Assembly: GCF_003966655.1 (NCBI RefSeq)
Contig: NZ_AP018795.1
Coordinates: forward strand, 124,001 to 188,000
Length of the DNA: 64,000 nucleotides
Origin: Acidithiobacillus ferridurans
GTDB taxonomy: Bacteria; Pseudomonadota; Gammaproteobacteria; Acidithiobacillales; Acidithiobacillaceae
Reading direction: 5' to 3'
The notes beneath the pieces were generated by a model that saw only the letters and a list, made by a program, of their open reading frames with translations, searched no databases and was not told the origin of the DNA. This document shows positions 1 to 64,000 of the stretch, piece after piece (position 1 is the first letter of the stretch; every line of letters begins with the position of its first letter). Made by a program: the position numbers and the translations under genes.

Positions 1-1599
1 GTGCCGATTGCCGCCTTGGCCATTGTCGGATGGCTAGCCTTGCGCAGCTATATGGCGCAAGGCCCTTCGGTAACGGTACGCTTTAACACCATAGGTGGCA
101 TCAAACCTGATCATACCGTTGTCAAGTATCGCGGCGTGATCGTGGGTCATGTCAACGCCGTGCGACTCTCCAAATCCCTTGACGAAATATCTGTGACCAT
201 GCGTTTTGAGCCCTATATGGCTGGTCATTTAGGCAAAGGAACCCGCTATTGGATAGGCGGTGAGTCAGTAAGTTTCGCCAATCTGAGCTCCTTAAAATCC
301 CTGATCTCCGGACCATACATCGGTATTGACCCACACCCAGGCCATACCGTCACACCTGTTGTTGGCCTGAATCAGGAACCCGTTTTGAAGAGTGAGCCTA
401 AAGGAGTCACCGTTGTCTTAAAGGCCAAGGGACTGGGTAATATTTCTCGAGGCGCGCCTTTGTTTTACAAAGGCTATAGAATCGGTGAGATTCGCGGCGA
501 AGCCATGCTGCCCGATGGGAGCGGATTTGACATTTACGCGTTTATTCCTGAGAAGTATCTTAAGCTTATAAACAGTCGAAGTCGCTTCTGGAGTTCCGGC
601 GCCATTGGCGTGCGTTTGTTTGGAACCCATCCCGGGGTACATGTGCCGGCCATTCCCGCGCTGCTGAGTGGGGCTGTCACCTTGTCCACCCCGGAATCAG
701 GGAATGCCGTGCATGATAACGAAACGTTCCCACTTTATGAAAATGCGGCCGCCGCGCGCAGTGCGCCCGACCGGTATGCCGTGCCTTACCGGCTGGTGAC
801 GACGGGTGGCCCGCAAGGCTTGATTGTTGGTGCTCTGGTCCTGCTCGAAGGTGCGCGGGTAGGCAGCGTAACCCAGGTGCATATGTACTATGATACGCTT
901 CACCATGTCCTGCGCACGGATATACTGATTGCGCTTGACCCAAAGCGTATCCCCCTCAGCAAGGGAAGCATCTGGCGTCTCAACGATCCGCAAACCCAGA
1001 TGAATAGTCTCCTGCGCCACCTGATTGCTCATGGTCTACGAGCCGAATTAAGTAGTGAAGTCCCTTTGCTTGGTCCCAAATTGATTACCCTCAATCAAAT
1101 CACGGGTGCCCCTCCGGCACGATTACTCGCGGGCAACCCGCCACAAATCCCGATGGTCAGCAGCGTCGGCATTCATGACATCGTTAAGCATATCAATGCC
1201 GTGATGCAGCAAATTCATGAAATGCCCTTACCAGAAATCGCGCGAAATATTCATACGCTCACTGCCAAACTGGCGCAACTCAGCCGTTCTCCCCAAACCC
1301 GGCAGACCCTAAAGCATCTGGATCAAAGCATGACTCATTTGGATCAATTGATGCAGACTGCCAATGCGCGACTGCCGGACATTCTGAAGACACTTCATGA
1401 CACCGTGCAGCAGGCGGATGAAGCGCTCCATGCCAGTAACGCCCTCTTACACAGTGGCGGCGCAGCGGCCAGCAATCCTGAGTCGACCACCCTGCCGCAT
1501 ACGCTCTACGAGCTTTCCCGGACGGCGCAATCCCTGCGCGCCCTGCTGGATTACCTGGACAGCCATCCCAACGCCCTCGTTTTTGGAAAAAGACCATGA
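1..1599 (+). CDS. pqiB: PqiB-like MCE-domain protein (5' end cut by window)
   Basis: Membrane-anchored periplasmic protein of the PqiB/MCE family, which forms tunnels for lipid transport between inner and outer membranes. The frame opens on the first base inside a transmembrane segment (residues 1-18), so the true start lies upstream. Three MCE repeats are visible at about residues 22-110, 136-225 and 262-355, each with the GxxxGxV core (for example KYRGVIVGHV and FYKGYRIGEI). A helical C-terminal region follows. Its stop overlaps the next ATG (ATGA), so it is coupled to a PqiC-type lipoprotein gene, which is the usual pqi arrangement. Family assignment is secure; the exact lipid substrate is unknown. 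Confidence 0.88.
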   Translation: MPIAALAIVGWLALRSYMAQGPSVTVRFNTIGGIKPDHTVVKYRGVIVGHVNAVRLSKSLDEISVTMRFEPYMAGHLGKGTRYWIGGESVSFANLSSLKSLISGPYIGIDPHPGHTVTPVVGLNQEPVLKSEPKGVTVVLKAKGLGNISRGAPLFYKGYRIGEIRGEAMLPDGSGFDIYAFIPEKYLKLINSRSRFWSSGAIGVRLFGTHPGVHVPAIPALLSGAVTLSTPESGNAVHDNETFPLYENAAAARSAPDRYAVPYRLVTTGGPQGLIVGALVLLEGARVGSVTQVHMYYDTLHHVLRTDILIALDPKRIPLSKGSIWRLNDPQTQMNSLLRHLIAHGLRAELSSEVPLLGPKLITLNQITGAPPARLLAGNPPQIPMVSSVGIHDIVKHINAVMQQIHEMPLPEIARNIHTLTAKLAQLSRSPQTRQTLKHLDQSMTHLDQLMQTANARLPDILKTLHDTVQQADEALHASNALLHSGGAAASNPESTTLPHTLYELSRTAQSLRALLDYLDSHPNALVFGKRP

Positions 1600-2180
1600 A
1601 CCTCAAAATGCTGCCGCTGCTGCTCGGTGCCGCCTGCGGACTCAGTGCCTGCGCCTCTGTACCCACGCAATATCTGACTTTGACGCCAGAGACCCAGGCG
1701 GCCCGAGAGGTGTCCTTCGGTACCTTGCAGGGTAAGGGACTCCCCTTGCTGGTCGCCCACGTCCAGATGCCGGCGGATCTGGATCGCCTCTATCTCACCC
1801 GCGAGCAGAGCAGGAACCGTTTTAACGTCGCTGATCACGTCCGCTGGATCGCGCCCTTGAGCGGAATGGCCCAACGGGTATTGGCCCAGGATATGGCGGC
1901 CGTCCTTCCGCACAAGACAGTGTTCATGCCGGGCGATCCCACCCCACCGGGGTCCTACCTGCTCCTGCGGGTGGTCGTTCAGCGCTTTATGCCGACGGAT
2001 TCGGGACAGGTTGAGCTAAGCGCTGACTGGTTCGTACTGAATACGTCAACGCAACACATTCTTGCCCACGGACGCAGCAGTTGGCAGGTCGCCAGCAGGC
2101 AGCATCCCAGGGACCAGGCCGCCGCCATGAGCCAGTTACTGGCAAAGCTCGCCCAAACCGTTGCCGCGCATCTACGATGA
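1596..2180 (+). CDS. pqiC: PqiC-like outer-membrane lipoprotein (ABC-transport auxiliary)
   Basis: A 194-residue lipoprotein with an N-terminal signal ending in a lipobox (LSAC, Cys at about residue 19). The rest resembles the PqiC/DUF330 auxiliary lipoproteins that pair with PqiB in the outer membrane. The start ATG overlaps the stop of the MCE gene by four bases, and its own stop overlaps the next start in the same way, so the three genes are translationally coupled. Role in the lipid-transport tunnel is inferred from family and neighbour. Confidence 0.8.
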   Translation: MNLKMLPLLLGAACGLSACASVPTQYLTLTPETQAAREVSFGTLQGKGLPLLVAHVQMPADLDRLYLTREQSRNRFNVADHVRWIAPLSGMAQRVLAQDMAAVLPHKTVFMPGDPTPPGSYLLLRVVVQRFMPTDSGQVELSADWFVLNTSTQHILAHGRSSWQVASRQHPRDQAAAMSQLLAKLAQTVAAHLR

Positions 2181-3709
2181 GCCACAGAGCACCCCGCTAC
2201 CTTCTGTACGGCCTGCTGAGGGAAAAGAAAGTAAATCTGAGCAGCCTGTTTGACGCCTTTTCCCGCCATGAAAAGATCTGGCTGACCAGCATACCCCGCC
2301 CGCGTGCCATCGCTCTGCTGGCACTGACCCAAGGACTGGCCAGCGTCAATATTGCGGCTCTGGGTGCCGTTGCCCCCTCGCTGGAACACGAGCTCGCCAT
2401 CGGTAATGTGGCTTTTGGCTTACTTTCAGCGGCATCCATTTTAACTGGAGCCCTGGTCTCACTGCCGATCGGTATATTGGGTGACCAACAGGCGCGCGTT
2501 CCTTTACTGACCAAGCTCATTTATATCTGGGCGGCGGCCATAGCTATCAGTGCGATCTCACCAGACTATGCATTCCTGTTGGTTATGCAGATGGTGGCAG
2601 GGGCAGCCGGAGTGGCTGTGGGACCAGTTATTGCGTCCTTATCCGGAGATCTTTTCCCGCCATCCTGGCGCAGTCGCGCTTTTGGCCTGATTGTTGGCGG
2701 TGAACTGCTAGGTGCGGGCATTGGAATGGCCGTTGCAGGAACCATCAACGCACTGGGCAATTGGCGCGTCACTTTTTACGTCCTCGCAGCCATGGCACTT
2801 ATTTTGGCCTATCTGCTTAAAAAAGGTATGCGCGAACCGACGCGCGACAACATGGGCAAGCTCGCACAGGATGTTCTTATCGACCATACACCCTCCTCTG
2901 TATCGACCCCGGTGGGTAGCGTCAAGGCAGACACCAAGCGATACCTTCTCGAAGACATCAAAGAAAAACAAATCCAGCCGGTCGCTACGCGCATTTTGCG
3001 TGAGGATCCCACATACTGGCCCTGGTTAAAATCCGCTCGCACCATTCTCTCAATTCCCAGCAACGTCATTTTTATCTCGGCCTCATCTGCTGGGTATTTT
3101 TATTTTACAGGACTCATGGCCTTTGGTGTGCTCTATCTGACCCAGCGTTTTGACCTCAATACCATGAGCGCCAGCCTGATATTTGTGGGTATCGGCCTGG
3201 GGGGCATTGGTGGCGTCATCGCGAGCGGGTGGCTTGCCGACTATCTGCTGCGACGCGGTATTATCACCGCCCGTGTCTGGGTGACCGGTATTTCTTTTTT
3301 GCTGACGATTCCTTTTTTCTTTCTGGCCCTGCAAACCAGCCATAAATGGCTGGAGATAACCTTACTTTTTTTCGGAGCCGCAGCACTGGGCGCGACAAAT
3401 CCCTCTCTGGATGCGGCGCGCCTCGACATCATGCATTCGCGCCTTTGGGGACGTGCCGAAGGAATCCGTATCTCCCTGCGTTATATTCTGGAGGCCGCGG
3501 CACCTTTGGCCTTCGGTTGGGTTTCCGAATATTTCCCAGAACAGTCCTGTCATCTAGCGCAATGTCGTCATGGTTATGGCCTGCAAATCAGTTTTCAGAT
3601 TTTTCTGGTACTTCTCGCCGTGGCAACCATACTATTGCTAATCGCCACCCAAACCTATCCCCGCGATGTGGCTACGACACTTTTCTCTGAGCAGCCCACC
3701 CGTTCGTGA
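2177..3709 (+). CDS. MFS transporter
   Basis: A 510-residue major facilitator protein with about 12 hydrophobic segments and a hydrophilic central loop (about residues 215-280) between the two halves. The ATG at 2177 overlaps the preceding stop (ATGA) and is preferred to an in-frame start 96 bases upstream, because the latter would lie well inside the lipoprotein gene. The stretch LPIGILGDQQARVPLL after the second helix fits the MFS loop 2-3 motif. Substrate cannot be told. Coupling to a pqi-type operon is unusual and suggests a lipid or stress-related substrate, which is only an inference. Confidence 0.85.
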   Translation: MSHRAPRYLLYGLLREKKVNLSSLFDAFSRHEKIWLTSIPRPRAIALLALTQGLASVNIAALGAVAPSLEHELAIGNVAFGLLSAASILTGALVSLPIGILGDQQARVPLLTKLIYIWAAAIAISAISPDYAFLLVMQMVAGAAGVAVGPVIASLSGDLFPPSWRSRAFGLIVGGELLGAGIGMAVAGTINALGNWRVTFYVLAAMALILAYLLKKGMREPTRDNMGKLAQDVLIDHTPSSVSTPVGSVKADTKRYLLEDIKEKQIQPVATRILREDPTYWPWLKSARTILSIPSNVIFISASSAGYFYFTGLMAFGVLYLTQRFDLNTMSASLIFVGIGLGGIGGVIASGWLADYLLRRGIITARVWVTGISFLLTIPFFFLALQTSHKWLEITLLFFGAAALGATNPSLDAARLDIMHSRLWGRAEGIRISLRYILEAAAPLAFGWVSEYFPEQSCHLAQCRHGYGLQISFQIFLVLLAVATILLLIATQTYPRDVATTLFSEQPTRS

Positions 3710-3838
3710 CTGCGAACGACGTTCTTTCCCGAATTTTGTTCAGGGACTTGCTTCTCCGGTTAGATCCCAAGCCTGTCGGACAGCGCGACCCAATCAATGC
3801 AGAGCAGTGGTTCGGCGATTGTTCTGAACAGATTGACA

Positions 3839-4696
3839 CTATCTCTCAAGCATTAACGTGATGGACAATCCAAATCCGAACACTATAAAGGAAAGAACGG
3901 TCATCCCGGTGATGGCACCTTTTGAAACCTTCACCATCTCATGATCCATCGACGATCCACCGTTTTCGTGGCCAGGATCGGTGTGGTCATGACTAGCGGA
4001 TGGGTGACGCAATGATTGAACTTTGTCGCCGATCCCAGTCTCGTTTTGTGGTCGTACCGTCATCATGCCGTGCTTCATGTTCCGGGAAACCAACCACCAA
4101 TTCATCGGATACGCTGCGACAAAACCGACCAAAAGGGCCATAGACATGATGAACCAAAATCCCGGTGTGGAGGGGCTTTGACTTGACGGAGCACTTTTCA
4201 TTGCCAGCATCATTACGGGGACCATGCCGGCCATCAGAAAATTCATCGACAGCAACTCGGAAAAGAAAGTGCTGATAAGTGCGCGCTTATATGAGCCACC
4301 AGTCATATCTCGCATGAACAATGCCTGGAAAATGGCCCATCCGAAGGCAAATCCTAAAATATACTCTAAAGCGATATCCGTGGTTTTAGAAAAATGGAGC
4401 AAACTGGCGATGACAGCACCGGTCAGAATGCCAACCCCATCCCCGGCGACGCAATGCATAGTGGAGCCCAGCACCTGCCTCCAACGTGTCGAGACATACC
4501 TCTCGTGCAACCCAGGTAGTGGTTCTCGACAACCCAATACGTACAGGAACGCGCCGAGCGGCCCTGTATACGCGGTGAGCAATACAAAGCCCCACTTGAG
4601 AACCTTGGACTCTGGTGTGGCGCGAATATCAACCGCAACAAACAGTACTGATAACGCGGTAAGGATAAACCACAAAAGCATCACGCCATTAAACAT
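3839..4696 (-). CDS. DUF4396 membrane protein
   Basis: A 285-residue multi-pass membrane protein. The central part carries the DUF4396-type stretch (HCVAGDGVGI and, further on, RDMTGGSYKRAL), followed by a His-rich cytoplasmic or periplasmic loop (SASHDHTDPGHENGG) that could bind metal, and a last helix. The ATG at 4696 was chosen because a strong AGGAGGAGG ribosome site lies just before it; a GTG at 4762 is possible but lacks one. It is the last gene of the copper operon on the same strand, 215 bases after the glutaredoxin gene. Function is unknown; copper or metal handling is inferred from context and the His-rich loop. Confidence 0.72.
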   Translation of the reverse strand: MFNGVMLLWFILTALSVLFVAVDIRATPESKVLKWGFVLLTAYTGPLGAFLYVLGCREPLPGLHERYVSTRWRQVLGSTMHCVAGDGVGILTGAVIASLLHFSKTTDIALEYILGFAFGWAIFQALFMRDMTGGSYKRALISTFFSELLSMNFLMAGMVPVMMLAMKSAPSSQSPSTPGFWFIMSMALLVGFVAAYPMNWWLVSRNMKHGMMTVRPQNETGIGDKVQSLRHPSASHDHTDPGHENGGSSMDHEMVKVSKGAITGMTVLSFIVFGFGLSITLMLER

Positions 4697-4911
4697 CCCC
4701 CCTCCTCCTGCGCCCATCCCCTTGAGCCACGCCCAAGTGATCGCGTTGCCGACAGATAGCACTTACATCTGGATCTGGAGCATCTCCAACCACCTTGCCC
4801 GAGTCAGAAGGCGCAATATTAAACGAGGAGAAGCATCCAGCTTGCTCTACGGTCCATCCTATGGCCGTTTGTAGCCATTCATGTGCTTTTATCCCCATGT
4901 TCAGTAAAGTT

Positions 4912-5157
4912 TTAGGTCCCGGCCAGCAATTCATCAAGCCGTGGCTTCTGATGGGCAAATGTTCCCCATAACGCCTCGCCAGCGATCACCGTGATTGGCG
5001 CGACCCGCACTCCGTAGCGTGATTTGGCCTCCTCAGCCACGCCGGGAGCAGTCACGTCACGTTCCTCGTATGCGACATCGTGTTCCTTGAGGTAACGGCG
5101 CACGGCGGCGCAGTCGGGGCAGCCGTGACTGGTGTAGAGCAGTACCGGATCAGACAT
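4912..5157 (-). CDS. glutaredoxin-family protein (CPDC active site)
   Basis: An 81-residue thioredoxin-fold protein of the NrdH/glutaredoxin type. The redox motif CPDC is at residues 13-16, and the cis-proline (VAPITVI) and C-terminal helix are in place; the length is normal for the family. It begins 20 bases after copZ in the copper operon, so a role in reducing disulfides or handling Cu(I)-thiols there is a reasonable inference. No strong Shine-Dalgarno is seen, suggesting coupled translation. Confidence 0.85.
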   Translation of the reverse strand: MSDPVLLYTSHGCPDCAAVRRYLKEHDVAYEERDVTAPGVAEEAKSRYGVRVAPITVIAGEALWGTFAHQKPRLDELLAGT

Positions 5158-5177
5158 GACGGTCGATGTGCGGGACT

Positions 5178-5384
5178 TCAGCCCCGCACATCCGCCTCAT
5201 AGCCTTCTTCCTTGACCGCAGCGATCAGTGCGGCGGTGCTCGCCTGACCATGCACTACAGCTTCTCCTGGTATGAGAGTAACGTCCGCTTTTTCAACGCC
5301 GGGCACGCCTTCCAGCGCCTTCGTCACGGCCCGTACGCAATGCTCGCAGGTCATGCCGGTGATCTTCAGATTGATATTGCTCAT
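5178..5384 (-). CDS. copZ: CopZ-like copper chaperone (HMA domain)
   Basis: A 68-residue single heavy-metal-associated domain with the Cu(I)-binding motif MTCEHC at residues 11-16 and the usual beta-alpha-beta pattern. The start at 5384 is supported by an AGGAG site 7-8 bases upstream; an in-frame start 66 bases further up would add a non-homologous tail. CopZ proteins hand Cu(I) to CopA, and copA lies upstream in the same transcription unit. Confidence 0.9.
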   Translation of the reverse strand: MSNINLKITGMTCEHCVRAVTKALEGVPGVEKADVTLIPGEAVVHGQASTAALIAAVKEEGYEADVRG

Positions 5385-5446
5385 GGGTTTTCTCCTGTTG
5401 GGAATGAAGTGAAAGGAATTATTCAAAGCGCTCGCATAAGCGTTAT

Positions 5447-5842
5447 TCAACCACGCACGGCATCAGCCACACGCTGGAGTTTGTCGCGCACCTCGATGCC
5501 GAGCGTGGTAATTTGCGGCCTGTCCACCATGCCGAGTACGGCGGCAGGATCCATGAACACCACGCTCACCTTGCCATTGTCGTCTTCACGCACCACCACG
5601 TTGCAGGGCAGCAGGGCGCCGATGTCGGGCTCGGCCATCAACGCCTGATGGGCGTAGTGCGGGTTGCAAGCGCCAAGAATGATATAGGGCTGCCCCTCAA
5701 TGCCCAGTTTGGCCTTGAGCGTGGCGGCCACGTCGATCGTGGTGAGCACGCCGAAGCCTTCCACCTTGAGGGCCTCGGTGACCTGCGCCACGGTGCTATC
5801 AAAATCGCCCTTGGCGGGTACGCTGAAAACGAACTGACTCAT
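5447..5842 (-). CDS. DUF302 protein
   Basis: A 131-residue protein of the DUF302 family. The signature region (GACNPHYAHQAL at about residues 58-69, then GALLPCNVVVRE) contains the conserved Cys and His residues that suggest metal or thiol chemistry. It starts 27 bases after the copA stop. DUF302 genes are often found beside copper or redox genes, but no biochemical role is assigned with certainty. Confidence 0.85.
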   Translation of the reverse strand: MSQFVFSVPAKGDFDSTVAQVTEALKVEGFGVLTTIDVAATLKAKLGIEGQPYIILGACNPHYAHQALMAEPDIGALLPCNVVVREDDNGKVSVVFMDPAAVLGMVDRPQITTLGIEVRDKLQRVADAVRG

Positions 5843-5869
5843 ATTGATTCTCCTCGTTTGAATGATCGC

Positions 5870-8380
5870 TCAGGAATGAGCAGGTTCGAGTGCGGCATTC
5901 TGTACCGCGCCCGGGGTTACCGTTGGTACATAAGCCTTGAGCCGTTTAAGGCGCAGGCTGTTGCTAAGCACGAAGACGGAGGACAGCCCCATGGCTACGC
6001 CAGCCACCATCGGATTCAGATGGATGCCGATAGGCACGGCCACGCCAGCCGCAACCGGGATCAGCAGAATGTTGTAGAAAAAGGCCCAGAACAGATTGCC
6101 GCGGATATTGCTCAGTGTGCGCCGTGCCGCAGTCAGTGCCGTGACCACCTCGCCGAGCTGCCCGCGCGTGAGGGTCACATCTGCTGCTTCGATGGCGATG
6201 TCCGTGCCTGAGGCGAGTGCAATGCCGACATTAGCCTGTGCGAGCGCTGGAGCGTCATTGATACCATCGCCGACGAAGGCGACCCGTCGGCCCTGTTCCT
6301 GCAACTGGGTGACGACTTTCGCTTTATCCTGGGGCAGCACCTCAGCATGCACCTGCTCGATATGTAATTGCCTGGCAACAGACTGAGCGGTAGCCCGCGC
6401 ATCACCAGTGACCATGGCCACCTGTAGCCCACGCGCGCGTAATGCCTGTACAACCGCATACGCCTCCGGTTTGATGCGATCGGCAATGGCGAGCCACCCG
6501 AGGAGCGTTGCGTCGACCGCGACGAACACCACCGTGCGCCCGTCATTCTCTATTTGTGCCGCAGCCTCGGTGTTATCCCCCAGCAGTACATTTTCACGTT
6601 CCATAAAACGTCGGGCGCCAACACGCACCATACGGCCTTCCACTTCACCTTCGATCCCATAGCCGGCAATAGAGCGGAAATTTTTGACTGTAGGCAAGTG
6701 TATGCCGCGCTCGCCGGCCGCAGTGACAATAGCCCGCCCGAGCGGATGCTCGGAAGCCGATTCCAACGCTGCAGCCAAACGCAGTGCTGTAGCGGGATCG
6801 GGGCCACCCTGATCAACGAGGGCAGGACGGCCTTCGGTCAACGTGCCGGTCTTGTCGAATAGCAGGGTGTCAACATGTGATAGCGTCTCCAGTGCCTCGC
6901 CTTTGCGAAACAGCACGCCGAGTTCCGCCGCACGTCCGGTGCCCACCATGATCGCCGCCGGTGTTGCCAATCCCATGGCACAGGGGCACGCCACCACCAG
7001 CACGGCGACTGCCGCGACCAGTGCGATGCTGACATTGCCCGTCAAGGCTATCCAGACGCCGAAGGTTGTCAACGCGATGACCAGCACGACTGGGGTGAAC
7101 ACCCGTACCGCACGATCGGTCAGCCCCTGAATCGGAAGTTTGCCGGTTTGTGCGCTCTCTACCAGGTGGATGATATGTGCCAGTACGGTGTCGCGCCCGA
7201 CGGAAGTGGCCTCTACGACCAATCGCCCATCCTGGCAGATGGTGCCACCCACTACGGTGTCATCCATGGTCTTGGCCGAAGGCAGGGGTTCGCCGGTCAG
7301 CATAGCCTCGTCTACATGCGCGCGCCCCTCGACTACGCGTCCGTCCACTGGAATGCGTTCACCGGGGCGCACCACGATGCGCTCGCCAGTGCGCAGTCGC
7401 GATACCGGCACCTCTTGCTCGATACCGTTCGCATCGAGCCTATGCGCAGTCTTTGCCTGCAAACCGGCCAACTTGCGAATGGCCGATGAGGTGCGGCCCT
7501 TGGCCAACCCCTCCAGGTACTTGCCAGCGAGTACGGCTGCGATAACGACTGCGGCTGAATCGAAATACACATGTCGTGCATCGAGTGGAAACCATGCGGG
7601 CGCCACCAACACCAACACGCTGTAAGCCCAGGCCGCGCCCGTGCCGGTAGCCACCAGGGAGTTCATGTCTGGCGACAGGTGGCGGTAGGCGATCAGGCCT
7701 GGCCTGAAAAACCGCCGACCGGGCACGAACAAAACGATACTGGCAAGCACAAACTGCACCCACTCCCAGAAATGCGCAAAGGGACTCGCGACCATCAGCG
7801 CGTGATCAAAGGCTGGGACGAATGAGGCGCCCATGGACAGCACCAGAATCGCCATGGCCAGCACCGCAGCTACGATGACATCACGGCCCATGGCGCGCAA
7901 ACTCACACGGCGCTGGTCTGCCTCGTTGACATCCTGCTCCCCATCTTCCTGAACAGGATGCGCGGCGTAACCCGCCGCGCTTACGGCGCTGGCCAATTCG
8001 TCCGTACTGATCATCGCCGGGATGTAGCGCACACGCGCACGCTCAGTAGCCAGGTTAACCACAGCCTCCAGCACTCCGGATTGCTGTCTGAGTGCACGCT
8101 CTACGCGGCCCACACAGGAAGCGCAGGTCATGCCCTCCACCACAAGATCAATCTCATCGGTCACCGGTGTGTAGCCGGTCTCGCGGATCGCCTCGGCGAT
8201 GCGGGCGGCATCGAGCTGTTGTGGGTCGAAAAACACCTCGGCGCGCTCGGTCGCCAAGTTCACGCTGGCCGAGGTGACGCCGGGCAGTTTGCCCAGCGCC
8301 CGTTCCACCCGCGCGCTACAAGAGGCGCAGGTCATCCCGTCTATGCCAATCTCAAGGTGTCCACGGATTTTGTCATCCAT
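5870..8380 (-). CDS. copA: Cu(I)-exporting P1B-type ATPase CopA
   Basis: An 836-residue inner-membrane ATPase that pumps Cu(I) out of the cytoplasm. Two N-terminal HMA domains each carry GMTCASC (first at about residues 15-21, second near residue 90). The transmembrane metal site VVACPCAMG, the phosphorylation motif DKTGTLTEG and the hinge motif VGDGINDAP all match P1B-1 ATPases. The start at 8380 follows a GGAGGTG site. It is the first gene of a minus-strand operon with DUF302, copZ, glutaredoxin and DUF4396 genes. A MerR-type promoter candidate lies about 95 bases upstream, but no CueR-like gene is in the window. Confidence 0.95.
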
Positions 8381-8474
8381 GAATACACCTCCTCGTGGTG
8401 ATACCCGCTGTGTATAGTGGATCACGTCTTACAGATAGCTCCTGTAAAAACTACATATAGCCCACCACCAGTTC

Positions 8475-8506
8475 ATGATAACCATTAAGACCCACTGCAA
8501 TGTCAA
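8475..8506 (-). promoter_or_regulatory. candidate MerR/CueR-type promoter for the copper operon
   Basis: Reading the minus strand, a consensus -35 box TTGACA (8506-8501) is followed by TATCAT (8480-8475) with a 20-bp spacer, or TTATCA with 19 bp. The over-long spacer is the hallmark of promoters untwisted by MerR-family activators such as CueR. The spacer shows only a weak CATT/AATG dyad, so the operator assignment is uncertain. Confidence 0.45.
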
Positions 8507-8804
8507 GAGTGATTTTATTGTGCTGAGATCGCGCATTCTCTCACTGACTGACCGGATAACGCATAGTGGGGTGGGGGACTGCTAACAAGATGAACACCCT
8601 CAGCATTGCTTAAGTCTGGCTGATAAGCCAATCGAGGACGGCCCTCTGCCCTTGATTACTTGGCCCACAGGCGTCGTGTTTCTGAATGATTCATGGATAC
8701 CCTAATGCTTGAGTTGTGCCAGTTGAGCGGGATTTGCCTGATACATCACCCTACCCTATTCTCCACATCCGAAAAACCGCGACATAACGCCGCCGATTTG
8801 CCGC
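8507..8804. other. intergenic stretch without recognisable gene
   Basis: About 300 bases between the copper promoter and the zwf remnant. Only short out-of-context open frames are present; no tRNA, terminator with a T-run or repeat is evident. Confidence 0.4.
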
Positions 8805-9983
8805 TTACGCTACAACAGACCTCGGGTTGTGCCAGATTCCGTCTGCCGCAATCAGCGCGTCAGCCTGTTTCGGTCCCCAGCTGCCCGGCTTATAGGAGTG
8901 CGCCGGGTGGTGCGTTTCAAGGACCGGATTGACTACCGCCCAGGCAGCCTCCACCGCATCCTCACGGGTGAAGAGCGCGCCATCGCCGGCCATGGCATCA
9001 CCCAGCAGTCGTTCGTAGGGTGTTTCTTCGTTCGGCTGTTCATCCAGCAGGGAGAGCTCGCGTTGGTCGCCGACGAACTCTTTGCCAGCACGCTTGACGC
9101 GCACGGCGAGGGCGACGGCAGCGTTGGGAGAGAGCCGGAAGCGCAGATAATTGGCGCGCCCATCCGCCGGTGCAGAATCGTCGAACAGTCTTTGCGGTGG
9201 CGGTTTTAGTTCTACCAGAACCTCAGCCGCTGTTGCTGCCAGGCATTTACCGGAACGCAGGTACCACGGCACCCCTTGCCAGCGCCAGGAGTCGATGAAC
9301 AGCCGCAAGGCGCAGAATGTCTCGACGTCCGAGTCCTTCGCCACGCCCGGCTCTTTGCGGTAGCCGGTGTACTGACCGCGCACTACGTCATCCTGTTGAA
9401 GCGGGCGCATGGCCTGGAATACCTTGGCTTTTTCACTATGCACTGCCCCAAATCCCTGATAGGCAGGTGGCTCCATGGCCAGCAGTGCGACGATCTGGAA
9501 TAAATGATTCTGGATGACGTCGCGCAGACAACCGGCGCTTTCGTAAAAGGTACCGCGACCCTTGACACCGAAACCCTCGGCCAGAGTGATCTGCACACTG
9601 GCCACGTGGTTACGGTTCCAGATTGGCTCCAGAAATGAATTGGCGAAACGGAAATAGAGGATATTCATGATCGCCTCTTTTCCGAGATAGTGGTCGATCC
9701 GGAAAATAGAATCTTCTGGAAACACCGATTGCGCGATACGGTTAAGTTCCCGCGCGGAGGCCAGATCGCGTCCGAACGGCTTTTCGACGATGACGCGCGC
9801 CTGATCGGCCAAACCAGAAGAACCCAGCCCTTTGATCACCTTCGCGAACAGTGCAGGGGGAATGGCAAGGTAATGAGCAGGACGCTGTGCATCGCCCAGT
9901 GTCTGTTTCAGGGCTTTGAACGTCACCAGGTCGTTGTAATCGCCACCCACATATTTAAGCAGGGAAAGCAGGTGGTGCGACAT
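8805..9983 (-). pseudogene. zwf: glucose-6-phosphate dehydrogenase, N-terminal part missing
   Basis: The C-terminal 392 residues of G6PD, the first enzyme of the oxidative pentose phosphate pathway. The substrate-binding RIDHYLGKE motif is intact (near residue 97 here), as are the LRSGK and SWGP regions. Full-length enzymes have about 480-500 residues and begin with a GxSGDL nucleotide-binding motif. That first part, about 90 residues, is absent: homology stops near 9990, where group II intron sequence begins, and an in-frame stop lies at 10005-10007. No zwf 5' part occurs elsewhere in the window. The fragment lacks the NADP site and should be inactive. Confidence 0.88.
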
Positions 9984-9994
9984 GAAGTCGCATA

Positions 9995-10937
9995 AGTAGT
10001 TGTATTAATTAGACTGTTCTCCCTTGAAAGAGAACCTGGTGTTCGTCCACCAGTGCCCACCGGCACATGCGACCAAGGGGTAACCCTATCGTGTGAAGCT
10101 GTCGGAGAAGTACCCGCGGGAAACCGTAGGCCGAGCCGCGAGGTGAAGCTCACACTGCCAGTCCAAGGCGGTAAGGGGCGAGGGCAAGGACGGTATGGTC
10201 AACGCAAGTGAACTGCTGATAAACGTCGTTATTCCCAACAAGCCAAAAGGACTGAGTATGGGAACGAGGCTTGAACCAAAAGGTAAGGTGAGTTGGTGAT
10301 GAAGGGTCATTTGTCCTCATCCGACGATAAACACTCCCCGGCGAATAGGTAGGACCCAACCCGTCCGTATGTCACTTATGCGGAACATGGTAATCCCGTA
10401 GCCCCGCCCAGAATATCGGGCAAAGCCGACCGCAAGGAAGGCTCATGAGGATGCGGGTATAGGATGGGGGAAAACGCGAACGCCGTTCTGTAATGGAACG
10501 GATACGGGGTGCAACATTCCTCGACGCGAAAGCGGGCAGACTTCCCCTTGGTCTCTCATCACGAGAACTTTTAGAACCTCTCAAGGAGGGAATGGCAAAT
10601 GAACGCAAGAACATCGGCGTGTGCGCCCTCTCACGGCGTGGACTGGCACGGTACCAATTGGTCCCAGGCCACGAAACAAGTGCGGAGGCTGCAAGCGCGT
10701 ATCGTGAAGGCAACGCAGGAAGGCCGATGGGGCAAGGTGAATTCCTTGCAACACCTGCTGACCCACTCGTATAGCGGCAAGGTATTAGCCGTGCAGCGGG
10801 TGACTTCCAATCAAGGCAAAAACACGCCTGGGGTGGACGGGGCAACCTGGTCCTCTCCGGCAGACAAAGCGCAGGCCGTGTTGTCACTTCGGCGGCGGGG
10901 ATATCAACCCCAACCGCTCAAACGGGTGTACATCCCC
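9995..10937 (+). mobile_element. group II intron 5' fragment
   Basis: A gene-poor stretch with the texture of a group II intron ribozyme (many GAAA/GTAAG-type purine tracts and local hairpins) leads into the start of an intron-encoded protein at 10599. The 5' edge is placed near the zwf break; the exact GTGYG boundary was not resolved. The intron is antisense to zwf. Its 3' half, including domains V and VI, is gone, because the element at 10938 cuts into the protein gene. Confidence 0.65.
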
Positions 10938-10955
10938 TGTTACGTCCCGCAATAA
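10599..10955 (+). pseudogene. group II intron reverse transcriptase/maturase, N-terminal fragment
   Basis: Preceded by an AAGGAGG ribosome site. The first about 113 residues match the start of LtrA-type intron-encoded proteins, with VRRLQARIVKATQEGRWGK and then NQGKNTPGVDG of RT domain 0-1. Homology stops after RVYIP, exactly where the inverted-repeat arm begins at 10938; the last few residues are read from the arm. All catalytic RT blocks are missing, so it is dead. Confidence 0.85.
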
Positions 10956-11080
10956 ATTAGGTGCCTTGTCCCGAGCTATTTGAGGTCGAAACGACGGGGT
11001 TATCCCACGGTCTTTCGGCAAGAACACGCACCCGGAGAAGCGCGGGACAGCGATGGCTATCCCGCGCGGGATGGTTACCG

Positions 11081-11284
11081 TCAGAAGGGCTCTTTCTGCG
11101 CTTGAGGGGGACAGTGCCGGTAATGGCTTATTTGTCGCCCATAACGGCTTTCAATCAGGCTGGACAATGCCGTGACGAACTGACTCAGGGCTGCCGCCGC
11201 TTCATCGGAGAGATTCTGCGGGAACAGTAGCGCCCAGTCCTCCAGCAGCGCCTCTGCCTCATCCATTTCTTCATAGGCTTTCAT
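11081..11284 (-). CDS. small ORF of the transposon (left copy)
   Basis: A 67-residue acidic protein of unknown function. Its start overlaps the stop of the ATPase gene (ATGA), and the frame is kept in the other arm, which argues that it is a real third gene of this transposon family. It ends in QKEPF in both copies; the left copy has HCPP where the right has HHPPP. Confidence 0.6.
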   Translation of the reverse strand: MKAYEEMDEAEALLEDWALLFPQNLSDEAAAALSQFVTALSSLIESRYGRQISHYRHCPPQAQKEPF

Positions 11285-12081
11285 CGCAACGCCTCGATAG
11301 CCGCCTGCAGCAGATCATCCGGCAGATGGTTGAGTCCCTTGGGTACGGCCAGGCGCAGAGCAGTATGGAGGATGTTGCCAGCCTGTCGGGGAAATCCTTT
11401 GGACGCCTGCCGGAGAAGCTCCAGTCCGGAGTCGGATAACATCGTGTGCTGGCTTCCGGCGGACTTCAGGGCATGGGTGATGAGGGCAGTAAAACGTTCC
11501 CGTTCAAGGACGGGTGCCAGGCGGATGCGTACCTGGATACGGCTGGCCAGGGCGGCATAGGGCACCCGGTCCAGAGTTTGGGCCAGATGAGGATGTCCCG
11601 CCAGCCAGACGGTGAGCATGCTCCGGGAATCGAAGGCGAAGTTCAGGAAGGCCGGGAAGTCCCGGAAGAATTCCGGCGGCAGGTTCTGCGCCTCGTCGAT
11701 GACCCAGACGGGGAGGACCTGCTTGTGGTCCATCAGGTCATGGATATGCTCCTTGATGTCCTTCCAGAGCTGGGCGCGGCGGTAACTGGGTTCGACCCCC
11801 AGACTCCGGGCCAGCCCGCGGTAGATGTCGATCCGTCCGAAGTCCGTATCCGCCTGGTAGATCACCAGATAACGGTGCGGATTCAACGACGCGGTGAGAC
11901 TGCGCAGGGCCGTGGTCTTGCCCACCCCGGGCTCACCGATCAGCAAGCCCACTCCAGGAGACTGCAGAAGCCACTGGAAGCGCTCCCGCAAAGGCGCCAG
12001 GGCACCATCATCCCAGAGTTCCGCCGTATCCTTGTCCAGAGGCAGGCGGGTAAAGCCGAAGTGCTGGAGGACCTGGCTCAT
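11281..12081 (-). CDS. AAA ATPase of transposon, ExeA/TniB-like (left copy)
   Basis: A 266-residue P-loop ATPase with Walker A GEPGVGKT (about residues 49-56), Walker B VWVIDEAQN (about residues 146-154) and a C-terminal helical lid. Proteins of this ExeA/TniB type assist DDE transposases in target capture. The start overlaps the transposase stop. Both copies in the window are intact, so the ATPase may still be made although the transposase is truncated. Confidence 0.85.
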   Translation of the reverse strand: MSQVLQHFGFTRLPLDKDTAELWDDGALAPLRERFQWLLQSPGVGLLIGEPGVGKTTALRSLTASLNPHRYLVIYQADTDFGRIDIYRGLARSLGVEPSYRRAQLWKDIKEHIHDLMDHKQVLPVWVIDEAQNLPPEFFRDFPAFLNFAFDSRSMLTVWLAGHPHLAQTLDRVPYAALASRIQVRIRLAPVLERERFTALITHALKSAGSQHTMLSDSGLELLRQASKGFPRQAGNILHTALRLAVPKGLNHLPDDLLQAAIEALR

Positions 12082-12740
12082 TGCTCATCCTCCCCGTAAT
12101 ACTTCTTATGGGCGATTTCCACGAGGCTGGTCGAATCGGCAGGCTCTTCCACGACCGTATCGGCTGCACCCGGCTGATGGCGCTTGCGGTGGGCATTGGC
12201 TTCCCGGTCCAGGGGCGTGGCCCGGCCCAGATCTTCTCCTGCGGCGCTTTCTACAGACACCACCCGGCCGGCATGGGCGTCGACCACGAGAGTGACGGTC
12301 TTGCCTACCAGCGCATAGGGGACTTCGAAGAACTGACCCAGATAAGAGACGGTCCCATCCTTGCGCACCCGACGGGCCTCGCGGTGATAAAACAGCGCAT
12401 CGAGGTGGGCCGCCTGGGTGCCGAGGCTGCGGATCCGGGGCAGATCCTGCTGGTAGCGGAACAAGGGCGTCAGCCCCTCCAGCCCCCCATGGGGCCGCTG
12501 GTGGTAGACCTGCTCCAGCCAGGCCCAGAGCCGCGCATTGAGATCGTCCAGATCGCGGATCCGGCGCGTGTCCAGTTCGGTCAGAAACTGATCGCGGAAG
12601 GTCCGGTGCCAGCGCTCGATCTTCCCTTTGGATTCTGGGGTATAAGGGCGACAGTAGATCAGTGATATCCCCAACCGGGCACAAATCCCTTGCAGGGAGC
12701 CCGAGCGATAGGCGGCCCCGTTATCCACCACCAGTTTATA
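12078..12740 (-). pseudogene. DDE (rve) transposase, C-terminal half (left copy)
   Basis: Begins abruptly at YKLVVDNGAAY, which holds the second catalytic Asp. The catalytic Glu follows in SKGKIERWH, about 35 residues on, and then the Mu/IS481-type C-terminal domain. The N-terminal half with the DNA-binding region and first Asp is absent, because the gene is cut at 12740/12741 by the end of the recombinase element. The first possible start is a GTG at 12731. It should be inactive. Confidence 0.85.
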
Positions 12741-12871
12741 GGGTAATCAGCAGGACCAAATAATGTTAAGGAATGCCTGGAATACCAAGGGCCGTCTTAA
12801 TTTGGTCAGAATTTCCTGCACATAATTTTGGAGGTGTCATCCTTGACTTCCGTCAACCAAGGAGGCACATC

Positions 12872-13156
12872 ATGTCATCTGATCAATCATGTAATGAATC
12901 GTTACTTTTACTATTCGACGTCCACCTGAGAACCGAAGGCTATGCGCAAAAGAACAGCCGCGTATACATTGCTCAAGCGCGACGCTTTCTTGAGTACCTT
13001 GCAAAGCACAACATCGCCGTCGCCGATACGGAACTGACGGACGTTTCGCGATATTTGCGCAATGAACGGCAGCGCTATCGTCGCAATCATGGGCATCTAC
13101 CGAAATCAGGCTATATAGCCTGGGAAGCGCACAGGCTAGTAGTCTACACACGCTGA
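12872..13156 (+). pseudogene. tyrosine recombinase N-terminal fragment (RitA-like)
   Basis: Starts after a good AAGGAGG site. The 94 residues look like the N-terminal SAM-like, DNA-binding part of a phage-integrase-family recombinase (VYIAQARRFLEYLAKHN). No catalytic domain follows: the frame stops at 13154-13156, overlapping the next start by one base. The catalytic half appears to have been deleted. Confidence 0.6.
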
Positions 13157-14214
13157 TGCGAGTCATCCGTGGTCAGTGGCCACCAACTGCTGTTCCGTCA
13201 ACACCGACCGAAGTATTCCAACAACAGATTTGCCAAGGGTACGCGCAGTGTCTGATCACTGACCGCGGACTGGCTATGGAGACCATTGCTGGCCGTCGTA
13301 ATGAAGGAGAGCGATTCCTAAGATGGCTTGGTGAGCGTGGCGGTTCAGTCAGAATGCTGGACCTTACCTGTGAGCTTGTCGATGCGTATGTGACCTTCCG
13401 TGCATCGACATTGAGTCGGCGAAGCAGGAAATTGATGGCCTGCCAGCTACGCTCCTTCCTGTGTTATCTATATTCGAACGGGCGAATCACGCGCGACCTT
13501 GCACGGCTTGTCATTGCGCCGAAGCTGTACGCGTTGGAGACCATTCCTTCAGCATTCCGCGATGAAGAAGTGCGCGCCATTATCGAAGCGGCACGCCAGG
13601 ATCGCTCTCCCAAAGGATTGCGCGACTACGCCATTCTCCTTTTACTCGATACCTACGGCCTGCGAGATTTGGAAGTTGTGCGTCTGCAACTTGAGGATGT
13701 GGATTGGCGTACGGACAGGCTGTATATCCGACGATCTAAGACCGGCAGCGAATCAATCCTGCCGTTGCTAAGCACCGTGGGAGAAGCAATCTTGGCTTAC
13801 TTACGCAATGGCCGTCCCAAGACATCCGGGCGCGAAATATTCATTCGCACACTTGCACCCTATCATCGTCTATCTTCGCTCTACCAGATGATCCAGGGCC
13901 GTCTCGCGCAGGCCAACATTCGTCCAGCAGGCAAACATGGTGCCCATGCATTTCGTCACGCCAGAGCAATAAGCTTGCTTCGCGCCAATGTTTCTCTAAA
14001 GCAGATCGGAGATATTTTGGTCCACCATACTCTGCCCACTTTGGCCCGAGACCGTCGAATTGCTCAAGGCATTACTCAAGCGCCAACCACGAGCCAATAC
14101 GGAACCGATTTTTACCAATCGATATGGCGAGCCGCTGGGCGCGTCGGGCTTCCGTTACAAGCTTGCCCAATACGTCGCTGCTGCCACCAAGCAAACTCCT
14201 TCACTCAACAGTAA
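13156..14214 (+). pseudogene. tyrosine recombinase (RitB-like) fused out of frame to RitC remains
   Basis: Residues 1 to about 290 form a recombinase with an N-terminal core-binding domain and a catalytic domain. A YGLRDLEVVRLQ stretch stands where the Arg-I motif should be, and an HAFRHARA box is present. Homology is lost after QIGDILVHHT (near 14030), where the frame runs into sequence that encodes RitC in another frame. The C-terminal tyrosine segment is therefore missing and a deletion has joined two genes. Probably inactive. Confidence 0.65.
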
Positions 14215-14458
14215 AAAGGTTACACCACATCGTTTTCGGCACGCGATGGCTGTCCATTTGATCGCCGCTGGGGTTGACGTGACTGTGATTCGTAGCTGGC
14301 TCGGGCATGCGAGCTTGGATACGACCAATCATTATGCTCAAGCGAACATGGAAACCAAGCGGAAAGCACTTGAAGCAGTCGATACCATCGTTCGACAAGA
14401 GAAATCACCAAGTTGGAGGAAAAATGCCGACATATTGACTTGGCTCGATTCACTTTGA
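14036..14458 (+). pseudogene. tyrosine recombinase C-terminal part (RitC-like)
   Basis: Open from about 14036 (PLWPETVELLKALL), with the first usable start a TTG at 14060. It holds the catalytic box HRFRHAMAVHL, the LGHASLDTTNHYAQ segment with the nucleophile Tyr, and a normal C-terminal tail. The N-terminal half and first catalytic Arg are gone. In intact RIT elements this would be the third recombinase. Confidence 0.65.
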
Positions 14459-14553
14459 GGCATCGAAATAATCACGAGGAAATCCTGGTCCCAATAATGC
14501 TACGCTTGGGCGTCCCGGGTTTCCTTAACATTATTTGGTCCTGCTGATTACCC

Positions 14554-15216
14554 TATAAACTGGTGGTGGATAACGGGGCCGCCTATCGCTCGGGCTCCCT
14601 GCAAGGGATTTGTGCCCGGTTGGGGATATCACTGATCTACTGTCGCCCTTATACCCCAGAATCCAAAGGGAAGATCGAGCGCTGGCACCGGACCTTCCGC
14701 GATCAGTTTCTGACCGAACTGGACACGCGCCGGATCCGCGATCTGGACGATCTCAATGCGCGGCTCTGGGCCTGGCTGGAGCAGGTCTACCACCAGCGGC
14801 CCCATGGGGGGCTGGAGGGGCTGACGCCCTTGTTCCGCTACCAGCAGGATCTGCCCCGGATCCGCAGCCTCGGCACCCAGGCGGCCCACCTCGATGCGCT
14901 GTTTTATCACCGCGAGGCCCGTCGGGTGCGCAAGGATGGGACCGTCTCTTATCTGGGTCAGTTCTTCGAAGTCCCCTATGCGCTGGTAGGCAAGACCGTC
15001 ACTCTCGTGGTCGACGCCCATGCCGGCCGGGTGGTGTCTGTAGAAAGCGCCGCAGGAGAAGATCTGGGCCGGGCCACGCCCCTGGACCGGGAAGCCAATG
15101 TCCACCGCAAGCGCCATCAGCCGGGTGCAGCCGATACGGCCGTGGAAGAGCCTGCCGATTCGACCAGCCTCGTGGAAATCGCCCATAAGAAGTATTACGG
15201 GGAGGATGAGCAATGA
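14554..15216 (+). pseudogene. DDE (rve) transposase, C-terminal half (right copy)
   Basis: The same truncated transposase as on the left arm, cut at the identical YKLVVDNG position. It differs from the left copy by two residues (DREANV for DREANA, DTAVEE for DTVVEE). The second Asp and catalytic Glu are kept; the first Asp and DNA-binding part are missing. Confidence 0.85.
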
Positions 15217-16013
15217 GCCAGGTCCTCCAGCACTTCGGCTTTACCCGCCTGCCTCTGGACAAGGATACGGCGGAACTCTGGGATGATGGTGCCCTGGCGC
15301 CTTTGCGGGAGCGCTTCCAGTGGCTTCTGCAGTCTCCTGGAGTGGGCTTGCTGATCGGTGAGCCCGGGGTGGGCAAGACCACGGCCCTGCGCAGTCTCAC
15401 CGCGTCGTTGAATCCGCACCGTTATCTGGTGATCTACCAGGCGGATACGGACTTCGGACGGATCGACATCTACCGCGGGCTGGCCCGGAGTCTGGGGGTC
15501 GAACCCAGTTACCGCCGCGCCCAGCTCTGGAAGGACATCAAGGAGCATATCCATGACCTGATGGACCACAAACAGGTCCTCCCAGTCTGGATCATCGACG
15601 AGGCGCAGAACCTGCCGCCGGAATTCTTTCGGGACTTCCCGGCCTTCCTGAACTTCGCCTTCGATTCCCGGAGCATGCTCACCGTCTGGCTGGCGGGACA
15701 TCCTCATCTGGCCCAAACCCTGGACCGGGTGCCCTATGCCGCCCTGGCCAGCCGTATCCAGGTACGCATCCGCCTGGCACCCGTCCTTGAACGGGAACGT
15801 TTTACTGCCCTCATCACCCATGCCCTGAAGTCCGCCGGATGCCAGCACACGTTGTTATCCGACTCTGGACTGGAACTCCTCCGACAAGCGTCCAAAGGAT
15901 TTCCCCGACAGGCTGGCAACATTCTCCATACCGCTCTGCGCCTGGCCGTACCCAAGGGACTCAACCATCTGCCGGATGATCTGCTGCAGGCGGCTATCGA
16001 GGCGTTGCGATGA
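15213..16013 (+). CDS. AAA ATPase of transposon, ExeA/TniB-like (right copy)
   Basis: A 266-residue partner ATPase, intact, with GEPGVGKT and VWIIDEAQN Walker motifs. It differs from the left copy at a few positions (V/I in Walker B, SQHTM/CQHTL near residue 215). The start overlaps the transposase stop (ATGA) and the stop overlaps the next start. Confidence 0.85.
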   Translation: MSQVLQHFGFTRLPLDKDTAELWDDGALAPLRERFQWLLQSPGVGLLIGEPGVGKTTALRSLTASLNPHRYLVIYQADTDFGRIDIYRGLARSLGVEPSYRRAQLWKDIKEHIHDLMDHKQVLPVWIIDEAQNLPPEFFRDFPAFLNFAFDSRSMLTVWLAGHPHLAQTLDRVPYAALASRIQVRIRLAPVLERERFTALITHALKSAGCQHTLLSDSGLELLRQASKGFPRQAGNILHTALRLAVPKGLNHLPDDLLQAAIEALR

Positions 16014-16216
16014 AAGCCTATGAAGAAATGGATGAGGCAGAGGCGCTGCTGGAGGACTGGGCGCTACTGTTCCCGCAGAATCTCTCCGATGAAGCGGCGG
16101 CAGCCCTGAGTCAGTTCGTCACGGCATTGTCCAGCCTGATTGAAAGCCGTTATGGGCGACAAATAAGCCACTACCGGCACCACCCTCCCCCTCAAGCGCA
16201 GAAAGAGCCCTTCTGA
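16010..16216 (+). CDS. small ORF of the transposon (right copy)
   Basis: A 68-residue copy of the small acidic protein found on the left arm, one residue longer through a 3-base insertion near its end. Function is unknown; the conserved coupling to the ATPase gene suggests an accessory role in transposition. Confidence 0.6.
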   Translation: MKAYEEMDEAEALLEDWALLFPQNLSDEAAAALSQFVTALSSLIESRYGRQISHYRHHPPPQAQKEPF

Positions 16217-16359
16217 CGGTAACCATCCCGCGCGGGATAGCCATCGCTGTCCCGCGCTTCTCCGGGTGCGTGTTCTTGCCGAAAGACCGTGGGATAACCC
16301 CGTCGTTTCGACCTCAAATAGCTCGGGACAAGGCACCTAATTTATTGCGGGACGTAACA

Positions 16360-16615
16360 GCTACCCCAGTGATGACAGCCTTCCCCGTATATGTGGCGGG
16401 TCGGCTTCCGCATTACGCTTTTCGAGGCCTGCTCAGTGTTCACTCACGTTGCAACCTGCATACTTACCAAGCCACTTTTCATGGCCCTCTACACCGGAGG
16501 CTTCAGCCGCTTCGTTACCTCCACGACTGCCCCGATTGCTACCGGCTGGAGCGACAGTTACCGGGCGGGATTCACACCCGCTGAAAGACCGTTCCTTTGC
16601 ACGGCGCACACATAA
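16360..16615. other. unassigned sequence between transposon arm and inverted-repeat element
   Basis: About 256 bases with no gene I can support. The stretch near 16560-16585 has a small GC-rich inverted repeat (GCGGG and CCCGC around ATTCACA). It does not continue the group II intron found outside the left arm. Its origin is unknown. Confidence 0.35.
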
Positions 16616-17069
16616 GCAGCGTTATGTATACCTCGCGATTATGTATAGCGGTACAGCTGAGAGCCTTGCTGCGACGGGGTTGTAAGGACGAACCTTGCTC
16701 GCGAGCTCTACATAATAAACGCTGTTTTGGAGACTTCAGCAAGATGACTGCCTACCGGCGGTGCCGAATATTGCTGTCAGGCTTCCGGAACAGAAGGAGT
16801 GCTAGGATTCACAGGCAACCACCTTCCCGAGCAGTAAGTTAATGGTGATCCAAAGATCTCCGATCAGCATCGTGGCCATGGATCAGACCGGCAGTTGGGG
16901 TGTTGATCTGTGGCGCATGTGGAGCCCTGTCGTGGTGACTACACACCGAATCGACCAATTTTATGTATAGCATCTCGATACCGCTCCTACCAAATGGCCA
17001 GCATTGACAGGGCTTACAGCCAGCTCGACATGCGCACTATACATAATCACATAGTATACATAACGCTGC
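16616..17069. repeat. 454-bp gene-free element with 33-bp inverted ends
   Basis: Left end 16616-16648 and right end 17037-17069 are inverted copies. Each has GCAGCGTTATGTATAC, a 5-base variable spacer, then GATTATGTATAG, so 28 of 33 positions match. Two more copies of the core motif lie inside (TTATGTATAG at 16961-16970; CTACATAA at 16708-16715). There is no open frame of note. It could be a MITE-like element or a recombinase/transposase recognition region; no clear target duplication is seen. Confidence 0.6.
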
Positions 17070-17157
17070 ATACCGACCATTGGTGATGCCCGCCAGCATG
17101 AGAGCTCGGATGAACCGCACACAGAAGCCGTGGGTCGTCGGAGTCTCTTGTTTTCAC

Positions 17158-19101
17158 TTAATGCCCAAAATCGTCCCGGCTATGACGCGGCTGTCTACGA
17201 ACAGTCTCCCTGGCCTTTTGCTGTGACGATTCATGCTGTTTTTGCGCGTGCAGGGGTTTAGCCCCATCAGGTAAAACTCGTGATATATCCTGCTGTGGCA
17301 CCCGCTTTTGCTGGAGCTTCGGCTGCGTTGCTAGGCGCGCTTCCTGCCATACCCGTTGCAGATCTTTGTCCCGGACCGGAAGACCCAGCCGCGCGGCTTG
17401 CCGTGCGGCCTGCCCACGGAAGGCAGCGCTGCCCGTAATGTCCACTGCACCATATTTCTGCGCGGCGATACGCAGGGCGGCTTCCACCGACGCCGCTGCA
17501 CGGTCGTGCATTTCAATCCTTGGGCCGGTATCCGTGAACAACTTTGCACCCTGGTCATTCCGGTAATGGATCAGTTGGCGGCGATGGTCTATCTCGTGGT
17601 GTAGCTCGGACAGAATAGGCTTGAGCTCTTCCAGCTCTTCGCCCTCAATACCGTTTTTCTCCTGGCTGGCCTTGCGGCCTTCCCGGTAGCGGATCCCGCG
17701 CAAGGCTGCCAGAGCCGCCTCATCGCCCATGGCAGCCTGCTGTTCCAGCCAATCCCGCCATACCATCGTGTGTGGTAGGGCGTGGCGCTCTTTCAGGTGC
17801 TTTTTCTGTAGCGCCTCTTTTGCGCGAGCGGCTTCATAGGCCCAGAGAGACTTGCCCATGGCCGCCGACGTGCCCTTGGCTGCTTCCTTGGCCATGAATG
17901 CCTGCTTGTGAGCTTTGGTGCTGACCTGCAAAGCATCGCGCTCCGATTTCTGCCGCCACATCAGCGACTGCCGGATATCCCGGCGGGTGTCCTTGACATG
18001 CTGCTGATCCGCCTTGTAGCGATCGTGCAGGCCTTCACGTTCGACCTGTCGCTCCGCGCGGCGCTTTATGCGCTGACCTTTTTTATCGTCATACGGCGCA
18101 GGGCCATCGGACTGCATGCCAGTCTGGTGGGCGTGCAGGAACTTCTCGTAGGTTGTGGCGGAGCCAAGAAGAAGAGAAGGGGCTGGGGTGAATGCTCCTA
18201 GGTGCTGTTCCAGCTTCATCTTCGTAAAGCCCCGGTCGAGCTTGGAGACCTGGCAGGCCAACACCCGCCCACTTTCCAAGGTCGTGGATACCACCATGCC
18301 CGATCCTCTGGGCTGGATCACCATGCCGTGACCGGCCAGAGCGGTATGTACGTCCTGCCAGGTGGCCCAAGGATTACTCAGAACATTACGAAGCGCCCGC
18401 GCCGGCGTGCCCTGTGCCCACTCCTGAAAGCTCGGTGCGCCCTGACTACGCTCAGCAGCCTTGGCCGCCTGGGTCATGGCTGGACCGTGCTCATCACCAC
18501 TTTTCAGCAACCCCTTCTCCAAACGCTCCTTGCGGGACATCCGGACGATCTGGGGTCCGCCCTTGCCGTCCAAGGTAATGAACGGGCCATTGTCTCGCGC
18601 AAAGCCGTGTTTGATTTCCAGTTCCCGCATGGCCTTGTCAATGATCAGATAGTCTCTGCGCGGAGGCCCCATCACGACGCCCTTTTCGGGATGCACGCGA
18701 TTGACGGCGATATGCACATGATCATCGTCGGTATCCCGGTGAATAGCCCAGACAACCTGGCACTCGTCCATGCCAAGGGCTTTCAAGGTGTGCCGGACAC
18801 AATCTTTGATTTGGCCCGGCTTCGGGATGTCTTCCGGGCGCCAGGACAGGACCATGTGATATACCGGGTCACCTTTGAACTTGGCTTTGCGATGCGCCTT
18901 GTCAGCGATGCCATCCATCTGCGCGATAATCGCGTCTGGTTCGTCCAGATTGCCCGGCATATTCATGACACCCATTTCAGTGTCAGGTACTTCGCGACCC
19001 TTACCATCGACTTCGCGGATAATATAATTGACCACATCCCCGAACTGACTCTTGCTGCCGGTCTTAGCTGCTGTGCGGCTTTTACCGACTTTGCCAATCA
19101 T
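17158..19101 (-). CDS. MOBP-type conjugative relaxase
   Basis: A 647-residue relaxase that nicks oriT and leads the strand into the recipient. The N-terminal domain has a candidate catalytic Tyr26 (VVNYIIRE), the H82 region (YHMVLSW) and the metal-binding motif HRDTDDDHVHIAVNRVHP (His121, His128, His130), typical of TraI/MobA of the MOBP class. The C-terminal half is charged, coiled-coil-like and rich in Lys, Glu and Gln, with no primase or helicase motifs. The start overlaps the end of the upstream accessory gene by four bases. The oriT candidate lies about 0.55 kb upstream. Confidence 0.9.
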   Translation of the reverse strand: MIGKVGKSRTAAKTGSKSQFGDVVNYIIREVDGKGREVPDTEMGVMNMPGNLDEPDAIIAQMDGIADKAHRKAKFKGDPVYHMVLSWRPEDIPKPGQIKDCVRHTLKALGMDECQVVWAIHRDTDDDHVHIAVNRVHPEKGVVMGPPRRDYLIIDKAMRELEIKHGFARDNGPFITLDGKGGPQIVRMSRKERLEKGLLKSGDEHGPAMTQAAKAAERSQGAPSFQEWAQGTPARALRNVLSNPWATWQDVHTALAGHGMVIQPRGSGMVVSTTLESGRVLACQVSKLDRGFTKMKLEQHLGAFTPAPSLLLGSATTYEKFLHAHQTGMQSDGPAPYDDKKGQRIKRRAERQVEREGLHDRYKADQQHVKDTRRDIRQSLMWRQKSERDALQVSTKAHKQAFMAKEAAKGTSAAMGKSLWAYEAARAKEALQKKHLKERHALPHTMVWRDWLEQQAAMGDEAALAALRGIRYREGRKASQEKNGIEGEELEELKPILSELHHEIDHRRQLIHYRNDQGAKLFTDTGPRIEMHDRAAASVEAALRIAAQKYGAVDITGSAAFRGQAARQAARLGLPVRDKDLQRVWQEARLATQPKLQQKRVPQQDISRVLPDGAKPLHAQKQHESSQQKARETVRRQPRHSRDDFGH

Positions 19102-19430
19102 GGCATATCCATTAACTGCTCTTGCTGATGAATTACCGCTTCCAGGCGATAGGCGTTACCCAATGCAAACTTGAACAGGGCCTTTAATTCTTGCCTGGGC
19201 AGTGGGGTGTATAGATTCATGTCATAAGCGGCTTTGAGTAGATTGCCAATCCGTCGCTGCTCAAGCAAAAGGTCATGCGCCTTGTTCATAGGGTCTACGG
19301 CAGTCAGGACGAGATGTTTTATCACTTGGGCTCGCGACAGATCCGCCGCAAGGCAAAGACTATCCAGCGCCGCGAATTCACGGGTCGTCATGCGCACTGC
19401 AAAGACTGTCGTGGGTTCTGGGTTTGCCAT
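19098..19430 (-). CDS. MobC-like oriT-binding accessory protein (ribbon-helix-helix)
   Basis: A 110-residue protein with an N-terminal ribbon-helix-helix pattern (TVFAVRMTTREFAALDSLC) and a helical tail, as in mobilisation accessory proteins that bind oriT and help the relaxase. The ATG at 19430 follows GGAGG; a start 48 bases up has no site. It is the first gene of the relaxase operon, downstream of one of the four conserved leader boxes. Confidence 0.75.
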   Translation of the reverse strand: MANPEPTTVFAVRMTTREFAALDSLCLAADLSRAQVIKHLVLTAVDPMNKAHDLLLEQRRIGNLLKAAYDMNLYTPLPRQELKALFKFALGNAYRLEAVIHQQEQLMDMP

Positions 19431-19440
19431 GGCACAACCT

Positions 19441-19488
19441 CCAGATAGGGATTCCTGTCTGGTAATGGCCATCGGCAACCTGTTTGTG
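19441..19488 (-). promoter_or_regulatory. conserved leader box A plus hairpin, before mobC
   Basis: On the minus strand the box 19488-19459 (CACAAACAGG, then a GATGGCCATTACC core) is followed at once by an inverted repeat CCAGA/TCTGG (19441-19462) that abuts the GGAGG ribosome site of mobC. The same box precedes three other genes. A possible -10 (TATGAT) lies about 10 bases before the box, which would put it at the 5' end of the mRNA. Confidence 0.65.
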
Positions 19489-19631
19489 CTGCCATCATAA
19501 ACAAGGCATGCACTGGTCCGTAGCCAGCTTGGTAGCGATCAGAAAGAACAAGGCGCCGGACGGCAAGAAATAATGGCTGTGACAAGCGAAGCGCGGAATG
19601 GCCGGGGTGTCGGGGCTTGCCCTGATCAGGT

Positions 19632-19694
19632 GGGATGTTAAACGTGGTCGGCGAAGCCGTGCCATGTTTACACATCCCCTACCCTGCCCCTCAC
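19632..19694 (+). other. origin of transfer (oriT) with predicted nic site
   Basis: A nearly perfect inverted repeat GGGATGTTAAAC (19632-19643) and GTTTACACATCCC (19666-19678), with a 22-base loop, is followed directly by CCTACCCTG|CCCC. This strongly resembles the RP4/IncP nic region (CCTATCCTG|CCC), in which an inverted repeat likewise precedes the nick. The predicted nick is between 19686 and 19687. It lies upstream of the divergently reading mobC-relaxase operon, as expected for MOBP systems. Confidence 0.7.
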
Positions 19695-19741
19695 TAAGCG
19701 TTCAGGGTATCGGTAGAAAAGTCCAGAAATGGATCACATAG

Positions 19742-19900
19742 GAGCCATAAAAACCGTATCCGGCCCATGAACAGAGCACAAAAAGACCAGTCCACGATCA
19801 CAACATTGCCACCATCCGTTCAGTAGAGCCACAAAAAGACCATCCGCAACCCATAAGGCCATCACTAGCAATTCATTGCGGACCCATCAAAAGCCGAAAG
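19742..19900 (+). repeat. degenerate direct repeats near oriT
   Basis: Four related motifs of the form GAGCCA(C)AAAAAGACC occur at about 19742, 19773, 19826 and 19881 (gaps 31, 53 and 55 bases). They could be iteron-like protein-binding sites. Similarity is partial and the set may be fortuitous. Confidence 0.35.
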
Positions 19901-19927
19901 ATCGCCTGGAGAGCTCCATAGTCAGGC

Positions 19928-19977
19928 CACAAACAGGTCCCCGATGGCCATTACCAGGTAGAGAGCAATGTTGCTCT
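19928..19977 (+). promoter_or_regulatory. conserved leader box B plus hairpin, before the AntA-type gene
   Basis: The box 19928-19957 is followed by a hairpin AGAGCAA/TTGCTCT (19962-19977) and then the TGGAG ribosome site and ATG at 19996. The distance from box start to ATG is 68 bases. Confidence 0.65.
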
Positions 19978-19995
19978 TCAACTGGAGAAAACATC

Positions 19996-20772
19996 ATGAA
20001 TGGACATAATGAACTGATTCCTATTGAAAAAGTTAAAGGTGTAATACAAAACCACGACCAACCGTTGTGCAACGCCCGCGACCTCCATACCTTTCTGGAA
20101 GTAGGCAAGGACTTCTCCACCTGGATCAAAGATCGCATCCAGCAGCATGGATTCTTGGAAAATCAAGACTTTATAGTTATCCCCAATTTTGGGGAAAACC
20201 CCAACGGCGGTCGCCCATCGAAGGAATACCACCTCACGATTGAGGCCGCCAAGCATATCTCCATGGCAGAGCACACCCCCAAAGGTCAGGAAGCCCGCCA
20301 GTATTTCATTGAGTGCGAGCGCATCGTCCTTGAAGAACTCCGGCGCACGCCAGGTCTTCCTTCTTTGGATGAGCCGCCCATCTGCATGTACATCCCACAG
20401 GAGACCGAGATTCTTTGTATCGGTGATGACGGACTCATGGAAATCGGTTTTCGGGTGAATTGGAATGACGGGAGTAATGCGCGAATCGTTATCGGTCAGC
20501 CGACCCCGCTGTTCATCGCCATGGCCAACAGCCAAGTAAAACTCCCACATCCAGATGCCTTTGGACTTCCGCTCTGGCTTGAAATGCATGGGAGGGAAGC
20601 ATTCGTGACAATGCCCAAAGACACCCTCAATGGTGAACCGAAAGACCATCTCATGTTGCAGCACTCAAAGACGCTCATCATCGGACATCATGGTGCAATA
20701 GATCGGCTAATAAACGAACGAGGCTATACCGTCACTCATTTTCTGTCCCTCAACTATGGGCAAAGGGGCTAA
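19996..20772 (+). CDS. AntA/AntB-type antirepressor-domain protein
   Basis: A 258-residue protein. Residues about 20-115 match the phage antirepressor (AntA/AntB) DNA-binding domain, with DLHTFLEVGKDFSTWIKDRI and then GGRPSKEYHLTIEAAKHISM. The C-terminal 140 residues are unassigned. The start at 19996 follows a TGGAG site and leader box B; an earlier in-frame start would run through the box. It probably acts as a regulator of the element; the target is unknown. Confidence 0.8.
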   Translation: MNGHNELIPIEKVKGVIQNHDQPLCNARDLHTFLEVGKDFSTWIKDRIQQHGFLENQDFIVIPNFGENPNGGRPSKEYHLTIEAAKHISMAEHTPKGQEARQYFIECERIVLEELRRTPGLPSLDEPPICMYIPQETEILCIGDDGLMEIGFRVNWNDGSNARIVIGQPTPLFIAMANSQVKLPHPDAFGLPLWLEMHGREAFVTMPKDTLNGEPKDHLMLQHSKTLIIGHHGAIDRLINERGYTVTHFLSLNYGQRG

Positions 20773-20775
20773 TTC

Positions 20776-21456
20776 ATGGCCGAGAGAAGGAAAACACACG
20801 GCGCGATGACCATTCACCAGATTTTTGAAATAGACGCGAAAATCGGTGATCTCTACAAAAATGGTGAACCGGGCGTGGTGGCTGAACGTTCCGTTGGCAC
20901 AGCCATAGCAAAATTGATGGCGCGCAGGATGGCGAATGACGGAAAGGCCCATATTGGTGACGTCGCCCATGTGCAGCAACTGATGCAATGTGGCATCGCT
21001 AAAACGACTGCCAAGCGAATTGTTAAAAAAGCGAGGAATCTCGCAACAGACATGCCGCCCATGCCTGATCCGGAGATCCAGCCACAAACTCCGGAAAAGA
21101 GCCGGACCCTCTCACCAAAGGCCAAGGCTGGCGACAACATCGCCGTACCCATCACCACAGAATCCAGTCAGGTAGAACGCCTTAAAGGCGACGCCAGAGA
21201 GTCGGATGGATTCGTTTGGGATCCAAAAGTTGGCGATCAGGGCGATTACGTTGCCCCCCAAACACTGCTTAGTGGCTTCATTCGAGGCCGAGACGGGGAT
21301 GTCTGGGATGCCCGTCATGGGAAATTCCTTAAACGGAGCACCCTCCAGGATGGGTATAAACGCAAGGAAGATGACTGGATTTGGAACAGCACCATGGGCA
21401 TGTACAGGGATCCCAATCCCAAAGCCACAAACCCGTATGGCCTGCCGGACGGATAG
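20776..21456 (+). CDS. hypothetical protein of the plasmid-like backbone
   Basis: A 226-residue protein I do not recognise. The N-terminal 90 residues are helical and basic, ending GIAKTTAKRIVKKARNLA. A Pro-rich linker follows, and then a C-terminal region with two similar stretches (DGFVWDPKVGDQGDYV and DGDVWDARHGKFLKR) that form an aromatic/Gly repeat. It starts three bases after the AntA-type gene, and leader box C begins three bases after its stop. Confidence 0.7.
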   Translation: MAERRKTHGAMTIHQIFEIDAKIGDLYKNGEPGVVAERSVGTAIAKLMARRMANDGKAHIGDVAHVQQLMQCGIAKTTAKRIVKKARNLATDMPPMPDPEIQPQTPEKSRTLSPKAKAGDNIAVPITTESSQVERLKGDARESDGFVWDPKVGDQGDYVAPQTLLSGFIRGRDGDVWDARHGKFLKRSTLQDGYKRKEDDWIWNSTMGMYRDPNPKATNPYGLPDG

Positions 21457-21458
21457 GC

Positions 21459-21502
21459 CACAAACAGGTTCCCGATGGCCATTACCAGGTAGGCAGAAGC
21501 CT
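21459..21502 (+). promoter_or_regulatory. conserved leader box C plus hairpin, before the ParA-like gene
   Basis: The box 21459-21488 begins just after the previous stop codon. A short hairpin AGGC-AGAA-GCCT (21491-21502) with a following T-run comes next. The T-run (CCTTTTT) can pair with the AAGGAG ribosome site, so translation could be masked. ATG at 21522. Confidence 0.65.
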
Positions 21503-21521
21503 TTTTAAGGAGACGCACACA

Positions 21522-22313
21522 ATGAAGACGATTATTTTTTCACACGGTGATAAGGGCGGGGTCGGCAAGTCTGTCGTGGCAGCCTTGTTGGTGGATATGG
21601 CCTTGCAGCGTTTCAGCCGCGCTTCACTGATTGAGGGTGACGCTAAGACCCCCGACGTTTTTGCCCGGTATCAGGATGATCCACAAGTCGTAAAGAAAAT
21701 GATCTCCTTGAATCTGGCCGGGGATGCCGCCACGGCGGTAGGTGGTCTGGCAGAATGGCTGGAAAACGAAAACCCGGACGACCATCTGGTCACCATCGTG
21801 AACCTTCCGGCTAATGCAGGGGAAACGCTGGACGGATTGGTGGACCTGATTATTCCAGTCTGCACAGACTTGGGTTACGACGTCGCCGCATGCTATTCAC
21901 TGGGCAAGGGCGCTGAGGCATCGCTGTCACTTCAACAGTCCATGGATAGCGGATTACTGTCAAAAATCGACGAAAGCCGCCGATTGATCATCATCCCGGA
22001 GTTTGCTGGAACACGAGACTCGTTCATCTACACCAATAAAGCGGTCGCCGAAAAATATCTCTATGAAAAAACGGTACTGCCAAAGCTGGCCCCCGTCCCT
22101 ACCGCTGACGTCATTTTCAGCTCCCCAGGCGCGTTTTCGACGATGGCCAAAAGGAAGCCGGAAGGCTTTGGGGTATTTCAGGCACACACCCTGAAACGCT
22201 GGTTGAAAGACTGCTTTGCCGCCCTTGATCCAGTTTTTCCCGAACCGCTTTTCCCCGAACCACCTGCACTACACGACGACATGGTTGATGGTGAGCGCGG
22301 ACCCTATGAATGA
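21522..22313 (+). CDS. ParA/MinD-family ATPase (StbB-like)
   Basis: A 263-residue P-loop ATPase with the deviant Walker A motif KGGVGKS at residues 11-17 and the NLPAN stretch where the second switch region lies. Such proteins segregate plasmids or link the DNA to the transfer machinery. The start follows AAGGAG and leader box C. The next gene overlaps its stop. No ParB homologue or clear centromere is recognisable, so StbB-type function in stability or transfer is the best guess. Confidence 0.82.
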   Translation: MKTIIFSHGDKGGVGKSVVAALLVDMALQRFSRASLIEGDAKTPDVFARYQDDPQVVKKMISLNLAGDAATAVGGLAEWLENENPDDHLVTIVNLPANAGETLDGLVDLIIPVCTDLGYDVAACYSLGKGAEASLSLQQSMDSGLLSKIDESRRLIIIPEFAGTRDSFIYTNKAVAEKYLYEKTVLPKLAPVPTADVIFSSPGAFSTMAKRKPEGFGVFQAHTLKRWLKDCFAALDPVFPEPLFPEPPALHDDMVDGERGPYE

Positions 22314-23130
22314 TCTTAAAACCTTTCTGGTAGATGGCGGTATGGCGGGCCGCGGCGGCGGGCGGTCCCTCGCCGTCCGCGGCCTTGTGGATATGTATCA
22401 GCATGGTGCCGACCCGGGCTATCAGGCGTTAGCGGGAAACAACATTCCGACCGGGAGTAAGGTGCTTGTCTGGGATGCCTGTCACGATGAGAAAACAGGC
22501 TTTCACCTCTGGGAAAAATACACGTCCACACACCAACCCGGTTGGCGGAAGAACCCTGGCCAAGTTGTCGTCAAGTTCGGAAGATTTGGCACCGAAATAG
22601 GAAAAATCGCCTATGGCGCCATAGCAGATCTCGCTTTGGAATCTGCCCAGCGGCGTCCGACACGCCTGATTATTGATCTCCCATTTGTCTCTGCTAGCGA
22701 GACACTTGAACAGACGTTAATGAGCGGTTTGCTCCACGACCTAAATGCTATCCCCATCTGGCTCATGGGCACAGGTGTTGCCGACACCGCCACACTGGCT
22801 GACCGAGTCATGGCATTGCCAGAGATATACGGGGATCGCGGTGTCGTTCTACGAAACAGCCATTGTGGCCCATGGGAGGCTTTCAACGTTTGGCAATCAT
22901 CAGGGACACGCCGGGTACTGGTGGATCGCGAGAACTGGCTCGACCTGTTCATGCTGCATCTCAGCGAGTGGCCTGAGAAAAAGATGCGCGAAGTATGTCT
23001 AAACATGCCGCTTGATCTGGCCAATGGCAAAGCGCTCAAGGACGGGAGCTGGATCGGATTGTGGCGTATGTCCATTCAGTTGTGGCGTGGCGCATTCATG
23101 AATCGCATAAATGTCATTGAAAAACTTTAG
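22306..23130 (+). CDS. hypothetical protein, possible divergent MinD-like fold
   Basis: A 274-residue protein whose ATG overlaps the ParA-like gene by eight bases. There is no Walker A motif. The central pattern (RLIIDLPF, then IPIWLMGTGVAD) resembles the later strands of MinD/StbB ATPases, so it may be an inactive paralogue and partner of the upstream ATPase. That is inference; no family was recognised. Confidence 0.65.
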   Translation: MNDLKTFLVDGGMAGRGGGRSLAVRGLVDMYQHGADPGYQALAGNNIPTGSKVLVWDACHDEKTGFHLWEKYTSTHQPGWRKNPGQVVVKFGRFGTEIGKIAYGAIADLALESAQRRPTRLIIDLPFVSASETLEQTLMSGLLHDLNAIPIWLMGTGVADTATLADRVMALPEIYGDRGVVLRNSHCGPWEAFNVWQSSGTRRVLVDRENWLDLFMLHLSEWPEKKMREVCLNMPLDLANGKALKDGSWIGLWRMSIQLWRGAFMNRINVIEKL

Positions 23131-23142
23131 GATGGATTAAAC

Positions 23143-23718
23143 ATGGCGACAAAAGCTGAAGAGGCCAAGCAGCACTTTTTTAATGGCAACAAAGGGTGGG
23201 CCGAAGAATATGCTGCAATGCAGGCCGGACTTACTATGGATGCGAATGACCCGATGTGGTGGTTCATCTTCCAGCAAGTGGCCCCAAAGGGGGATGGTAC
23301 CGCAGAAAATGTGCAGCTTCACGAATTCAAAGAAGCCGTGGACAAGCTCGCAGAAATTAAAAACGGGCTGAAAGGCGATGTAGGCGAAGAAGTATCAAGG
23401 GCGCTCAGGGAAATAACCACAATTAAAAAGAATCTGGAGGCACAGATTAACAGCCAGATTGACACGGAGAAAGACGGTGAGCGTGCCGTAATAACGTTGA
23501 CGCAAAAATATGAAAAGATGGATAAAGAGGCGGAACTGCTTCAGAAATCCATCGATGCGGCCGTAAAAATTTATGGCCTGAAACCACCAGAAAATCATCT
23601 GTCGCGCTATCTGGTAGAGAACGTCAGCAATCGACGCCTCCTGTTCTTCCTTGGGGCCATCCCTGTCAGCATCATCGCACTTGGCATTGTCGAGTGGCTG
23701 GCGATTACCTATGCCTAA
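23143..23718 (+). CDS. coiled-coil membrane protein, unknown
   Basis: A 191-residue protein with a mixed N-terminal domain (WWFIFQQVAPKGDG), a long charged coiled coil (about residues 60-145) and one C-terminal transmembrane helix (LLFFLGAIPVSIIALGIVEW). It would be tail-anchored, facing the cytoplasm. It lies 12 bases after the preceding gene in the ParA-like operon, so a membrane anchor for that system is plausible. Confidence 0.65.
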   Translation: MATKAEEAKQHFFNGNKGWAEEYAAMQAGLTMDANDPMWWFIFQQVAPKGDGTAENVQLHEFKEAVDKLAEIKNGLKGDVGEEVSRALREITTIKKNLEAQINSQIDTEKDGERAVITLTQKYEKMDKEAELLQKSIDAAVKIYGLKPPENHLSRYLVENVSNRRLLFFLGAIPVSIIALGIVEWLAITYA

Positions 23719-23734
23719 CAAACGGAGGTCAGTC

Positions 23735-24232
23735 ATGAAAAAAAAGCCGAGACTCGCCGATGTTGTCGTGTCCTTTGATTGGGTTGTTCCGAACCCGCGC
23801 TTGAAAGGTTACCTGTACTCTATGGATGGCCCTGGGGTGGGCACGCTCACGGCCTGCGTGGATGTTGTTACATGCACCAATATTCCGTTAGGTGACAGAG
23901 AGGTATTCGTCATGGGCATCAGGCACGGCGGAGAAGCCAGGCTGTTCAGAAACATGGCCTGGCACAATGAGGACATGTGCGGATTTTGCAGATGGGCGGG
24001 TCAAGTTCTGACCACGTTCACAAGGATCTCCGAAACGTTACTGGACAGCCACCCGTGCGATAGCAGCGAGGAAGGCATAGTCTGCTTTCTTGCCAGTGAC
24101 AAGGCGCGGCACACCGCGTGCGAATCGACCGAGTGGGAAGGTCCGTGTGCGGCGTTTTCCATCGGCTCGGCGACACATGCGGAGTTCAGGAACAGGCTTC
24201 TTCACGAGTTAACCAGCATCGGGCGCAAGTAA
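23735..24232 (+). CDS. hypothetical Cys-rich protein
   Basis: A 165-residue protein with eight or more cysteines, including CVDVVTC and MCGFC. It follows the coiled-coil gene by 16 bases with an ACGGAGG site. No family is recognised. A metal-binding or redox fold is possible from the Cys spacing. Confidence 0.6.
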   Translation: MKKKPRLADVVVSFDWVVPNPRLKGYLYSMDGPGVGTLTACVDVVTCTNIPLGDREVFVMGIRHGGEARLFRNMAWHNEDMCGFCRWAGQVLTTFTRISETLLDSHPCDSSEEGIVCFLASDKARHTACESTEWEGPCAAFSIGSATHAEFRNRLLHELTSIGRK

Positions 24233-24233
24233 A

Positions 24234-24349
24234 ATGCGCACCCTTGATATTTTCTCTGGAATTTTCTGGCGGAGCCAGTCTGGTATCCTGCCTATGCGCT
24301 GCTGTTCATGCTGGCGGTGATCGCCATCGTAGCCTGGCTTGGCCGATGA
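24234..24349 (+). pseudogene. possible frameshifted small membrane protein
   Basis: Starts one base after the previous stop with MRTLDIFSGIFW. A one-base shift within the TGGCGG would join it to AEPVWYPAYALLFMLAV and a hydrophobic end (IAIVAWLGR), whose stop overlaps the traB start. The joined product would be a 38-39-residue single-span protein. As sequenced it is broken. Confidence 0.3.
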
Positions 24350-25578
24350 CCGCCGCAATGAAAAACAGGATAGCCCCATTCCCGTTCGTCGCGCGGGCGA
24401 TCTTCGCCGCGCTGCTGGGTGTGTCGTGGCAATACGGGCATTGGGGCCCGGTGCTTTCCCTGCTCCTCATTCCGCTGGTGGTGATGGGACCCTCCAGACG
24501 GGACCGGTACGGAGTCGCCCTAGCCTATTATCTGGCTGGCAGTCACGGGCTCATATTAGGCTCCGCGTCGTTTTTCGGACCTGGGCATGTTCCGATGGGC
24601 GTTGCCCTCTGGCTCGCCAGTTCGGTGCTGCTGGCAGCGGGATGGGTCTTTGCCGATCGGCCATGGCGGGTGCTGGCCGTGTTGCTCATCGATGCGCTGC
24701 CGCCCTTGGGGTTATTTGACTGGTTGTCACCCCTGGCGAATGCAGGGGTACTGTTTCCCGCATTAGGTATATTCGGTCTACTGGCCTGGCTGCTGCTGAT
24801 TTATGTCGCGCTGCATGGCCTGTCCGCGTATCGGGACCGGCATGCGCTCTCCGCTTCTCTGGATATTATCCCGGTATTGCTGATCGCGTCCTTGGCCGCG
24901 AACATGGTCATCCCCAACGAAACGCGGCCTGTGGGTTGGATGGGTATGGACCTGCATCTGGGACCGATCACGCGAAATATCATGGCGGATATGGCTCGCA
25001 ATCAGGAATGGATCAGCCAGACGCAAGCCAAAGCGGGGCATCACAGGGTCGTGCTGTTACCCGAAACCTTACTGACCTGGTGGGCCGGTAATGCCGCTGA
25101 GGTCAAATCCGCCGTGCCCATGGGGCAGACGTGGCTGGTCGGCGCTTCGGTACCAGTTGGTCCGGCGCTACTGGCCGACGGCATTGAGGAAGTGCGTGGT
25201 GGGGTGGTGGATGGAAAAGGAAAATCGGGGCGTCTAATCTTTGTTTCCCCTTTCCCTGTACCCGTCTCCATGTGGCACCCCTGGTATCAGGGGCATGGCT
25301 ATGTCCGGTCAGACGGCGTTGGTTACGAGGCCGGCTGGTGGGAACCGATACGGAAGGTAGACGGTGTGCGCGCTTGGGCATCGATCTGTTATGATCAGCT
25401 CCTGCCATGGGTTTGGGCCGAATGTGTTGCACAGGATCCGCAAGTTGTTCTGCTGACGAACAATGAATGGTGGGCCGATGGTACCGGAATCCCGGAGATC
25501 CAACGAGCTACGGCATGGGCTTGGACGCGGCTGATTGGGTCGCCGGTGGTGGAAGCCGAGAATGCTGAAAACCGTTAG
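24346..25578 (+). CDS. traB: TraB-like conjugal transfer protein (Lnt/nitrilase type)
   Basis: A 410-residue protein with five or six N-terminal transmembrane helices, then a nitrilase-like domain with LLPETLLTWW (catalytic Glu) and ASICYDQLLPW (catalytic Cys), as in apolipoprotein acyltransferases and the TraB proteins of Ti and IncP-type plasmids. The TraB pattern near the end (NNEWWADGTGIPEIQRATAWAWTR) is intact. The last residues (ENAENR) lie at the junction with a recombinase remnant and may be altered. The ATG at 24346 overlaps an upstream stop. Confidence 0.8.
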   Translation: MTAAMKNRIAPFPFVARAIFAALLGVSWQYGHWGPVLSLLLIPLVVMGPSRRDRYGVALAYYLAGSHGLILGSASFFGPGHVPMGVALWLASSVLLAAGWVFADRPWRVLAVLLIDALPPLGLFDWLSPLANAGVLFPALGIFGLLAWLLLIYVALHGLSAYRDRHALSASLDIIPVLLIASLAANMVIPNETRPVGWMGMDLHLGPITRNIMADMARNQEWISQTQAKAGHHRVVLLPETLLTWWAGNAAEVKSAVPMGQTWLVGASVPVGPALLADGIEEVRGGVVDGKGKSGRLIFVSPFPVPVSMWHPWYQGHGYVRSDGVGYEAGWWEPIRKVDGVRAWASICYDQLLPWVWAECVAQDPQVVLLTNNEWWADGTGIPEIQRATAWAWTRLIGSPVVEAENAENR

Positions 25579-25579
25579 T

Positions 25580-25713
25580 ACTACTGGTTAGCAACGTCTA
25601 TTCTTCTTGGGTTTGTCATAGAAGTGACGATCGTCACTGGGCACAAGACACTCCAGATGCTCAAGCGTTATACTCATCCAAGTGCCGAGGATTTGGCAAA
25701 AATGTTAGGATGA
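25580..25713 (+). pseudogene. tyrosine recombinase C-terminal remnant
   Basis: A stretch without a start codon ends in TGHKTLQMLKRYTHPSAEDLAKMLG and a stop at 25711-25713. This is the classic C-terminal segment of a phage-type integrase, with the nucleophile Tyr in RYTH. Nothing of the upstream catalytic domain remains. It marks a junction directly after traB. Confidence 0.7.
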
Positions 25714-25732
25714 CACTTTAAATGGAGAGCAC

Positions 25733-26248
25733 ATGAGAATTGATCTAACCGACAAAGAACGTTTCGCACTGGCAATCCAGTATGAAATTTTGGATGCTCT
25801 AAAACCCGAGGAGGGATATGGCAAGCATTCTGAAAGCCTAATGAGTGGCCACAAATGGATTTACGACGATATATTTAGGCTAATGTCTGAGAATTTGCCT
25901 GACGAAAAGGCAAGATATGTGCTGGATGTTCTTGATCTATACCGTGACCTGACAATCAGTTTTGGGCACCTTGAAAACAAATCCAGCATCGAAGAATATG
26001 AAATCAAGTTTCCGGGATTTGATGGCAACCATGAGGCTGAACTTCTTAATTTCGCAAGAGATTTGCTGAATTATCATATGTACGAGTCTGTGCTGCATGA
26101 CAATGAACTAGACTCCCATTCCCAAACAACAGAAATCTATCAAAGAATGCTCTCCAAGTGGAGTGAACTTGGTAGACCACGAGCACCGCTGACCAAAGAA
26201 ACCATACAAGACATACTGGCGGCTAGACGCTACCCCGGAAACGAATAG
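25733..26248 (+). CDS. YfbU family protein
   Basis: A 171-residue protein matching the YfbU family along its length: an N-terminal LTDKERFALAIQYEIL, then a middle IEEYEIKFPGFDGNHEAELL and a C-terminal IYQRMLSKW. E. coli YfbU is a small cytosolic protein of uncertain role. The start follows GGAGAG. Here it is island cargo directly after the recombinase remnant. Confidence 0.8.
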   Translation: MRIDLTDKERFALAIQYEILDALKPEEGYGKHSESLMSGHKWIYDDIFRLMSENLPDEKARYVLDVLDLYRDLTISFGHLENKSSIEEYEIKFPGFDGNHEAELLNFARDLLNYHMYESVLHDNELDSHSQTTEIYQRMLSKWSELGRPRAPLTKETIQDILAARRYPGNE

Positions 26249-26273
26249 AACCATTATCAACGAGGACTCGATT

Positions 26274-26618
26274 ATGATCGAAGCGCTTTGGTCAGTTGTA
26301 TTTAATAGAGTCGGCAATCACGGGCCACTGAACCACGGTGCAGGCGTGGTGGTTTTTGAAACGGAACGTATTTTCGGTGGTGATAGTCGATACTTTTACA
26401 CTGGCAATTATAGCATCAGCAATGGCGTGGCTACAGCAATGCTTACATCTACGCACTATGCTGGACTTAGGGAGTCCATTATCGGGCCGGATGAAATAAC
26501 AACATTCCAGCTAACCGGAAAAATTGAGCAGCAGAGGATCGCCGTTTCTGGGCATGTTGTTGGCCGACCAAATGTAATGGTGATGGCAACCCTCACCCGC
26601 CGTGCGGAATTGCCATAA
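26274..26618 (+). CDS. GrlR family regulatory protein
   Basis: A 114-residue protein with the GrlR pattern: an N-terminal MIEALWSVVF, then GAGVVVFETERIFGGDS and a conserved TRRAELP end. GrlR is an anti-activator of virulence regulation in enteropathogens, but the family is wider and often sits alone on mobile DNA. It follows yfbU by 25 bases. Confidence 0.75.
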   Translation: MIEALWSVVFNRVGNHGPLNHGAGVVVFETERIFGGDSRYFYTGNYSISNGVATAMLTSTHYAGLRESIIGPDEITTFQLTGKIEQQRIAVSGHVVGRPNVMVMATLTRRAELP

Positions 26619-26647
26619 ATAGTGACATCATTTATTAAGGAAAACGA

Positions 26648-27817
26648 GTGGTTGACGCATTCAAATCCATAGACCTGTTCGCTGGAGCGGGGGGGCTTTC
26701 GTGCGGCCTTCAAAAAGCAGGTTTTCACCCCATTTTCGCCGCTGAAATAAACGAAACCTACGCGGCCACCTATGAACGTAACCATCCGGGGATTCCGGTA
26801 GCAAAAAAAGACATACGTGACCTGTCAGATCAGGAAGTATTGGATGCGACGGGGTTGAAACCAGGTGAACTGGATTTACTGGCAGGTGGTCCACCGTGTC
26901 AGGGATTTTCCATAAACGCGCCTATCCGATCATTAGATGATCAACGTAATCACCTGTTCAAAGAATACCTCAGAATCGCAAAAGCGTTGAGGCCAAAAGT
27001 TCTGATCATAGAGAATGTCCCCGGTATCATATCGCTGGGGAAAGGGACGGTCGTAAAGGCGATCTATGAGGAACTGGACAGCATGGGTTACTCTGTGCAG
27101 CACAAGATTCTGTTTGCCGGGCACTATGGCGTTCCCCAAATGAGATTCCGAACCGTGTTCATAGCTGCACGGGATCGCGGCACCATCTTCTTCCCTACGC
27201 CAGAATACAACTCAACCGCGAGGGCAAATTTTTTTGGTGCCAAAGAATTGTGCTTCAACGCAACTAACTTTATTGACCAGCATCTAAAGCCACAAACGTC
27301 TACATGGAACGCGATATCTGACCTGCCAGAACTCAGACCCGGTGATTCTATTGATGCTGGCAAGTACACTAGCCCCCCCCTCTCTGATTATCAAAATATT
27401 CTCAGAGAAGGATCAGAGAGGCTATATAACCACACCTGCGCAAAACTGGGGAAACAGAACTTGGAACGCCTGAAATACATACCACAGGGCGGAAGCTGGC
27501 GAGACATTCCACATGATCTATTGCCTGCCGGGCTAAAGCGGGCGAGGAGATCGGACCATACTAAACGCTATGGCAGGCTTCACCCGGATCAACTATGTTC
27601 CACCATCCTGACGAAGTGTGACCCACATTGGGGCAGCTTCTTTCATCCGACTCAAGACAGAGCCATATCCGTTCGGGAAGCGGCCCGGATACAGAGTTTC
27701 CCAGATAACTATATATTCACGGGCAATCTCACAACGCAATATGAACAAGTGGGAAATGCTGTACCCCCATTGATGGCTGCTGCCATCGGCAGATCAGTTA
27801 AAAGGATGATTTCATAA
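26648..27817 (+). CDS. type II DNA cytosine-5 methyltransferase
   Basis: A 389-residue C5 methylase. Motif I DLFAGAGGLS (residues 9-18), motif IV GPPCQG with catalytic Cys84, motif VI ENVPG (residues 122-126) and motif X QVGNAVPP (residues 367-374) are all present, so the enzyme should be active. It starts with GTG after AAGGA. The stop touches the next ATG (TAAATG), forming a restriction-modification pair with the NotI-like gene. Target sequence cannot be read from the protein. Confidence 0.92.
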   Translation: MVDAFKSIDLFAGAGGLSCGLQKAGFHPIFAAEINETYAATYERNHPGIPVAKKDIRDLSDQEVLDATGLKPGELDLLAGGPPCQGFSINAPIRSLDDQRNHLFKEYLRIAKALRPKVLIIENVPGIISLGKGTVVKAIYEELDSMGYSVQHKILFAGHYGVPQMRFRTVFIAARDRGTIFFPTPEYNSTARANFFGAKELCFNATNFIDQHLKPQTSTWNAISDLPELRPGDSIDAGKYTSPPLSDYQNILREGSERLYNHTCAKLGKQNLERLKYIPQGGSWRDIPHDLLPAGLKRARRSDHTKRYGRLHPDQLCSTILTKCDPHWGSFFHPTQDRAISVREAARIQSFPDNYIFTGNLTTQYEQVGNAVPPLMAAAIGRSVKRMIS

Positions 27818-28720
27818 ATGGCTGCAAAACAAACCGAACGACAATTGGTTGAGGTATTCGGGCATGATCCACGCGATCATAGCTCTGCTGCAAGGACATT
27901 CTGGCAGTTGAATGCCTGCCCCTTCATCGGGAAAGAATGTACCAAGTTTGATCACACTAGAACGATTTGTTATGGCACCTGCTCCGTCACCAACGCCGGG
28001 CAAGAAGTGGTGATATGCCCGAACCGCCTGTATGAAAATAATTACGAAGCCATCAGGAAGGTTGGCTCAGATGTGTTTGGTGATATTCCATTCATGCTTT
28101 TTGATGAATACATCAGAACCGTGGCGTCAGGGAATCATCAGATAGATTGCTTAGTAGCCCTTGGTCACAATTCCGGCAAAGAAGTAAAAATCAGCCAACT
28201 TAGCATGGATTGGGTGATTGCTCACATCAGTAACCAACAGCTTGTGGAGTATGTTGGTATCGAAGTTCAGAGTATTGATATAACCGGCAACTATCGCGAT
28301 GCGTGGTATGCAGCACGGGATATGCGCGACGATATTCCAACGTCAGGGCACGGCCTCAATTGGGCGAATGTACATAAGCGATTGATACCACAGATCATCC
28401 GCAAAAGCCTTGTTTACTCAAAGTCGCTACTGGTAAAGAACGGCTTGCATTTTATTGTGCCTGAACCAGTCTATCAGCGGTTTGAGGCCATTATAGGCGC
28501 AAACATACCTCTTGTAGATAGGCCGGGAAAAGAAGTTATCGTTGTTCATACCTATGACATTGGGTCTCGTGTCGAACCGGGAAAGATGCGTACGCTGGTC
28601 TTGAATAGAGAACTTATGTTTGACCTTAATGAGTTTTCCAAGCGGTTTATATCTGGCCCCAACCTCCCGACCGGGGTTGCACTGGACGACAAGATCAGAT
28701 CCATTCTCGCTGTGTCGTGA
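27818..28720 (+). CDS. NotI-family type II restriction endonuclease
   Basis: A 300-residue protein whose N-terminal part has the Cys pattern of the NotI/EagI family: CPFIGKEC (Cys34, Cys41), CYGTC (Cys51, Cys55) and Cys67. Four such cysteines hold iron in NotI. The following region (about residues 90-160) should hold the PD-D/EXK nuclease core, with candidates DCLVAL and VGIEVQSID. It lies directly behind the C5 methylase, the expected partner. GC-rich 8-bp or related specificity is suggested by the family but not proven. Confidence 0.8.
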   Translation: MAAKQTERQLVEVFGHDPRDHSSAARTFWQLNACPFIGKECTKFDHTRTICYGTCSVTNAGQEVVICPNRLYENNYEAIRKVGSDVFGDIPFMLFDEYIRTVASGNHQIDCLVALGHNSGKEVKISQLSMDWVIAHISNQQLVEYVGIEVQSIDITGNYRDAWYAARDMRDDIPTSGHGLNWANVHKRLIPQIIRKSLVYSKSLLVKNGLHFIVPEPVYQRFEAIIGANIPLVDRPGKEVIVVHTYDIGSRVEPGKMRTLVLNRELMFDLNEFSKRFISGPNLPTGVALDDKIRSILAVS

Positions 28721-28924
28721 AGCAAAGTATATATTGCTCGGCTATCGGTTCAGGTGTAGCGAAGGGTGGATTCGTGGGAATAAAAGTCGGCGAGATGCTC
28801 AATCAGATTCAGCCCATCGGCCAACCCGCTCAAATCGACAGTGATCTGCGGCAAAAATTGGGGCTGGGAAAAGGGTGCCGGACCGTATTTACTTGAACTC
28901 TATCCGAAATCGTGAATACTGAGG

Positions 28925-29632
28925 TTATGTTGGTTTTGCGTGGTCATCACTTACTATAGCTGGAGAAACATCAAAGGTTATCACATCTTCTTTATACCCT
29001 TTTTCACGCAACAATTTCATAACGGCTTCAGATTGGCATTTTACATTCGCTATATCGCTTCTAACAGGATCAGGCAACTCCTTTTTTAGTTCTCGATTGC
29101 AAGCATCACTAATGAATGACGCTGGCATATAGAATAAAACGTATTCTGCTGAGGTGCTACGATCATAGTGCTTGATGAGATAGGTTGCCAGGGCATCGTA
29201 AGCATTTAATGACGATATAATAGTGTTTAAAAGAAAGTTATGAAGATATGCGAACGGGCTATCATTCATTCCGAAAGACTTGCCCTGCGCATATGATGAC
29301 ATTGCGCCGTAAGAACCCGTGACTGACATTAATGTTAGCTTGTCCAAGGTTGAATATAGTGTGGCGGCATGAGTGCGAAACATTAATGACATATCATCGG
29401 AGACCGGTGGCAGCGATTTTTGTGATATATACATGTTTGCCGCCAAAACCGAGGCCGTCACACGATTCATCCATAGTAATATTTCTGTTTGTACTGATGT
29501 TATGGATTTTATTTTCTCCTCACGCTCTTTTCGCAACTCATGCTTCTCAGATATTTTCGACGTAATATATCCACCAAATAACGTGCCCAATATTCCGAAT
29601 AAACCAGAAAAAATTGTTGATTCCATATTCAT
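28925..29632 (-). CDS. hypothetical membrane-anchored protein
   Basis: A 235-residue protein with one N-terminal transmembrane helix containing Gly repeats (FGILGTLFGGYI), a short charged coiled coil and a mostly helical soluble domain. It lies convergent to the restriction gene across about 200 bases that hold no clear gene. No family is recognised. Low GC content compared with its neighbours marks it as cargo. Confidence 0.6.
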   Translation of the reverse strand: MNMESTIFSGLFGILGTLFGGYITSKISEKHELRKEREEKIKSITSVQTEILLWMNRVTASVLAANMYISQKSLPPVSDDMSLMFRTHAATLYSTLDKLTLMSVTGSYGAMSSYAQGKSFGMNDSPFAYLHNFLLNTIISSLNAYDALATYLIKHYDRSTSAEYVLFYMPASFISDACNRELKKELPDPVRSDIANVKCQSEAVMKLLREKGYKEDVITFDVSPAIVSDDHAKPT

Positions 29633-30015
29633 GCCTCTATCGCTCTAAACAGTGGAAGTGGGCCAGGATATCGTGAACGGTGGTTGCGGACATCCACAAA
29701 CCTTCTATGTTTTGTGGACTATTGTGGTGGGAGATGGTAGCAGCACTAGGCGGCGCTATAAAGTGATATGGGTCTCTGCCAAAGCCTTATCCCCAAAATC
29801 CACGGCCCTTGCCCAGACAACGGAGATCCCCGACAAGGGGTCGGTTGCCGTCTGGGTTGTGGTCGGCAAGCTGCCGCGTGCGCTGGCCGGTCGTTACGCA
29901 GCAACGTACCATCCACAAGGCGGTGAGGTTTGTGGGTAAGGGGGCACGCCCTGCCGCATACTTGATTCTGGGTGTTCCACACTCATAGTGTCCGACACCC
30001 CCATCCCGCAACCAT
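29633..30015. other. gene-free stretch with several short inverted repeats
   Basis: Contains TCCACAAA/TTTGTGGA near 29695-29720, CCCC/GGGG around 29830 and GGTGT/ACACC near 29970-30000. A plus-strand open frame (29652-29939) has no family resemblance and I do not call it. It could hold control sites or an RNA, which is unproven. Confidence 0.3.
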
Positions 30016-30237
30016 TTAAACCGCCGCTCGCAGACGGCATTGAGGATCTGTTTCGCACGTCTTGCATATTATGCAGATAGTATCCGCCATTTCAGCAATC
30101 TTCGCCATGAAGCATTCTTTTGTTTCACTATGGATACCAACGCCTAAAGTACGAACTTGGGCGACACCGATAAACCAGTCCAATATGTCCTTAATCTCGC
30201 CTGTCTTAATGCATAGCCTCGAATAGGTTATATGCAC
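30016..30237 (-). CDS. small hypothetical protein
   Basis: A 73-residue frame with GTG start, 12 bases after the upstream minus-strand gene. It contains CIICKTCETDPQC, a Cys cluster that could bind metal. No clear ribosome site and no known family; it could instead be a chance frame. Confidence 0.38.
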   Translation of the reverse strand: MHITYSRLCIKTGEIKDILDWFIGVAQVRTLGVGIHSETKECFMAKIAEMADTICIICKTCETDPQCRLRAAV

Positions 30238-30249
30238 TTTGGTAAACCT

Positions 30250-30705
30250 TCACCATCGTTCCAATATATCGATTCCGCCTATCAATTTCATGCAAATCCA
30301 CCATAGGCCGCCCCAGCAATCCCCCAGAATGACAAATCGCAGCTCATCGCGAGAATATGTTGTCGGAAAATCCGGCCATAGTGCGGCAGATATGCCATCG
30401 CAGACCCCAATGGCAATCACTTCCAAGTGAACACTGCGTGCATTATCTAGAATATTGATTCCGTTGGCACTCAATAGGAAAGCAACAAGTGGGACCGTGC
30501 GCTTACATATTGCGCTGAGAATTTCAGGGCTAGGACTGTGATGAAGTTCCGGATTGTTGGCAACTCGCCGTATTTCCGCGAAACACTCGTCCACGCTGTA
30601 AAAGGGGATGTTCGCTACATCCTTACACCAGCGCTCCACTGCTTCAGCAGTGCGGTGCCGCTTCTCAGCATTTATTCTTGCTTCCTTTCCCATGTTTGAC
30701 TCCAT
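30250..30705 (-). CDS. hypothetical protein
   Basis: A 151-residue protein beginning MESNMGKEARINAEKRHRT, or four residues later at MGKEA. It is mixed alpha/beta, with Trp- and Cys-rich last 20 residues (CWGGLWWICMK). No family is recognised. It and the next small frame form a minus-strand pair. Confidence 0.5.
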   Translation of the reverse strand: MESNMGKEARINAEKRHRTAEAVERWCKDVANIPFYSVDECFAEIRRVANNPELHHSPSPEILSAICKRTVPLVAFLLSANGINILDNARSVHLEVIAIGVCDGISAALWPDFPTTYSRDELRFVILGDCWGGLWWICMKLIGGIDILERW

Positions 30706-31067
30706 TTGTTACGGACACGATTGCCACCTCTTGCACAAAGCGAGGGAAATCGAGAAAGAGATATCAAGCGCACCCCCCCTCCCGGCCCCTTTTTTTACCT
30801 ATTAGGCTCTGAGACGGGGGTGTTTGTTGTGGTCACAGTGACAGGAAAGGCAACATCTTCTTCTCCCAAATCCACACACCATATCCCTGACCTGGACCAC
30901 AGTCTCCGGATATCTCCCCAAAAATCTCGTTCTGTCCACTCAAAAACCTGCGCGGATCGCCCCCGTTCGGGGATTGGGAACGAGCCCCCGTACAGATCCC
31001 AGCACAGCATGCACGGCACATTCTCCGGAGGCCACCGGAAGGGGGAAATTGCTGGGATGGGTGTTGT
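30706..31067. other. intergenic stretch, nothing recognised
   Basis: About 360 bases, C-rich near 30770, between the helicase gene end and the hypothetical pair. Short open frames only; no repeat or RNA gene that I can support. Confidence 0.3.
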
Positions 31068-34000
31068 CTAACCGGGTGGCGCGACTGGTGGCTCTGGCGT
31101 GAACGTGCCCTCATAAAGCATGTCTAGCACCGCCTGTGCGGCATCGGCCCATGGCCCCGTGCCCATGAACATTCGGCACCATCGGCCACGATCCTTGAGC
31201 CGCTCCAGATAATATCCGGCAGTTTCCGGAAAGGCTCTTGGGTCCGGCAGGAACCGGTCCTGAATATCGCGCACCAGCGCCTTTGCTGCTTCCTGCAGGG
31301 ATAGATGGTGCTCCCGGGCATACGCCATGACCTTGTTGGTGATGGCGCGCGCGACCCGCCGTCCCAGCCGGTCGCCGGGATCGAAGCCAAAGGCGTTATT
31401 TACCGCCTCGCGGATAGCCTCCATCACGACGTGCTGGTCAGGTGACAGTTCGGCTATCGTTTGCATGACGGACACTTCTTTGGTCGCCTTTTTAGCCATG
31501 GCGCTACCCAAATCGGTCACGTACTCAATGTTGGGCAACATATGATCGTGACCCACGGCTGCCACCGGAAAGTCCCCCATGAACAAATAAATATCCACCG
31601 GGTTCTCGGCGGTCCGGCGCACGCCACGCCACCGGCCTATCCCCTGGGCGATCTGGGCATTGACCGAATCCAGCACAAAGGCGCGGGCTTCCGGCACAGA
31701 GGGGAGCGGGAAGTTTGTGGTGATGCTGGCTTCTCCTCCATTGGTCAGGATGACCTGGCCGCGGGTCACGGAGCCGTCCCATTCCGGCCAATCGATGCCG
31801 TACCGAGCCATGATGACCCGATGAATAGCGTACCGAATCTGGTATTCCTCTGTGGGATCATAGGGGACCCCCCAGCAAAATCCCGCTTTAGCATCCTTCC
31901 AGCGGTTGTGGCCTCGGTCATCCTTGCCCCAGTGGCCCAGCATCCAGGCATCGTCCACCGTGATGTCGCGTTGGGTGCGGGCACGGGCCGGATCGTCTGG
32001 AATACCCAGCGTTCTGAGCAGGATTTGCCAGTCTTTACTGCCGGGCTGGCGGTTCTTTTTCTCCAGTGCCTTCAGCGCCTTCTCAATGGCCGCATCAGGG
32101 TCTGGCTGGTCGCGCAGAAAGATAGCCGTCATCAGATCATGGATGTCTTTGTGGACCAGGCCTGCCGCCTCGCCATGCCCCCCGGCGGCAATCATCTGTT
32201 TCCATGCTGCTATGAATTGCCGGACTTCACTGGGCAGCGCGTGCCCCTTCAGTGCCGCTTTACCATGCTGTTGCCCATCTATGACCTGAAACTCCGCGAG
32301 ATGAGTTTGGTGGACCGGTATGGTGTAGACGGCGCTGTCGGCCCGATGGCTGATGATCGCTTTTTGGGTCAGCCCCATTGATGCATCCAGATTTTGACCA
32401 CCCTGGTTCATGAAGTTCTTCCAGAGACCGCCCTCCTTACCGATGACCAGATTTCCGTTATGTATCCAGACCATGCGGTCATTCAGCCCCTCGACCAGGG
32501 CGGCCATCCATTGTTTCGGGATAATGGGCGCCGCTGTTCCGTTATTCAGGACCGGGCGTTCGGCCAGCGTGGAACCATCCATCAGTGTCAGCTCCTTGGG
32601 GAGTTTGCGGTAGGCATCCACAAAGTCACGCCAGGCGCCGGACATCCGGATCTGTATCGGAGTGCGCGATTTTTCTGGATCCCGCCATTTGCTGTATTCT
32701 GTGTTTAATGCCGTCAGCGCATCACGGAAGACTGCATATGCGTCCAGATTCTTCTGCAGTTTTTCTTCTGTGAATTCTTTTCCCAGCGACCCCTTGACGC
32801 GGCTCCTTATCCAGGTGGGTTTACTCAGCCAGTGGACCAGGGTGCTGATATTGTCGTCCACATTTTTATGGTCGAGCGTCAGCGACGTCGCTGCAGGTGT
32901 TTCTTCATCCACTGTGACCAGACGTTCGATACCCTCTCCATTTTCCCATTCACCGGTTTCCGCATCCATAACGGGCTCAGGCACCCAGGAAAGCAGACTA
33001 CTGTCGCTGGCCGCTGCGGCGTGGGGAGCGATGAGAATCTCTGCGCGGCTGTCCAGACGAATCCCATGCAGATAGACACAGTTTTCGGCATGTTCACAGT
33101 CGCCCGGGATGCTGTCATTCAGGTCGGCCATTTTGCAGGCCTGCGCGTAGGGGCCGCGGTTGGCATCCTGCAGCAACATAACCTTGGGATAGCGCGCACA
33201 GGTGTCCGGGCCGCGGGGAACATGCAAGCGGACCGTGCGGTCGCAATTCTTTGGCATCATCTCTGTGATTTTGGTGTAGGCCTCGTTGGCCAGGTTCACG
33301 GTGGGTGTTACCAGCATCTCCGGAAAATCGTTGACAATCATCTGTGATAGCACGGCGTGGGTCTTGCCCTGACCGGGCTGGGAGACAATGCCAGCGACAT
33401 GCAGGTGTGTGGCTTTCTCCAAGGATTCATCCAGAAACAGGCTGGCCGCGTTCAGGTTATCGAACCAGTGATCGCGGTCGGTCCGGGTCTGTCCGGTTGG
33501 TTGTGCGGTTTGCAGGAAGCGCTGGACTTTATTGCTGGCAGGGTCTTCCGTCCTGCCGGTGCCTGACTCCACGGGTTCTGGTTTGTAGACCGTAATGCTG
33601 AGGGTTTGAAGATGTTTTTTCAGGCCGGACACTCCATCAGTGCAGATAATGTTCCATGCGAATGCCCGGTGCGGGGCTTTTTCGTGGGTGCCTGCAGAAC
33701 TCTCATGCTCTGCCATCTCGACCTGGATACGTTGAACCATGCCATACCAACCCGCCTGCTGGGCAAAGTCCTTAATGGTCTCCACTTCGGATTCTGTGAG
33801 GCCAATGGTGATGATCCGGTTCTTGCCAGCGTGGGTCCAGTGGTGGATCAACCATTGCGGAATGCTAGGGGTCGAGATGGCATACACGTCCGCACCATGA
33901 CTGGCCTTATGGGCGGCCATGGCATCCAGTGGGCTGGCCGTCAGAAAAACCGTATGCCGGCTTTTGCCCGCAGCGTTGGGATCGCCCTTGATGGTAAAAA

Positions 34001-34391
34001 GTGCCGCCTCCTGGATGCGCCGGGAGATTACTGCGTCTTCGCGGGCACCCACAAAATCCTGATCGGTCTGGCACTGGGTGTGCAGGTAAATGGCTGACAA
34101 ATCCATTTGTCCGCCTGCCTGGCGTGTCTTGTAAGGCCAGATCAGCGCGATTTTCCCACGACGAGCTCGACTGTCCAGGCGTGGGGCATAAGGAGATCGT
34201 GCTATAGCCTCTGCCATATCCGATGAGCACATGGCCACATCTGCAATCAGATCGGCTGTAGCGTGAGAAGCCGCCAGCCATCGTCGCGTAGCGGTTGACT
34301 GGCGGGTGCTGGGAAGATTGGGATTAGAATGCGTAGGATTTAGGGAAGAGTTGTCACTATCTGTGTTGATTTCTGAAGAGTTACCAATCAT
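31068..34391 (-). CDS. toprim-like and SF2-helicase-like replication protein with Cys cluster
   Basis: An 1107-residue protein, probably the element's replication or primase-helicase protein. Residues about 140-210 look like a toprim fold (TVFLTASPLDAMAAHKA, then NRIITIGLT). A Walker A motif SQPGQGKTH is at residues 337-345 and a DEET box (LVTVDEET) near 491-498. Between them lie Cys398, Cys419, Cys432 and Cys438, the position where XPD/DinG-type helicases carry a 4Fe-4S cluster. The C-terminal half is unassigned apart from a late motif-VI-like QGIGRWRG. It is the second gene after the HTH protein in a minus-strand operon. Confidence 0.7.
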   Translation of the reverse strand: MIGNSSEINTDSDNSSLNPTHSNPNLPSTRQSTATRRWLAASHATADLIADVAMCSSDMAEAIARSPYAPRLDSRARRGKIALIWPYKTRQAGGQMDLSAIYLHTQCQTDQDFVGAREDAVISRRIQEAALFTIKGDPNAAGKSRHTVFLTASPLDAMAAHKASHGADVYAISTPSIPQWLIHHWTHAGKNRIITIGLTESEVETIKDFAQQAGWYGMVQRIQVEMAEHESSAGTHEKAPHRAFAWNIICTDGVSGLKKHLQTLSITVYKPEPVESGTGRTEDPASNKVQRFLQTAQPTGQTRTDRDHWFDNLNAASLFLDESLEKATHLHVAGIVSQPGQGKTHAVLSQMIVNDFPEMLVTPTVNLANEAYTKITEMMPKNCDRTVRLHVPRGPDTCARYPKVMLLQDANRGPYAQACKMADLNDSIPGDCEHAENCVYLHGIRLDSRAEILIAPHAAAASDSSLLSWVPEPVMDAETGEWENGEGIERLVTVDEETPAATSLTLDHKNVDDNISTLVHWLSKPTWIRSRVKGSLGKEFTEEKLQKNLDAYAVFRDALTALNTEYSKWRDPEKSRTPIQIRMSGAWRDFVDAYRKLPKELTLMDGSTLAERPVLNNGTAAPIIPKQWMAALVEGLNDRMVWIHNGNLVIGKEGGLWKNFMNQGGQNLDASMGLTQKAIISHRADSAVYTIPVHQTHLAEFQVIDGQQHGKAALKGHALPSEVRQFIAAWKQMIAAGGHGEAAGLVHKDIHDLMTAIFLRDQPDPDAAIEKALKALEKKNRQPGSKDWQILLRTLGIPDDPARARTQRDITVDDAWMLGHWGKDDRGHNRWKDAKAGFCWGVPYDPTEEYQIRYAIHRVIMARYGIDWPEWDGSVTRGQVILTNGGEASITTNFPLPSVPEARAFVLDSVNAQIAQGIGRWRGVRRTAENPVDIYLFMGDFPVAAVGHDHMLPNIEYVTDLGSAMAKKATKEVSVMQTIAELSPDQHVVMEAIREAVNNAFGFDPGDRLGRRVARAITNKVMAYAREHHLSLQEAAKALVRDIQDRFLPDPRAFPETAGYYLERLKDRGRWCRMFMGTGPWADAAQAVLDMLYEGTFTPEPPVAPPG

Positions 34392-34425
34392 AATCTATAC
34401 ACCTTTTGCAGGGTATGAAGTAAGG

Positions 34426-34453
34426 GGCCAGTCTGATTCACTGGCCTTTTTTT
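34426..34453 (+). terminator. intrinsic terminator on the plus strand
   Basis: GGCCAGT-loop-ACTGGCC (34426-34446) followed by seven T (34447-34453). The T-run reads on the plus strand only, although both flanking genes are on the minus strand, so it may end an antisense transcript, or the hairpin may act within the minus-strand mRNA. Confidence 0.6.
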
Positions 34454-34481
34454 GCGGGTGCTGGTTGCCTGTTACGCGGCA

Positions 34482-34778
34482 TCAATCGGCGGTTTCGGAT
34501 GTTACAGCGCACTTCTTACGGGTTCGGCTGCTGATCGTTGGGTTGTCCGTCAACGCCGAACGTAGGCCGAGCGCTTTTGCGGAGAGTTCTACGAGCCAGT
34601 CGGCAACATCCTGGGGATGAAACCGGAACCCCCTACACCCAGGAATCTCCATGGCTGGGGGAAAATCTTCCGGATGGTTCTTGAGGCGCTCGGACAGTGT
34701 GCTGTCTTTGGTTTTGATGACCTCAGCTAGGTCGGTGACGGTCAGCAGAAAAAGGTGTTTGACGCTTTCGGTGGACAT
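34482..34778 (-). CDS. excisionase/AlpA-like HTH protein
   Basis: A 98-residue protein with a winged-helix-like N-terminal part (VTDLAEVIKTKDSTLSERLKN, then GCRGFRFHPQDVADWLVEL), the pattern of MerR/excisionase-type DNA-binding proteins. The start follows AAGGAG and leader box D. Upstream of the helicase gene, it may control replication or excision. Confidence 0.65.
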   Translation of the reverse strand: MSTESVKHLFLLTVTDLAEVIKTKDSTLSERLKNHPEDFPPAMEIPGCRGFRFHPQDVADWLVELSAKALGLRSALTDNPTISSRTRKKCAVTSETAD

Positions 34779-34788
34779 GACAGGCTCC

Positions 34789-34839
34789 TTAGCTTGGTGA
34801 TGTACTCACTAGCTAATGGCCATCGGGAACCTGTTTGTG
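34789..34839 (-). promoter_or_regulatory. conserved leader box D plus hairpin, before the HTH/helicase operon
   Basis: On the minus strand the box 34839-34813 is followed by a hairpin TTAGCT/AGCTAA with an inner GTGA/TCAC stem (34816-34789) that runs directly into the AAGGAG site of the HTH gene (ATG at 34778). Confidence 0.65.
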
Positions 34840-34923
34840 GTGACTTTATGAATTGTGTTGGCAATGGCGGGCTTGCTGTATCGCTTCGGCGTTCCATAGA
34901 AACCACAAGACAGTGGCTATTGC

Positions 34924-35622
34924 TTATGCCGGATTCCAAATTGCAGTAACCGATGACGCCCCTCTCTCCATCGACCCACTACCCACTGGTTTTCCAGTCA
35001 CCGCGAAATCCTCATTGGCATTCAATGGCTGCCATGACTTCGGAGGCATCACAATCACCGGTCGCACCGGAGCACGGGATGGTGACGTAGCTGATGGTAG
35101 GAAAGCGCTCTGCTTGGTATCTCCAGACAAGGCGACCTGATGATTCGCCCAAGACGCAAGATGGCCGCCGGGTATAGCGGGCACCTCGACGCCTGCATAG
35201 CGGCAAATCACTTTGGCATAGTGCCCATCGCCGGTGATCTGACCTGAGTTATACCCTTCAAAGGTGCCTTTCAGGCTGCGCACGCCCGCCGCTCCAGCCG
35301 TGTGATACGCATTGAGCAATATGGTCTGCGCGGCATGGATATTCCGACACGGATCAAATGCCTGGGGGATACTGAGATGCAGCCACCCCAGATTTTCACT
35401 ATCAACCTGGGCAATGCCCATATCGACTTTGTAACCCATGCGGATATAATGGGTAGCGGCATGGATTGCCGCCTGCTTATTGGGGAAGCGCATGGATCCC
35501 TGCGGTAGGCCGTTGACGTTGATGGACCACGGATAACCGCCGGACTCGCCCTGAATGATGGCTGACATGGTGACGGGGGAGACCTGCCGTGCGCATATCT
35601 GAAGCAATTGCAGACCGATCAT
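34924..35622 (-). CDS. VirB1-like lytic transglycosylase
   Basis: A 232-residue SLT-domain enzyme that opens peptidoglycan for a transfer channel. The catalytic Glu26 is in IIQGESGGYPW, with the typical VDMGIAQVDSENLGW and FEGYNSGQ stretches. No signal peptide is seen, as in many VirB1/TrbN homologues. The start overlaps the end of the upstream membrane-protein gene by four bases. It is the only type IV secretion-type component here. Confidence 0.85.
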   Translation of the reverse strand: MIGLQLLQICARQVSPVTMSAIIQGESGGYPWSINVNGLPQGSMRFPNKQAAIHAATHYIRMGYKVDMGIAQVDSENLGWLHLSIPQAFDPCRNIHAAQTILLNAYHTAGAAGVRSLKGTFEGYNSGQITGDGHYAKVICRYAGVEVPAIPGGHLASWANHQVALSGDTKQSAFLPSATSPSRAPVRPVIVMPPKSWQPLNANEDFAVTGKPVGSGSMERGASSVTAIWNPA

Positions 35623-36254
35623 ATATACCTCGTAGTTTTTGTCGGTGAGGATTCGCCCGGCTGCCAGTCGAGCTCCAGCGATTCAGTGACACATTTCCAT
35701 CCGCCAATCATCATTGACCCGGCAAGCATCCAGTCGAGCTTGAGGATGGCGAGAGAGAACAGCAGCATCAGCACGATCACCATGAATCCGAACCAGGCGC
35801 CTACGGAGATTGACCAATCCACAAGGGCGACTACCGCCAAATAATTCAGGTAGAAGAGCGCCGCAACCGCCATCAGGCGTCCAGACATAACGACCAAAAA
35901 GGTCAGGACAACGATGAGCCAGCGAACCGGCCAAATCTGGCGGCGTTTCCAGAGGAAAAAACGCAGCTGATAGGTTAATGCAGGCTTCAGGACATTGGTG
36001 GATGCCGGGTCCGGGCACCGAGCCACAACCGGCGTAACGGACAGTGATTTTGGGGACTGCGGCTTTAAGGCTTTGTACTCTGCAACCCTCGCGTCCTTGT
36101 CGTGCGCCATAAAGTAGTTATGCGCGACCGCCAAACTGTCCATACGGTTCTGATCTGGCGCCTGTACATGGGAGGCCAGAAAGACTGATCTTACGACCAG
36201 GTATTCCGCATCGTGGCGCACGTTGAGTATTTCGGTGGCGGTGATGATATTCAT
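35619..36254 (-). CDS. membrane protein, unknown
   Basis: A 211-residue protein: a soluble N-terminal half, then about three transmembrane helices (WLIVVLTFLVVMSG, AVAALFYLNYLAVVALV, FGFMVIVLMLLFSLAIL) and a C-terminal tail. The ATG at 36254 follows AGGAG; upstream in-frame starts lack a site. Coupled to the transglycosylase gene, so a role in DNA transfer is possible. Confidence 0.65.
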   Translation of the reverse strand: MNIITATEILNVRHDAEYLVVRSVFLASHVQAPDQNRMDSLAVAHNYFMAHDKDARVAEYKALKPQSPKSLSVTPVVARCPDPASTNVLKPALTYQLRFFLWKRRQIWPVRWLIVVLTFLVVMSGRLMAVAALFYLNYLAVVALVDWSISVGAWFGFMVIVLMLLFSLAILKLDWMLAGSMMIGGWKCVTESLELDWQPGESSPTKTTRYI

Positions 36255-36312
36255 GGCAAAGGCTCCTTGCTGGTTGGCTCTACCCATTGCCTGAAGCGAG
36301 GGAAATGGATAT

Positions 36313-36672
36313 TCACCACGGCAGGAACTCCATTCCCCTGAAAATAGAGCTGGCAATGCTGATACTGAAAGTCAGGGGAATACTATGTGGTTGCCCAAAA
36401 ACGAGCTCACAAATCCCGCAAAAATAAAGCACGTCCCACAACGCAAGTCGTATAAGGATGAATCCGGGAATGATGTAATAGTGGCCATTTCTCCTGCGCT
36501 TTCGTACCCGATGTTCATGCTTCAGCCAGGCGAGTATGTGGTTGAGCGGAATGTCTTTATGGACCATTGCCAGATCATAGACCGTCATCCCAACAGGAAA
36601 GGACCGTCTCAAGCTGGCTGCGAGCGCGCCATACACTGAACAGCGGTCAGAGTGCTCATGTGATACAGACAA
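36313..36672 (-). CDS. hypothetical protein with HTH-like N-terminal part
   Basis: A 119-residue frame. Residues 28-70 (TVYDLAMVHKDIPLNHILAWLKHEHRVRKRRR) look like a small winged helix; a hydrophobic part follows. A competing plus-strand frame at 36385-36639 overlaps it. The minus strand fits the direction of both neighbours. Confidence 0.42.
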   Translation of the reverse strand: MSVSHEHSDRCSVYGALAASLRRSFPVGMTVYDLAMVHKDIPLNHILAWLKHEHRVRKRRRNGHYYIIPGFILIRLALWDVLYFCGICELVFGQPHSIPLTFSISIASSIFRGMEFLPW

Positions 36673-36681
36673 GGGCTTAGC

Positions 36682-38433
36682 CTATGGCTCCGGATGATTG
36701 CGTGACTTCTGCACGTCACGCATGAGGATGATGACCGCCCGCTGCGCCGATTGGCGCTGGCCTTCAGGCATCTTTGCCACGCTGTCAGCAATAGCACGAG
36801 TAGCATCGGTCGCTGTGCGGCGCACCACTTTATCCCGGGGACCATACGATTGACGGGCTTGTCGCACCACCCCTGGGGAGACCCCCAGCGCTTTGGCGAG
36901 ACGCTCTGCATCTACCTGCCCAAGGGCGTCCGGTTCCAATTCGGCGATAGGCGATGATGGGGGAAGCACGGCTTCTGTCATCATGAGATCCGGATTATCC
37001 GGTTCCATCCAGTCTTCGTAGGCGATAGGCAGTGGACGATTGTGGCGTCGTCGCTGGCAAATCAGCGTCACCTCGTCACCGTCCCGTCGTATGGGCAGAT
37101 AACGTCGGATGCCGCCACCCGAGTCAAATGCACGCTGGATACAGGCCTCGAAGTACGCAGAGGCATCTGCCGTTACCCATTGCTTCGGGATCCCTTTATG
37201 GGCAGAGAGAGAAACCGACTCCGGGATCTGGACAACGGCCTGCGCCGGAGCCAACCGGGAGCTTGTGACGGTGACCCACTCCCTGAGTGTTTGTACCGCA
37301 ATATCCTGATTACCCGCTGCACCGGGCGTCCTTGGTATCATGCTTGCCGCTTCGCTACGGAGTTTTTTCGCAGCTGTTTTTGCGGGAGATCGGGCATGGA
37401 TGTGTCGCCCGACCGCCCATTCCCAGCAGAGGGCGATGTAGTCAGATATATGATCATGTTTCAGCCCTGCGCGCGCCAACTGCTCAATGTCAAAAACCAG
37501 CAGCACTTCGGCCATTCGGCAATCTGGTCCGACCGGATCAGTGGATGCCCGCGCCTTGGTCATATAACTGTTTCGCGCTGTATCGTAGACCGTGCCGACC
37601 CACTCAGGATCAGTCATGGGCCGCTTTTTATGATGCCTGTTATAGCCCTGCCCTATTACGCCATCAGCCACACGGACTGACGGACTGCCAAGGTCATCCT
37701 CTCCATCCTCAGAAGAAATAATACGCAACCTGCCCGTATCCCGTTTTTTGGCGGCCACGCGCTGCAGGAAAGACCCAGATCCCGTCTTGTCGTCCAGACG
37801 GATCAGGGAGAACAAGAATCGGGGAACGCGGGAGCAGAATGTGTCTTTTAACTGGTGAAGGAGCCGGAGCGCCGGGGCACTGACCCGCCGAAAAAAATCA
37901 TGGGTGCGCTCAAATCCGGCTATCAGAATGTCCGCGAGGTACTCGGCCGACCAGTCTATAAAATGCCGCGCTTCCTGGAGTGCGGCTTTGCCGTTATGCA
38001 GCACATAAAGCGCCACCAACGCGGGGAATGCTCCGTAATCGTCCGCCAGGCCGTATTTGAATCCGGTTTTACACTCGCGCCCAAACAGGACACTCCGAAT
38101 GGCATGCCCACTGGAGTCCGAGGCGTGCAATCGCTGTTCATACCAGGTACGCACCTTGTAATAATATGGCAACTGATGGAGGTATTTGACCTCACTGTGC
38201 ATGACGTGCGCGGCTTCCTCTGCATCATCAAAGAGTTGAATCAAACGCATTGCGGTTTGCTCGGCAACGCCGATGACTTTCATGATCTCCAGGATAATTC
38301 CCGGGGTACTCCGTCCGTTGCGATGCTGGATGTAGTCTAGCGCTTCGATGCGCGCGTCAGCACCGGCTTGTCCTGGGCACACCCAGACAGGTTCCATTTT
38401 ATTTAAAGCCATCATCAGCGATATGGAAGTCAT
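36682..38433 (-). CDS. large hypothetical protein of the element
   Basis: A 583-residue protein, mainly helical, with no known domain that I can name. The C-terminal 80 residues include a helix-turn-helix-like stretch (AERLAKALGVSPGVVRQARQSYG). It starts after GAGGTG. A TGGTAAC motif like those at the repressor promoters lies just upstream (near 38458). Size and position next to the regulatory switch make a replication or DNA-binding role conceivable, but this is unproven. Confidence 0.6.
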   Translation of the reverse strand: MTSISLMMALNKMEPVWVCPGQAGADARIEALDYIQHRNGRSTPGIILEIMKVIGVAEQTAMRLIQLFDDAEEAAHVMHSEVKYLHQLPYYYKVRTWYEQRLHASDSSGHAIRSVLFGRECKTGFKYGLADDYGAFPALVALYVLHNGKAALQEARHFIDWSAEYLADILIAGFERTHDFFRRVSAPALRLLHQLKDTFCSRVPRFLFSLIRLDDKTGSGSFLQRVAAKKRDTGRLRIISSEDGEDDLGSPSVRVADGVIGQGYNRHHKKRPMTDPEWVGTVYDTARNSYMTKARASTDPVGPDCRMAEVLLVFDIEQLARAGLKHDHISDYIALCWEWAVGRHIHARSPAKTAAKKLRSEAASMIPRTPGAAGNQDIAVQTLREWVTVTSSRLAPAQAVVQIPESVSLSAHKGIPKQWVTADASAYFEACIQRAFDSGGGIRRYLPIRRDGDEVTLICQRRRHNRPLPIAYEDWMEPDNPDLMMTEAVLPPSSPIAELEPDALGQVDAERLAKALGVSPGVVRQARQSYGPRDKVVRRTATDATRAIADSVAKMPEGQRQSAQRAVIILMRDVQKSRNHPEP

Positions 38434-38530
38434 GCAGCACCTCGGGTTGTCAAGATTGGTAACCGGTAAACATCAGTTGTGGGGCCCATACGCCCGGGCA
38501 TCCCGCCCATGACGAAACATCGGAAAAGAT

Positions 38531-38848
38531 TCATTCAGCATGGCCTTGTGAATAGAGGGAAGCTTCCGAAATAGTCGGGTCATTAGGGGTCGATGAATGC
38601 TCATCTCCGTGAGCGCATAGCAAGTGGGAAGGACGCAGGTCATCAATGGTTACGGCAGAAACTGTTGCCTTCTCGATGAGTTCAGCATATTGCGTTTCGC
38701 CGGTGTAATCCGTGCGAGGGAGTCGCGCCTTGCGAACCCATTTCATGACCGCTTTCCCCGATACACCGCAGACACGGCCAATAGCTTCATAGCTACCGAG
38801 CATATTTTTCGCCTTCAGAAGTGAAGCTGCCACATGAGAATGTTCCAT
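38531..38848 (-). CDS. Cro-like regulator
   Basis: A 105-residue protein with a Cro/YdaS-type helix-turn-helix (YEAIGRVCGVSGKAVMKWVRKARLP, about residues 20-44) and an unstructured tail. The ATG at 38848 has no ribosome site and the predicted transcription start is at about 38849, so the mRNA is probably leaderless. It is divergent from the S24 repressor gene, the lambda cI/cro arrangement. Confidence 0.72.
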   Translation of the reverse strand: MEHSHVAASLLKAKNMLGSYEAIGRVCGVSGKAVMKWVRKARLPRTDYTGETQYAELIEKATVSAVTIDDLRPSHLLCAHGDEHSSTPNDPTISEASLYSQGHAE

Positions 38849-38855
38849 ACACCGA

Positions 38856-38907
38856 AAAATAGAACTTGTGGTAACGCTTGTCAAGAACTGTTCGTGTCTG
38901 CTACTCT
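38856..38907. promoter_or_regulatory. overlapping divergent promoters of the repressor switch
   Basis: Minus strand: TTGACA (38884-38879), 17 bp, TATTTT (38861-38856), for the Cro-like gene. Plus strand: TTGTCA (38878-38883), 18 bp, TACTCT (38902-38907) with a TG extension, for the repressor. The -35 boxes share five bases, so only one promoter can be occupied. AGAACT occurs at 38861 and 38884, and TGGTAAC at about 38869 and 38907; either could be the operator. Confidence 0.6.
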
Positions 38908-38940
38908 GGTAACCATTGGTTCCAAGGAGGCGCCGACGCC

Positions 38941-39675
38941 ATGACAGAAAAAGAAGCCGGACTGAAAGCATTTGCAGATCGCCTGAACATCAGCCTGGAT
39001 GCCATCCATTTTGCAGCCAGCGGAGAAGGCCGTCAGGATGCGCTCGCAAAATATATGGGAGTGAGCCAAAAGGGTGCTCGAAAGTGGTTGGTAGGCGAGA
39101 GTTACCCCGTTGAGGACAAAAGAAATAGACTCGCAGCGCTTTGCAAGGTGCGCTACGAGTGGCTGATGACTGGCAACGGGGAGCGATATGCAGACGACCG
39201 TACGCTGCGCTCTCAGGCAGAAAACATAGAGACCAGGGTTTCAGACTCCTTGATTCGTATCCCCGTCATGAATGTTGAGTGCTCGCAGGGATGCGGGAGA
39301 TACCCGCCAGATTATGAAACCATGATGGACGAAATCTGCATCAGTGAAACATGGCTTCGCCACAATGCACTGTTTAGCTCCCCATCCAACCTATCCATTA
39401 TCGTTGGGGTCGGTGACAGTATGAAGCCCACCTATCAAGATGGCGACTTACTACTGGTAGATCGGGGAATAACAGAAATAAAAGTGGATGCCGTATATGT
39501 TTTTCGGCTTCACGATGAGATGTATGTGAAAAGACTGCAGTCCCGGCCAGATGGAGCGCTACTGATGATCTCCGACAACAAAGCGTATGAACCTTTTGTG
39601 ATTACGATCGAAAACCGGGCAGAACTAAAAATCCTTGCACGAATCTTGTTTGCGTTGAACGTCAACAGGCTTTGA
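38941..39675 (+). CDS. S24-type (LexA-like) phage repressor
   Basis: A 244-residue repressor with an N-terminal helix-turn-helix (LAKYMGVSQKGARKWLVGES, residues 35-54) and a C-terminal S24 peptidase domain. Ser160 (GVGDSMKP) and Lys197 (MYVKRL) form the catalytic dyad with the LexA spacing of 37. Cys118-Gly119 (QGCGR) is the likely self-cleavage site, as in repressors that use Cys-Gly. RecA-dependent cleavage after DNA damage is expected. The start follows AAGGAGG. Confidence 0.85.
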   Translation: MTEKEAGLKAFADRLNISLDAIHFAASGEGRQDALAKYMGVSQKGARKWLVGESYPVEDKRNRLAALCKVRYEWLMTGNGERYADDRTLRSQAENIETRVSDSLIRIPVMNVECSQGCGRYPPDYETMMDEICISETWLRHNALFSSPSNLSIIVGVGDSMKPTYQDGDLLLVDRGITEIKVDAVYVFRLHDEMYVKRLQSRPDGALLMISDNKAYEPFVITIENRAELKILARILFALNVNRL

Positions 39676-39693
39676 GAACGTAACTTATTGTTC

Positions 39694-39723
39694 TTGACTT
39701 TGCGATATTCATAGTTCTATCCT
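39694..39723 (+). promoter_or_regulatory. promoter for the small-gene block after the repressor
   Basis: TTGACT (39694-39699), 18 bp, TATCCT (39718-39723). The palindrome ATAGTTCTAT overlaps the -10 and contains AGTTCT, the complement of AGAACT found at the repressor promoters, so repressor control is plausible. Confidence 0.5.
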
Positions 39724-39762
39724 CTTCCCATCGCAGCATTGCGCTGCATGGGAGAACCAACA

Positions 39763-39969
39763 ATGCCAAGCCACGTTGCGCAACCGGCGATCCACCCTGC
39801 CCCCCATCCCAACTTCATCACCCTGACTATAAAGCTACCGCATGATGCGCCCATCCACACAATCAACAAAGCCATGCAGGCATTCCAGAGTGAGTTCGGC
39901 CATCGCCTGATTCGGGACGACCTGGATTTTATTGTGCCAAAAATATCACGGCGTGTGGGTGTGGCATGA
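39763..39969 (+). CDS. small hypothetical protein
   Basis: A 68-residue protein; the start at 39763 follows GGGAG at good spacing. It contains NFITLTIKLPHDAPIHTINKAMQAFQSEFG, a beta-strand and helix pattern. Unknown family. First gene under the promoter at 39694. Confidence 0.5.
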   Translation: MPSHVAQPAIHPAPHPNFITLTIKLPHDAPIHTINKAMQAFQSEFGHRLIRDDLDFIVPKISRRVGVA

Positions 39970-40118
39970 ATTACATCAGATCGCGCAAGGCTGATCTACG
40001 TTTCGGAAGTGGAAGCTGGAATTACATCTGTCATACGGCACCACCATCATGCTCTACGAAGCACAGAAAACGTAACGCTGCCTATCCCATGAGACTGCGA
40101 CAAAAATGTTGCTTATAA
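39966..40118 (+). CDS. very small ORF coupled to the previous gene
   Basis: A 50-residue basic frame starting in an ATGA overlap. Cys at the end (CC). No family; it may be a decayed gene. Confidence 0.25.
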   Translation: MNYIRSRKADLRFGSGSWNYICHTAPPSCSTKHRKRNAAYPMRLRQKCCL

Positions 40119-40138
40119 AAATAAAGGAGCGTAAGGGC

Positions 40139-40333
40139 ATGAATGAAAGTATGGATGAACCCACTCCGGGAAAACGATCAGTACTATTGCAAATCGCACC
40201 CGAGCGCGAAATAGCACGAGCAATAACGGGCAGACACGCTCAGTGGTCTGCTACCGGCCAGATGGGTGATTCGTTAATCCGCACCATGCATCTGCTGAGA
40301 AATCTATATCGCTTTTGCGTATCGGTGCCATGA
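40139..40333 (+). CDS. small hypothetical protein
   Basis: A 64-residue frame with AAAGGAG upstream. Reads NESMDEPTPGKRSVLLQIAPEREIARAI, which looks like a plausible helical protein. Unknown. Confidence 0.35.
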   Translation: MNESMDEPTPGKRSVLLQIAPEREIARAITGRHAQWSATGQMGDSLIRTMHLLRNLYRFCVSVP

Positions 40334-40532
40334 CTTTTCTGGAGGATCAACCTGACATCGGTAATGTGGCGACCTCTGCGTTGACCTGCCTGCCAGCACT
40401 GCCAGATCGACGTTATACGGGGGCCTGAAAGCTCCGGAGATCGATCTAGTAGACATTGGAGATCCGATGGATTAGCCGGTGCTGGTGGAAACGATGCTGC
40501 GACGGACACGGCTGGTAGATTAAGGAATACCT

Positions 40533-40793
40533 ATGAACACAGTCTTTTTACTCATGGCGGAATTTGGGCAGGCCGATATACCCCTTGAAATATTGGCCAG
40601 TAAATACCTGGGCATGAGCCGCAAGGAATCAGCCATGAAAGCTATGCGTGGTGAGCTCCCCTTCCCCGCGTTTCGCATGGGATCGCAGAAGTCGCCCTGG
40701 ATGGTGCGCGTCACCGATCTTGCTGAGTACCTGGATTCCGCACGAAAGAAGTCCACACAGGATTGGGAGGCGCGGCAGAGCGCGCGCCATTAG
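40533..40793 (+). CDS. PrtN-like (pyocin activator) protein
   Basis: An 86-residue protein with the PrtN pattern (MNTVFLLMAEFG at the start, LASKYLGMSRKESAMKAM, then VRVTDLAEYLD). PrtN activates pyocin genes when the RecA-sensitive repressor is cleaved. Here it lies downstream of an S24 repressor, so it may be an activator of element genes on DNA damage. Confidence 0.75.
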   Translation: MNTVFLLMAEFGQADIPLEILASKYLGMSRKESAMKAMRGELPFPAFRMGSQKSPWMVRVTDLAEYLDSARKKSTQDWEARQSARH

Positions 40794-40823
40794 CCAGCTC
40801 GCGCTTCAGCCGTTACTGATGTC

Positions 40824-41096
40824 CTAATAATGGTACCGGCAGGAAATAATAATCAGATCTATAGTCGTGGTGCGATAAACCAGCCGGTTAACGTCGTCAA
40901 TACGCCGGGACCAGTATCCTGAGAGGTTTTCCCGCAGTGGCTCTGGCTTACCAATGCCCGAGTGCGGGTTCCGCAGGCAATCTCGTATCAGCGCATTCAC
41001 TCTTCGGAGTGTTTTCCGATCCTGCCCTTGCCAGTATTCATAATCTTCCCAGGCGGCCAGCGTCCAGGAGATGCGCTCAGGCATCAGCCAGTCCAC
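40824..41096 (-). CDS. yoeB: YoeB-family mRNA interferase toxin
   Basis: A 90-residue RelE/YoeB toxin that cuts ribosome-bound mRNA. It has the WTLAAWEDYEYWQ start, GKPEPLRENLSGYWSRRID and the typical SCRYHY end with the catalytic His and Tyr. The start overlaps the antitoxin gene by 20 bases (8 if the ATG at 41084 is used), as usual for yefM-yoeB pairs. Confidence 0.9.
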   Translation of the reverse strand: MDWLMPERISWTLAAWEDYEYWQGQDRKTLRRVNALIRDCLRNPHSGIGKPEPLRENLSGYWSRRIDDVNRLVYRTTTIDLIIISCRYHY

Positions 41097-41331
41097 GGGG
41101 AGATGTTTGCCCTGCCTGATCTTGTGCTATGGATTGCACCAGGTGTGCAGCATTGGCCGGCGAGCGCAGCAGGTGAACCGTTTCCATCAGGCTGTCAAAA
41201 AGATCCTGCGAAAGCAAAACCGCGTTAGACGATCCACGCCTCGTAATGATGGTAACATCGGCATCTTCAACGGCTCTGTCCATTACCGCCTTCAGATTGT
41301 CACGGGCTTCCGAATAACTCACAACGTGCAT
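41077..41331 (-). CDS. yefM: YefM-family antitoxin
   Basis: An 84-residue antitoxin (MHVVSYSEARDNLKAVMDRA) that binds YoeB and represses the operon. The ATG at 41331 is eight bases after AGGAG and preferred over the ATG six bases upstream, which is too near the site. Confidence 0.9.
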   Translation of the reverse strand: MHVVSYSEARDNLKAVMDRAVEDADVTIITRRGSSNAVLLSQDLFDSLMETVHLLRSPANAAHLVQSIAQDQAGQTSPRGLADA

Positions 41332-41361
41332 AACCATCACTCCTGTCCAACAATACGTACA

Positions 41362-41390
41362 AGTATGATGGGCGATCGCCCTGTGGTCAA
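41362..41390 (-). promoter_or_regulatory. yefM-yoeB promoter
   Basis: TTGACC (41390-41385), 17 bp with a GGCGATCGCC palindrome, CATACT (41367-41362). A TTGTACGTA next to the -10 resembles the TGTACA core bound by YefM, so autorepression is likely. Confidence 0.5.
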
Positions 41391-41869
41391 CCGTACCCGC
41401 CTTAGCTCGAAATGATGTATGTGCTTGGACAGATTCAAGGGGGGAAATCCAACATGAGTACAACATTGCAGATGGATAGAACGTAACACACTGTTTATAA
41501 ATAGGTTTTTATTTTTAGTCGTCCAGTCGAGCATGGGGGCGACAGATAATATGCTATTTCTTGTTTTCTCTGCATTATTGTTGATTGTCATAGGGTTTCC
41601 TTGCTTTCCCTCTTTCCATAATATCGTTCATACGGGGCTTTTGTGCATCACCGAGAATGCGCGAGTCGGCAAAAACCGGCCGGCGAGGCCTGCAGGTTTC
41701 CCGCGAAGGGACTATCCTTCAGATCGACGCCACATGCCGCCCCATTCTGACAGGAGATGCACCATGATTTTTCCTCGACCATTTGCCATAGCTGCTCAGC
41801 GGCCGTGTGGCGGCCTTCCCCCAGCCTGCTGGAGTACACTCTGGTTCTGGGCCACCTTTTCTGGCACTA
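41391..41869. other. right border region of the island
   Basis: About 480 bases between the toxin-antitoxin promoter and the MFS gene. AT-rich to about 41600, then chromosomal-type GC. A short ORF (41764-41889) with an AGGAG site overlaps the MFS start; it codes for 41 residues with four Trp and may be a leader peptide. No att repeat was identified. Confidence 0.3.
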
Positions 41870-43144
41870 GTGAACAGATTGGCTGGTAACGCCCATCCCG
41901 TCGCCGAACCTTCCGGTTGGCTCAACAAAAATGTGTTGCTCCTGTCTTTATCGGCGTTCTTTGCCGACGGGGGCTATCAGGCGGTCACCGCTGTTTTCCC
42001 CCTGCTGATCATTTTTGGGATGAAAGAACCTCCCTATGTCTATGGCCTGCTGCTGGCGCTGGCCTTCGGCGGCGGATCCCTGTTCGCCTTCCTGGGGGGA
42101 ATGGCCGGCGACAGATACAACAGAAAAACCGTAGCGCTCGCTGGCAATCTGCTCATTCCCCTGATGTCCATCGCTGGTTTTTTCTCCAATGTCTGGATCG
42201 TCGGCATCCTTTTTACCTTGGGCTGGTGGGCGCGTTTCTTCCGGACGCCGGCGCGGCGGGCCATGCTGGTGGAGGTATCCAAGCCGGAACACCGCGCAAA
42301 GGTTTTCGGGTTTCTTCATGCGCTGGATGTAGGGGGCGGTCTGGTTGCGGTGATCTATGCCATCATTCTGATCCTATACCATGTTTCCTACCACGACATC
42401 CTTCTCGTGAGCATTTTTCCCATTCTGATCTCCAGCGTCTGCCTAGCCTTCGTGCACTACGTGCCATTCGCGGCGGCTACGCCGTCCACAGGCACTGTCC
42501 CCGCCTCGAAGGTTCAGTTTCCCCAATATCCTCCGCGCATCAACCGGCGAGTCTTCCGTTTCGTGCTTCTGGCCGCGACGCTCTTCGGATTCAGTTACTA
42601 CGCGCTGGGCTTCCCTATTCTTTCGGTGGCAGAGACACAGGCCAGCGCCGCACTGGGTGTCCTGACCTTCGGCATCTACCTGGGTTTTTCTTCTATAGCC
42701 GGCTACGTACTGGGGTCCAGCGCCCTGCGTCCTATCCGCGCCCTTTGGACGACCGGCTACGCCCTGGCCGGGGTGGGCTCCCTGATTATCGGAGTATCCT
42801 ATCTGGTGGACTCCGGTCTCCTGCTGTTCTATGTGGGGGCAGCCGCGTTGGGAATCGCCACCGGAGCCGTTGAGACATTTGAACCGGTGCTGACCTCTTA
42901 TCTGGTGCGGTCTGGCGATCTTTCTGGAGGGATGGGATTACTGAGCATGAGCCGGGCGCTGGGCTTATTCGTCTCGAATGTCATCATGGGGGTCATTTTT
43001 ACGGCAGATCAACTGGATTCGTATCTCTACGCCTGTATTACGGCGATTCTCGGCGCCGGCATTCTGGCACTCACGGAACGCTGGCTACATCGGCAAAAGA
43101 CGCTCTCCTCCGACTTTCGCTCCAAAGCGTCCTCGGAACCGTGA
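41870..43144 (+). CDS. MFS transporter
   Basis: A 424-residue major facilitator protein with about 12 helices and the loop 2-3 motif GGMAGDRYNRKTV. The start is uncertain: GTG at 41870 is used here; a GTG at 41807 would add residues that look non-native. Substrate unknown. The neighbouring parC gene is convergent. Confidence 0.75.
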   Translation: MNRLAGNAHPVAEPSGWLNKNVLLLSLSAFFADGGYQAVTAVFPLLIIFGMKEPPYVYGLLLALAFGGGSLFAFLGGMAGDRYNRKTVALAGNLLIPLMSIAGFFSNVWIVGILFTLGWWARFFRTPARRAMLVEVSKPEHRAKVFGFLHALDVGGGLVAVIYAIILILYHVSYHDILLVSIFPILISSVCLAFVHYVPFAAATPSTGTVPASKVQFPQYPPRINRRVFRFVLLAATLFGFSYYALGFPILSVAETQASAALGVLTFGIYLGFSSIAGYVLGSSALRPIRALWTTGYALAGVGSLIIGVSYLVDSGLLLFYVGAAALGIATGAVETFEPVLTSYLVRSGDLSGGMGLLSMSRALGLFVSNVIMGVIFTADQLDSYLYACITAILGAGILALTERWLHRQKTLSSDFRSKASSEP

Positions 43145-43214
43145 CCGGCGGTCCAGCATATCTGGTTACCCGATGGCAAGGTGGCATATCTTGGCGTTGC
43201 GCTGAATAAAGCGC

Positions 43215-45620
43215 CTAACGCACGGGCCTGCCGCGTCCGCCACGCCGGCCACGACAGGCTTCCACACGATTTTTCCGCACTCCGCGCGGCAAAGGCTGAT
43301 CATCCAGATAAACCAACAGGGATTGCAGAGTGGCCGATGTGCCCAGGGCAATCAGTTTGACCCCCTTACCCTTGGGTAGGTTTTTGACCTCGGTCAAAGG
43401 AAACAGCAGGCCACGCCCGTCTGAAGATAGACAGAACGCTTCCGCCTGAAGGTCGGTGACGCGGATCAAAGGCAGGGGGCGCTCCTTCGCGTCCAGGGTC
43501 AAGAAGGCCTTGCCCGCCCGGTTCCGGCCGGTCATGTTTTCCAGCGTGGTCAGGAATCCATAGCCACCGGTTCCAGCCACCAGCCAAAGGCTGTCGCCGG
43601 CGCCGCAGGCTACGCAAGCCAGCACGCCGCCCGGTTGAAAATCCACCTGGCTCGACACCGGAATGCCGTCGCCCCGCCCGCCCGGTATTTGCGCCACGGC
43701 TATGGAGTAAGCACGCCCCGAATGATCCAGCAGGACCAGAGTATCCACGGATCGCACCTCGAAGGCCTGCAACAAGGCATCACCTTCCTTGAAACCCAGG
43801 GTCGCCGTATCCAGCCCGTGGCCGGAGCGGGTACGCAGCCAGCCTTTTTGGGAGACGATCACCGTAACGGGTTCATCCGCAATGGCAGCGGCAATGGTCT
43901 GAATGGATTTGTTGGTGATGGCAGTATCGGCTTCCAGCAGGGTGCGACGATCATCGCCAAATTTTTGGGCGTCGGCCTGGATTTCTGCGGCGATCAATGC
44001 CCGCAGTCGCGACTCATCCTGCAGGAGTGCGCTCAGGTACGCGGCCGTTTCCCGTTTGTCGGCCAGTTCCTTTTCCAGTTCGATGCCGGCGAGTCGCGCC
44101 AGTTGCCGCAGACGAATCTCCAGGATATCTTCCGCCTGAATCTCGCTGAGGTCGAAGTGGGCCATGAGGTCGGCCTTGGGGTCGTCGGACTCGCGGATTA
44201 CACGGATCACCGCATCAATATCCAGCAGCACCCGTAAACGACCTTCGAGAATATGAATGCGCGTCAGGGCCTTGTCGAGGCGGAACTGACTACGCCGCCG
44301 TACGGTAGTCACCCGATAGCGCACCCACTGCCGTAATATCCGGGGGAGCGGCATACACGGTGCTTTGCCATCCAGATCCAGCACCGTGAGATTCACCGAC
44401 TGATTGGTTTCCAGCGAGGTGCGGGCCAGCAGGTAGGTCATCAGACTCTGCGGGTCCTGGTTGCGCGAGCGCGGCTCGATGACGATCCGCACGGCATGGG
44501 CCTTGCCCGACTCGTCGCGCACGGTATCCATCTGAGACAGCATGGCGTTTTTTGTCGTCTGCTGCTCCGGGGTAAGCGCCTTTTTTTTGCCTTCCCCTTT
44601 GGCTTGCGGGTTGGAAAGGGTTTCTATCTCCGAGAGGATTTGTGCGGTGGACACCCCCGGTGGCAGTTGCTGTACCGCGATACGCCACTCCCCGCGCGCC
44701 AGCTTTTCGACCTCCCAGCGGGCCCGCACCCGGATGCTGCCGCGCCCCGACAGATAGGCCTCGCGGATTTGCCCGGGCGTCGAGATAATCTGGCCACCGC
44801 CAGGGAAGTCGGGACCGGGAATCGATTGCAGTATTTCGTCATCGGCCATGTCCGGGCGCAGGACCAACTCCGCACAGACCTGCGCCAGTTCGCGCAAATT
44901 GTGGGGCGGAATCTCCGTAGCCATGCCGACCGCGATACCGGAGGCGCCGTTCATCAGTAGGAAGGGCAACCGAGCAGGCAAGGTGACGGGTTCTTCCAGT
45001 GTTCCGTCATAGTTGCTGCGAAAATCGACCGTGCCCTCGTCCATTTCTGCCAGCAGCAGTTCGGAAATGGGGGTCAGATTGGCTTCGGTATAGCGCATGG
45101 CGGCGGCCGAGTCGCCGTCCAGAGACCCGAAGTTGCCCTGCCCATCCACCACCGGGTAGCGCAGGGTGAAGTGCTGGGCCATACGCACCATGGCGTCATA
45201 CACCGAAGTGTCGCCGTGGGGGTGCCACTTGCCGATCACCTCGCCCACCACCCGGGCGGACTTGACATGCTGTGGGGAGCGTTGCAGCCCCATGTCGCGC
45301 ATAGCATAGAGAATTCGCCGTTGCACTGGTTTCTGGCCATCGGCCAGCGCCGGAATCGCCCGCCCGGTTACCACGCTCATGGCATAGGCAAGGTAAGCAC
45401 GCGCGGCATATTCCGCGAGCGGCGGCTCCCCAGGTTCGCTAGGGTCCGGGGCGCCCTCCCCGGGTGGCGGAGGCGGTGGTGCTGGCGAGGCAGCAGATAA
45501 CGCTGCGAGCCCCTGTACCGCTTCGGCTGATACCGGAGCAGGCGTGTCGTCGGTGACCGCCCCGGTTTCCGAGGGGTGCGCATTACCGATGAGATCAAAA
45601 AGATCCCGGGTATTATCCAT
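43215..45620 (-). CDS. parC: DNA topoisomerase IV subunit A
   Basis: An 801-residue subunit that decatenates daughter chromosomes with ParE. The catalytic Tyr177 is in AAAMRYTEA and the quinolone-region [12 protein letters not shown] precedes it at 133-144. The C-terminal domain lacks a gyrase box, in favour of ParC over GyrA. The first about 66 residues form an acidic, Pro-rich extension ([12 protein letters not shown]) not found in E. coli ParC. The start at 45620 is 17 bases after parE and follows GGGAG. Confidence 0.92.
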
Positions 45621-45637
45621 GTCCGAAACTCCCCGTC

Positions 45638-47608
45638 TCAAATATCGATATCCGCCGTCCAGCCGTCCCGCTCCATCCATTCGCGACGCCCGCCGGCGGA
45701 CTGTTTGGCCATCAGCAGGCTGAAGCGGGCATGCAGCGCCGCCTGATCGGCCGCCGTCATGGACAACGGGACGAGGGAACGGGTGTCGGGGCACATGGAG
45801 GTTTCCCAGAGTTGATCCGGGTTCATCTCACCCAGGCCTTTGAAACGCTGCACCGAGATGGCACTTTCCTTGACGCCTTCGGTGCGCAGGCGCTCTATCG
45901 CCGCGTCCCGCTCCGCCTCTGCCTCGCAGTAGATTTTACGGGCCTTGCCGCGCCAGGTGGTATCCACCCGGTATAAAGGCGGCTTGACCACGAATACATG
46001 GCCGCGTTGCAACAGCGCCGGGAAGTGCCGCAGAAACAGGGTCAGAATCAGCACCTGAATATGGCTGCCGTCCACATCGGCATCGGATAGGATCATGATT
46101 TTGCCGTAGCGCAGCCCGGCCAGCACCCGATCCGGGTCCGCCTGGAAACCGTGTGCCTCAATGCCCAGGGCTACCGCCATATTGTGGACTTCCTGGTTCT
46201 TGAAGATCTGGTCTGCGTCCACTTCCCAGGTGTTGAGCACCTTGCCCCGCAGCGGCAGCAAGGCCTGATATTCCTTGTCGCGCGCCGCCTTGGCGGAACC
46301 GCCGGCAGAGTCCCCTTCGACCAGAAACAACTCATTGCGCTGAATATCCTCACTTTCACAATCCGTCAGTTTGCCGGGGAGTGTCGCCAGCCCCGAGCCT
46401 TTCTTACGCTCGATTTTTTGCGCGGCGCGGGTACGGGCCTGGGCATTCTGGATCGCCAGATCCGCAATCGCCTTCCCCGCATCCGGATGGCTGTTGAGCC
46501 AGAGTTCCAGCGGATCACGCACGGTCTGCGCCATCAGCTTATAGGCGTCGCGGCTGGTAAGCTTGTCTTTGGTCTGCCCCTGAAACTGCGGGTCCAGCAC
46601 GCGCGCCGACAGCACCAGCGCCATCTTCCCGGTAACATCATCCTGTACCAGTTTAAGCTTGGCGGGGACGAGACTGTGATGCTCCATGAAACTGCGCACC
46701 GCCTCGAAAACCCCGGCCCGAAAGCCCGACTCGTGGGTACCGCCGTCCAACGTCGGGATCAGGTTGACGTAAGTTTCCGGGTTAGGTGCGGCGCCGTTGA
46801 TCCAACAGAGCGCCCAACCCGCACCCTCCCCTTTCGCAAAACCGTTACTATCCCCGTCCTGGTAGGAGGCTCCTGCAAAAATCGGAGTGGCCAGTTCGAG
46901 ATCAGCGACGATTTCCGCGAGGTATTCCGCCAGACCTTCGCTATATTTCCAGACGACGGGTTCCTGCTCCGGGAGGGTGAGGCTCACTTGCAGACCAGGG
47001 AGGAGAATGGCCTTGGCGCGCAGGAGATGGGTGAGCTCGCGGATATTGATTTTGGCGGAGTCGAAATACTGCCCATCCGGCCATACCTGAACCCGCGTAC
47101 CGTGGGTGCGCGGGCCGCAGTCCTCCAGCCGGGTCAGCGCCTCGCTCACGTCCCCCTGCGTAAACACCAGCCGATAGCGACCGTTTCCCGATCCCTGGGG
47201 GTCGCGGGTTTTGATCTCGACTTCCACCCGCTGGGACAGGGCATTGGTGACCGCCACGCCCACCCCATGCAAACCGCCGGAAAAGCGATAGGCTGACTCC
47301 AGGTCCGTCTTATCGAACTTGCCGCCTGCATGCAGGGTCGTGAAGGCCAACTCGGCCGCCGGACGAGACTCGCCGGACGGAATGCCGACGGGGATGCCGC
47401 GGCCATTGTCCTCGACGATCACCGAGCCATCGTCACGGACCGTCACGTCGATGCGCGTCGCCTGGCCGGCCAGGGCTTCATCGGCGGCGTTATCGATCAC
47501 TTCCTGAATGATGTGGGTAGGGCAGGTGGTACGGGTATACATGCCCGGACGCAACTTGACCGGTTCGAGTCCCTTGAGGACGGTGAATTGTTCGGCGCTA
47601 TAGCTCAA
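45638..47608 (-). CDS. parE: DNA topoisomerase IV subunit B
   Basis: A 656-residue ATPase subunit with a GHKL domain ([16 protein letters not shown], residues 33-48), [12 protein letters not shown], and the toprim motifs EGDSAGG and DADVDGSH. The length is that of ParE, about 150 residues shorter than GyrB. A TTG start at 47608 follows AAGGA. It forms an operon with parC. Confidence 0.93.
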
Positions 47609-47736
47609 ATGGTGGTTTCCTTCTGCCTCCCCCTATCATAAGGCTGAAAAGGCCGGATGGGCAGCCCTCTGGCGCCACGCGCAGTGGCCGCCATATGAGC
47701 TATTCCCTTTCATAGATCACCATGATGGTAAGCAGT

Positions 47737-49044
47737 CTAGACTATTTTTTGGCGATAGATGAAATGCAACCCCGATTGTTCGCGTCGGGAACGCAATATA
47801 ATTTGTCCGCCCAACTGTTCGGCAATGGCGCGAACAATGGTTAAGCCCAGACCGCTCCCGTCTCCCGTTATACCGGGGATACGATAAAAAGGATCAAATA
47901 TGCGTTCCGACTCCTCAGCCGGAATACCCGGCCCACTATCTATAACTTCCAACAGCGCATATTCCCCTTCCCGATAGGCACGCACGGTCACCTCGGAATT
48001 TTCCGGACTATAGCGCAAGGCGTTATCCGCCGCGTTGCGTAATAGGCTGTAAAAGGCGGCAGCGCTTCCCTGTACCCACAACGCCGTTGAGGCATCCAGT
48101 CCAAAATCTATTTTTTTCTGCTCTGCCAATGGATAAAGATCTTCCACTGTTTGGCGGGCGATTACCGCCAAGTCCACTGGCTCAAAGCTGGACGGGGCGG
48201 TCTGCTGCCGGGCCAGACCCAGTAACTGATCGAGCAAATGACGGGACCGCTCCAAGCCACTTTGCAAAGGCAACACGCGTTTTCGGCATTCCGAGAGAGA
48301 ATCAGCCCGCTCCAGATTCTGCACCTGGAGCGACAATGCGGTTAACGGGGTACGTAGTTCATGGGCGGCGTCGGCAATGAATCGACGCTCTTGCTCCAGC
48401 AATATCCGAATCCTTTCCAGCAACCGATTGATGGCCTGAAGAAATGGGGCAATCTCCTCCGGCACTTGCTCTAGAGAAAGCGGCTCAGGACGATCGGCAT
48501 TTTGCCGATCCATGACTTGGGCCAGACTCTGGATCGGGGCCAAACTACGCCGCACAATAACGTGCGAAAAAACAATCAACAAGGGCACCAAAAACAACAA
48601 GGGCAGCAGGGTGCGCCGTGCGCTGGCAATAGCCGCGTCGCTACGCAAATCGGTGGACTGGGCCACTGCCAATGCTTCACCAGGCCCCTGTCGCCGAACA
48701 AAAACCCGCCATTCCTGACCATCCACTGCAAGCGTATGAAAACCTGATGACAATTGCGGAGGAAGTTTCAGGGGAATATCCACCCCCTTGCAGTTTACCA
48801 GGCATAACGGCTCAACGACGATGCGCACATCCGAGTCGGCATCCACCGGCTGTCGACCATAGCGATAGGTATTCCGCCAGATCTGGGGAGGCACCAGTGC
48901 AGCGATCTGCTGCAGTGAGGCATCCTGGTAATCCTGTGCTTCATTCAGAGCCAGAAAGAAAGACGCCAATCCGGCAAACAATCCCATACAGACAATAGCG
49001 ATACTCAACCCAATGGACAAGCGTCCCTGCAAAGAACGTTTCAT
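47737..49044 (-). CDS. sensor histidine kinase (QseC/PmrB type)
   Basis: A 435-residue inner-membrane kinase with two transmembrane helices (about residues 10-32 and 146-163) and a periplasmic domain with a Cys pair (CLVNC, 81-85) that could sense metal or redox. A HAMP-like linker, the H-box DAAHELRTPL with His228, and N, G1 (SGPGIP) and G2 (GSGLGL) boxes follow. The start overlaps the regulator's stop (ATGA). Confidence 0.9.
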   Translation of the reverse strand: MKRSLQGRLSIGLSIAIVCMGLFAGLASFFLALNEAQDYQDASLQQIAALVPPQIWRNTYRYGRQPVDADSDVRIVVEPLCLVNCKGVDIPLKLPPQLSSGFHTLAVDGQEWRVFVRRQGPGEALAVAQSTDLRSDAAIASARRTLLPLLFLVPLLIVFSHVIVRRSLAPIQSLAQVMDRQNADRPEPLSLEQVPEEIAPFLQAINRLLERIRILLEQERRFIADAAHELRTPLTALSLQVQNLERADSLSECRKRVLPLQSGLERSRHLLDQLLGLARQQTAPSSFEPVDLAVIARQTVEDLYPLAEQKKIDFGLDASTALWVQGSAAAFYSLLRNAADNALRYSPENSEVTVRAYREGEYALLEVIDSGPGIPAEESERIFDPFYRIPGITGDGSGLGLTIVRAIAEQLGGQIILRSRREQSGLHFIYRQKIV

Positions 49045-49703
49045 GGCTGACGCGGGATCATCCAACCCGCGCCACGCACATTCTTGATGACTTTGGCACC
49101 GAGCTTCTTACGCAGACCGTGAATCAGAAAATCGATGCTATTACTCTCTACACCTTCGTCCCAGCCATACAGGCGCTCTTCGAGTTGCGCACGACTGAGT
49201 ATGGAACCTGGACGTAGCAACAGTGCCTGCAATAAAGCAAACTCCTTATTGGTCAACAGGACACTGAGTTCTCCGATCTGCGCCGTGTGTGTGCTTAGAT
49301 CGAGCTGCAGAGATCCGTTACCTAACACCGGCGAGCCCTGCCCGCCCTGACGACGGATGATGGCGCGCAAACGAGCCAGCAACTCGCTCATGGCAAAAGG
49401 TTTGACGAGATAATCATCAGCCCCCAAGTCCAGCCCCTCCACCCGATCCGTCAATGCGTCGCGGGCGGAAATAATAATGATTGGCAGGGAGTTACCTCCT
49501 GCACGCACACGTTGCAACAACGTGCAACCATCCAGTTTGGGCAAACCCAAATCCAGAAAAATGGCCTGATGTTCCTGATTGGCAATCGCCCGCAAAGCGG
49601 TTTCACCATCACGCACCCAGTCCACTGCATAAGCCGCGTCCCGTAGCGCAACTGAAATGGCTTCACCGATCATTCGGTCGTCTTCAACCAGAAGAATACG
49701 CAT
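49041..49703 (-). CDS. OmpR-family response regulator
   Basis: A 220-residue regulator with a receiver domain (EDD at 7-9, phospho-acceptor Asp51, Lys in YLVKPF) and a C-terminal winged helix. Cognate kinase is the coupled downstream gene. A PepSY-protein gene lies upstream on the same strand behind a terminator and is a likely target. Confidence 0.92.
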   Translation of the reverse strand: MRILLVEDDRMIGEAISVALRDAAYAVDWVRDGETALRAIANQEHQAIFLDLGLPKLDGCTLLQRVRAGGNSLPIIIISARDALTDRVEGLDLGADDYLVKPFAMSELLARLRAIIRRQGGQGSPVLGNGSLQLDLSTHTAQIGELSVLLTNKEFALLQALLLRPGSILSRAQLEERLYGWDEGVESNSIDFLIHGLRKKLGAKVIKNVRGAGWMIPRQP

Positions 49704-49733
49704 TTTTTAGTGCTTAACTCCCAAACAACTTGT

Positions 49734-49757
49734 AAAACCCGCCCCAAGGAGCGGGTT
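49734..49757 (-). terminator. intrinsic terminator after the PepSY gene
   Basis: On the minus strand AACCCGC-loop-GCGGGTT followed by TT. It separates the PepSY gene from the two-component genes, which would need read-through or their own promoter. Confidence 0.55.
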
Positions 49758-49780
49758 CACCCACTAAACACTATAGACCA

Positions 49781-50092
49781 TCAATCCGCATGTTTGCCCT
49801 CAATCGAGTTCTCCAGAACGGCTCCGGTCCTGGCGTCAACGCCTACTTCGTGGCTGACACCACCCTTCTTGATGTCGAAAGAATATCGCAAGCCACTGCC
49901 ACCTTTCTCCTTTTCCAGTTCCTGATCGGTGATCTTTCCAGGATACGCCCGCAAAGCAGTAATGCGTGCCTGTGCGATACTGATCTTCGCCTCGCCAGCC
50001 AATTCCTGACCGGTAAAAGCGTAAGCACCAAAAGCATACAGGAACAAAACCCCGCCCAAAATACCACTTGCCAACTTTGTAGACACCTTCAT
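49781..50092 (-). CDS. PepSY-domain periplasmic protein
   Basis: A 103-residue exported protein with a signal peptide (to YAFTG, about residue 26) and one PepSY domain (ISIAQARITALRAYPGK, then YSFDIKKGG and VDARTGAVLE). Small PepSY proteins are often controlled by and modulate QseBC-type kinases, and such a kinase lies next door. The ATG at 50092 follows AAGGAG. Confidence 0.8.
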   Translation of the reverse strand: MKVSTKLASGILGGVLFLYAFGAYAFTGQELAGEAKISIAQARITALRAYPGKITDQELEKEKGGSGLRYSFDIKKGGVSHEVGVDARTGAVLENSIEGKHAD

Positions 50093-50248
50093 GATATCGC
50101 TCCTTTTTAATGAATTGAGATGCAGATGAATCCATTTGTCTCCATCTGTTCTCACTATACCCCCCAGCGTTAGCGCAAAATTAGCGCGGATGGAGGCAGA
50201 AGAAGAGGCAAACGGGTTGCCGCACATCGAAGGTGACAGCCGCACCAT

Positions 50249-51325
50249 CTACAGCGTAGGCGCCATGATGCGCAAGGCTCCGTGACCAGCCACATTCTGC
50301 AACGGGAAATAAACGCGATGGGTTTGCGGATCAACGGCCACGGAGTGCGCTTCATAGGCGAGATAATTACGTCCAAGCAATCGTAACTGCTTTCCTTTAA
50401 GTTGGAAGACCGCTACTACACCACTTTCGCTCGCGACATAAAGGCGTTGCAGCCCAGGGTCGAAAGCGAGCACGTCGGGATGCCGACCGGTTTTATGCAC
50501 GGACAGCACATGCATGTCGCGCATGTTGAGGAGCAGCAGCCTGGCGTTGCCGTCGCAAGCAACGAAAGCGAGACGGGCTGGCGCGTCGATCAGCAGACTG
50601 TGGTCATGAACGCAGGTATCCGGCAGCCGATAACGCTGGACGATCGCATTGCTGCGCGGATCGATCGCCACAATCTCGTTACGGGTCTGCACATCAGCGA
50701 ATACCAACTGGCTAACGGGGTCGTATTGCGAGTTGCCAACTTCGCCACCCATGGCAATGGTGGCGACCCGCCGGTGGTTGCGGGTGTCAACCACCGTTTC
50801 GGTCTGTCCCGTCTCGTCAGAGATGAACAGCTCGTGTACCTTCGGCGCGTAGGCCATGCCATCGGGGTGAACACCGGTGGGCACATGGGCGATGATGTGC
50901 AATGTCTTCTCGGAAATGACTTCGAGTTGGTTGATCGCGGTCGCATTCGCAAATACTTCATCCAGTTCTGGTACCGCCAGCACCCCATGCACAGCAGGAA
51001 CGCCCTTGATATTCGCAATGACGCGGTTGTTGCGCAAATCGACTACATCGACACTGTCTGCCCCAAGATGGGAAATAAACAACAACTGCCTTTGCGGATC
51101 AATCGACTCATAGTCAAAGCGATTGGTATCTTTTTTCAACGGGGCTTTTCCGGTTGACTGCTGATCGATCGGCACATAGGCCTGATCAGGCTTGCCGGGA
51201 AGGGGAAGATCCGCATGAACTACCCTGAGCGGCAAGACGGACGTATTCTCTGCGGCCGCGGTAACGGTTCCGAGCAGCCCCGTACTCAACAAGGCTGCGA
51301 CCATGATGTAACGAACTGTACGCAT
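50249..51325 (-). CDS. YncE-like periplasmic beta-propeller protein
   Basis: A 358-residue protein with a signal peptide (to about residue 25) and seven repeats of the YncE/cytochrome cd1 propeller type (for example VDVVDLRNNRVIANI, YVASESGVVAVFQL). No heme-binding CxxCH. Possible metal or substrate binding in the periplasm; role unknown. It lies between the PepSY gene and the RND operon in the same direction. Confidence 0.8.
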   Translation of the reverse strand: MRTVRYIMVAALLSTGLLGTVTAAAENTSVLPLRVVHADLPLPGKPDQAYVPIDQQSTGKAPLKKDTNRFDYESIDPQRQLLFISHLGADSVDVVDLRNNRVIANIKGVPAVHGVLAVPELDEVFANATAINQLEVISEKTLHIIAHVPTGVHPDGMAYAPKVHELFISDETGQTETVVDTRNHRRVATIAMGGEVGNSQYDPVSQLVFADVQTRNEIVAIDPRSNAIVQRYRLPDTCVHDHSLLIDAPARLAFVACDGNARLLLLNMRDMHVLSVHKTGRHPDVLAFDPGLQRLYVASESGVVAVFQLKGKQLRLLGRNYLAYEAHSVAVDPQTHRVYFPLQNVAGHGALRIMAPTL

Positions 51326-51367
51326 ATATCATCCCTATGAGGTTGAAAATCAGGTGGTGAAAACCCA

Positions 51368-54300
51368 TTAACCTTTTTTGAAAACCCTTTCCAGCCACGC
51401 ATAAATCCCAGGCATCACCACCAGTACCAAGGGGATTTCGGCCAGCAATCCCGAAATAATCGCGATGGCCAAAGGTGCCTGCATTTGTGCCCCGGCACCC
51501 AACCCCAAGGCCAGCGGCATGAGGGCCAGGATGGCGATGATGGCGGTCATCAGCACGGGCCGCAGCCGTGCTTTTCCGGCCCGCACCAGTTCGTGTCGCT
51601 CCGCAGACTGCGCTTCCGCAAAAAAGAAAATCGCCGTTTCCGTCACAATGCCGACGATCATGGTTATCCCGATCATGGCCGTGATATTGCGCTCCGTGCC
51701 GGTCAGCCATAGACCGATAAACACGCTACCCAAGGCCAGGAGAGCAGTGGCGAGAATACTCAGGACCACGGTAAAACGCTCATAGAGAAACAGGAGCAAC
51801 ACCGTCACCAGCAGAATCGCAGCCAGCAGCACCAGCGCCAGTTCGCGCATGGATTGCTGCTGTTCGCGGTATAATCCGCCATATTGCAGGTAGACCCCTT
51901 GGGGCAACTGCACATGGGCCAGACGGGCCTTCACTTCGCCCATCACCGTGCTCATCGCCCGCCCTTCGATACGGGCCGTCACCGCGACCATGGGCTTGAG
52001 GTTTTCCGAGTTCAGTTCCGCCTGTCCGGATTGCATACGAATTTCCGCCACCTGCCCCAAGGTCAGATAATGCCCATCGGGAGCAATAATAGGGAGTTGC
52101 CGCAGGCGATTGATTTCATTCCAGAGTGCATGAGGAGCGCGGACTCGGACCCCGATCATTTCCTGGCCTTGGGGTATCCGGCTGACCACGCGACCTTCCA
52201 TCAGGGTTTGCAACTGATTGGTGACCTGACCGGGGGTCATTCCGGCAAGAGCGGCCTTCACCGGGTCCACATGAATATCAACGGCGTCGCCAGCAATGAT
52301 AATCCCGTCAAACACCTCGACAACGCCCGGCACCTTACGGATTTGTCCGGCCACTTGCCGGGCCAGCTTTTGCAGGGTTTGGGAATCCGCACCGAAGAGC
52401 TTGATTTCGATAGGCTGGGGCACGGCGGTTAAATCTCCGATGAGGTCCTCCATCAGTTGTCCCGTTTGCACCCGCAACCCCGGAACCTGATTATGAATCT
52501 GCTCGCGGACCGTCTTCATTACCTGCCATATGGAATGCTGTCGCTGCGCCTTGAGGCGGATGAAAAAATCTCCGGTGTTGGCTTCCGTGATGCCGCCTCC
52601 CAACTGCAGGCCCGTTCGCCGTGAATAACTGGCCACATCCCGGTTTTTGGCAAGAATCTGCTGAACCTGATCCAGCAGCCGATCCGTTTCCGCCAAAGAA
52701 GTACCGGGGGCAGCGTTATAATCCAGTACAAATCCACCCTCGTCCATCGCGGGCATGAAACCGCTGCCCACCTGTGTGTAAGACCATCCACCCAAGAGCA
52801 GAAAGGTCAGTACGATCAAGGATAAAAATAATGGCCGTTGCAGCAACCTTTCCAGATATTGTCCATAAATGCCGCTGAACCAAGCCAAAAAGCGTCCCTG
52901 ATGCTCCGCCTGCTCGGCATCCCGAGGCCTCAGGAGCAGATCGGCGAGGAGTGGCACCGCCAGGTAAGCGACCAGAAAGGACACCAGCAGAGCCGCAGCG
53001 ATGGAAATGGCCAATGCTTGGAAAAAAGCACCGGTCACCCCGGACAAAAATGCCAGAGGTGCAAAAATGATGATGGTTGCTGCCGATGAGCCCGCCAGCG
53101 GTTTACTCATTTCCAGTGCCGAGTGCAATACCGACACAGGCTCACCCTCAGCCGGATGTTCGGTGATGCGGCTCATGATGTGTTCGAGCATCACTACGGC
53201 ATCATCTACCACCAAGCCCACGGCCGCTGCCATCCCGCCCAGCGTCATGATGTTGAAACTCTGGTGCATCACAAAAAGGATGAGCACACTGGCGAGGAGC
53301 ACACTGGGCAACACTATGGCGACAATGAAGGTCAGGCGCAAATTCCGCAAAAACACCAGCAGCACCATGGCCGCCAAACCCGCTCCAATAAAAATGGCAT
53401 CACGCACGCTGGATGCGGCGGCGGTAATCAGCTGACTCTGATCGTACCAGGTACTCAGGCTTATCCCCGCCGGAATGCTCTTGGCATCCTTGCGCAACAA
53501 GGTACGGATAGCATGATCGATGGCCACCGTATTGGCACCGATCTGTTGCTTGATATTGACCAGCACGGCATTTTTGCCATTGGCCGTCACCGTGGTCCAC
53601 TGGGGTACCGTTCCCACCCGGACCTGAGCAACATCCGCAAGATCCACGACCCCGGCAACACCGGTCTTGAGCACGATATGACGGATATCCTGCACATTCT
53701 TCAGAGGGCTTTCACTCAGAATCTGATATAGGCGATAGTGGCGCTGCAAACGACCCACGGCGGTAATGACATTGCCGTTGCTCAGCGCCCGTTCCACATC
53801 CGCAGGCCTCAGGCCGTAACTCTGCAGGCGCATGGGATCCACCACTACCTGATATTCCTCGCGCGCCCCGCCCTGCACCTCCACCTGCGCCACGCCGTGG
53901 ATGGTGAGCAGCAGCGGCCGCAGGTCATATTCGGCATAGCGACGCAGGGCGACGGGATCCAGATGATCCGATGTCAGGGACAGCCCGAGAACAGGAAACA
54001 CCGTCGGGTCCATCCGCCGAGCAGTAAAACGGGTATCCGGCGGCAGGACCGGCATCTCCTTGTTTACTGCGGATTCTGCCTGCAACAGGGCTTCCGTCAT
54101 GTTGCTTCCCCAGGCGAACTGCACCGATACATCCGCAGCGCCACGCGCTGTGGTAGAACGAATGCGCTCTACACCGGGGACCGCCCGCAATGCCTGCTCC
54201 AACGGCCGGGTGACAGCGATTTCGGTCTGTTGAATGGGCATGTTCCCGGAATTTACAGTTACTTCGATACGTGGGAAAACCACATTGGGAAACAGGGCTA

Positions 54301-54394
54301 CCGGCATTTTCATGGCGGACAGCAAACCTGCAAGCACGAGTACCAGCAGCAGAAACAGCAGCGAGCGACGATGCCGTAGTAACCAGGCACCCAT
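51368..54394 (-). CDS. RND efflux permease
   Basis: A 1008-residue inner-membrane proton-driven pump with 12 helices and two large periplasmic loops. TM4 carries GLVVDDAVVMLEH, the double Asp proton relay. This is closer to the multidrug/unknown classes than to the classical CusA sequence, so a heavy-metal substrate is not certain. Third gene of an operon with the outer-membrane factor and adaptor; the start overlaps the adaptor stop by one base. Confidence 0.9.
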   Translation of the reverse strand: MGAWLLRHRRSLLFLLLVLVLAGLLSAMKMPVALFPNVVFPRIEVTVNSGNMPIQQTEIAVTRPLEQALRAVPGVERIRSTTARGAADVSVQFAWGSNMTEALLQAESAVNKEMPVLPPDTRFTARRMDPTVFPVLGLSLTSDHLDPVALRRYAEYDLRPLLLTIHGVAQVEVQGGAREEYQVVVDPMRLQSYGLRPADVERALSNGNVITAVGRLQRHYRLYQILSESPLKNVQDIRHIVLKTGVAGVVDLADVAQVRVGTVPQWTTVTANGKNAVLVNIKQQIGANTVAIDHAIRTLLRKDAKSIPAGISLSTWYDQSQLITAAASSVRDAIFIGAGLAAMVLLVFLRNLRLTFIVAIVLPSVLLASVLILFVMHQSFNIMTLGGMAAAVGLVVDDAVVMLEHIMSRITEHPAEGEPVSVLHSALEMSKPLAGSSAATIIIFAPLAFLSGVTGAFFQALAISIAAALLVSFLVAYLAVPLLADLLLRPRDAEQAEHQGRFLAWFSGIYGQYLERLLQRPLFLSLIVLTFLLLGGWSYTQVGSGFMPAMDEGGFVLDYNAAPGTSLAETDRLLDQVQQILAKNRDVASYSRRTGLQLGGGITEANTGDFFIRLKAQRQHSIWQVMKTVREQIHNQVPGLRVQTGQLMEDLIGDLTAVPQPIEIKLFGADSQTLQKLARQVAGQIRKVPGVVEVFDGIIIAGDAVDIHVDPVKAALAGMTPGQVTNQLQTLMEGRVVSRIPQGQEMIGVRVRAPHALWNEINRLRQLPIIAPDGHYLTLGQVAEIRMQSGQAELNSENLKPMVAVTARIEGRAMSTVMGEVKARLAHVQLPQGVYLQYGGLYREQQQSMRELALVLLAAILLVTVLLLFLYERFTVVLSILATALLALGSVFIGLWLTGTERNITAMIGITMIVGIVTETAIFFFAEAQSAERHELVRAGKARLRPVLMTAIIAILALMPLALGLGAGAQMQAPLAIAIISGLLAEIPLVLVVMPGIYAWLERVFKKG

Positions 54395-55434
54395 CAGGAT
54401 TTCCCTTCTACCCGCAAGGCCATTCCTGCTTTGAGCTCGTAATTGCCGAGACTCACCACCGCATCACCTACGCTGAGCCCTTGCTTCACCGCAATCCAGC
54501 CTGCCTGCTGCCAACCCGTGTCAATCCAGCGTTTTTGGGCTTTACCGGCCACATCCACGAAACAATAGGACCTGCCGTCCTGCTGCAGAACGGCGCTTTC
54601 CGGGACCGCGATGACCCGTCGGTGGTGCAGGATGATTTCCGCTTGCAGCATGGCTCCCGGCAACAAATCAGGACTGGCGGGCAATGGCACCACCACCTGG
54701 GCAAGTCGGGTTTGCGGATCAATCTGGCTATAGATCTGGCTGACTTTCCCCTGCACCGGCGCCTGCCCCCCATATACGGGAAGCAGGCTCACCGAATCCC
54801 CCACATGAATACGCGGCAAGATCCCCGGTTCCACCCCCAACAAAACGCGCAGGGCATTTCCCGTACTCAGGCTGAGCAAAGGCTGACCGGCGGGGACGAG
54901 GTCACCCTGATGCACATGCACGATGGTCACTACCCCATTGATGGGCGCGGACACCTGTCCGTTTTTCAGTTGTTGCAGCCGCAACTGGATGTCCTGCAAA
55001 GCCGCCCGCGCACGAGCGAGGGATTGATCCGCAGTTTGCAGTTGGGTATTGGTCGCCAGTTGGCGCTGACGCAGGTTCGCTACCCGTTGCTGGTCGGCAA
55101 TAGCGAATTTCAGGCCAATTTCCGCCTGCTTCAGCTGCAGTTGATCACTAACCGAGGGTTGTACCTGCAGCATGGGTTGCCCCTGCTTTACCCGCTGCCC
55201 CGCGGCCACCAGTACCTGGCTGACCAGGGTTTCGGCTGGCAGCACGATGGTTCTGCCATCCTCCGGCGCAAACTCTACGGTACCATAGACACGAAGCTGA
55301 TCCGCCATGGACATCATTCGCGCCGGCGTGACTTTTACCAGGGCGGAAACCTCTGCCTCGGCAGATCCCGCAAGCAGCAAGCACAGGCAGCATCCCCATG
55401 CCAGGATTTTTCCGCCCGAAAACCGCGTTCTCAT
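54394..55434 (-). CDS. RND periplasmic adaptor (membrane fusion protein)
   Basis: A 346-residue adaptor with a signal peptide or anchor (LAWGCCLCLLLAGSAEA), a biotinyl-lipoyl domain split by a helical hairpin (about residues 70-150) and beta-barrel domains. It links the pump to the outer-membrane channel. The ATG at 55434 overlaps the preceding stop (ATGA). Confidence 0.88.
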   Translation of the reverse strand: MRTRFSGGKILAWGCCLCLLLAGSAEAEVSALVKVTPARMMSMADQLRVYGTVEFAPEDGRTIVLPAETLVSQVLVAAGQRVKQGQPMLQVQPSVSDQLQLKQAEIGLKFAIADQQRVANLRQRQLATNTQLQTADQSLARARAALQDIQLRLQQLKNGQVSAPINGVVTIVHVHQGDLVPAGQPLLSLSTGNALRVLLGVEPGILPRIHVGDSVSLLPVYGGQAPVQGKVSQIYSQIDPQTRLAQVVVPLPASPDLLPGAMLQAEIILHHRRVIAVPESAVLQQDGRSYCFVDVAGKAQKRWIDTGWQQAGWIAVKQGLSVGDAVVSLGNYELKAGMALRVEGKS

Positions 55435-56780
55435 TTCCGACTCCCCCAATCTGAATAAGGTAAACCGACCGCCATTTCCAGCGCTGCCTGCTGGGCAGCG
55501 TAGGATTCCTGTAGCGCCAGCAATTGCAGGCGCTTCGCCAGGGATTGGCTGCGTACGGTCTCATAATCCAGCAAAGTCACGTTGTGTTCCGCAGCGGCCC
55601 TACGTAATCGGTTTTCGGCCTTCGCCAGTTCCGGAACCTGTTGCTGCAGGGGCTTGATTTCCTGTGCCAGGCGGCGGAGATCCGTCACCAGTCGAAAAAT
55701 GTCGGCGCGCGTCTGAAACAGACGGGCGGTATAGGCTGCCCGGAGCTGCGCGCGGGTAGCCTCGCTTTCCGCAATAACCCCACGGTTCCGGTTCCAGAGG
55801 GGAATATCCAGCGTCAAACTTGGGCCGTAGCTTTGCACATTGGAGGTATCGGCGGCCCTATTGAAGCCAATGGTGAAGCCTGGGTATTGGCCGAGAATGG
55901 CACGTCGTACCCGGGCTTCCTGCGCCTGATAGCCAGCCCGCAGCGCCAGCAGATCAAGCCGATGCTTGTCGGCCAAGGTTACCAGAAACGCGGCATCGGG
56001 CAGGCTGGGCCAAAGCCGCGGGGGCGTTATGCTGATCGCCATTTTCGGTGGCAGGCCAATGGATTGGTCGAGATTCTGGCGCAGGGTGGTGACCTGTCGA
56101 CGCAAGGCGAGCGCCCGATCCTGACTATCCAGCCAAGCAATCTGCCGTAATGTTGCGGTGGTGATGGTGGTGTCGCCAAGACGTAAATTTTCAGCGGAGG
56201 CTCGATACAATTTCCCGGTGGTCTTGGCTGCCGCTTCCGCTACCTCTTCCTGCGCCCGCAGATAATAAAGCTGACGGGCGAGAACGCGCGTATTACCCGC
56301 TTGCATCCACTCCTGCCAGGCGACCTGATATTGCACGGACTTTTGCTGTGCGTGGGCAATATCCAGATTGGCAGAGCGGGTAAACAGACTGGCGAGGCTC
56401 CAACTCAAACCCATGCTATAGGCATTGTAATAACCGGCTGCGACATTAGTGGGCAAGTCCGCACTGAGTGACAGTTGGGGATCGGGAAGCAAACCGGCCG
56501 CAAAAACCTGGGCCTGGGCGACTCCCAGATTGGCCCGCATGGCACGCAACTGTGGGTTGAGCAACACGGCGATCGCCCCAAGATCCTCGCCAGAAAATGG
56601 CCCATGCAAATTTATCGGCTGGGCATGGGGGTGCATCCGCGCCAGCGCCGCTGCCATTTCCCGATGCACATCCTGCACAGAGGATAGATGTCCAGGCAAG
56701 GGTGCTGCCTGATAACTCGCACATCCGGCCGGCAGTAACATCAGGCTGACCAGGATTGCAGGCCATAATCGAAATGCCAT
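55431..56780 (-). CDS. TolC-family outer-membrane efflux lipoprotein
   Basis: A 449-residue outer-membrane factor with a lipobox (LPAGC, Cys20) and two OEP repeats with long helices. First gene of the tripartite operon (channel-adaptor-pump), the order seen in czcCBA/cus-type clusters. Confidence 0.88.
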   Translation of the reverse strand: MAFRLWPAILVSLMLLPAGCASYQAAPLPGHLSSVQDVHREMAAALARMHPHAQPINLHGPFSGEDLGAIAVLLNPQLRAMRANLGVAQAQVFAAGLLPDPQLSLSADLPTNVAAGYYNAYSMGLSWSLASLFTRSANLDIAHAQQKSVQYQVAWQEWMQAGNTRVLARQLYYLRAQEEVAEAAAKTTGKLYRASAENLRLGDTTITTATLRQIAWLDSQDRALALRRQVTTLRQNLDQSIGLPPKMAISITPPRLWPSLPDAAFLVTLADKHRLDLLALRAGYQAQEARVRRAILGQYPGFTIGFNRAADTSNVQSYGPSLTLDIPLWNRNRGVIAESEATRAQLRAAYTARLFQTRADIFRLVTDLRRLAQEIKPLQQQVPELAKAENRLRRAAAEHNVTLLDYETVRSQSLAKRLQLLALQESYAAQQAALEMAVGLPYSDWGSRK

Positions 56781-56935
56781 AAACCCTATGCTCCCTGAAG
56801 GGTGAAAACCCGTGATGGAATGGGCATATTACTTACCCCTCCATCAGTGTCTCATGATTGAATTAGGCGAAACTTAGGATATCGCCCCAACCCGCGCACG
56901 ACATCCCGTCCCGCTGGATCTTTCCTACCCGGCCT

Positions 56936-57035
56936 ATGGATAAAGATCGTCCACTATTTGGCGGAGAATTACCGTCAAATCTACGGGTTCGAAGCTCGAT
57001 GAGGAGGTACCCTGCAGAGTCGCCAAACCCGTGCA
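56936..57035 (-). pseudogene. remnant of a histidine-kinase gene
   Basis: About 100 bases resemble 48130-48230 inside the kinase gene at 47737-49044 (both start ATGGATAAAGATC on the plus strand), at roughly three-quarters identity. Nothing else of the kinase is left. It lies in a 745-base region (56781-57526) without an intact gene. Confidence 0.5.
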
Positions 57036-57112
57036 TCATCCATGAGCGGGTTGATAAACATATGCGGCATGCGCCTCGCCAACATAAACAAAAATCTTGT
57101 GATTACTGGGAC

Positions 57113-57307
57113 CTATTTGATATGCTGGGACATCACTTCGGCCGATGTTCGAAAACCAAAAAATTTCATGGTCTCATGGGAAATCCGCTGGTTGGAAGCC
57201 TCTGCCTCCGAGTGCTCCATGCACAAACTCCCCGCCATCTGTTCCGGTGACCACGCTTGCTCCAGGATCATGGTCCGCACGGTCTCTGTCAAGAGACTCC
57301 CCGGCAA
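57113..57307 (-). pseudogene. IS30-family transposase remnant
   Basis: A 64-residue stretch with LTETVRTMILEQAWSPEQMAG and QRISHETM, the pattern of the middle of IS30-type transposases. The catalytic DDE part is missing and no insertion-sequence ends were found. Confidence 0.6.
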
Positions 57308-57526
57308 CCAGATAGACTCGCTGCCTCCTAAATGGGATTCTCACGCAATAATCAAGAGCATGAAGTAAAACACGTAGTCTTTGTCGAGAGTGGATGAACC
57401 GGCAACAGCCCAAAAGGCATTAGAGAAGAATAACCATACGGTGGATCTTCTGAAAAATATCGGCAGAAAAGCCCCAGACACAACACGCTGGAACCTTCCT
57501 GCCGGAAATCACCAATAACGGCGGGC

Positions 57527-59890
57527 CTAGAAGTCTGCCGCAATACTTCCATATACCGTCAGCGGCGCGCCGGGCAATGCCAGCATCTGCCCGGCCGAGT
57601 TCCCACCCAGAAGCCCACCGGCGGTGATGTACTGGAACTCGTTATAACGATTATTGGCAAGATTGAGGACATCGACGCTCAGCTTGACGTCTTTCAAACC
57701 CGGAATACTCCCACGCGTGGGGATGGTGCTGTCAAAACCCAGATTCACCGTCCCATAACCCGGCATTTTCTGCCGGCTCGGGGCAGTCGTATTGTTATTG
57801 AAGATATTTTGTGCGCCGGTGTACTGATACCAGATCCGCGGCTCCAGCAACACGCCCGAGAGATAGTAGCTGTACGCCGTGCCGATATTAAAGGTGCTGC
57901 TCGGCACGTTGGATACCGGCAGCCCGTTATAACTGACGCCGCCGGTTACGTAATGGGCGAAAGTCGCCTTCTCGAAATTGAGGTTGGCAAAGACGTGCAG
58001 GTTGTAAATCGGGTCATCTTCCAATGCCATATTGACCCCCTGATAGATGGAGTCACCATTCGCGTCCCCTAGATAATTGCCGTTGGCATCGTAGAACGGA
58101 ATATATTGGTTGGTATAGTGCAGATGGTAAAAACTCGCCAGCAGGAAGAAATTATGCAGGTAAGCGGCATCCCTGAAATGAATCTTTATGCCAGCATTGT
58201 AATCGGCGCTTTTTTCCAGGCTATAAATCGGTGGGGTAGCTTGATACAGACCACCACCACCGCCCACCTGCGGTTCCTTGAACGCCTGCGCATAGCTGGC
58301 AAATACCGCCAGCCATTTCATCGGCTGCCAGTTGAAATCCACCGAGGGCTCTACCTTGGTGAAGCTGTTGCTGGCGGTCGGGAGCGCGCCCTGGTTATTT
58401 TGCGGATACAGGGCATAGGCCGCGGCAAAATCCGACTGCGCGGCAGGCGTGTAACGCGTCTGATAATTGATGAAACGCACGCCCGGCGTGATATGCAGGT
58501 TCTTCATCGGACTGATCCGGTCCTGGATGAACGCGGCAAGGTCGGTCTGGTCGAAATAGTCGCTGCGATAGTGCGCGTTGGGCACAGACACCGAGCCGTA
58601 ATACGGCGGGTTGGTATTGTAAAAGGCATTCCGCGAGTTATACCGGCTATTCAGGAAGAATCCACCTACGTTCACATCGTTGTAGGGCAACGCCACCGAA
58701 AACCAGAGTTTGTCGCCATACACATTGGTATGGGGGTTATTGTATTCGTACAGATTACCCGGATTGGACAGCCCGTAGTTGTTGTAGTGGAAATGCAGAC
58801 GGTGGCCATTGCGGTACCAGAGCGTGTTATGCAGACCCACCATGCTGTCCAGGGCGAGGTTCAGTTTGCTATAGACCAGCCAGGTGCTGTTGCTGTCCTG
58901 TTTGAACCAGACGTTTTCCGGCAGTGAGGAATAATATCCTGACGTCGCCTGGCTATACAGCGGCGAGTTTGGCGTACCATCCATGGTCACACCGGCAATG
59001 GGGTTGAGGGGGATGGATACCGGCCGGTAGCCGGAACCTTTTGCCAGGTAGGCACCCAGTGAGAAGTCACCGTTGCTGAAGGTCTTGCGGGTTTTCAGGA
59101 ACCAGGCGTAGTTATAACTGGGGTTGGTAAAACCATCCGGAGATTGCCGATAGCTGTTGCCGGAACCGGAACCACCCGCGAGGATGGTGGACCAGCCGTC
59201 TATGCTCCCGGTGCGCACGTTGAAGACGATATTCTTGGTATCGTAGCTGCCGTAGCTCATCTTGATCGAAGCACCGGCTTTACTGGTGGGCTGCAGGGGG
59301 ACAAAATCGATCTGGCCGCCGATGTTGTTATACCAGCGATCCACCGGGTTTCCGGGACCATAGGTGATGCCGATACCCTGCAGAATGCCGTTCTGCGGCA
59401 CCTGTGGGCTCTCCCAGAGGCCACTGGACGGATTCACCATGGGAACGCCGTCAAAGGTGACGGAAAGGCTGCCGTTGTCAATCTGGCCACCGGAGAAACC
59501 GCCCCAACCCTGCTTGATCCCGTTCACGCTGATAGAGGTCTTGGTGGAGCCGGTATATCCGTAGCCGGAAACACCGACGCCCGGCGCATAGGACAACGCC
59601 TGTGCGCTGCCGCCCATCGGACCTGCCGCCGCCAACTCATGCTTATCCAGCACTTTTATAGACTGTCCTGAATCAAAACGGGTTTTTTGACTAAGAGATT
59701 GCGCCTCACGGCTCCCCAGGGTAGAAGTCCCCTGCGCTGCGGCATTGACCTGACCCACATCGACCGAGCTGTTTTCGGCGCTTTGGGTACTGGCGGTGAT
59801 GCCGTCGGCCATGACTGGCACGCTCGAAAGCAGCACTCCAGATGCCATGAGCGCAACGACGACCGGACGTAACTTCATGTTGCTACGCAT
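57527..59890 (-). CDS. TonB-dependent outer-membrane receptor
   Basis: A 787-residue receptor with signal peptide (to about residue 28), an N-terminal extension, a plug domain (about 75-210; SISVNGIKQGWGG, VTFDGVPM) and a 22-strand barrel ending in the terminal Phe (IAADF). The ATG at 59890 follows GGGAG. Ligand not evident; metal-chelate or siderophore uptake is usual for the family. Confidence 0.88.
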   Translation of the reverse strand: MRSNMKLRPVVVALMASGVLLSSVPVMADGITASTQSAENSSVDVGQVNAAAQGTSTLGSREAQSLSQKTRFDSGQSIKVLDKHELAAAGPMGGSAQALSYAPGVGVSGYGYTGSTKTSISVNGIKQGWGGFSGGQIDNGSLSVTFDGVPMVNPSSGLWESPQVPQNGILQGIGITYGPGNPVDRWYNNIGGQIDFVPLQPTSKAGASIKMSYGSYDTKNIVFNVRTGSIDGWSTILAGGSGSGNSYRQSPDGFTNPSYNYAWFLKTRKTFSNGDFSLGAYLAKGSGYRPVSIPLNPIAGVTMDGTPNSPLYSQATSGYYSSLPENVWFKQDSNSTWLVYSKLNLALDSMVGLHNTLWYRNGHRLHFHYNNYGLSNPGNLYEYNNPHTNVYGDKLWFSVALPYNDVNVGGFFLNSRYNSRNAFYNTNPPYYGSVSVPNAHYRSDYFDQTDLAAFIQDRISPMKNLHITPGVRFINYQTRYTPAAQSDFAAAYALYPQNNQGALPTASNSFTKVEPSVDFNWQPMKWLAVFASYAQAFKEPQVGGGGGLYQATPPIYSLEKSADYNAGIKIHFRDAAYLHNFFLLASFYHLHYTNQYIPFYDANGNYLGDANGDSIYQGVNMALEDDPIYNLHVFANLNFEKATFAHYVTGGVSYNGLPVSNVPSSTFNIGTAYSYYLSGVLLEPRIWYQYTGAQNIFNNNTTAPSRQKMPGYGTVNLGFDSTIPTRGSIPGLKDVKLSVDVLNLANNRYNEFQYITAGGLLGGNSAGQMLALPGAPLTVYGSIAADF

Positions 59891-60120
59891 ATCGAAATAC
59901 TCCCTTTTACTGGACGGTAGTTATGTCTTACGAGCCGGTGAACGGCACCGCGGCCCGATATGGGCGGGCTCTGTTTTTCTCGAAGAGGGGATATGCTAAC
60001 GAAGCAACATGACACTAATACGACAGTTTTATGACTTTTTCATGACATTTTTGGGAGTAGTGCGCAGCCCGGGAGGGCCGCGCGACACGGATGGGGCTGG
60101 AGAGTAGAGATGATGCGGAG

Positions 60121-61074
60121 TTATCGCTTAGCTTTGTTACTTCTGGGTTCCGGAGTGAAATATACCCAGACCGCCAGGAAAAGAAACGCGATGACGTAGA
60201 TATTGGTGGTACCCAGGACATCGCCCTTATTGGCGGTGGCGCCCGGCAGAAACGGTGCGCCCCAGCCTTCTGCCGTGGTCCAGACGCCAATGCTGTAGGC
60301 AATACCCACCGGGATCACCCAGCGCAGGCCACGGCCGATGATCAGGTAAAAAGCGATGATACTTTCGATGATCGCGGCAAAATAGCCAAAAAGCACCGGG
60401 CCCGCCCAGGTGATGACCGAGATGAAGAAGCTGATATAGGCGGCGATCCATGCCGGTTCGCCCGGCAGGGCCTGTTGCAGGTAGGTGACCGCATGGGTGA
60501 GAAAATAGGGTTGCCATTTCCAGTATGCATCGAAGGCCCAGAGTATGCCGAAGAGAATACGAGCCGTATGTATGGCGGGAGCGTAAATGGGGCGATGCGG
60601 TGCCTTGCTGAAGCTCAGGCCTTCCCAGCTTCGCGTCCAGACCACGAGTAGGAAGCAGAGCGCATAAATGATGGCGGTGCCGGGGTCGGTCGCACCCTGG
60701 GTGTAGGGACCGCCAAAACCCCCAACGGTGCTCCATAGCCAGAGGTTGTAGATCACCCCCACCCAGGCCAGTAATGGCACGCCGACTCCCGTGATCAGGG
60801 AAGCCGCAAGGATGGCGTCGAGGGCTATCGTCGCATACGCCATAGTTTGCGCGCCCAGTTGCTGGACCAGTTGCGCCATCCAGTGACCGTAGCCGGCAAT
60901 CCAGGCGGGTTGCCCGGATACCCAATCGGCACTGAAGGTACCGAGAAAGTGCATACTGTAGGCGGGATCGAGTTGCAACCAGGTATTGATCAGCCAGATC
61001 AGACCGAAAAGAATACGGACAGCACCGAACGCCTGTTTACGACGCAGTTCCAATGACTGTGGTGTTTTCATCAT
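60121..61074 (-). CDS. DoxX-like membrane protein with tandem repeat
   Basis: A 317-residue protein made of two related halves. Each begins with RILFGLIW / RILFGILW and ends with YTQGATDPG / [10 protein letters not shown], giving about eight helices. The DoxX family is linked to redox processes and to the DoxD subunit of thiosulfate:quinone oxidoreductase, but no DoxA domain is present here. ATG at 61074 (or 61071) after AGAGG. Divergent from the response regulator gene and a candidate target of it. Confidence 0.7.
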
Positions 61075-61147
61075 GCCTCTGATTGTGTCATTAATAGCCC
61101 GGATATTCTTCAGGAAATCGGCAGGAAGGTCAAAAAGAATATACATC

Positions 61148-61822
61148 ATGAAGATACTGATCATTGAAGATGAGCCCAAAACCGCCGCTTTTCTGAAAAA
61201 AGGTTTTTCAGAGGAGGGGGATATCGCAGATATCGCTGTCAATGGTGTGGACGGACAACATCTGGCGGTGACGGGGAACTACGACGTCATCGTACTCGAC
61301 GTCATGCTGCCGCAGCGCGATGGCTGGTGGGTGTTACAGGAAATCCGCAGCCGACGGGCCGATCAGCCGGTCCTTCTGCTGACGGCGCTGGACGCCGTCT
61401 CCCAGCGGGTGAGGGGTCTGAAGCTCGGCGCGGATGACTATCTGATCAAGCCCTTCGCCTTTTCCGAACTGCTGGCGCGGGTGCATAACCTCCTGCGCCG
61501 CAGTAACGTACGCTCCGAAGACGTGCTCCGTTATGCCGATCTAGAGATCGATTCGTTGCGGCATAAGGTCTGGCGGGCGGGAGATACCATCAGCCTTGCC
61601 CCTCAGGAATACCGGCTATTGGCCTATCTGATGCGCTTTCCCGGCGAAGTACTGACCCGTACCCGGATCGCCGAGCAAGTCTGGGACATGAATTTTGACG
61701 GCGACAGCAATGTGGTGGATGTCGCCATCCGCAGGCTGCGCAGAAAGGTCGACGACCCCTATTCCAGCAAGCTGATTCATACCTTGCGAGGAGTCGGTTA
61801 TGTCCTTGAAACACGCGACTGA
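61148..61822 (+). CDS. CopR/CusR-type response regulator
   Basis: A 224-residue OmpR-family regulator with acceptor Asp51 (IVLDVMLP), Lys in LIKPF and a C-terminal winged helix. The sequence is of the heavy-metal CusR/CopR class. It overlaps the kinase start by 23 bases. Confidence 0.9.
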
Positions 61823-63241
61823 AACCCTCCGCCGCGTTACCGGTTCGATAGCTGTACGCCTGACGTTTTGGTATGCATTGCTCAGCGTTGTATTGATTGC
61901 CGCCGCTGGCAGCGCCTTGTATTGGGTACTCGCGGCGCAATTACGGCACGTCGACAACCAGATTTTAGCCAGCAAGATCCATGCAGTGCATAGCGCACTA
62001 AGGCGACATACCGGGAATACAGAGGCACTACGACATGAAACGCAATTAGAGGCGAGTACGATTCGCGGCGTCTACATCTGGGTCAGCCGCCCCGCAGAAG
62101 GCGTCATCACCCGCAGCCCTTCATCCAATCCCATTCTGGAGGGGCCACGGCCTTTTGCCGGCTCTCCGGCGCCGTTACCGGAAAAAGAATGGAAATGGGC
62201 TGCGGCGAACGGCCGGCGTTATCGCATCATGGCGCGCAGCTATGCCGGCAACCCGCCTGCCACCATCTATGTGGCCATGAGCATGGCGCAGGAGGACAAC
62301 TTTCTGGCAGCCTACCGGCGGGCGCTGCTGCTGGCGATCGTTCTTGCCCTGCTGGTGGCCTTGGGCGCGGGTTATCTGATCGCGCGACGGGGTATGCGCC
62401 CCGTCGCGCGGCTCGCCGAGATCGTCGACGAACTGGGTGCCGGACAGTTGCATCGGCGCGTTGCGGACGAACATTGGCCGAACGAGTTGCGTACCCTGGC
62501 AGCAAACTTCGACCGCCTGCTGGGCCGGCTGGAGACATCCTTCAACCGCATATCGCGGTTTTCCGCAGATGTCGCCCATGAACTGCGCACACCTCTGCAC
62601 ATCCTGCGCGGCGAGGCGGAAATCACCCTTTCCAGGCAACGTAGTCCGGCAGAATACCAGGCATGCATCGAGTCAGCCATGGAGGAGTACGGGCGCCTGT
62701 CAGGGATGGTGGATGCCCTCCTCTTTCTCGCCCGCGCGGAGCAGTCTGATGCCCGTCTCGACAAGCCCGTGCTGGATGTTCGGGAGGAGGCGGCAGCGGT
62801 CTGCGCCTTTTATCAGGCGATGGCCGACGAGTTGGGGGTTGCGCTGATCAACAGGGCCATTGGGTCGGTAGCGGCGAATCCCGGACTGTTGCGGCGCGCC
62901 CTCGGCAACCTGCTCGGCAACGCGCTGCGCCATACCCCCGCGGGGGGCAGGTCAGTATCTGGACCACCATTCAGCCTTCGCTACTGCAGATCATCGTCAG
63001 TGATAGCGGTTCCGGGATAGCGCCCGAAGATCTGCCCCATGTGTTGGACCGCTTTTATTGTGCGGATACGGCGCGACTGCGTCAGGGTCAGGGCACCGGG
63101 CTGGGGCTCGCCATCGTGCGCTCCATCATGCATTTGCACGGCGGCGAAATTGCACTGCAGAGTGAATTGGGGAGGGGCACCACTGTCACTTTATCTTTCC
63201 CGATTATCACAACGGAAACTCTGGCATCGCACCAAAGATGA
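61800..63241 (+). pseudogene. heavy-metal sensor histidine kinase, frameshifted in a G-run
   Basis: Residues 1-380: two transmembrane helices (about 20-48 and 174-195), HAMP, H-box DVAHELRTPL with His260 and N-box NLLGNALRHT. After HTPAGG the frame fails in a run of six G (62942-62947) and stops at 63020. One extra G would restore the ATPase part in the other frame (to 63241), with DRFYCADTARLRQGQGTGLGLAIV (F and G2 boxes). Either a recent mutation, a phase-variable tract or a sequencing error. Confidence 0.8.
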
Positions 63242-63420
63242 CGACTTCGTCAGGTTGCAGTAATCTTCCGGTTTCCTGCTTTTGCGATAATGCGCTAATG
63301 GCCGCAGCAGCTATGGCGGTATTTAATCCTGTGCGGAGATAAAATTGTAGTGGCCGATTATCGGAAATCCCCGGAAAAGCATCGAAATAATCCCGCGTTT
63401 TTCACCATAAAGGTCCGTGC

Positions 63421-64000
63421 ATGACGCACAAAGCCGCAACGCGGCGGATAGCGACTGCGCTCGGAATCGGCGCCTGTCTGTTCTCGGGTACCGCCTCGGC
63501 TGACGATCTGACGTTACAGAGTGCCATTCAGCGCGCACTGGTCAATCAGGCGGTGTTGCAGCAGGCGCAGCACATGATCGCGGAGAGCGAGGATCAGGTT
63601 CGTGCGGCCCATGCCGATCTGTTGCCCGCCCTCTCGCTGAGTACTGGAGGCATCTGGACCCAAACCCAGAACGGCCAGCCGCGCTTTGTCAGTGCCAATG
63701 GCGCACGGGAGTTGATTGGACAGGTCCGCCTGCAGATCCCACTGTATGCGCCACAAGCCTATGCCTTGTCGGCGTTGGCACGCGACCGCTCGGCCATCGC
63801 CCGTTACCGCCTGCAGCAGGCACGGCTTGCGGTCGCAGCGCAGGTGACCATGGCATATTACCAACTGGCGCTGGACGATAACGAACTAGCCGTGTGGCGC
63901 AGGGCGCTGACGGACGCGCGCCAGATGTTCGTGGCGACACAAGAGGGCTACCGTGCGGGGACCCGCTCCCGCCTGGATTTGAGTCAATCCAGATTGACCC
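63421..64000 (+). CDS. TolC-family outer-membrane protein (3' end cut by window)
   Basis: The first 193 residues: a signal peptide (to TASAD, about residue 31), then the first OEP helical repeat (LQSAIQRALVNQAVLQQAQ) and strands. The gene runs off the window. It lies 179 bases after the second kinase gene, so it probably starts a second tripartite efflux operon controlled by that two-component system. Confidence 0.85.
   Translation, partial: MTHKAATRRIATALGIGACLFSGTASADDLTLQSAIQRALVNQAVLQQAQHMIAESEDQVRAAHADLLPALSLSTGGIWTQTQNGQPRFVSANGARELIGQVRLQIPLYAPQAYALSALARDRSAIARYRLQQARLAVAAQVTMAYYQLALDDNELAVWRRALTDARQMFVATQEGYRAGTRSRLDLSQSRLT

Follow-up and report, generated by a model that had tools for sequence, protein, structure and literature searches.

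Comparison with relatives identifies a segment of the window (the 64,000 nucleotides analysed, bases 124001-188000 of the single contig of 2,921,399 bases that made up the genome searched) as a decayed RIT (recombinase in trio, normally with three recombinase genes) at its specific target, placed 18 nt upstream of the codon that would encode the second catalytic Asp of its host transposon, named T here. The remnant lies between two 3' halves of T. We think it probable, with real room for doubt, that this 3'/3' form arose as one of the products when RITs inserted in opposite orientations underwent an exchange, accompanied by decay through deletion.

Structure of the RIT remnant

The matching ends noted on both sides of the element are present, with GGGTAATCAGCAGGACC at 12741-12757 and its complement at 14537-14553. 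Their inverted similarity, initially put at about 90 bases, reaches 77-88 bases inward (~78% over 77 bases), the outermost 30 bases being identical, or 33 when the adjoining CCC is counted; the terminal inverted repeats that characterize a RIT are therefore seen in the remnant. Because relatives place the element end at TAATC, the remnant is delimited as 12744-14550, and the CCCTAT and ATAGGG at its junctions are assigned to the target since an intact copy of T elsewhere in the genome (L006) has the same 6 bases. The features of the remnant and its junctions are as follows.

12744..14550, plus strand, RIT element remnant with borders TAATC...GATTA; 1807 bases against the usual ~3.4-3.8 kb
12744..12820, plus strand, left terminal inverted repeat of the remnant; 78% match with the right end over 77 bases
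14474..14550, minus strand, right terminal inverted repeat of the remnant; pairs with the left end (78% over 77 bases)
12872..13153, plus strand, N-terminal part of ritA, closed by a frameshift (2 extra bases near 13115 relative to L016)
13156..14029, plus strand, remainder of ritA (open), C-terminus missing; 89% amino acid identity with L016
14030..14458, plus strand, C-terminal part of ritC, fused to ritA; 14030-14100 collinear with L016 4858-4928
12738..12743, minus strand, left 6-base target stretch, CCCTAT on the minus strand (ATAGGG); bases also in the intact copy L006
14551..14556, plus strand, right 6-base target stretch, CCCTAT; bases also in the intact copy L006

The closest relative, L016, is a contig of a Nitrosomonadales metagenome-assembled genome which carries ritA, a ritB in two pieces owing to a frameshift, and a ritC truncated where the contig stops. 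The proposed relationship to RITs is upheld by the 92% DNA identity of the remnant to this contig over 1285 bases (12742-14026), followed by 96% over 14030-14100. The Phage_integrase profile (PF00589) matched 13156-14211 (E 6e-19) and 14060-14455 (E 4e-16), and Phage_int_SAM_4 matched the N-terminal part of ritA (12872-13153) with an E of 0.0067, under the family cut-off. The description of three degenerate recombinases did not hold: only a frameshifted, truncated ritA and the 3' end of ritC are left, and ritB is absent. The ritA sequence breaks off at ~14026 and continues in ritC at ~14030, and positions 2819-4857 of L016, comprising ritB and parts of both neighbours, have no counterpart in the window. 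As judged from this alignment, a deletion of ~2 kb joined ritA to the 3' end of ritC, with loss of ritB and the 5' part of ritC. The remnant hence lacks the three adjacent tyrosine recombinase genes of a RIT but derives from an element that had them, and its length of 1807 bases falls short of the ~3.5 kb of a RIT because of the same deletion. The window RIT is probably incapable of moving by itself, since ritB and parts of ritA and ritC are deleted and none of its recombinase genes is complete. A frozen arrangement, as suggested originally, is plausible, the remnant being the only RitA match in the genome to E 1e-15.

RitA matches were few elsewhere: at E 1e-40, 2 of 398 genomes of the phylum had one (the own genome counted), and at 1e-35, 7 of 397 genomes of the order. 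No RIT relatives were found in viral contigs, nor at the DNA level in the 16 other genomes of the genus. The search for intact relatives, on which the original prediction had staked its borders and target, succeeded in part: the ends and the target codon of the window element recur on the 5' side of L016 and on the 3' sides of L017 and L020. The ends common to these three elements support the inverted ends as the real element borders. L016 interrupts the same transposase type at the same codons as the window (KRGLP-V), L017 (from an Accumulibacter metagenome-assembled genome) is adjoined by the 3' half of a DDE transposase beginning ALMTDNG, and L020 (on Paraburkholderia pBN2) has an IS21-like transposase 3' half on each side, which in both cases begins immediately ahead of LVPDN.

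The two arms of T and its intact copy

The sequences on both sides of the remnant are parts of T.

10938..12743, minus strand, left arm, 3' half of T: tnpA 3' part 12078-12743, AAA ATPase 11281-12081, small ORF 11081-11284, T right end
14551..16359, plus strand, right arm, 3' half of T: tnpA 3' part 14551-15216, ATPase 15213-16013, small ORF 16010-16216, T right end

The ATPase of each arm is a 266-aa AAA ATPase. As predicted, the two transposase genes are broken at the same place, each tnpA part opening with the codons for YKLVVDNG, and the exact insertion point is confirmed by an intact 446-aa TnpA elsewhere in the genome, which reads KRGAPYKLVVDNG across the break (uncut frame KRGAP-YKLVVDNG). 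The intact T extends over 3332 bp (L006 3533-6864), is bordered on both sides by the 5-bp repeat CATGT and encodes a DDE transposase (rve, E 5e-14) and a helper ATPase (AAA_22, E 1e-25), as a Tn6049-like transposon does. The best NCBIfam match of the transposase is IS481, with 207 bits under a cut-off of 224. The closest plasmid relative of T is on a plasmid of A. caldus, and a relative on a Cupriavidus plasmid shows 61% amino acid identity. In T, the Asp of YKLVVDNG and the Glu that lies 35 residues further on form a D-35-E pair.

The flanks are not the two halves of one gene: both are outward-facing 3' halves, and there is no 5' half, a layout that the original prediction left unexplained. 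The inverted repeat is real; it does not end at the element, its mirror image extending through the arms of T. The 3' part of the intact T is 95% like the arms, the left arm included at 95%, and the arms are 98-99% alike, differing by 19 substitutions and one 3-base gap (2 of the substitutions touch the gap), with the 550 bases nearest the RIT identical between them. The outer ends of the arms adjoin different 5-mers (TCCCC and GCTAC) and have no 5-bp repeat in common. A RIT insertion in one gene followed by simple decay was ruled out since both flanks are 3' halves, and movement of the mirror-image unit as one double-ended transposon was ruled out since the outer ends share no 5-bp repeat.

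Debris of other mobile elements lies beside both arms.

10599..10937, plus strand, N-terminus of a group II intron reverse transcriptase (RVT_N E 9e-33, TIGR04416 E 2e-9)
16613..17072, plus strand, second, shorter RIT-like remnant with another end type and 36-base inverted ends

The reverse transcriptase N-terminus is cut by the outer end (T right end) of the left arm. The remainder of this gene, sought in the genome with PF00078, was not found (2 matches, both under the cut-off). The second remnant lies ~250 bases beyond the right T end, and its 40 left-end bases are identical to the left end of the L053 RIT of another genome of the genus.

A target position rule for RITs with GATTA/GATAA ends

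The insertion point in T was compared with 23 direct junctions (21 distinct), listed from RITs with GATTA/GATAA ends; L022, L034, L035, L049, L053r, L067, L071r, L072a and L084-L086 were omitted because their ends or polarity differ. The target frame is open through the first 21 codons in all 23, and at 19 of them codon 7, exactly 18 nt in, encodes Asp. Both sides of the window remnant, L017 and both sides of L020 have this in-frame Asp codon exactly 18 nt after GATTA. The targets comprise a second Asp motif of the T type, the second and the first Asp motifs of IS21, IS110 (KND..DAEAI), ArdC-like genes and strawberry-notch genes, named from the record annotation where present and otherwise from the likeness of the translation. 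The Asp residues at the IS21 and IS110 sites are presumably the catalytic ones; the ArdC-like and strawberry-notch targets are non-transposase genes. Asp is missing at all three strawberry-notch junctions and at one ArdC-like gene, which has Glu instead; these make up the four exceptions. Many of the 23 junctions are related to each other, so that they represent ~6 kinds of site, 5 of which obey the Asp rule. In L066 (G556), the RIT lies ahead of AQVDWGE, which is the first of the Asp motifs in an IS21-like transposase.

RITs with other ends strike elsewhere, as in G006, where a related transposase is hit at its PYSPY motif, and by our reading RITs of other end types also enter tyrosine recombinase genes. 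The Asp position rule is confined to the GATTA/GATAA end type because other end types strike other positions.

Palindromes and side types

In their usual form, RITs with GATTA/GATAA ends have a direct junction to the target 3' half on one side, and on the other a palindrome of ~20 bases, with 6 bases on each of its flanks, followed by the target 5' half. With other end types the palindrome can adjoin the 3' half (G006). Palindromes of 32 bases were scored against random windows, of which 0.6% reach at least 12 of 16, 6% at least 10 and 21% at least 9. The best score at the window RIT is 6 of 16 on both sides, where half of the random windows reach 8, so that it has no palindrome; this is expected, because it would be a 3'/3' product.

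Among 33 RIT elements, classed partly by eye, 26 have a palindrome on one side and three on both (L031, L074, L077); three, namely the window RIT, L020 and L080, have none and lie between two 3' halves, and L034 is a 5'/3' form without palindrome. A bare cut of 10 of 16, applied to 27 elements, gives 17 one-sided, 6 two-sided and 4 without palindrome. From this cut, L022, L065 and L066r were reclassed from two palindromes to one, since on their second side the target gene follows at once, and L071r, whose best score is 9, was counted as having one palindrome rather than none on account of its core; the palindrome side scores only 10-11 in L021, L027, L028, L030, L065, L075, L077 and L079. The 33 elements are these 27 plus L079, L080, the first RIT of L082, L084, L085 and L086. 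Left out were L050r, L051 and L052r as copies or near copies of L049 and, as their two-sided borders were unfixed or unclassed, L016, L017, L029, L033, L054, L055, L064, L068, L069, L070, L076, L078 and L083. L033, outside the count, appears 5'/5' between two recombinase genes. Both junctions of L080 are direct in the 23-junction alignment. In L021 (4104 and 7903), the 6 bases separating palindrome and RIT end do not match the 6-mer of the target found at its two outer junctions, as though these inner 6-mers were carried over from an earlier insertion site.

Origin of the 3'/3' form

The proposed exchange would start from two copies of T, each carrying a RIT, in opposite orientations. Both would read 5' half, palindrome, RIT and 3' half, but the RIT of one would be reversed relative to that of the other. 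A crossover within the two RITs, most simply by homologous recombination, would then yield two products, the first uniting both 5' halves and both palindromes, the second uniting both 3' halves and lacking any palindrome. The window would retain the 3'/3' product, and the 5'/5' product would be gone from this genome; the ~2-kb deletion of ritB and parts of ritA and ritC could have occurred before or after the exchange. Such an exchange between two T copies carrying RITs explains the different DNA beyond the T ends, the two 3' halves and the lack of a palindrome, and arms without a common 5-bp repeat are as expected if they stem from two T insertions. The 5'/5' reciprocal product was sought in the genome and not found, the genome having one gene-bearing RIT, and no 5' half of T was found there beyond the intact copy. 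Since neither the remainder of the reverse transcriptase nor a second T 5' half was found, we infer that the reciprocal product was lost or was never in this replicon.

Counting against the exchange are the near-identical arms, with identical 550 bases beside the RIT, which would also result from an inverted duplication. Here, a single normal RIT would have stood in one T, and a template switch of replication at the RIT inverted ends, which are inverted repeats suited to it, would have mirrored the 3' half with loss of the 5' half. The 98-99% likeness of the arms agrees with this, but on both sides the mirror image breaks off precisely at the right end of T, past which the two sequences differ, the outer T ends lack a common 5-bp repeat, and the same form occurs in L020 and L080 with different genes on the two sides. 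For these two elements duplication is excluded, because the inverted sides of L020 are only ~70% alike over 622 aligned bases, ~80 of which are RIT end, and the flanks of L080 are different IS110 genes. For the window we regard a duplication as unlikely.

Exchange between two RIT copies is favored by other replicons in which copies occur in the required arrangement. In G006, a genus-mate, three RITs (L049, L050, L051) are identical over 3412-3414 bp and lie within copies of the same transposon at the PYSPY motif of its transposase, that of L049 being reversed relative to the transposon compared with L050 and L051; these opposite orientations show that the precondition of the exchange exists. 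Plasmid pO132a of Agrobacterium cucumeris carries three RITs that are 100% identical over 3815-3816 bp and represent three forms: L081 (the same as L077) is 5'/5' with two palindromes, L079 is normal and L080 is 3'/3'. The right 3' half of L080 and the left 5' half of L081 are taken as halves of one kind of IS110 gene, because they match the same three other records at abutting coordinates, respectively 98536-99320 and 99320-99666 in a Pelagibacterium record, 57030-57814 and 56683-57030 in a Nitratireductor record, and 143557-144340 and 144340-144684 in Agrobacterium NZ_CP092894. The two halves are ~51 kb apart on pO132a (136594 and 187715), each adjoining a RIT, and the RITs are in the same orientation, as would be expected had a circle integrated by way of homologous RITs. 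Against a simple account, the IS110 gene in L079 shares 99.9% identity with the left 3' half of L080, and the right 5' half of L081, which has other best matches, does not appear to be the partner of that left half, so that pO132a needs at least one further step.

A plasmid of 11188 bp, Salipiger pTPRO8 (L082), has two oppositely oriented RITs that encode the same recombinase proteins, each lying within an IS110 gene. It would be a natural substrate for the proposed exchange.

The RIT recombinases themselves could have swapped one end of an inserted RIT with a second T target, for which two RIT copies are unneeded. The palindrome is nearly symmetric, so that either side could be the crossover site, and the fixed position and the 6-base junction stretches point to site-specific chemistry. 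However, such a swap predicts a RIT-less 5'-palindrome-5' product, which lies outside the reach of searches started from RIT genes, whereas the three 5'/5' forms found have a RIT and two palindromes; we consider this origin quite improbable. That two unrelated deletions or insertions left two 3' halves against the RIT by chance, in a region which does carry other mobile-element debris, is hardly credible, given that the two sides meet an intact RIT border at one and the same base, with base-exact symmetry, and that the form recurs in L020 and L080.

Significance and comparison with known systems

Taken more broadly, the comparison leads to a tentative proposal, about which our doubts slightly outweigh our confidence: RITs of the GATTA/GATAA type would attach, in frame and with the Asp codon 18 nt on, at DNA encoding a conserved Asp motif, often the catalytic one of a transposase, and thereby disarm several unrelated transposon families at the active site, and oppositely oriented copies would serve as mobile stretches of homology by which replicons are fused or inverted, with diagnostic 3'/3' and 5'/5' scars like that of the window as the trace. 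The base-exact target rule offers a ready basis for an assay of RIT target specificity, and the scars a means of recognizing, in finished genomes, where RITs have driven replicon fusions and inversions. Neither the position rule nor the products of the exchange turned up in the open-access literature searched, nor did any paper that brings RITs together with a palindrome, IS110 and the insertion site. The target position rule may be partly known already. The available part of PMC3414803 mentions an inverted repeat with an overlapping palindromic sequence and, within that part, nothing further on the palindrome, Rit recombinase subgroups are described in the accessible text of PMC8138268, and that of PMC10214605 counts both the target specificity and the movement of RITs among the points still to be tested.

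T is the host of the RIT and not part of it, and both arms lack the N-terminal half of TnpA. Like IS481/IS21-like transposons with a helper ATPase, T combines a DDE transposase with an AAA ATPase, and a 5-bp repeat surrounds its intact copy. Its label as Tn6049-like is provisional and follows PMC3414803.

Several tyrosine recombinases, a fixed target and 6 bp of flank at the junction are points on which RITs can be set beside the strand-biased circularizing elements (in the accessible part of PMC10214605), and GInts (PMC5385486, likewise in part) resemble RITs in having several tyrosine recombinases and a fixed target; unlike RITs, both have four conserved genes as described in these parts. 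RITs inside transposase genes, radC and IS66 are already published (accessible parts of PMC3414803 and PMC2864759), and the RITs of Cupriavidus and others reported there have ritA-ritB-ritC, inverted ends and insertion in a transposase gene in common with the relative of the window element. A. ferrooxidans RITs occur in the transposase gene of a Tn6049-related transposon (PMC3414803, same part), and these and the window RIT share a related transposase type and apparently the genus. The G006 RITs, taken as the A. ferrooxidans ones, differ from the window RIT by a RitA identity of 38%, other ends and a PYSPY site further along the transposase. Compared with the Cupriavidus-type RITs as published in the parts cited, the window RIT stands out by having no ritB and by being set between two 3' halves.
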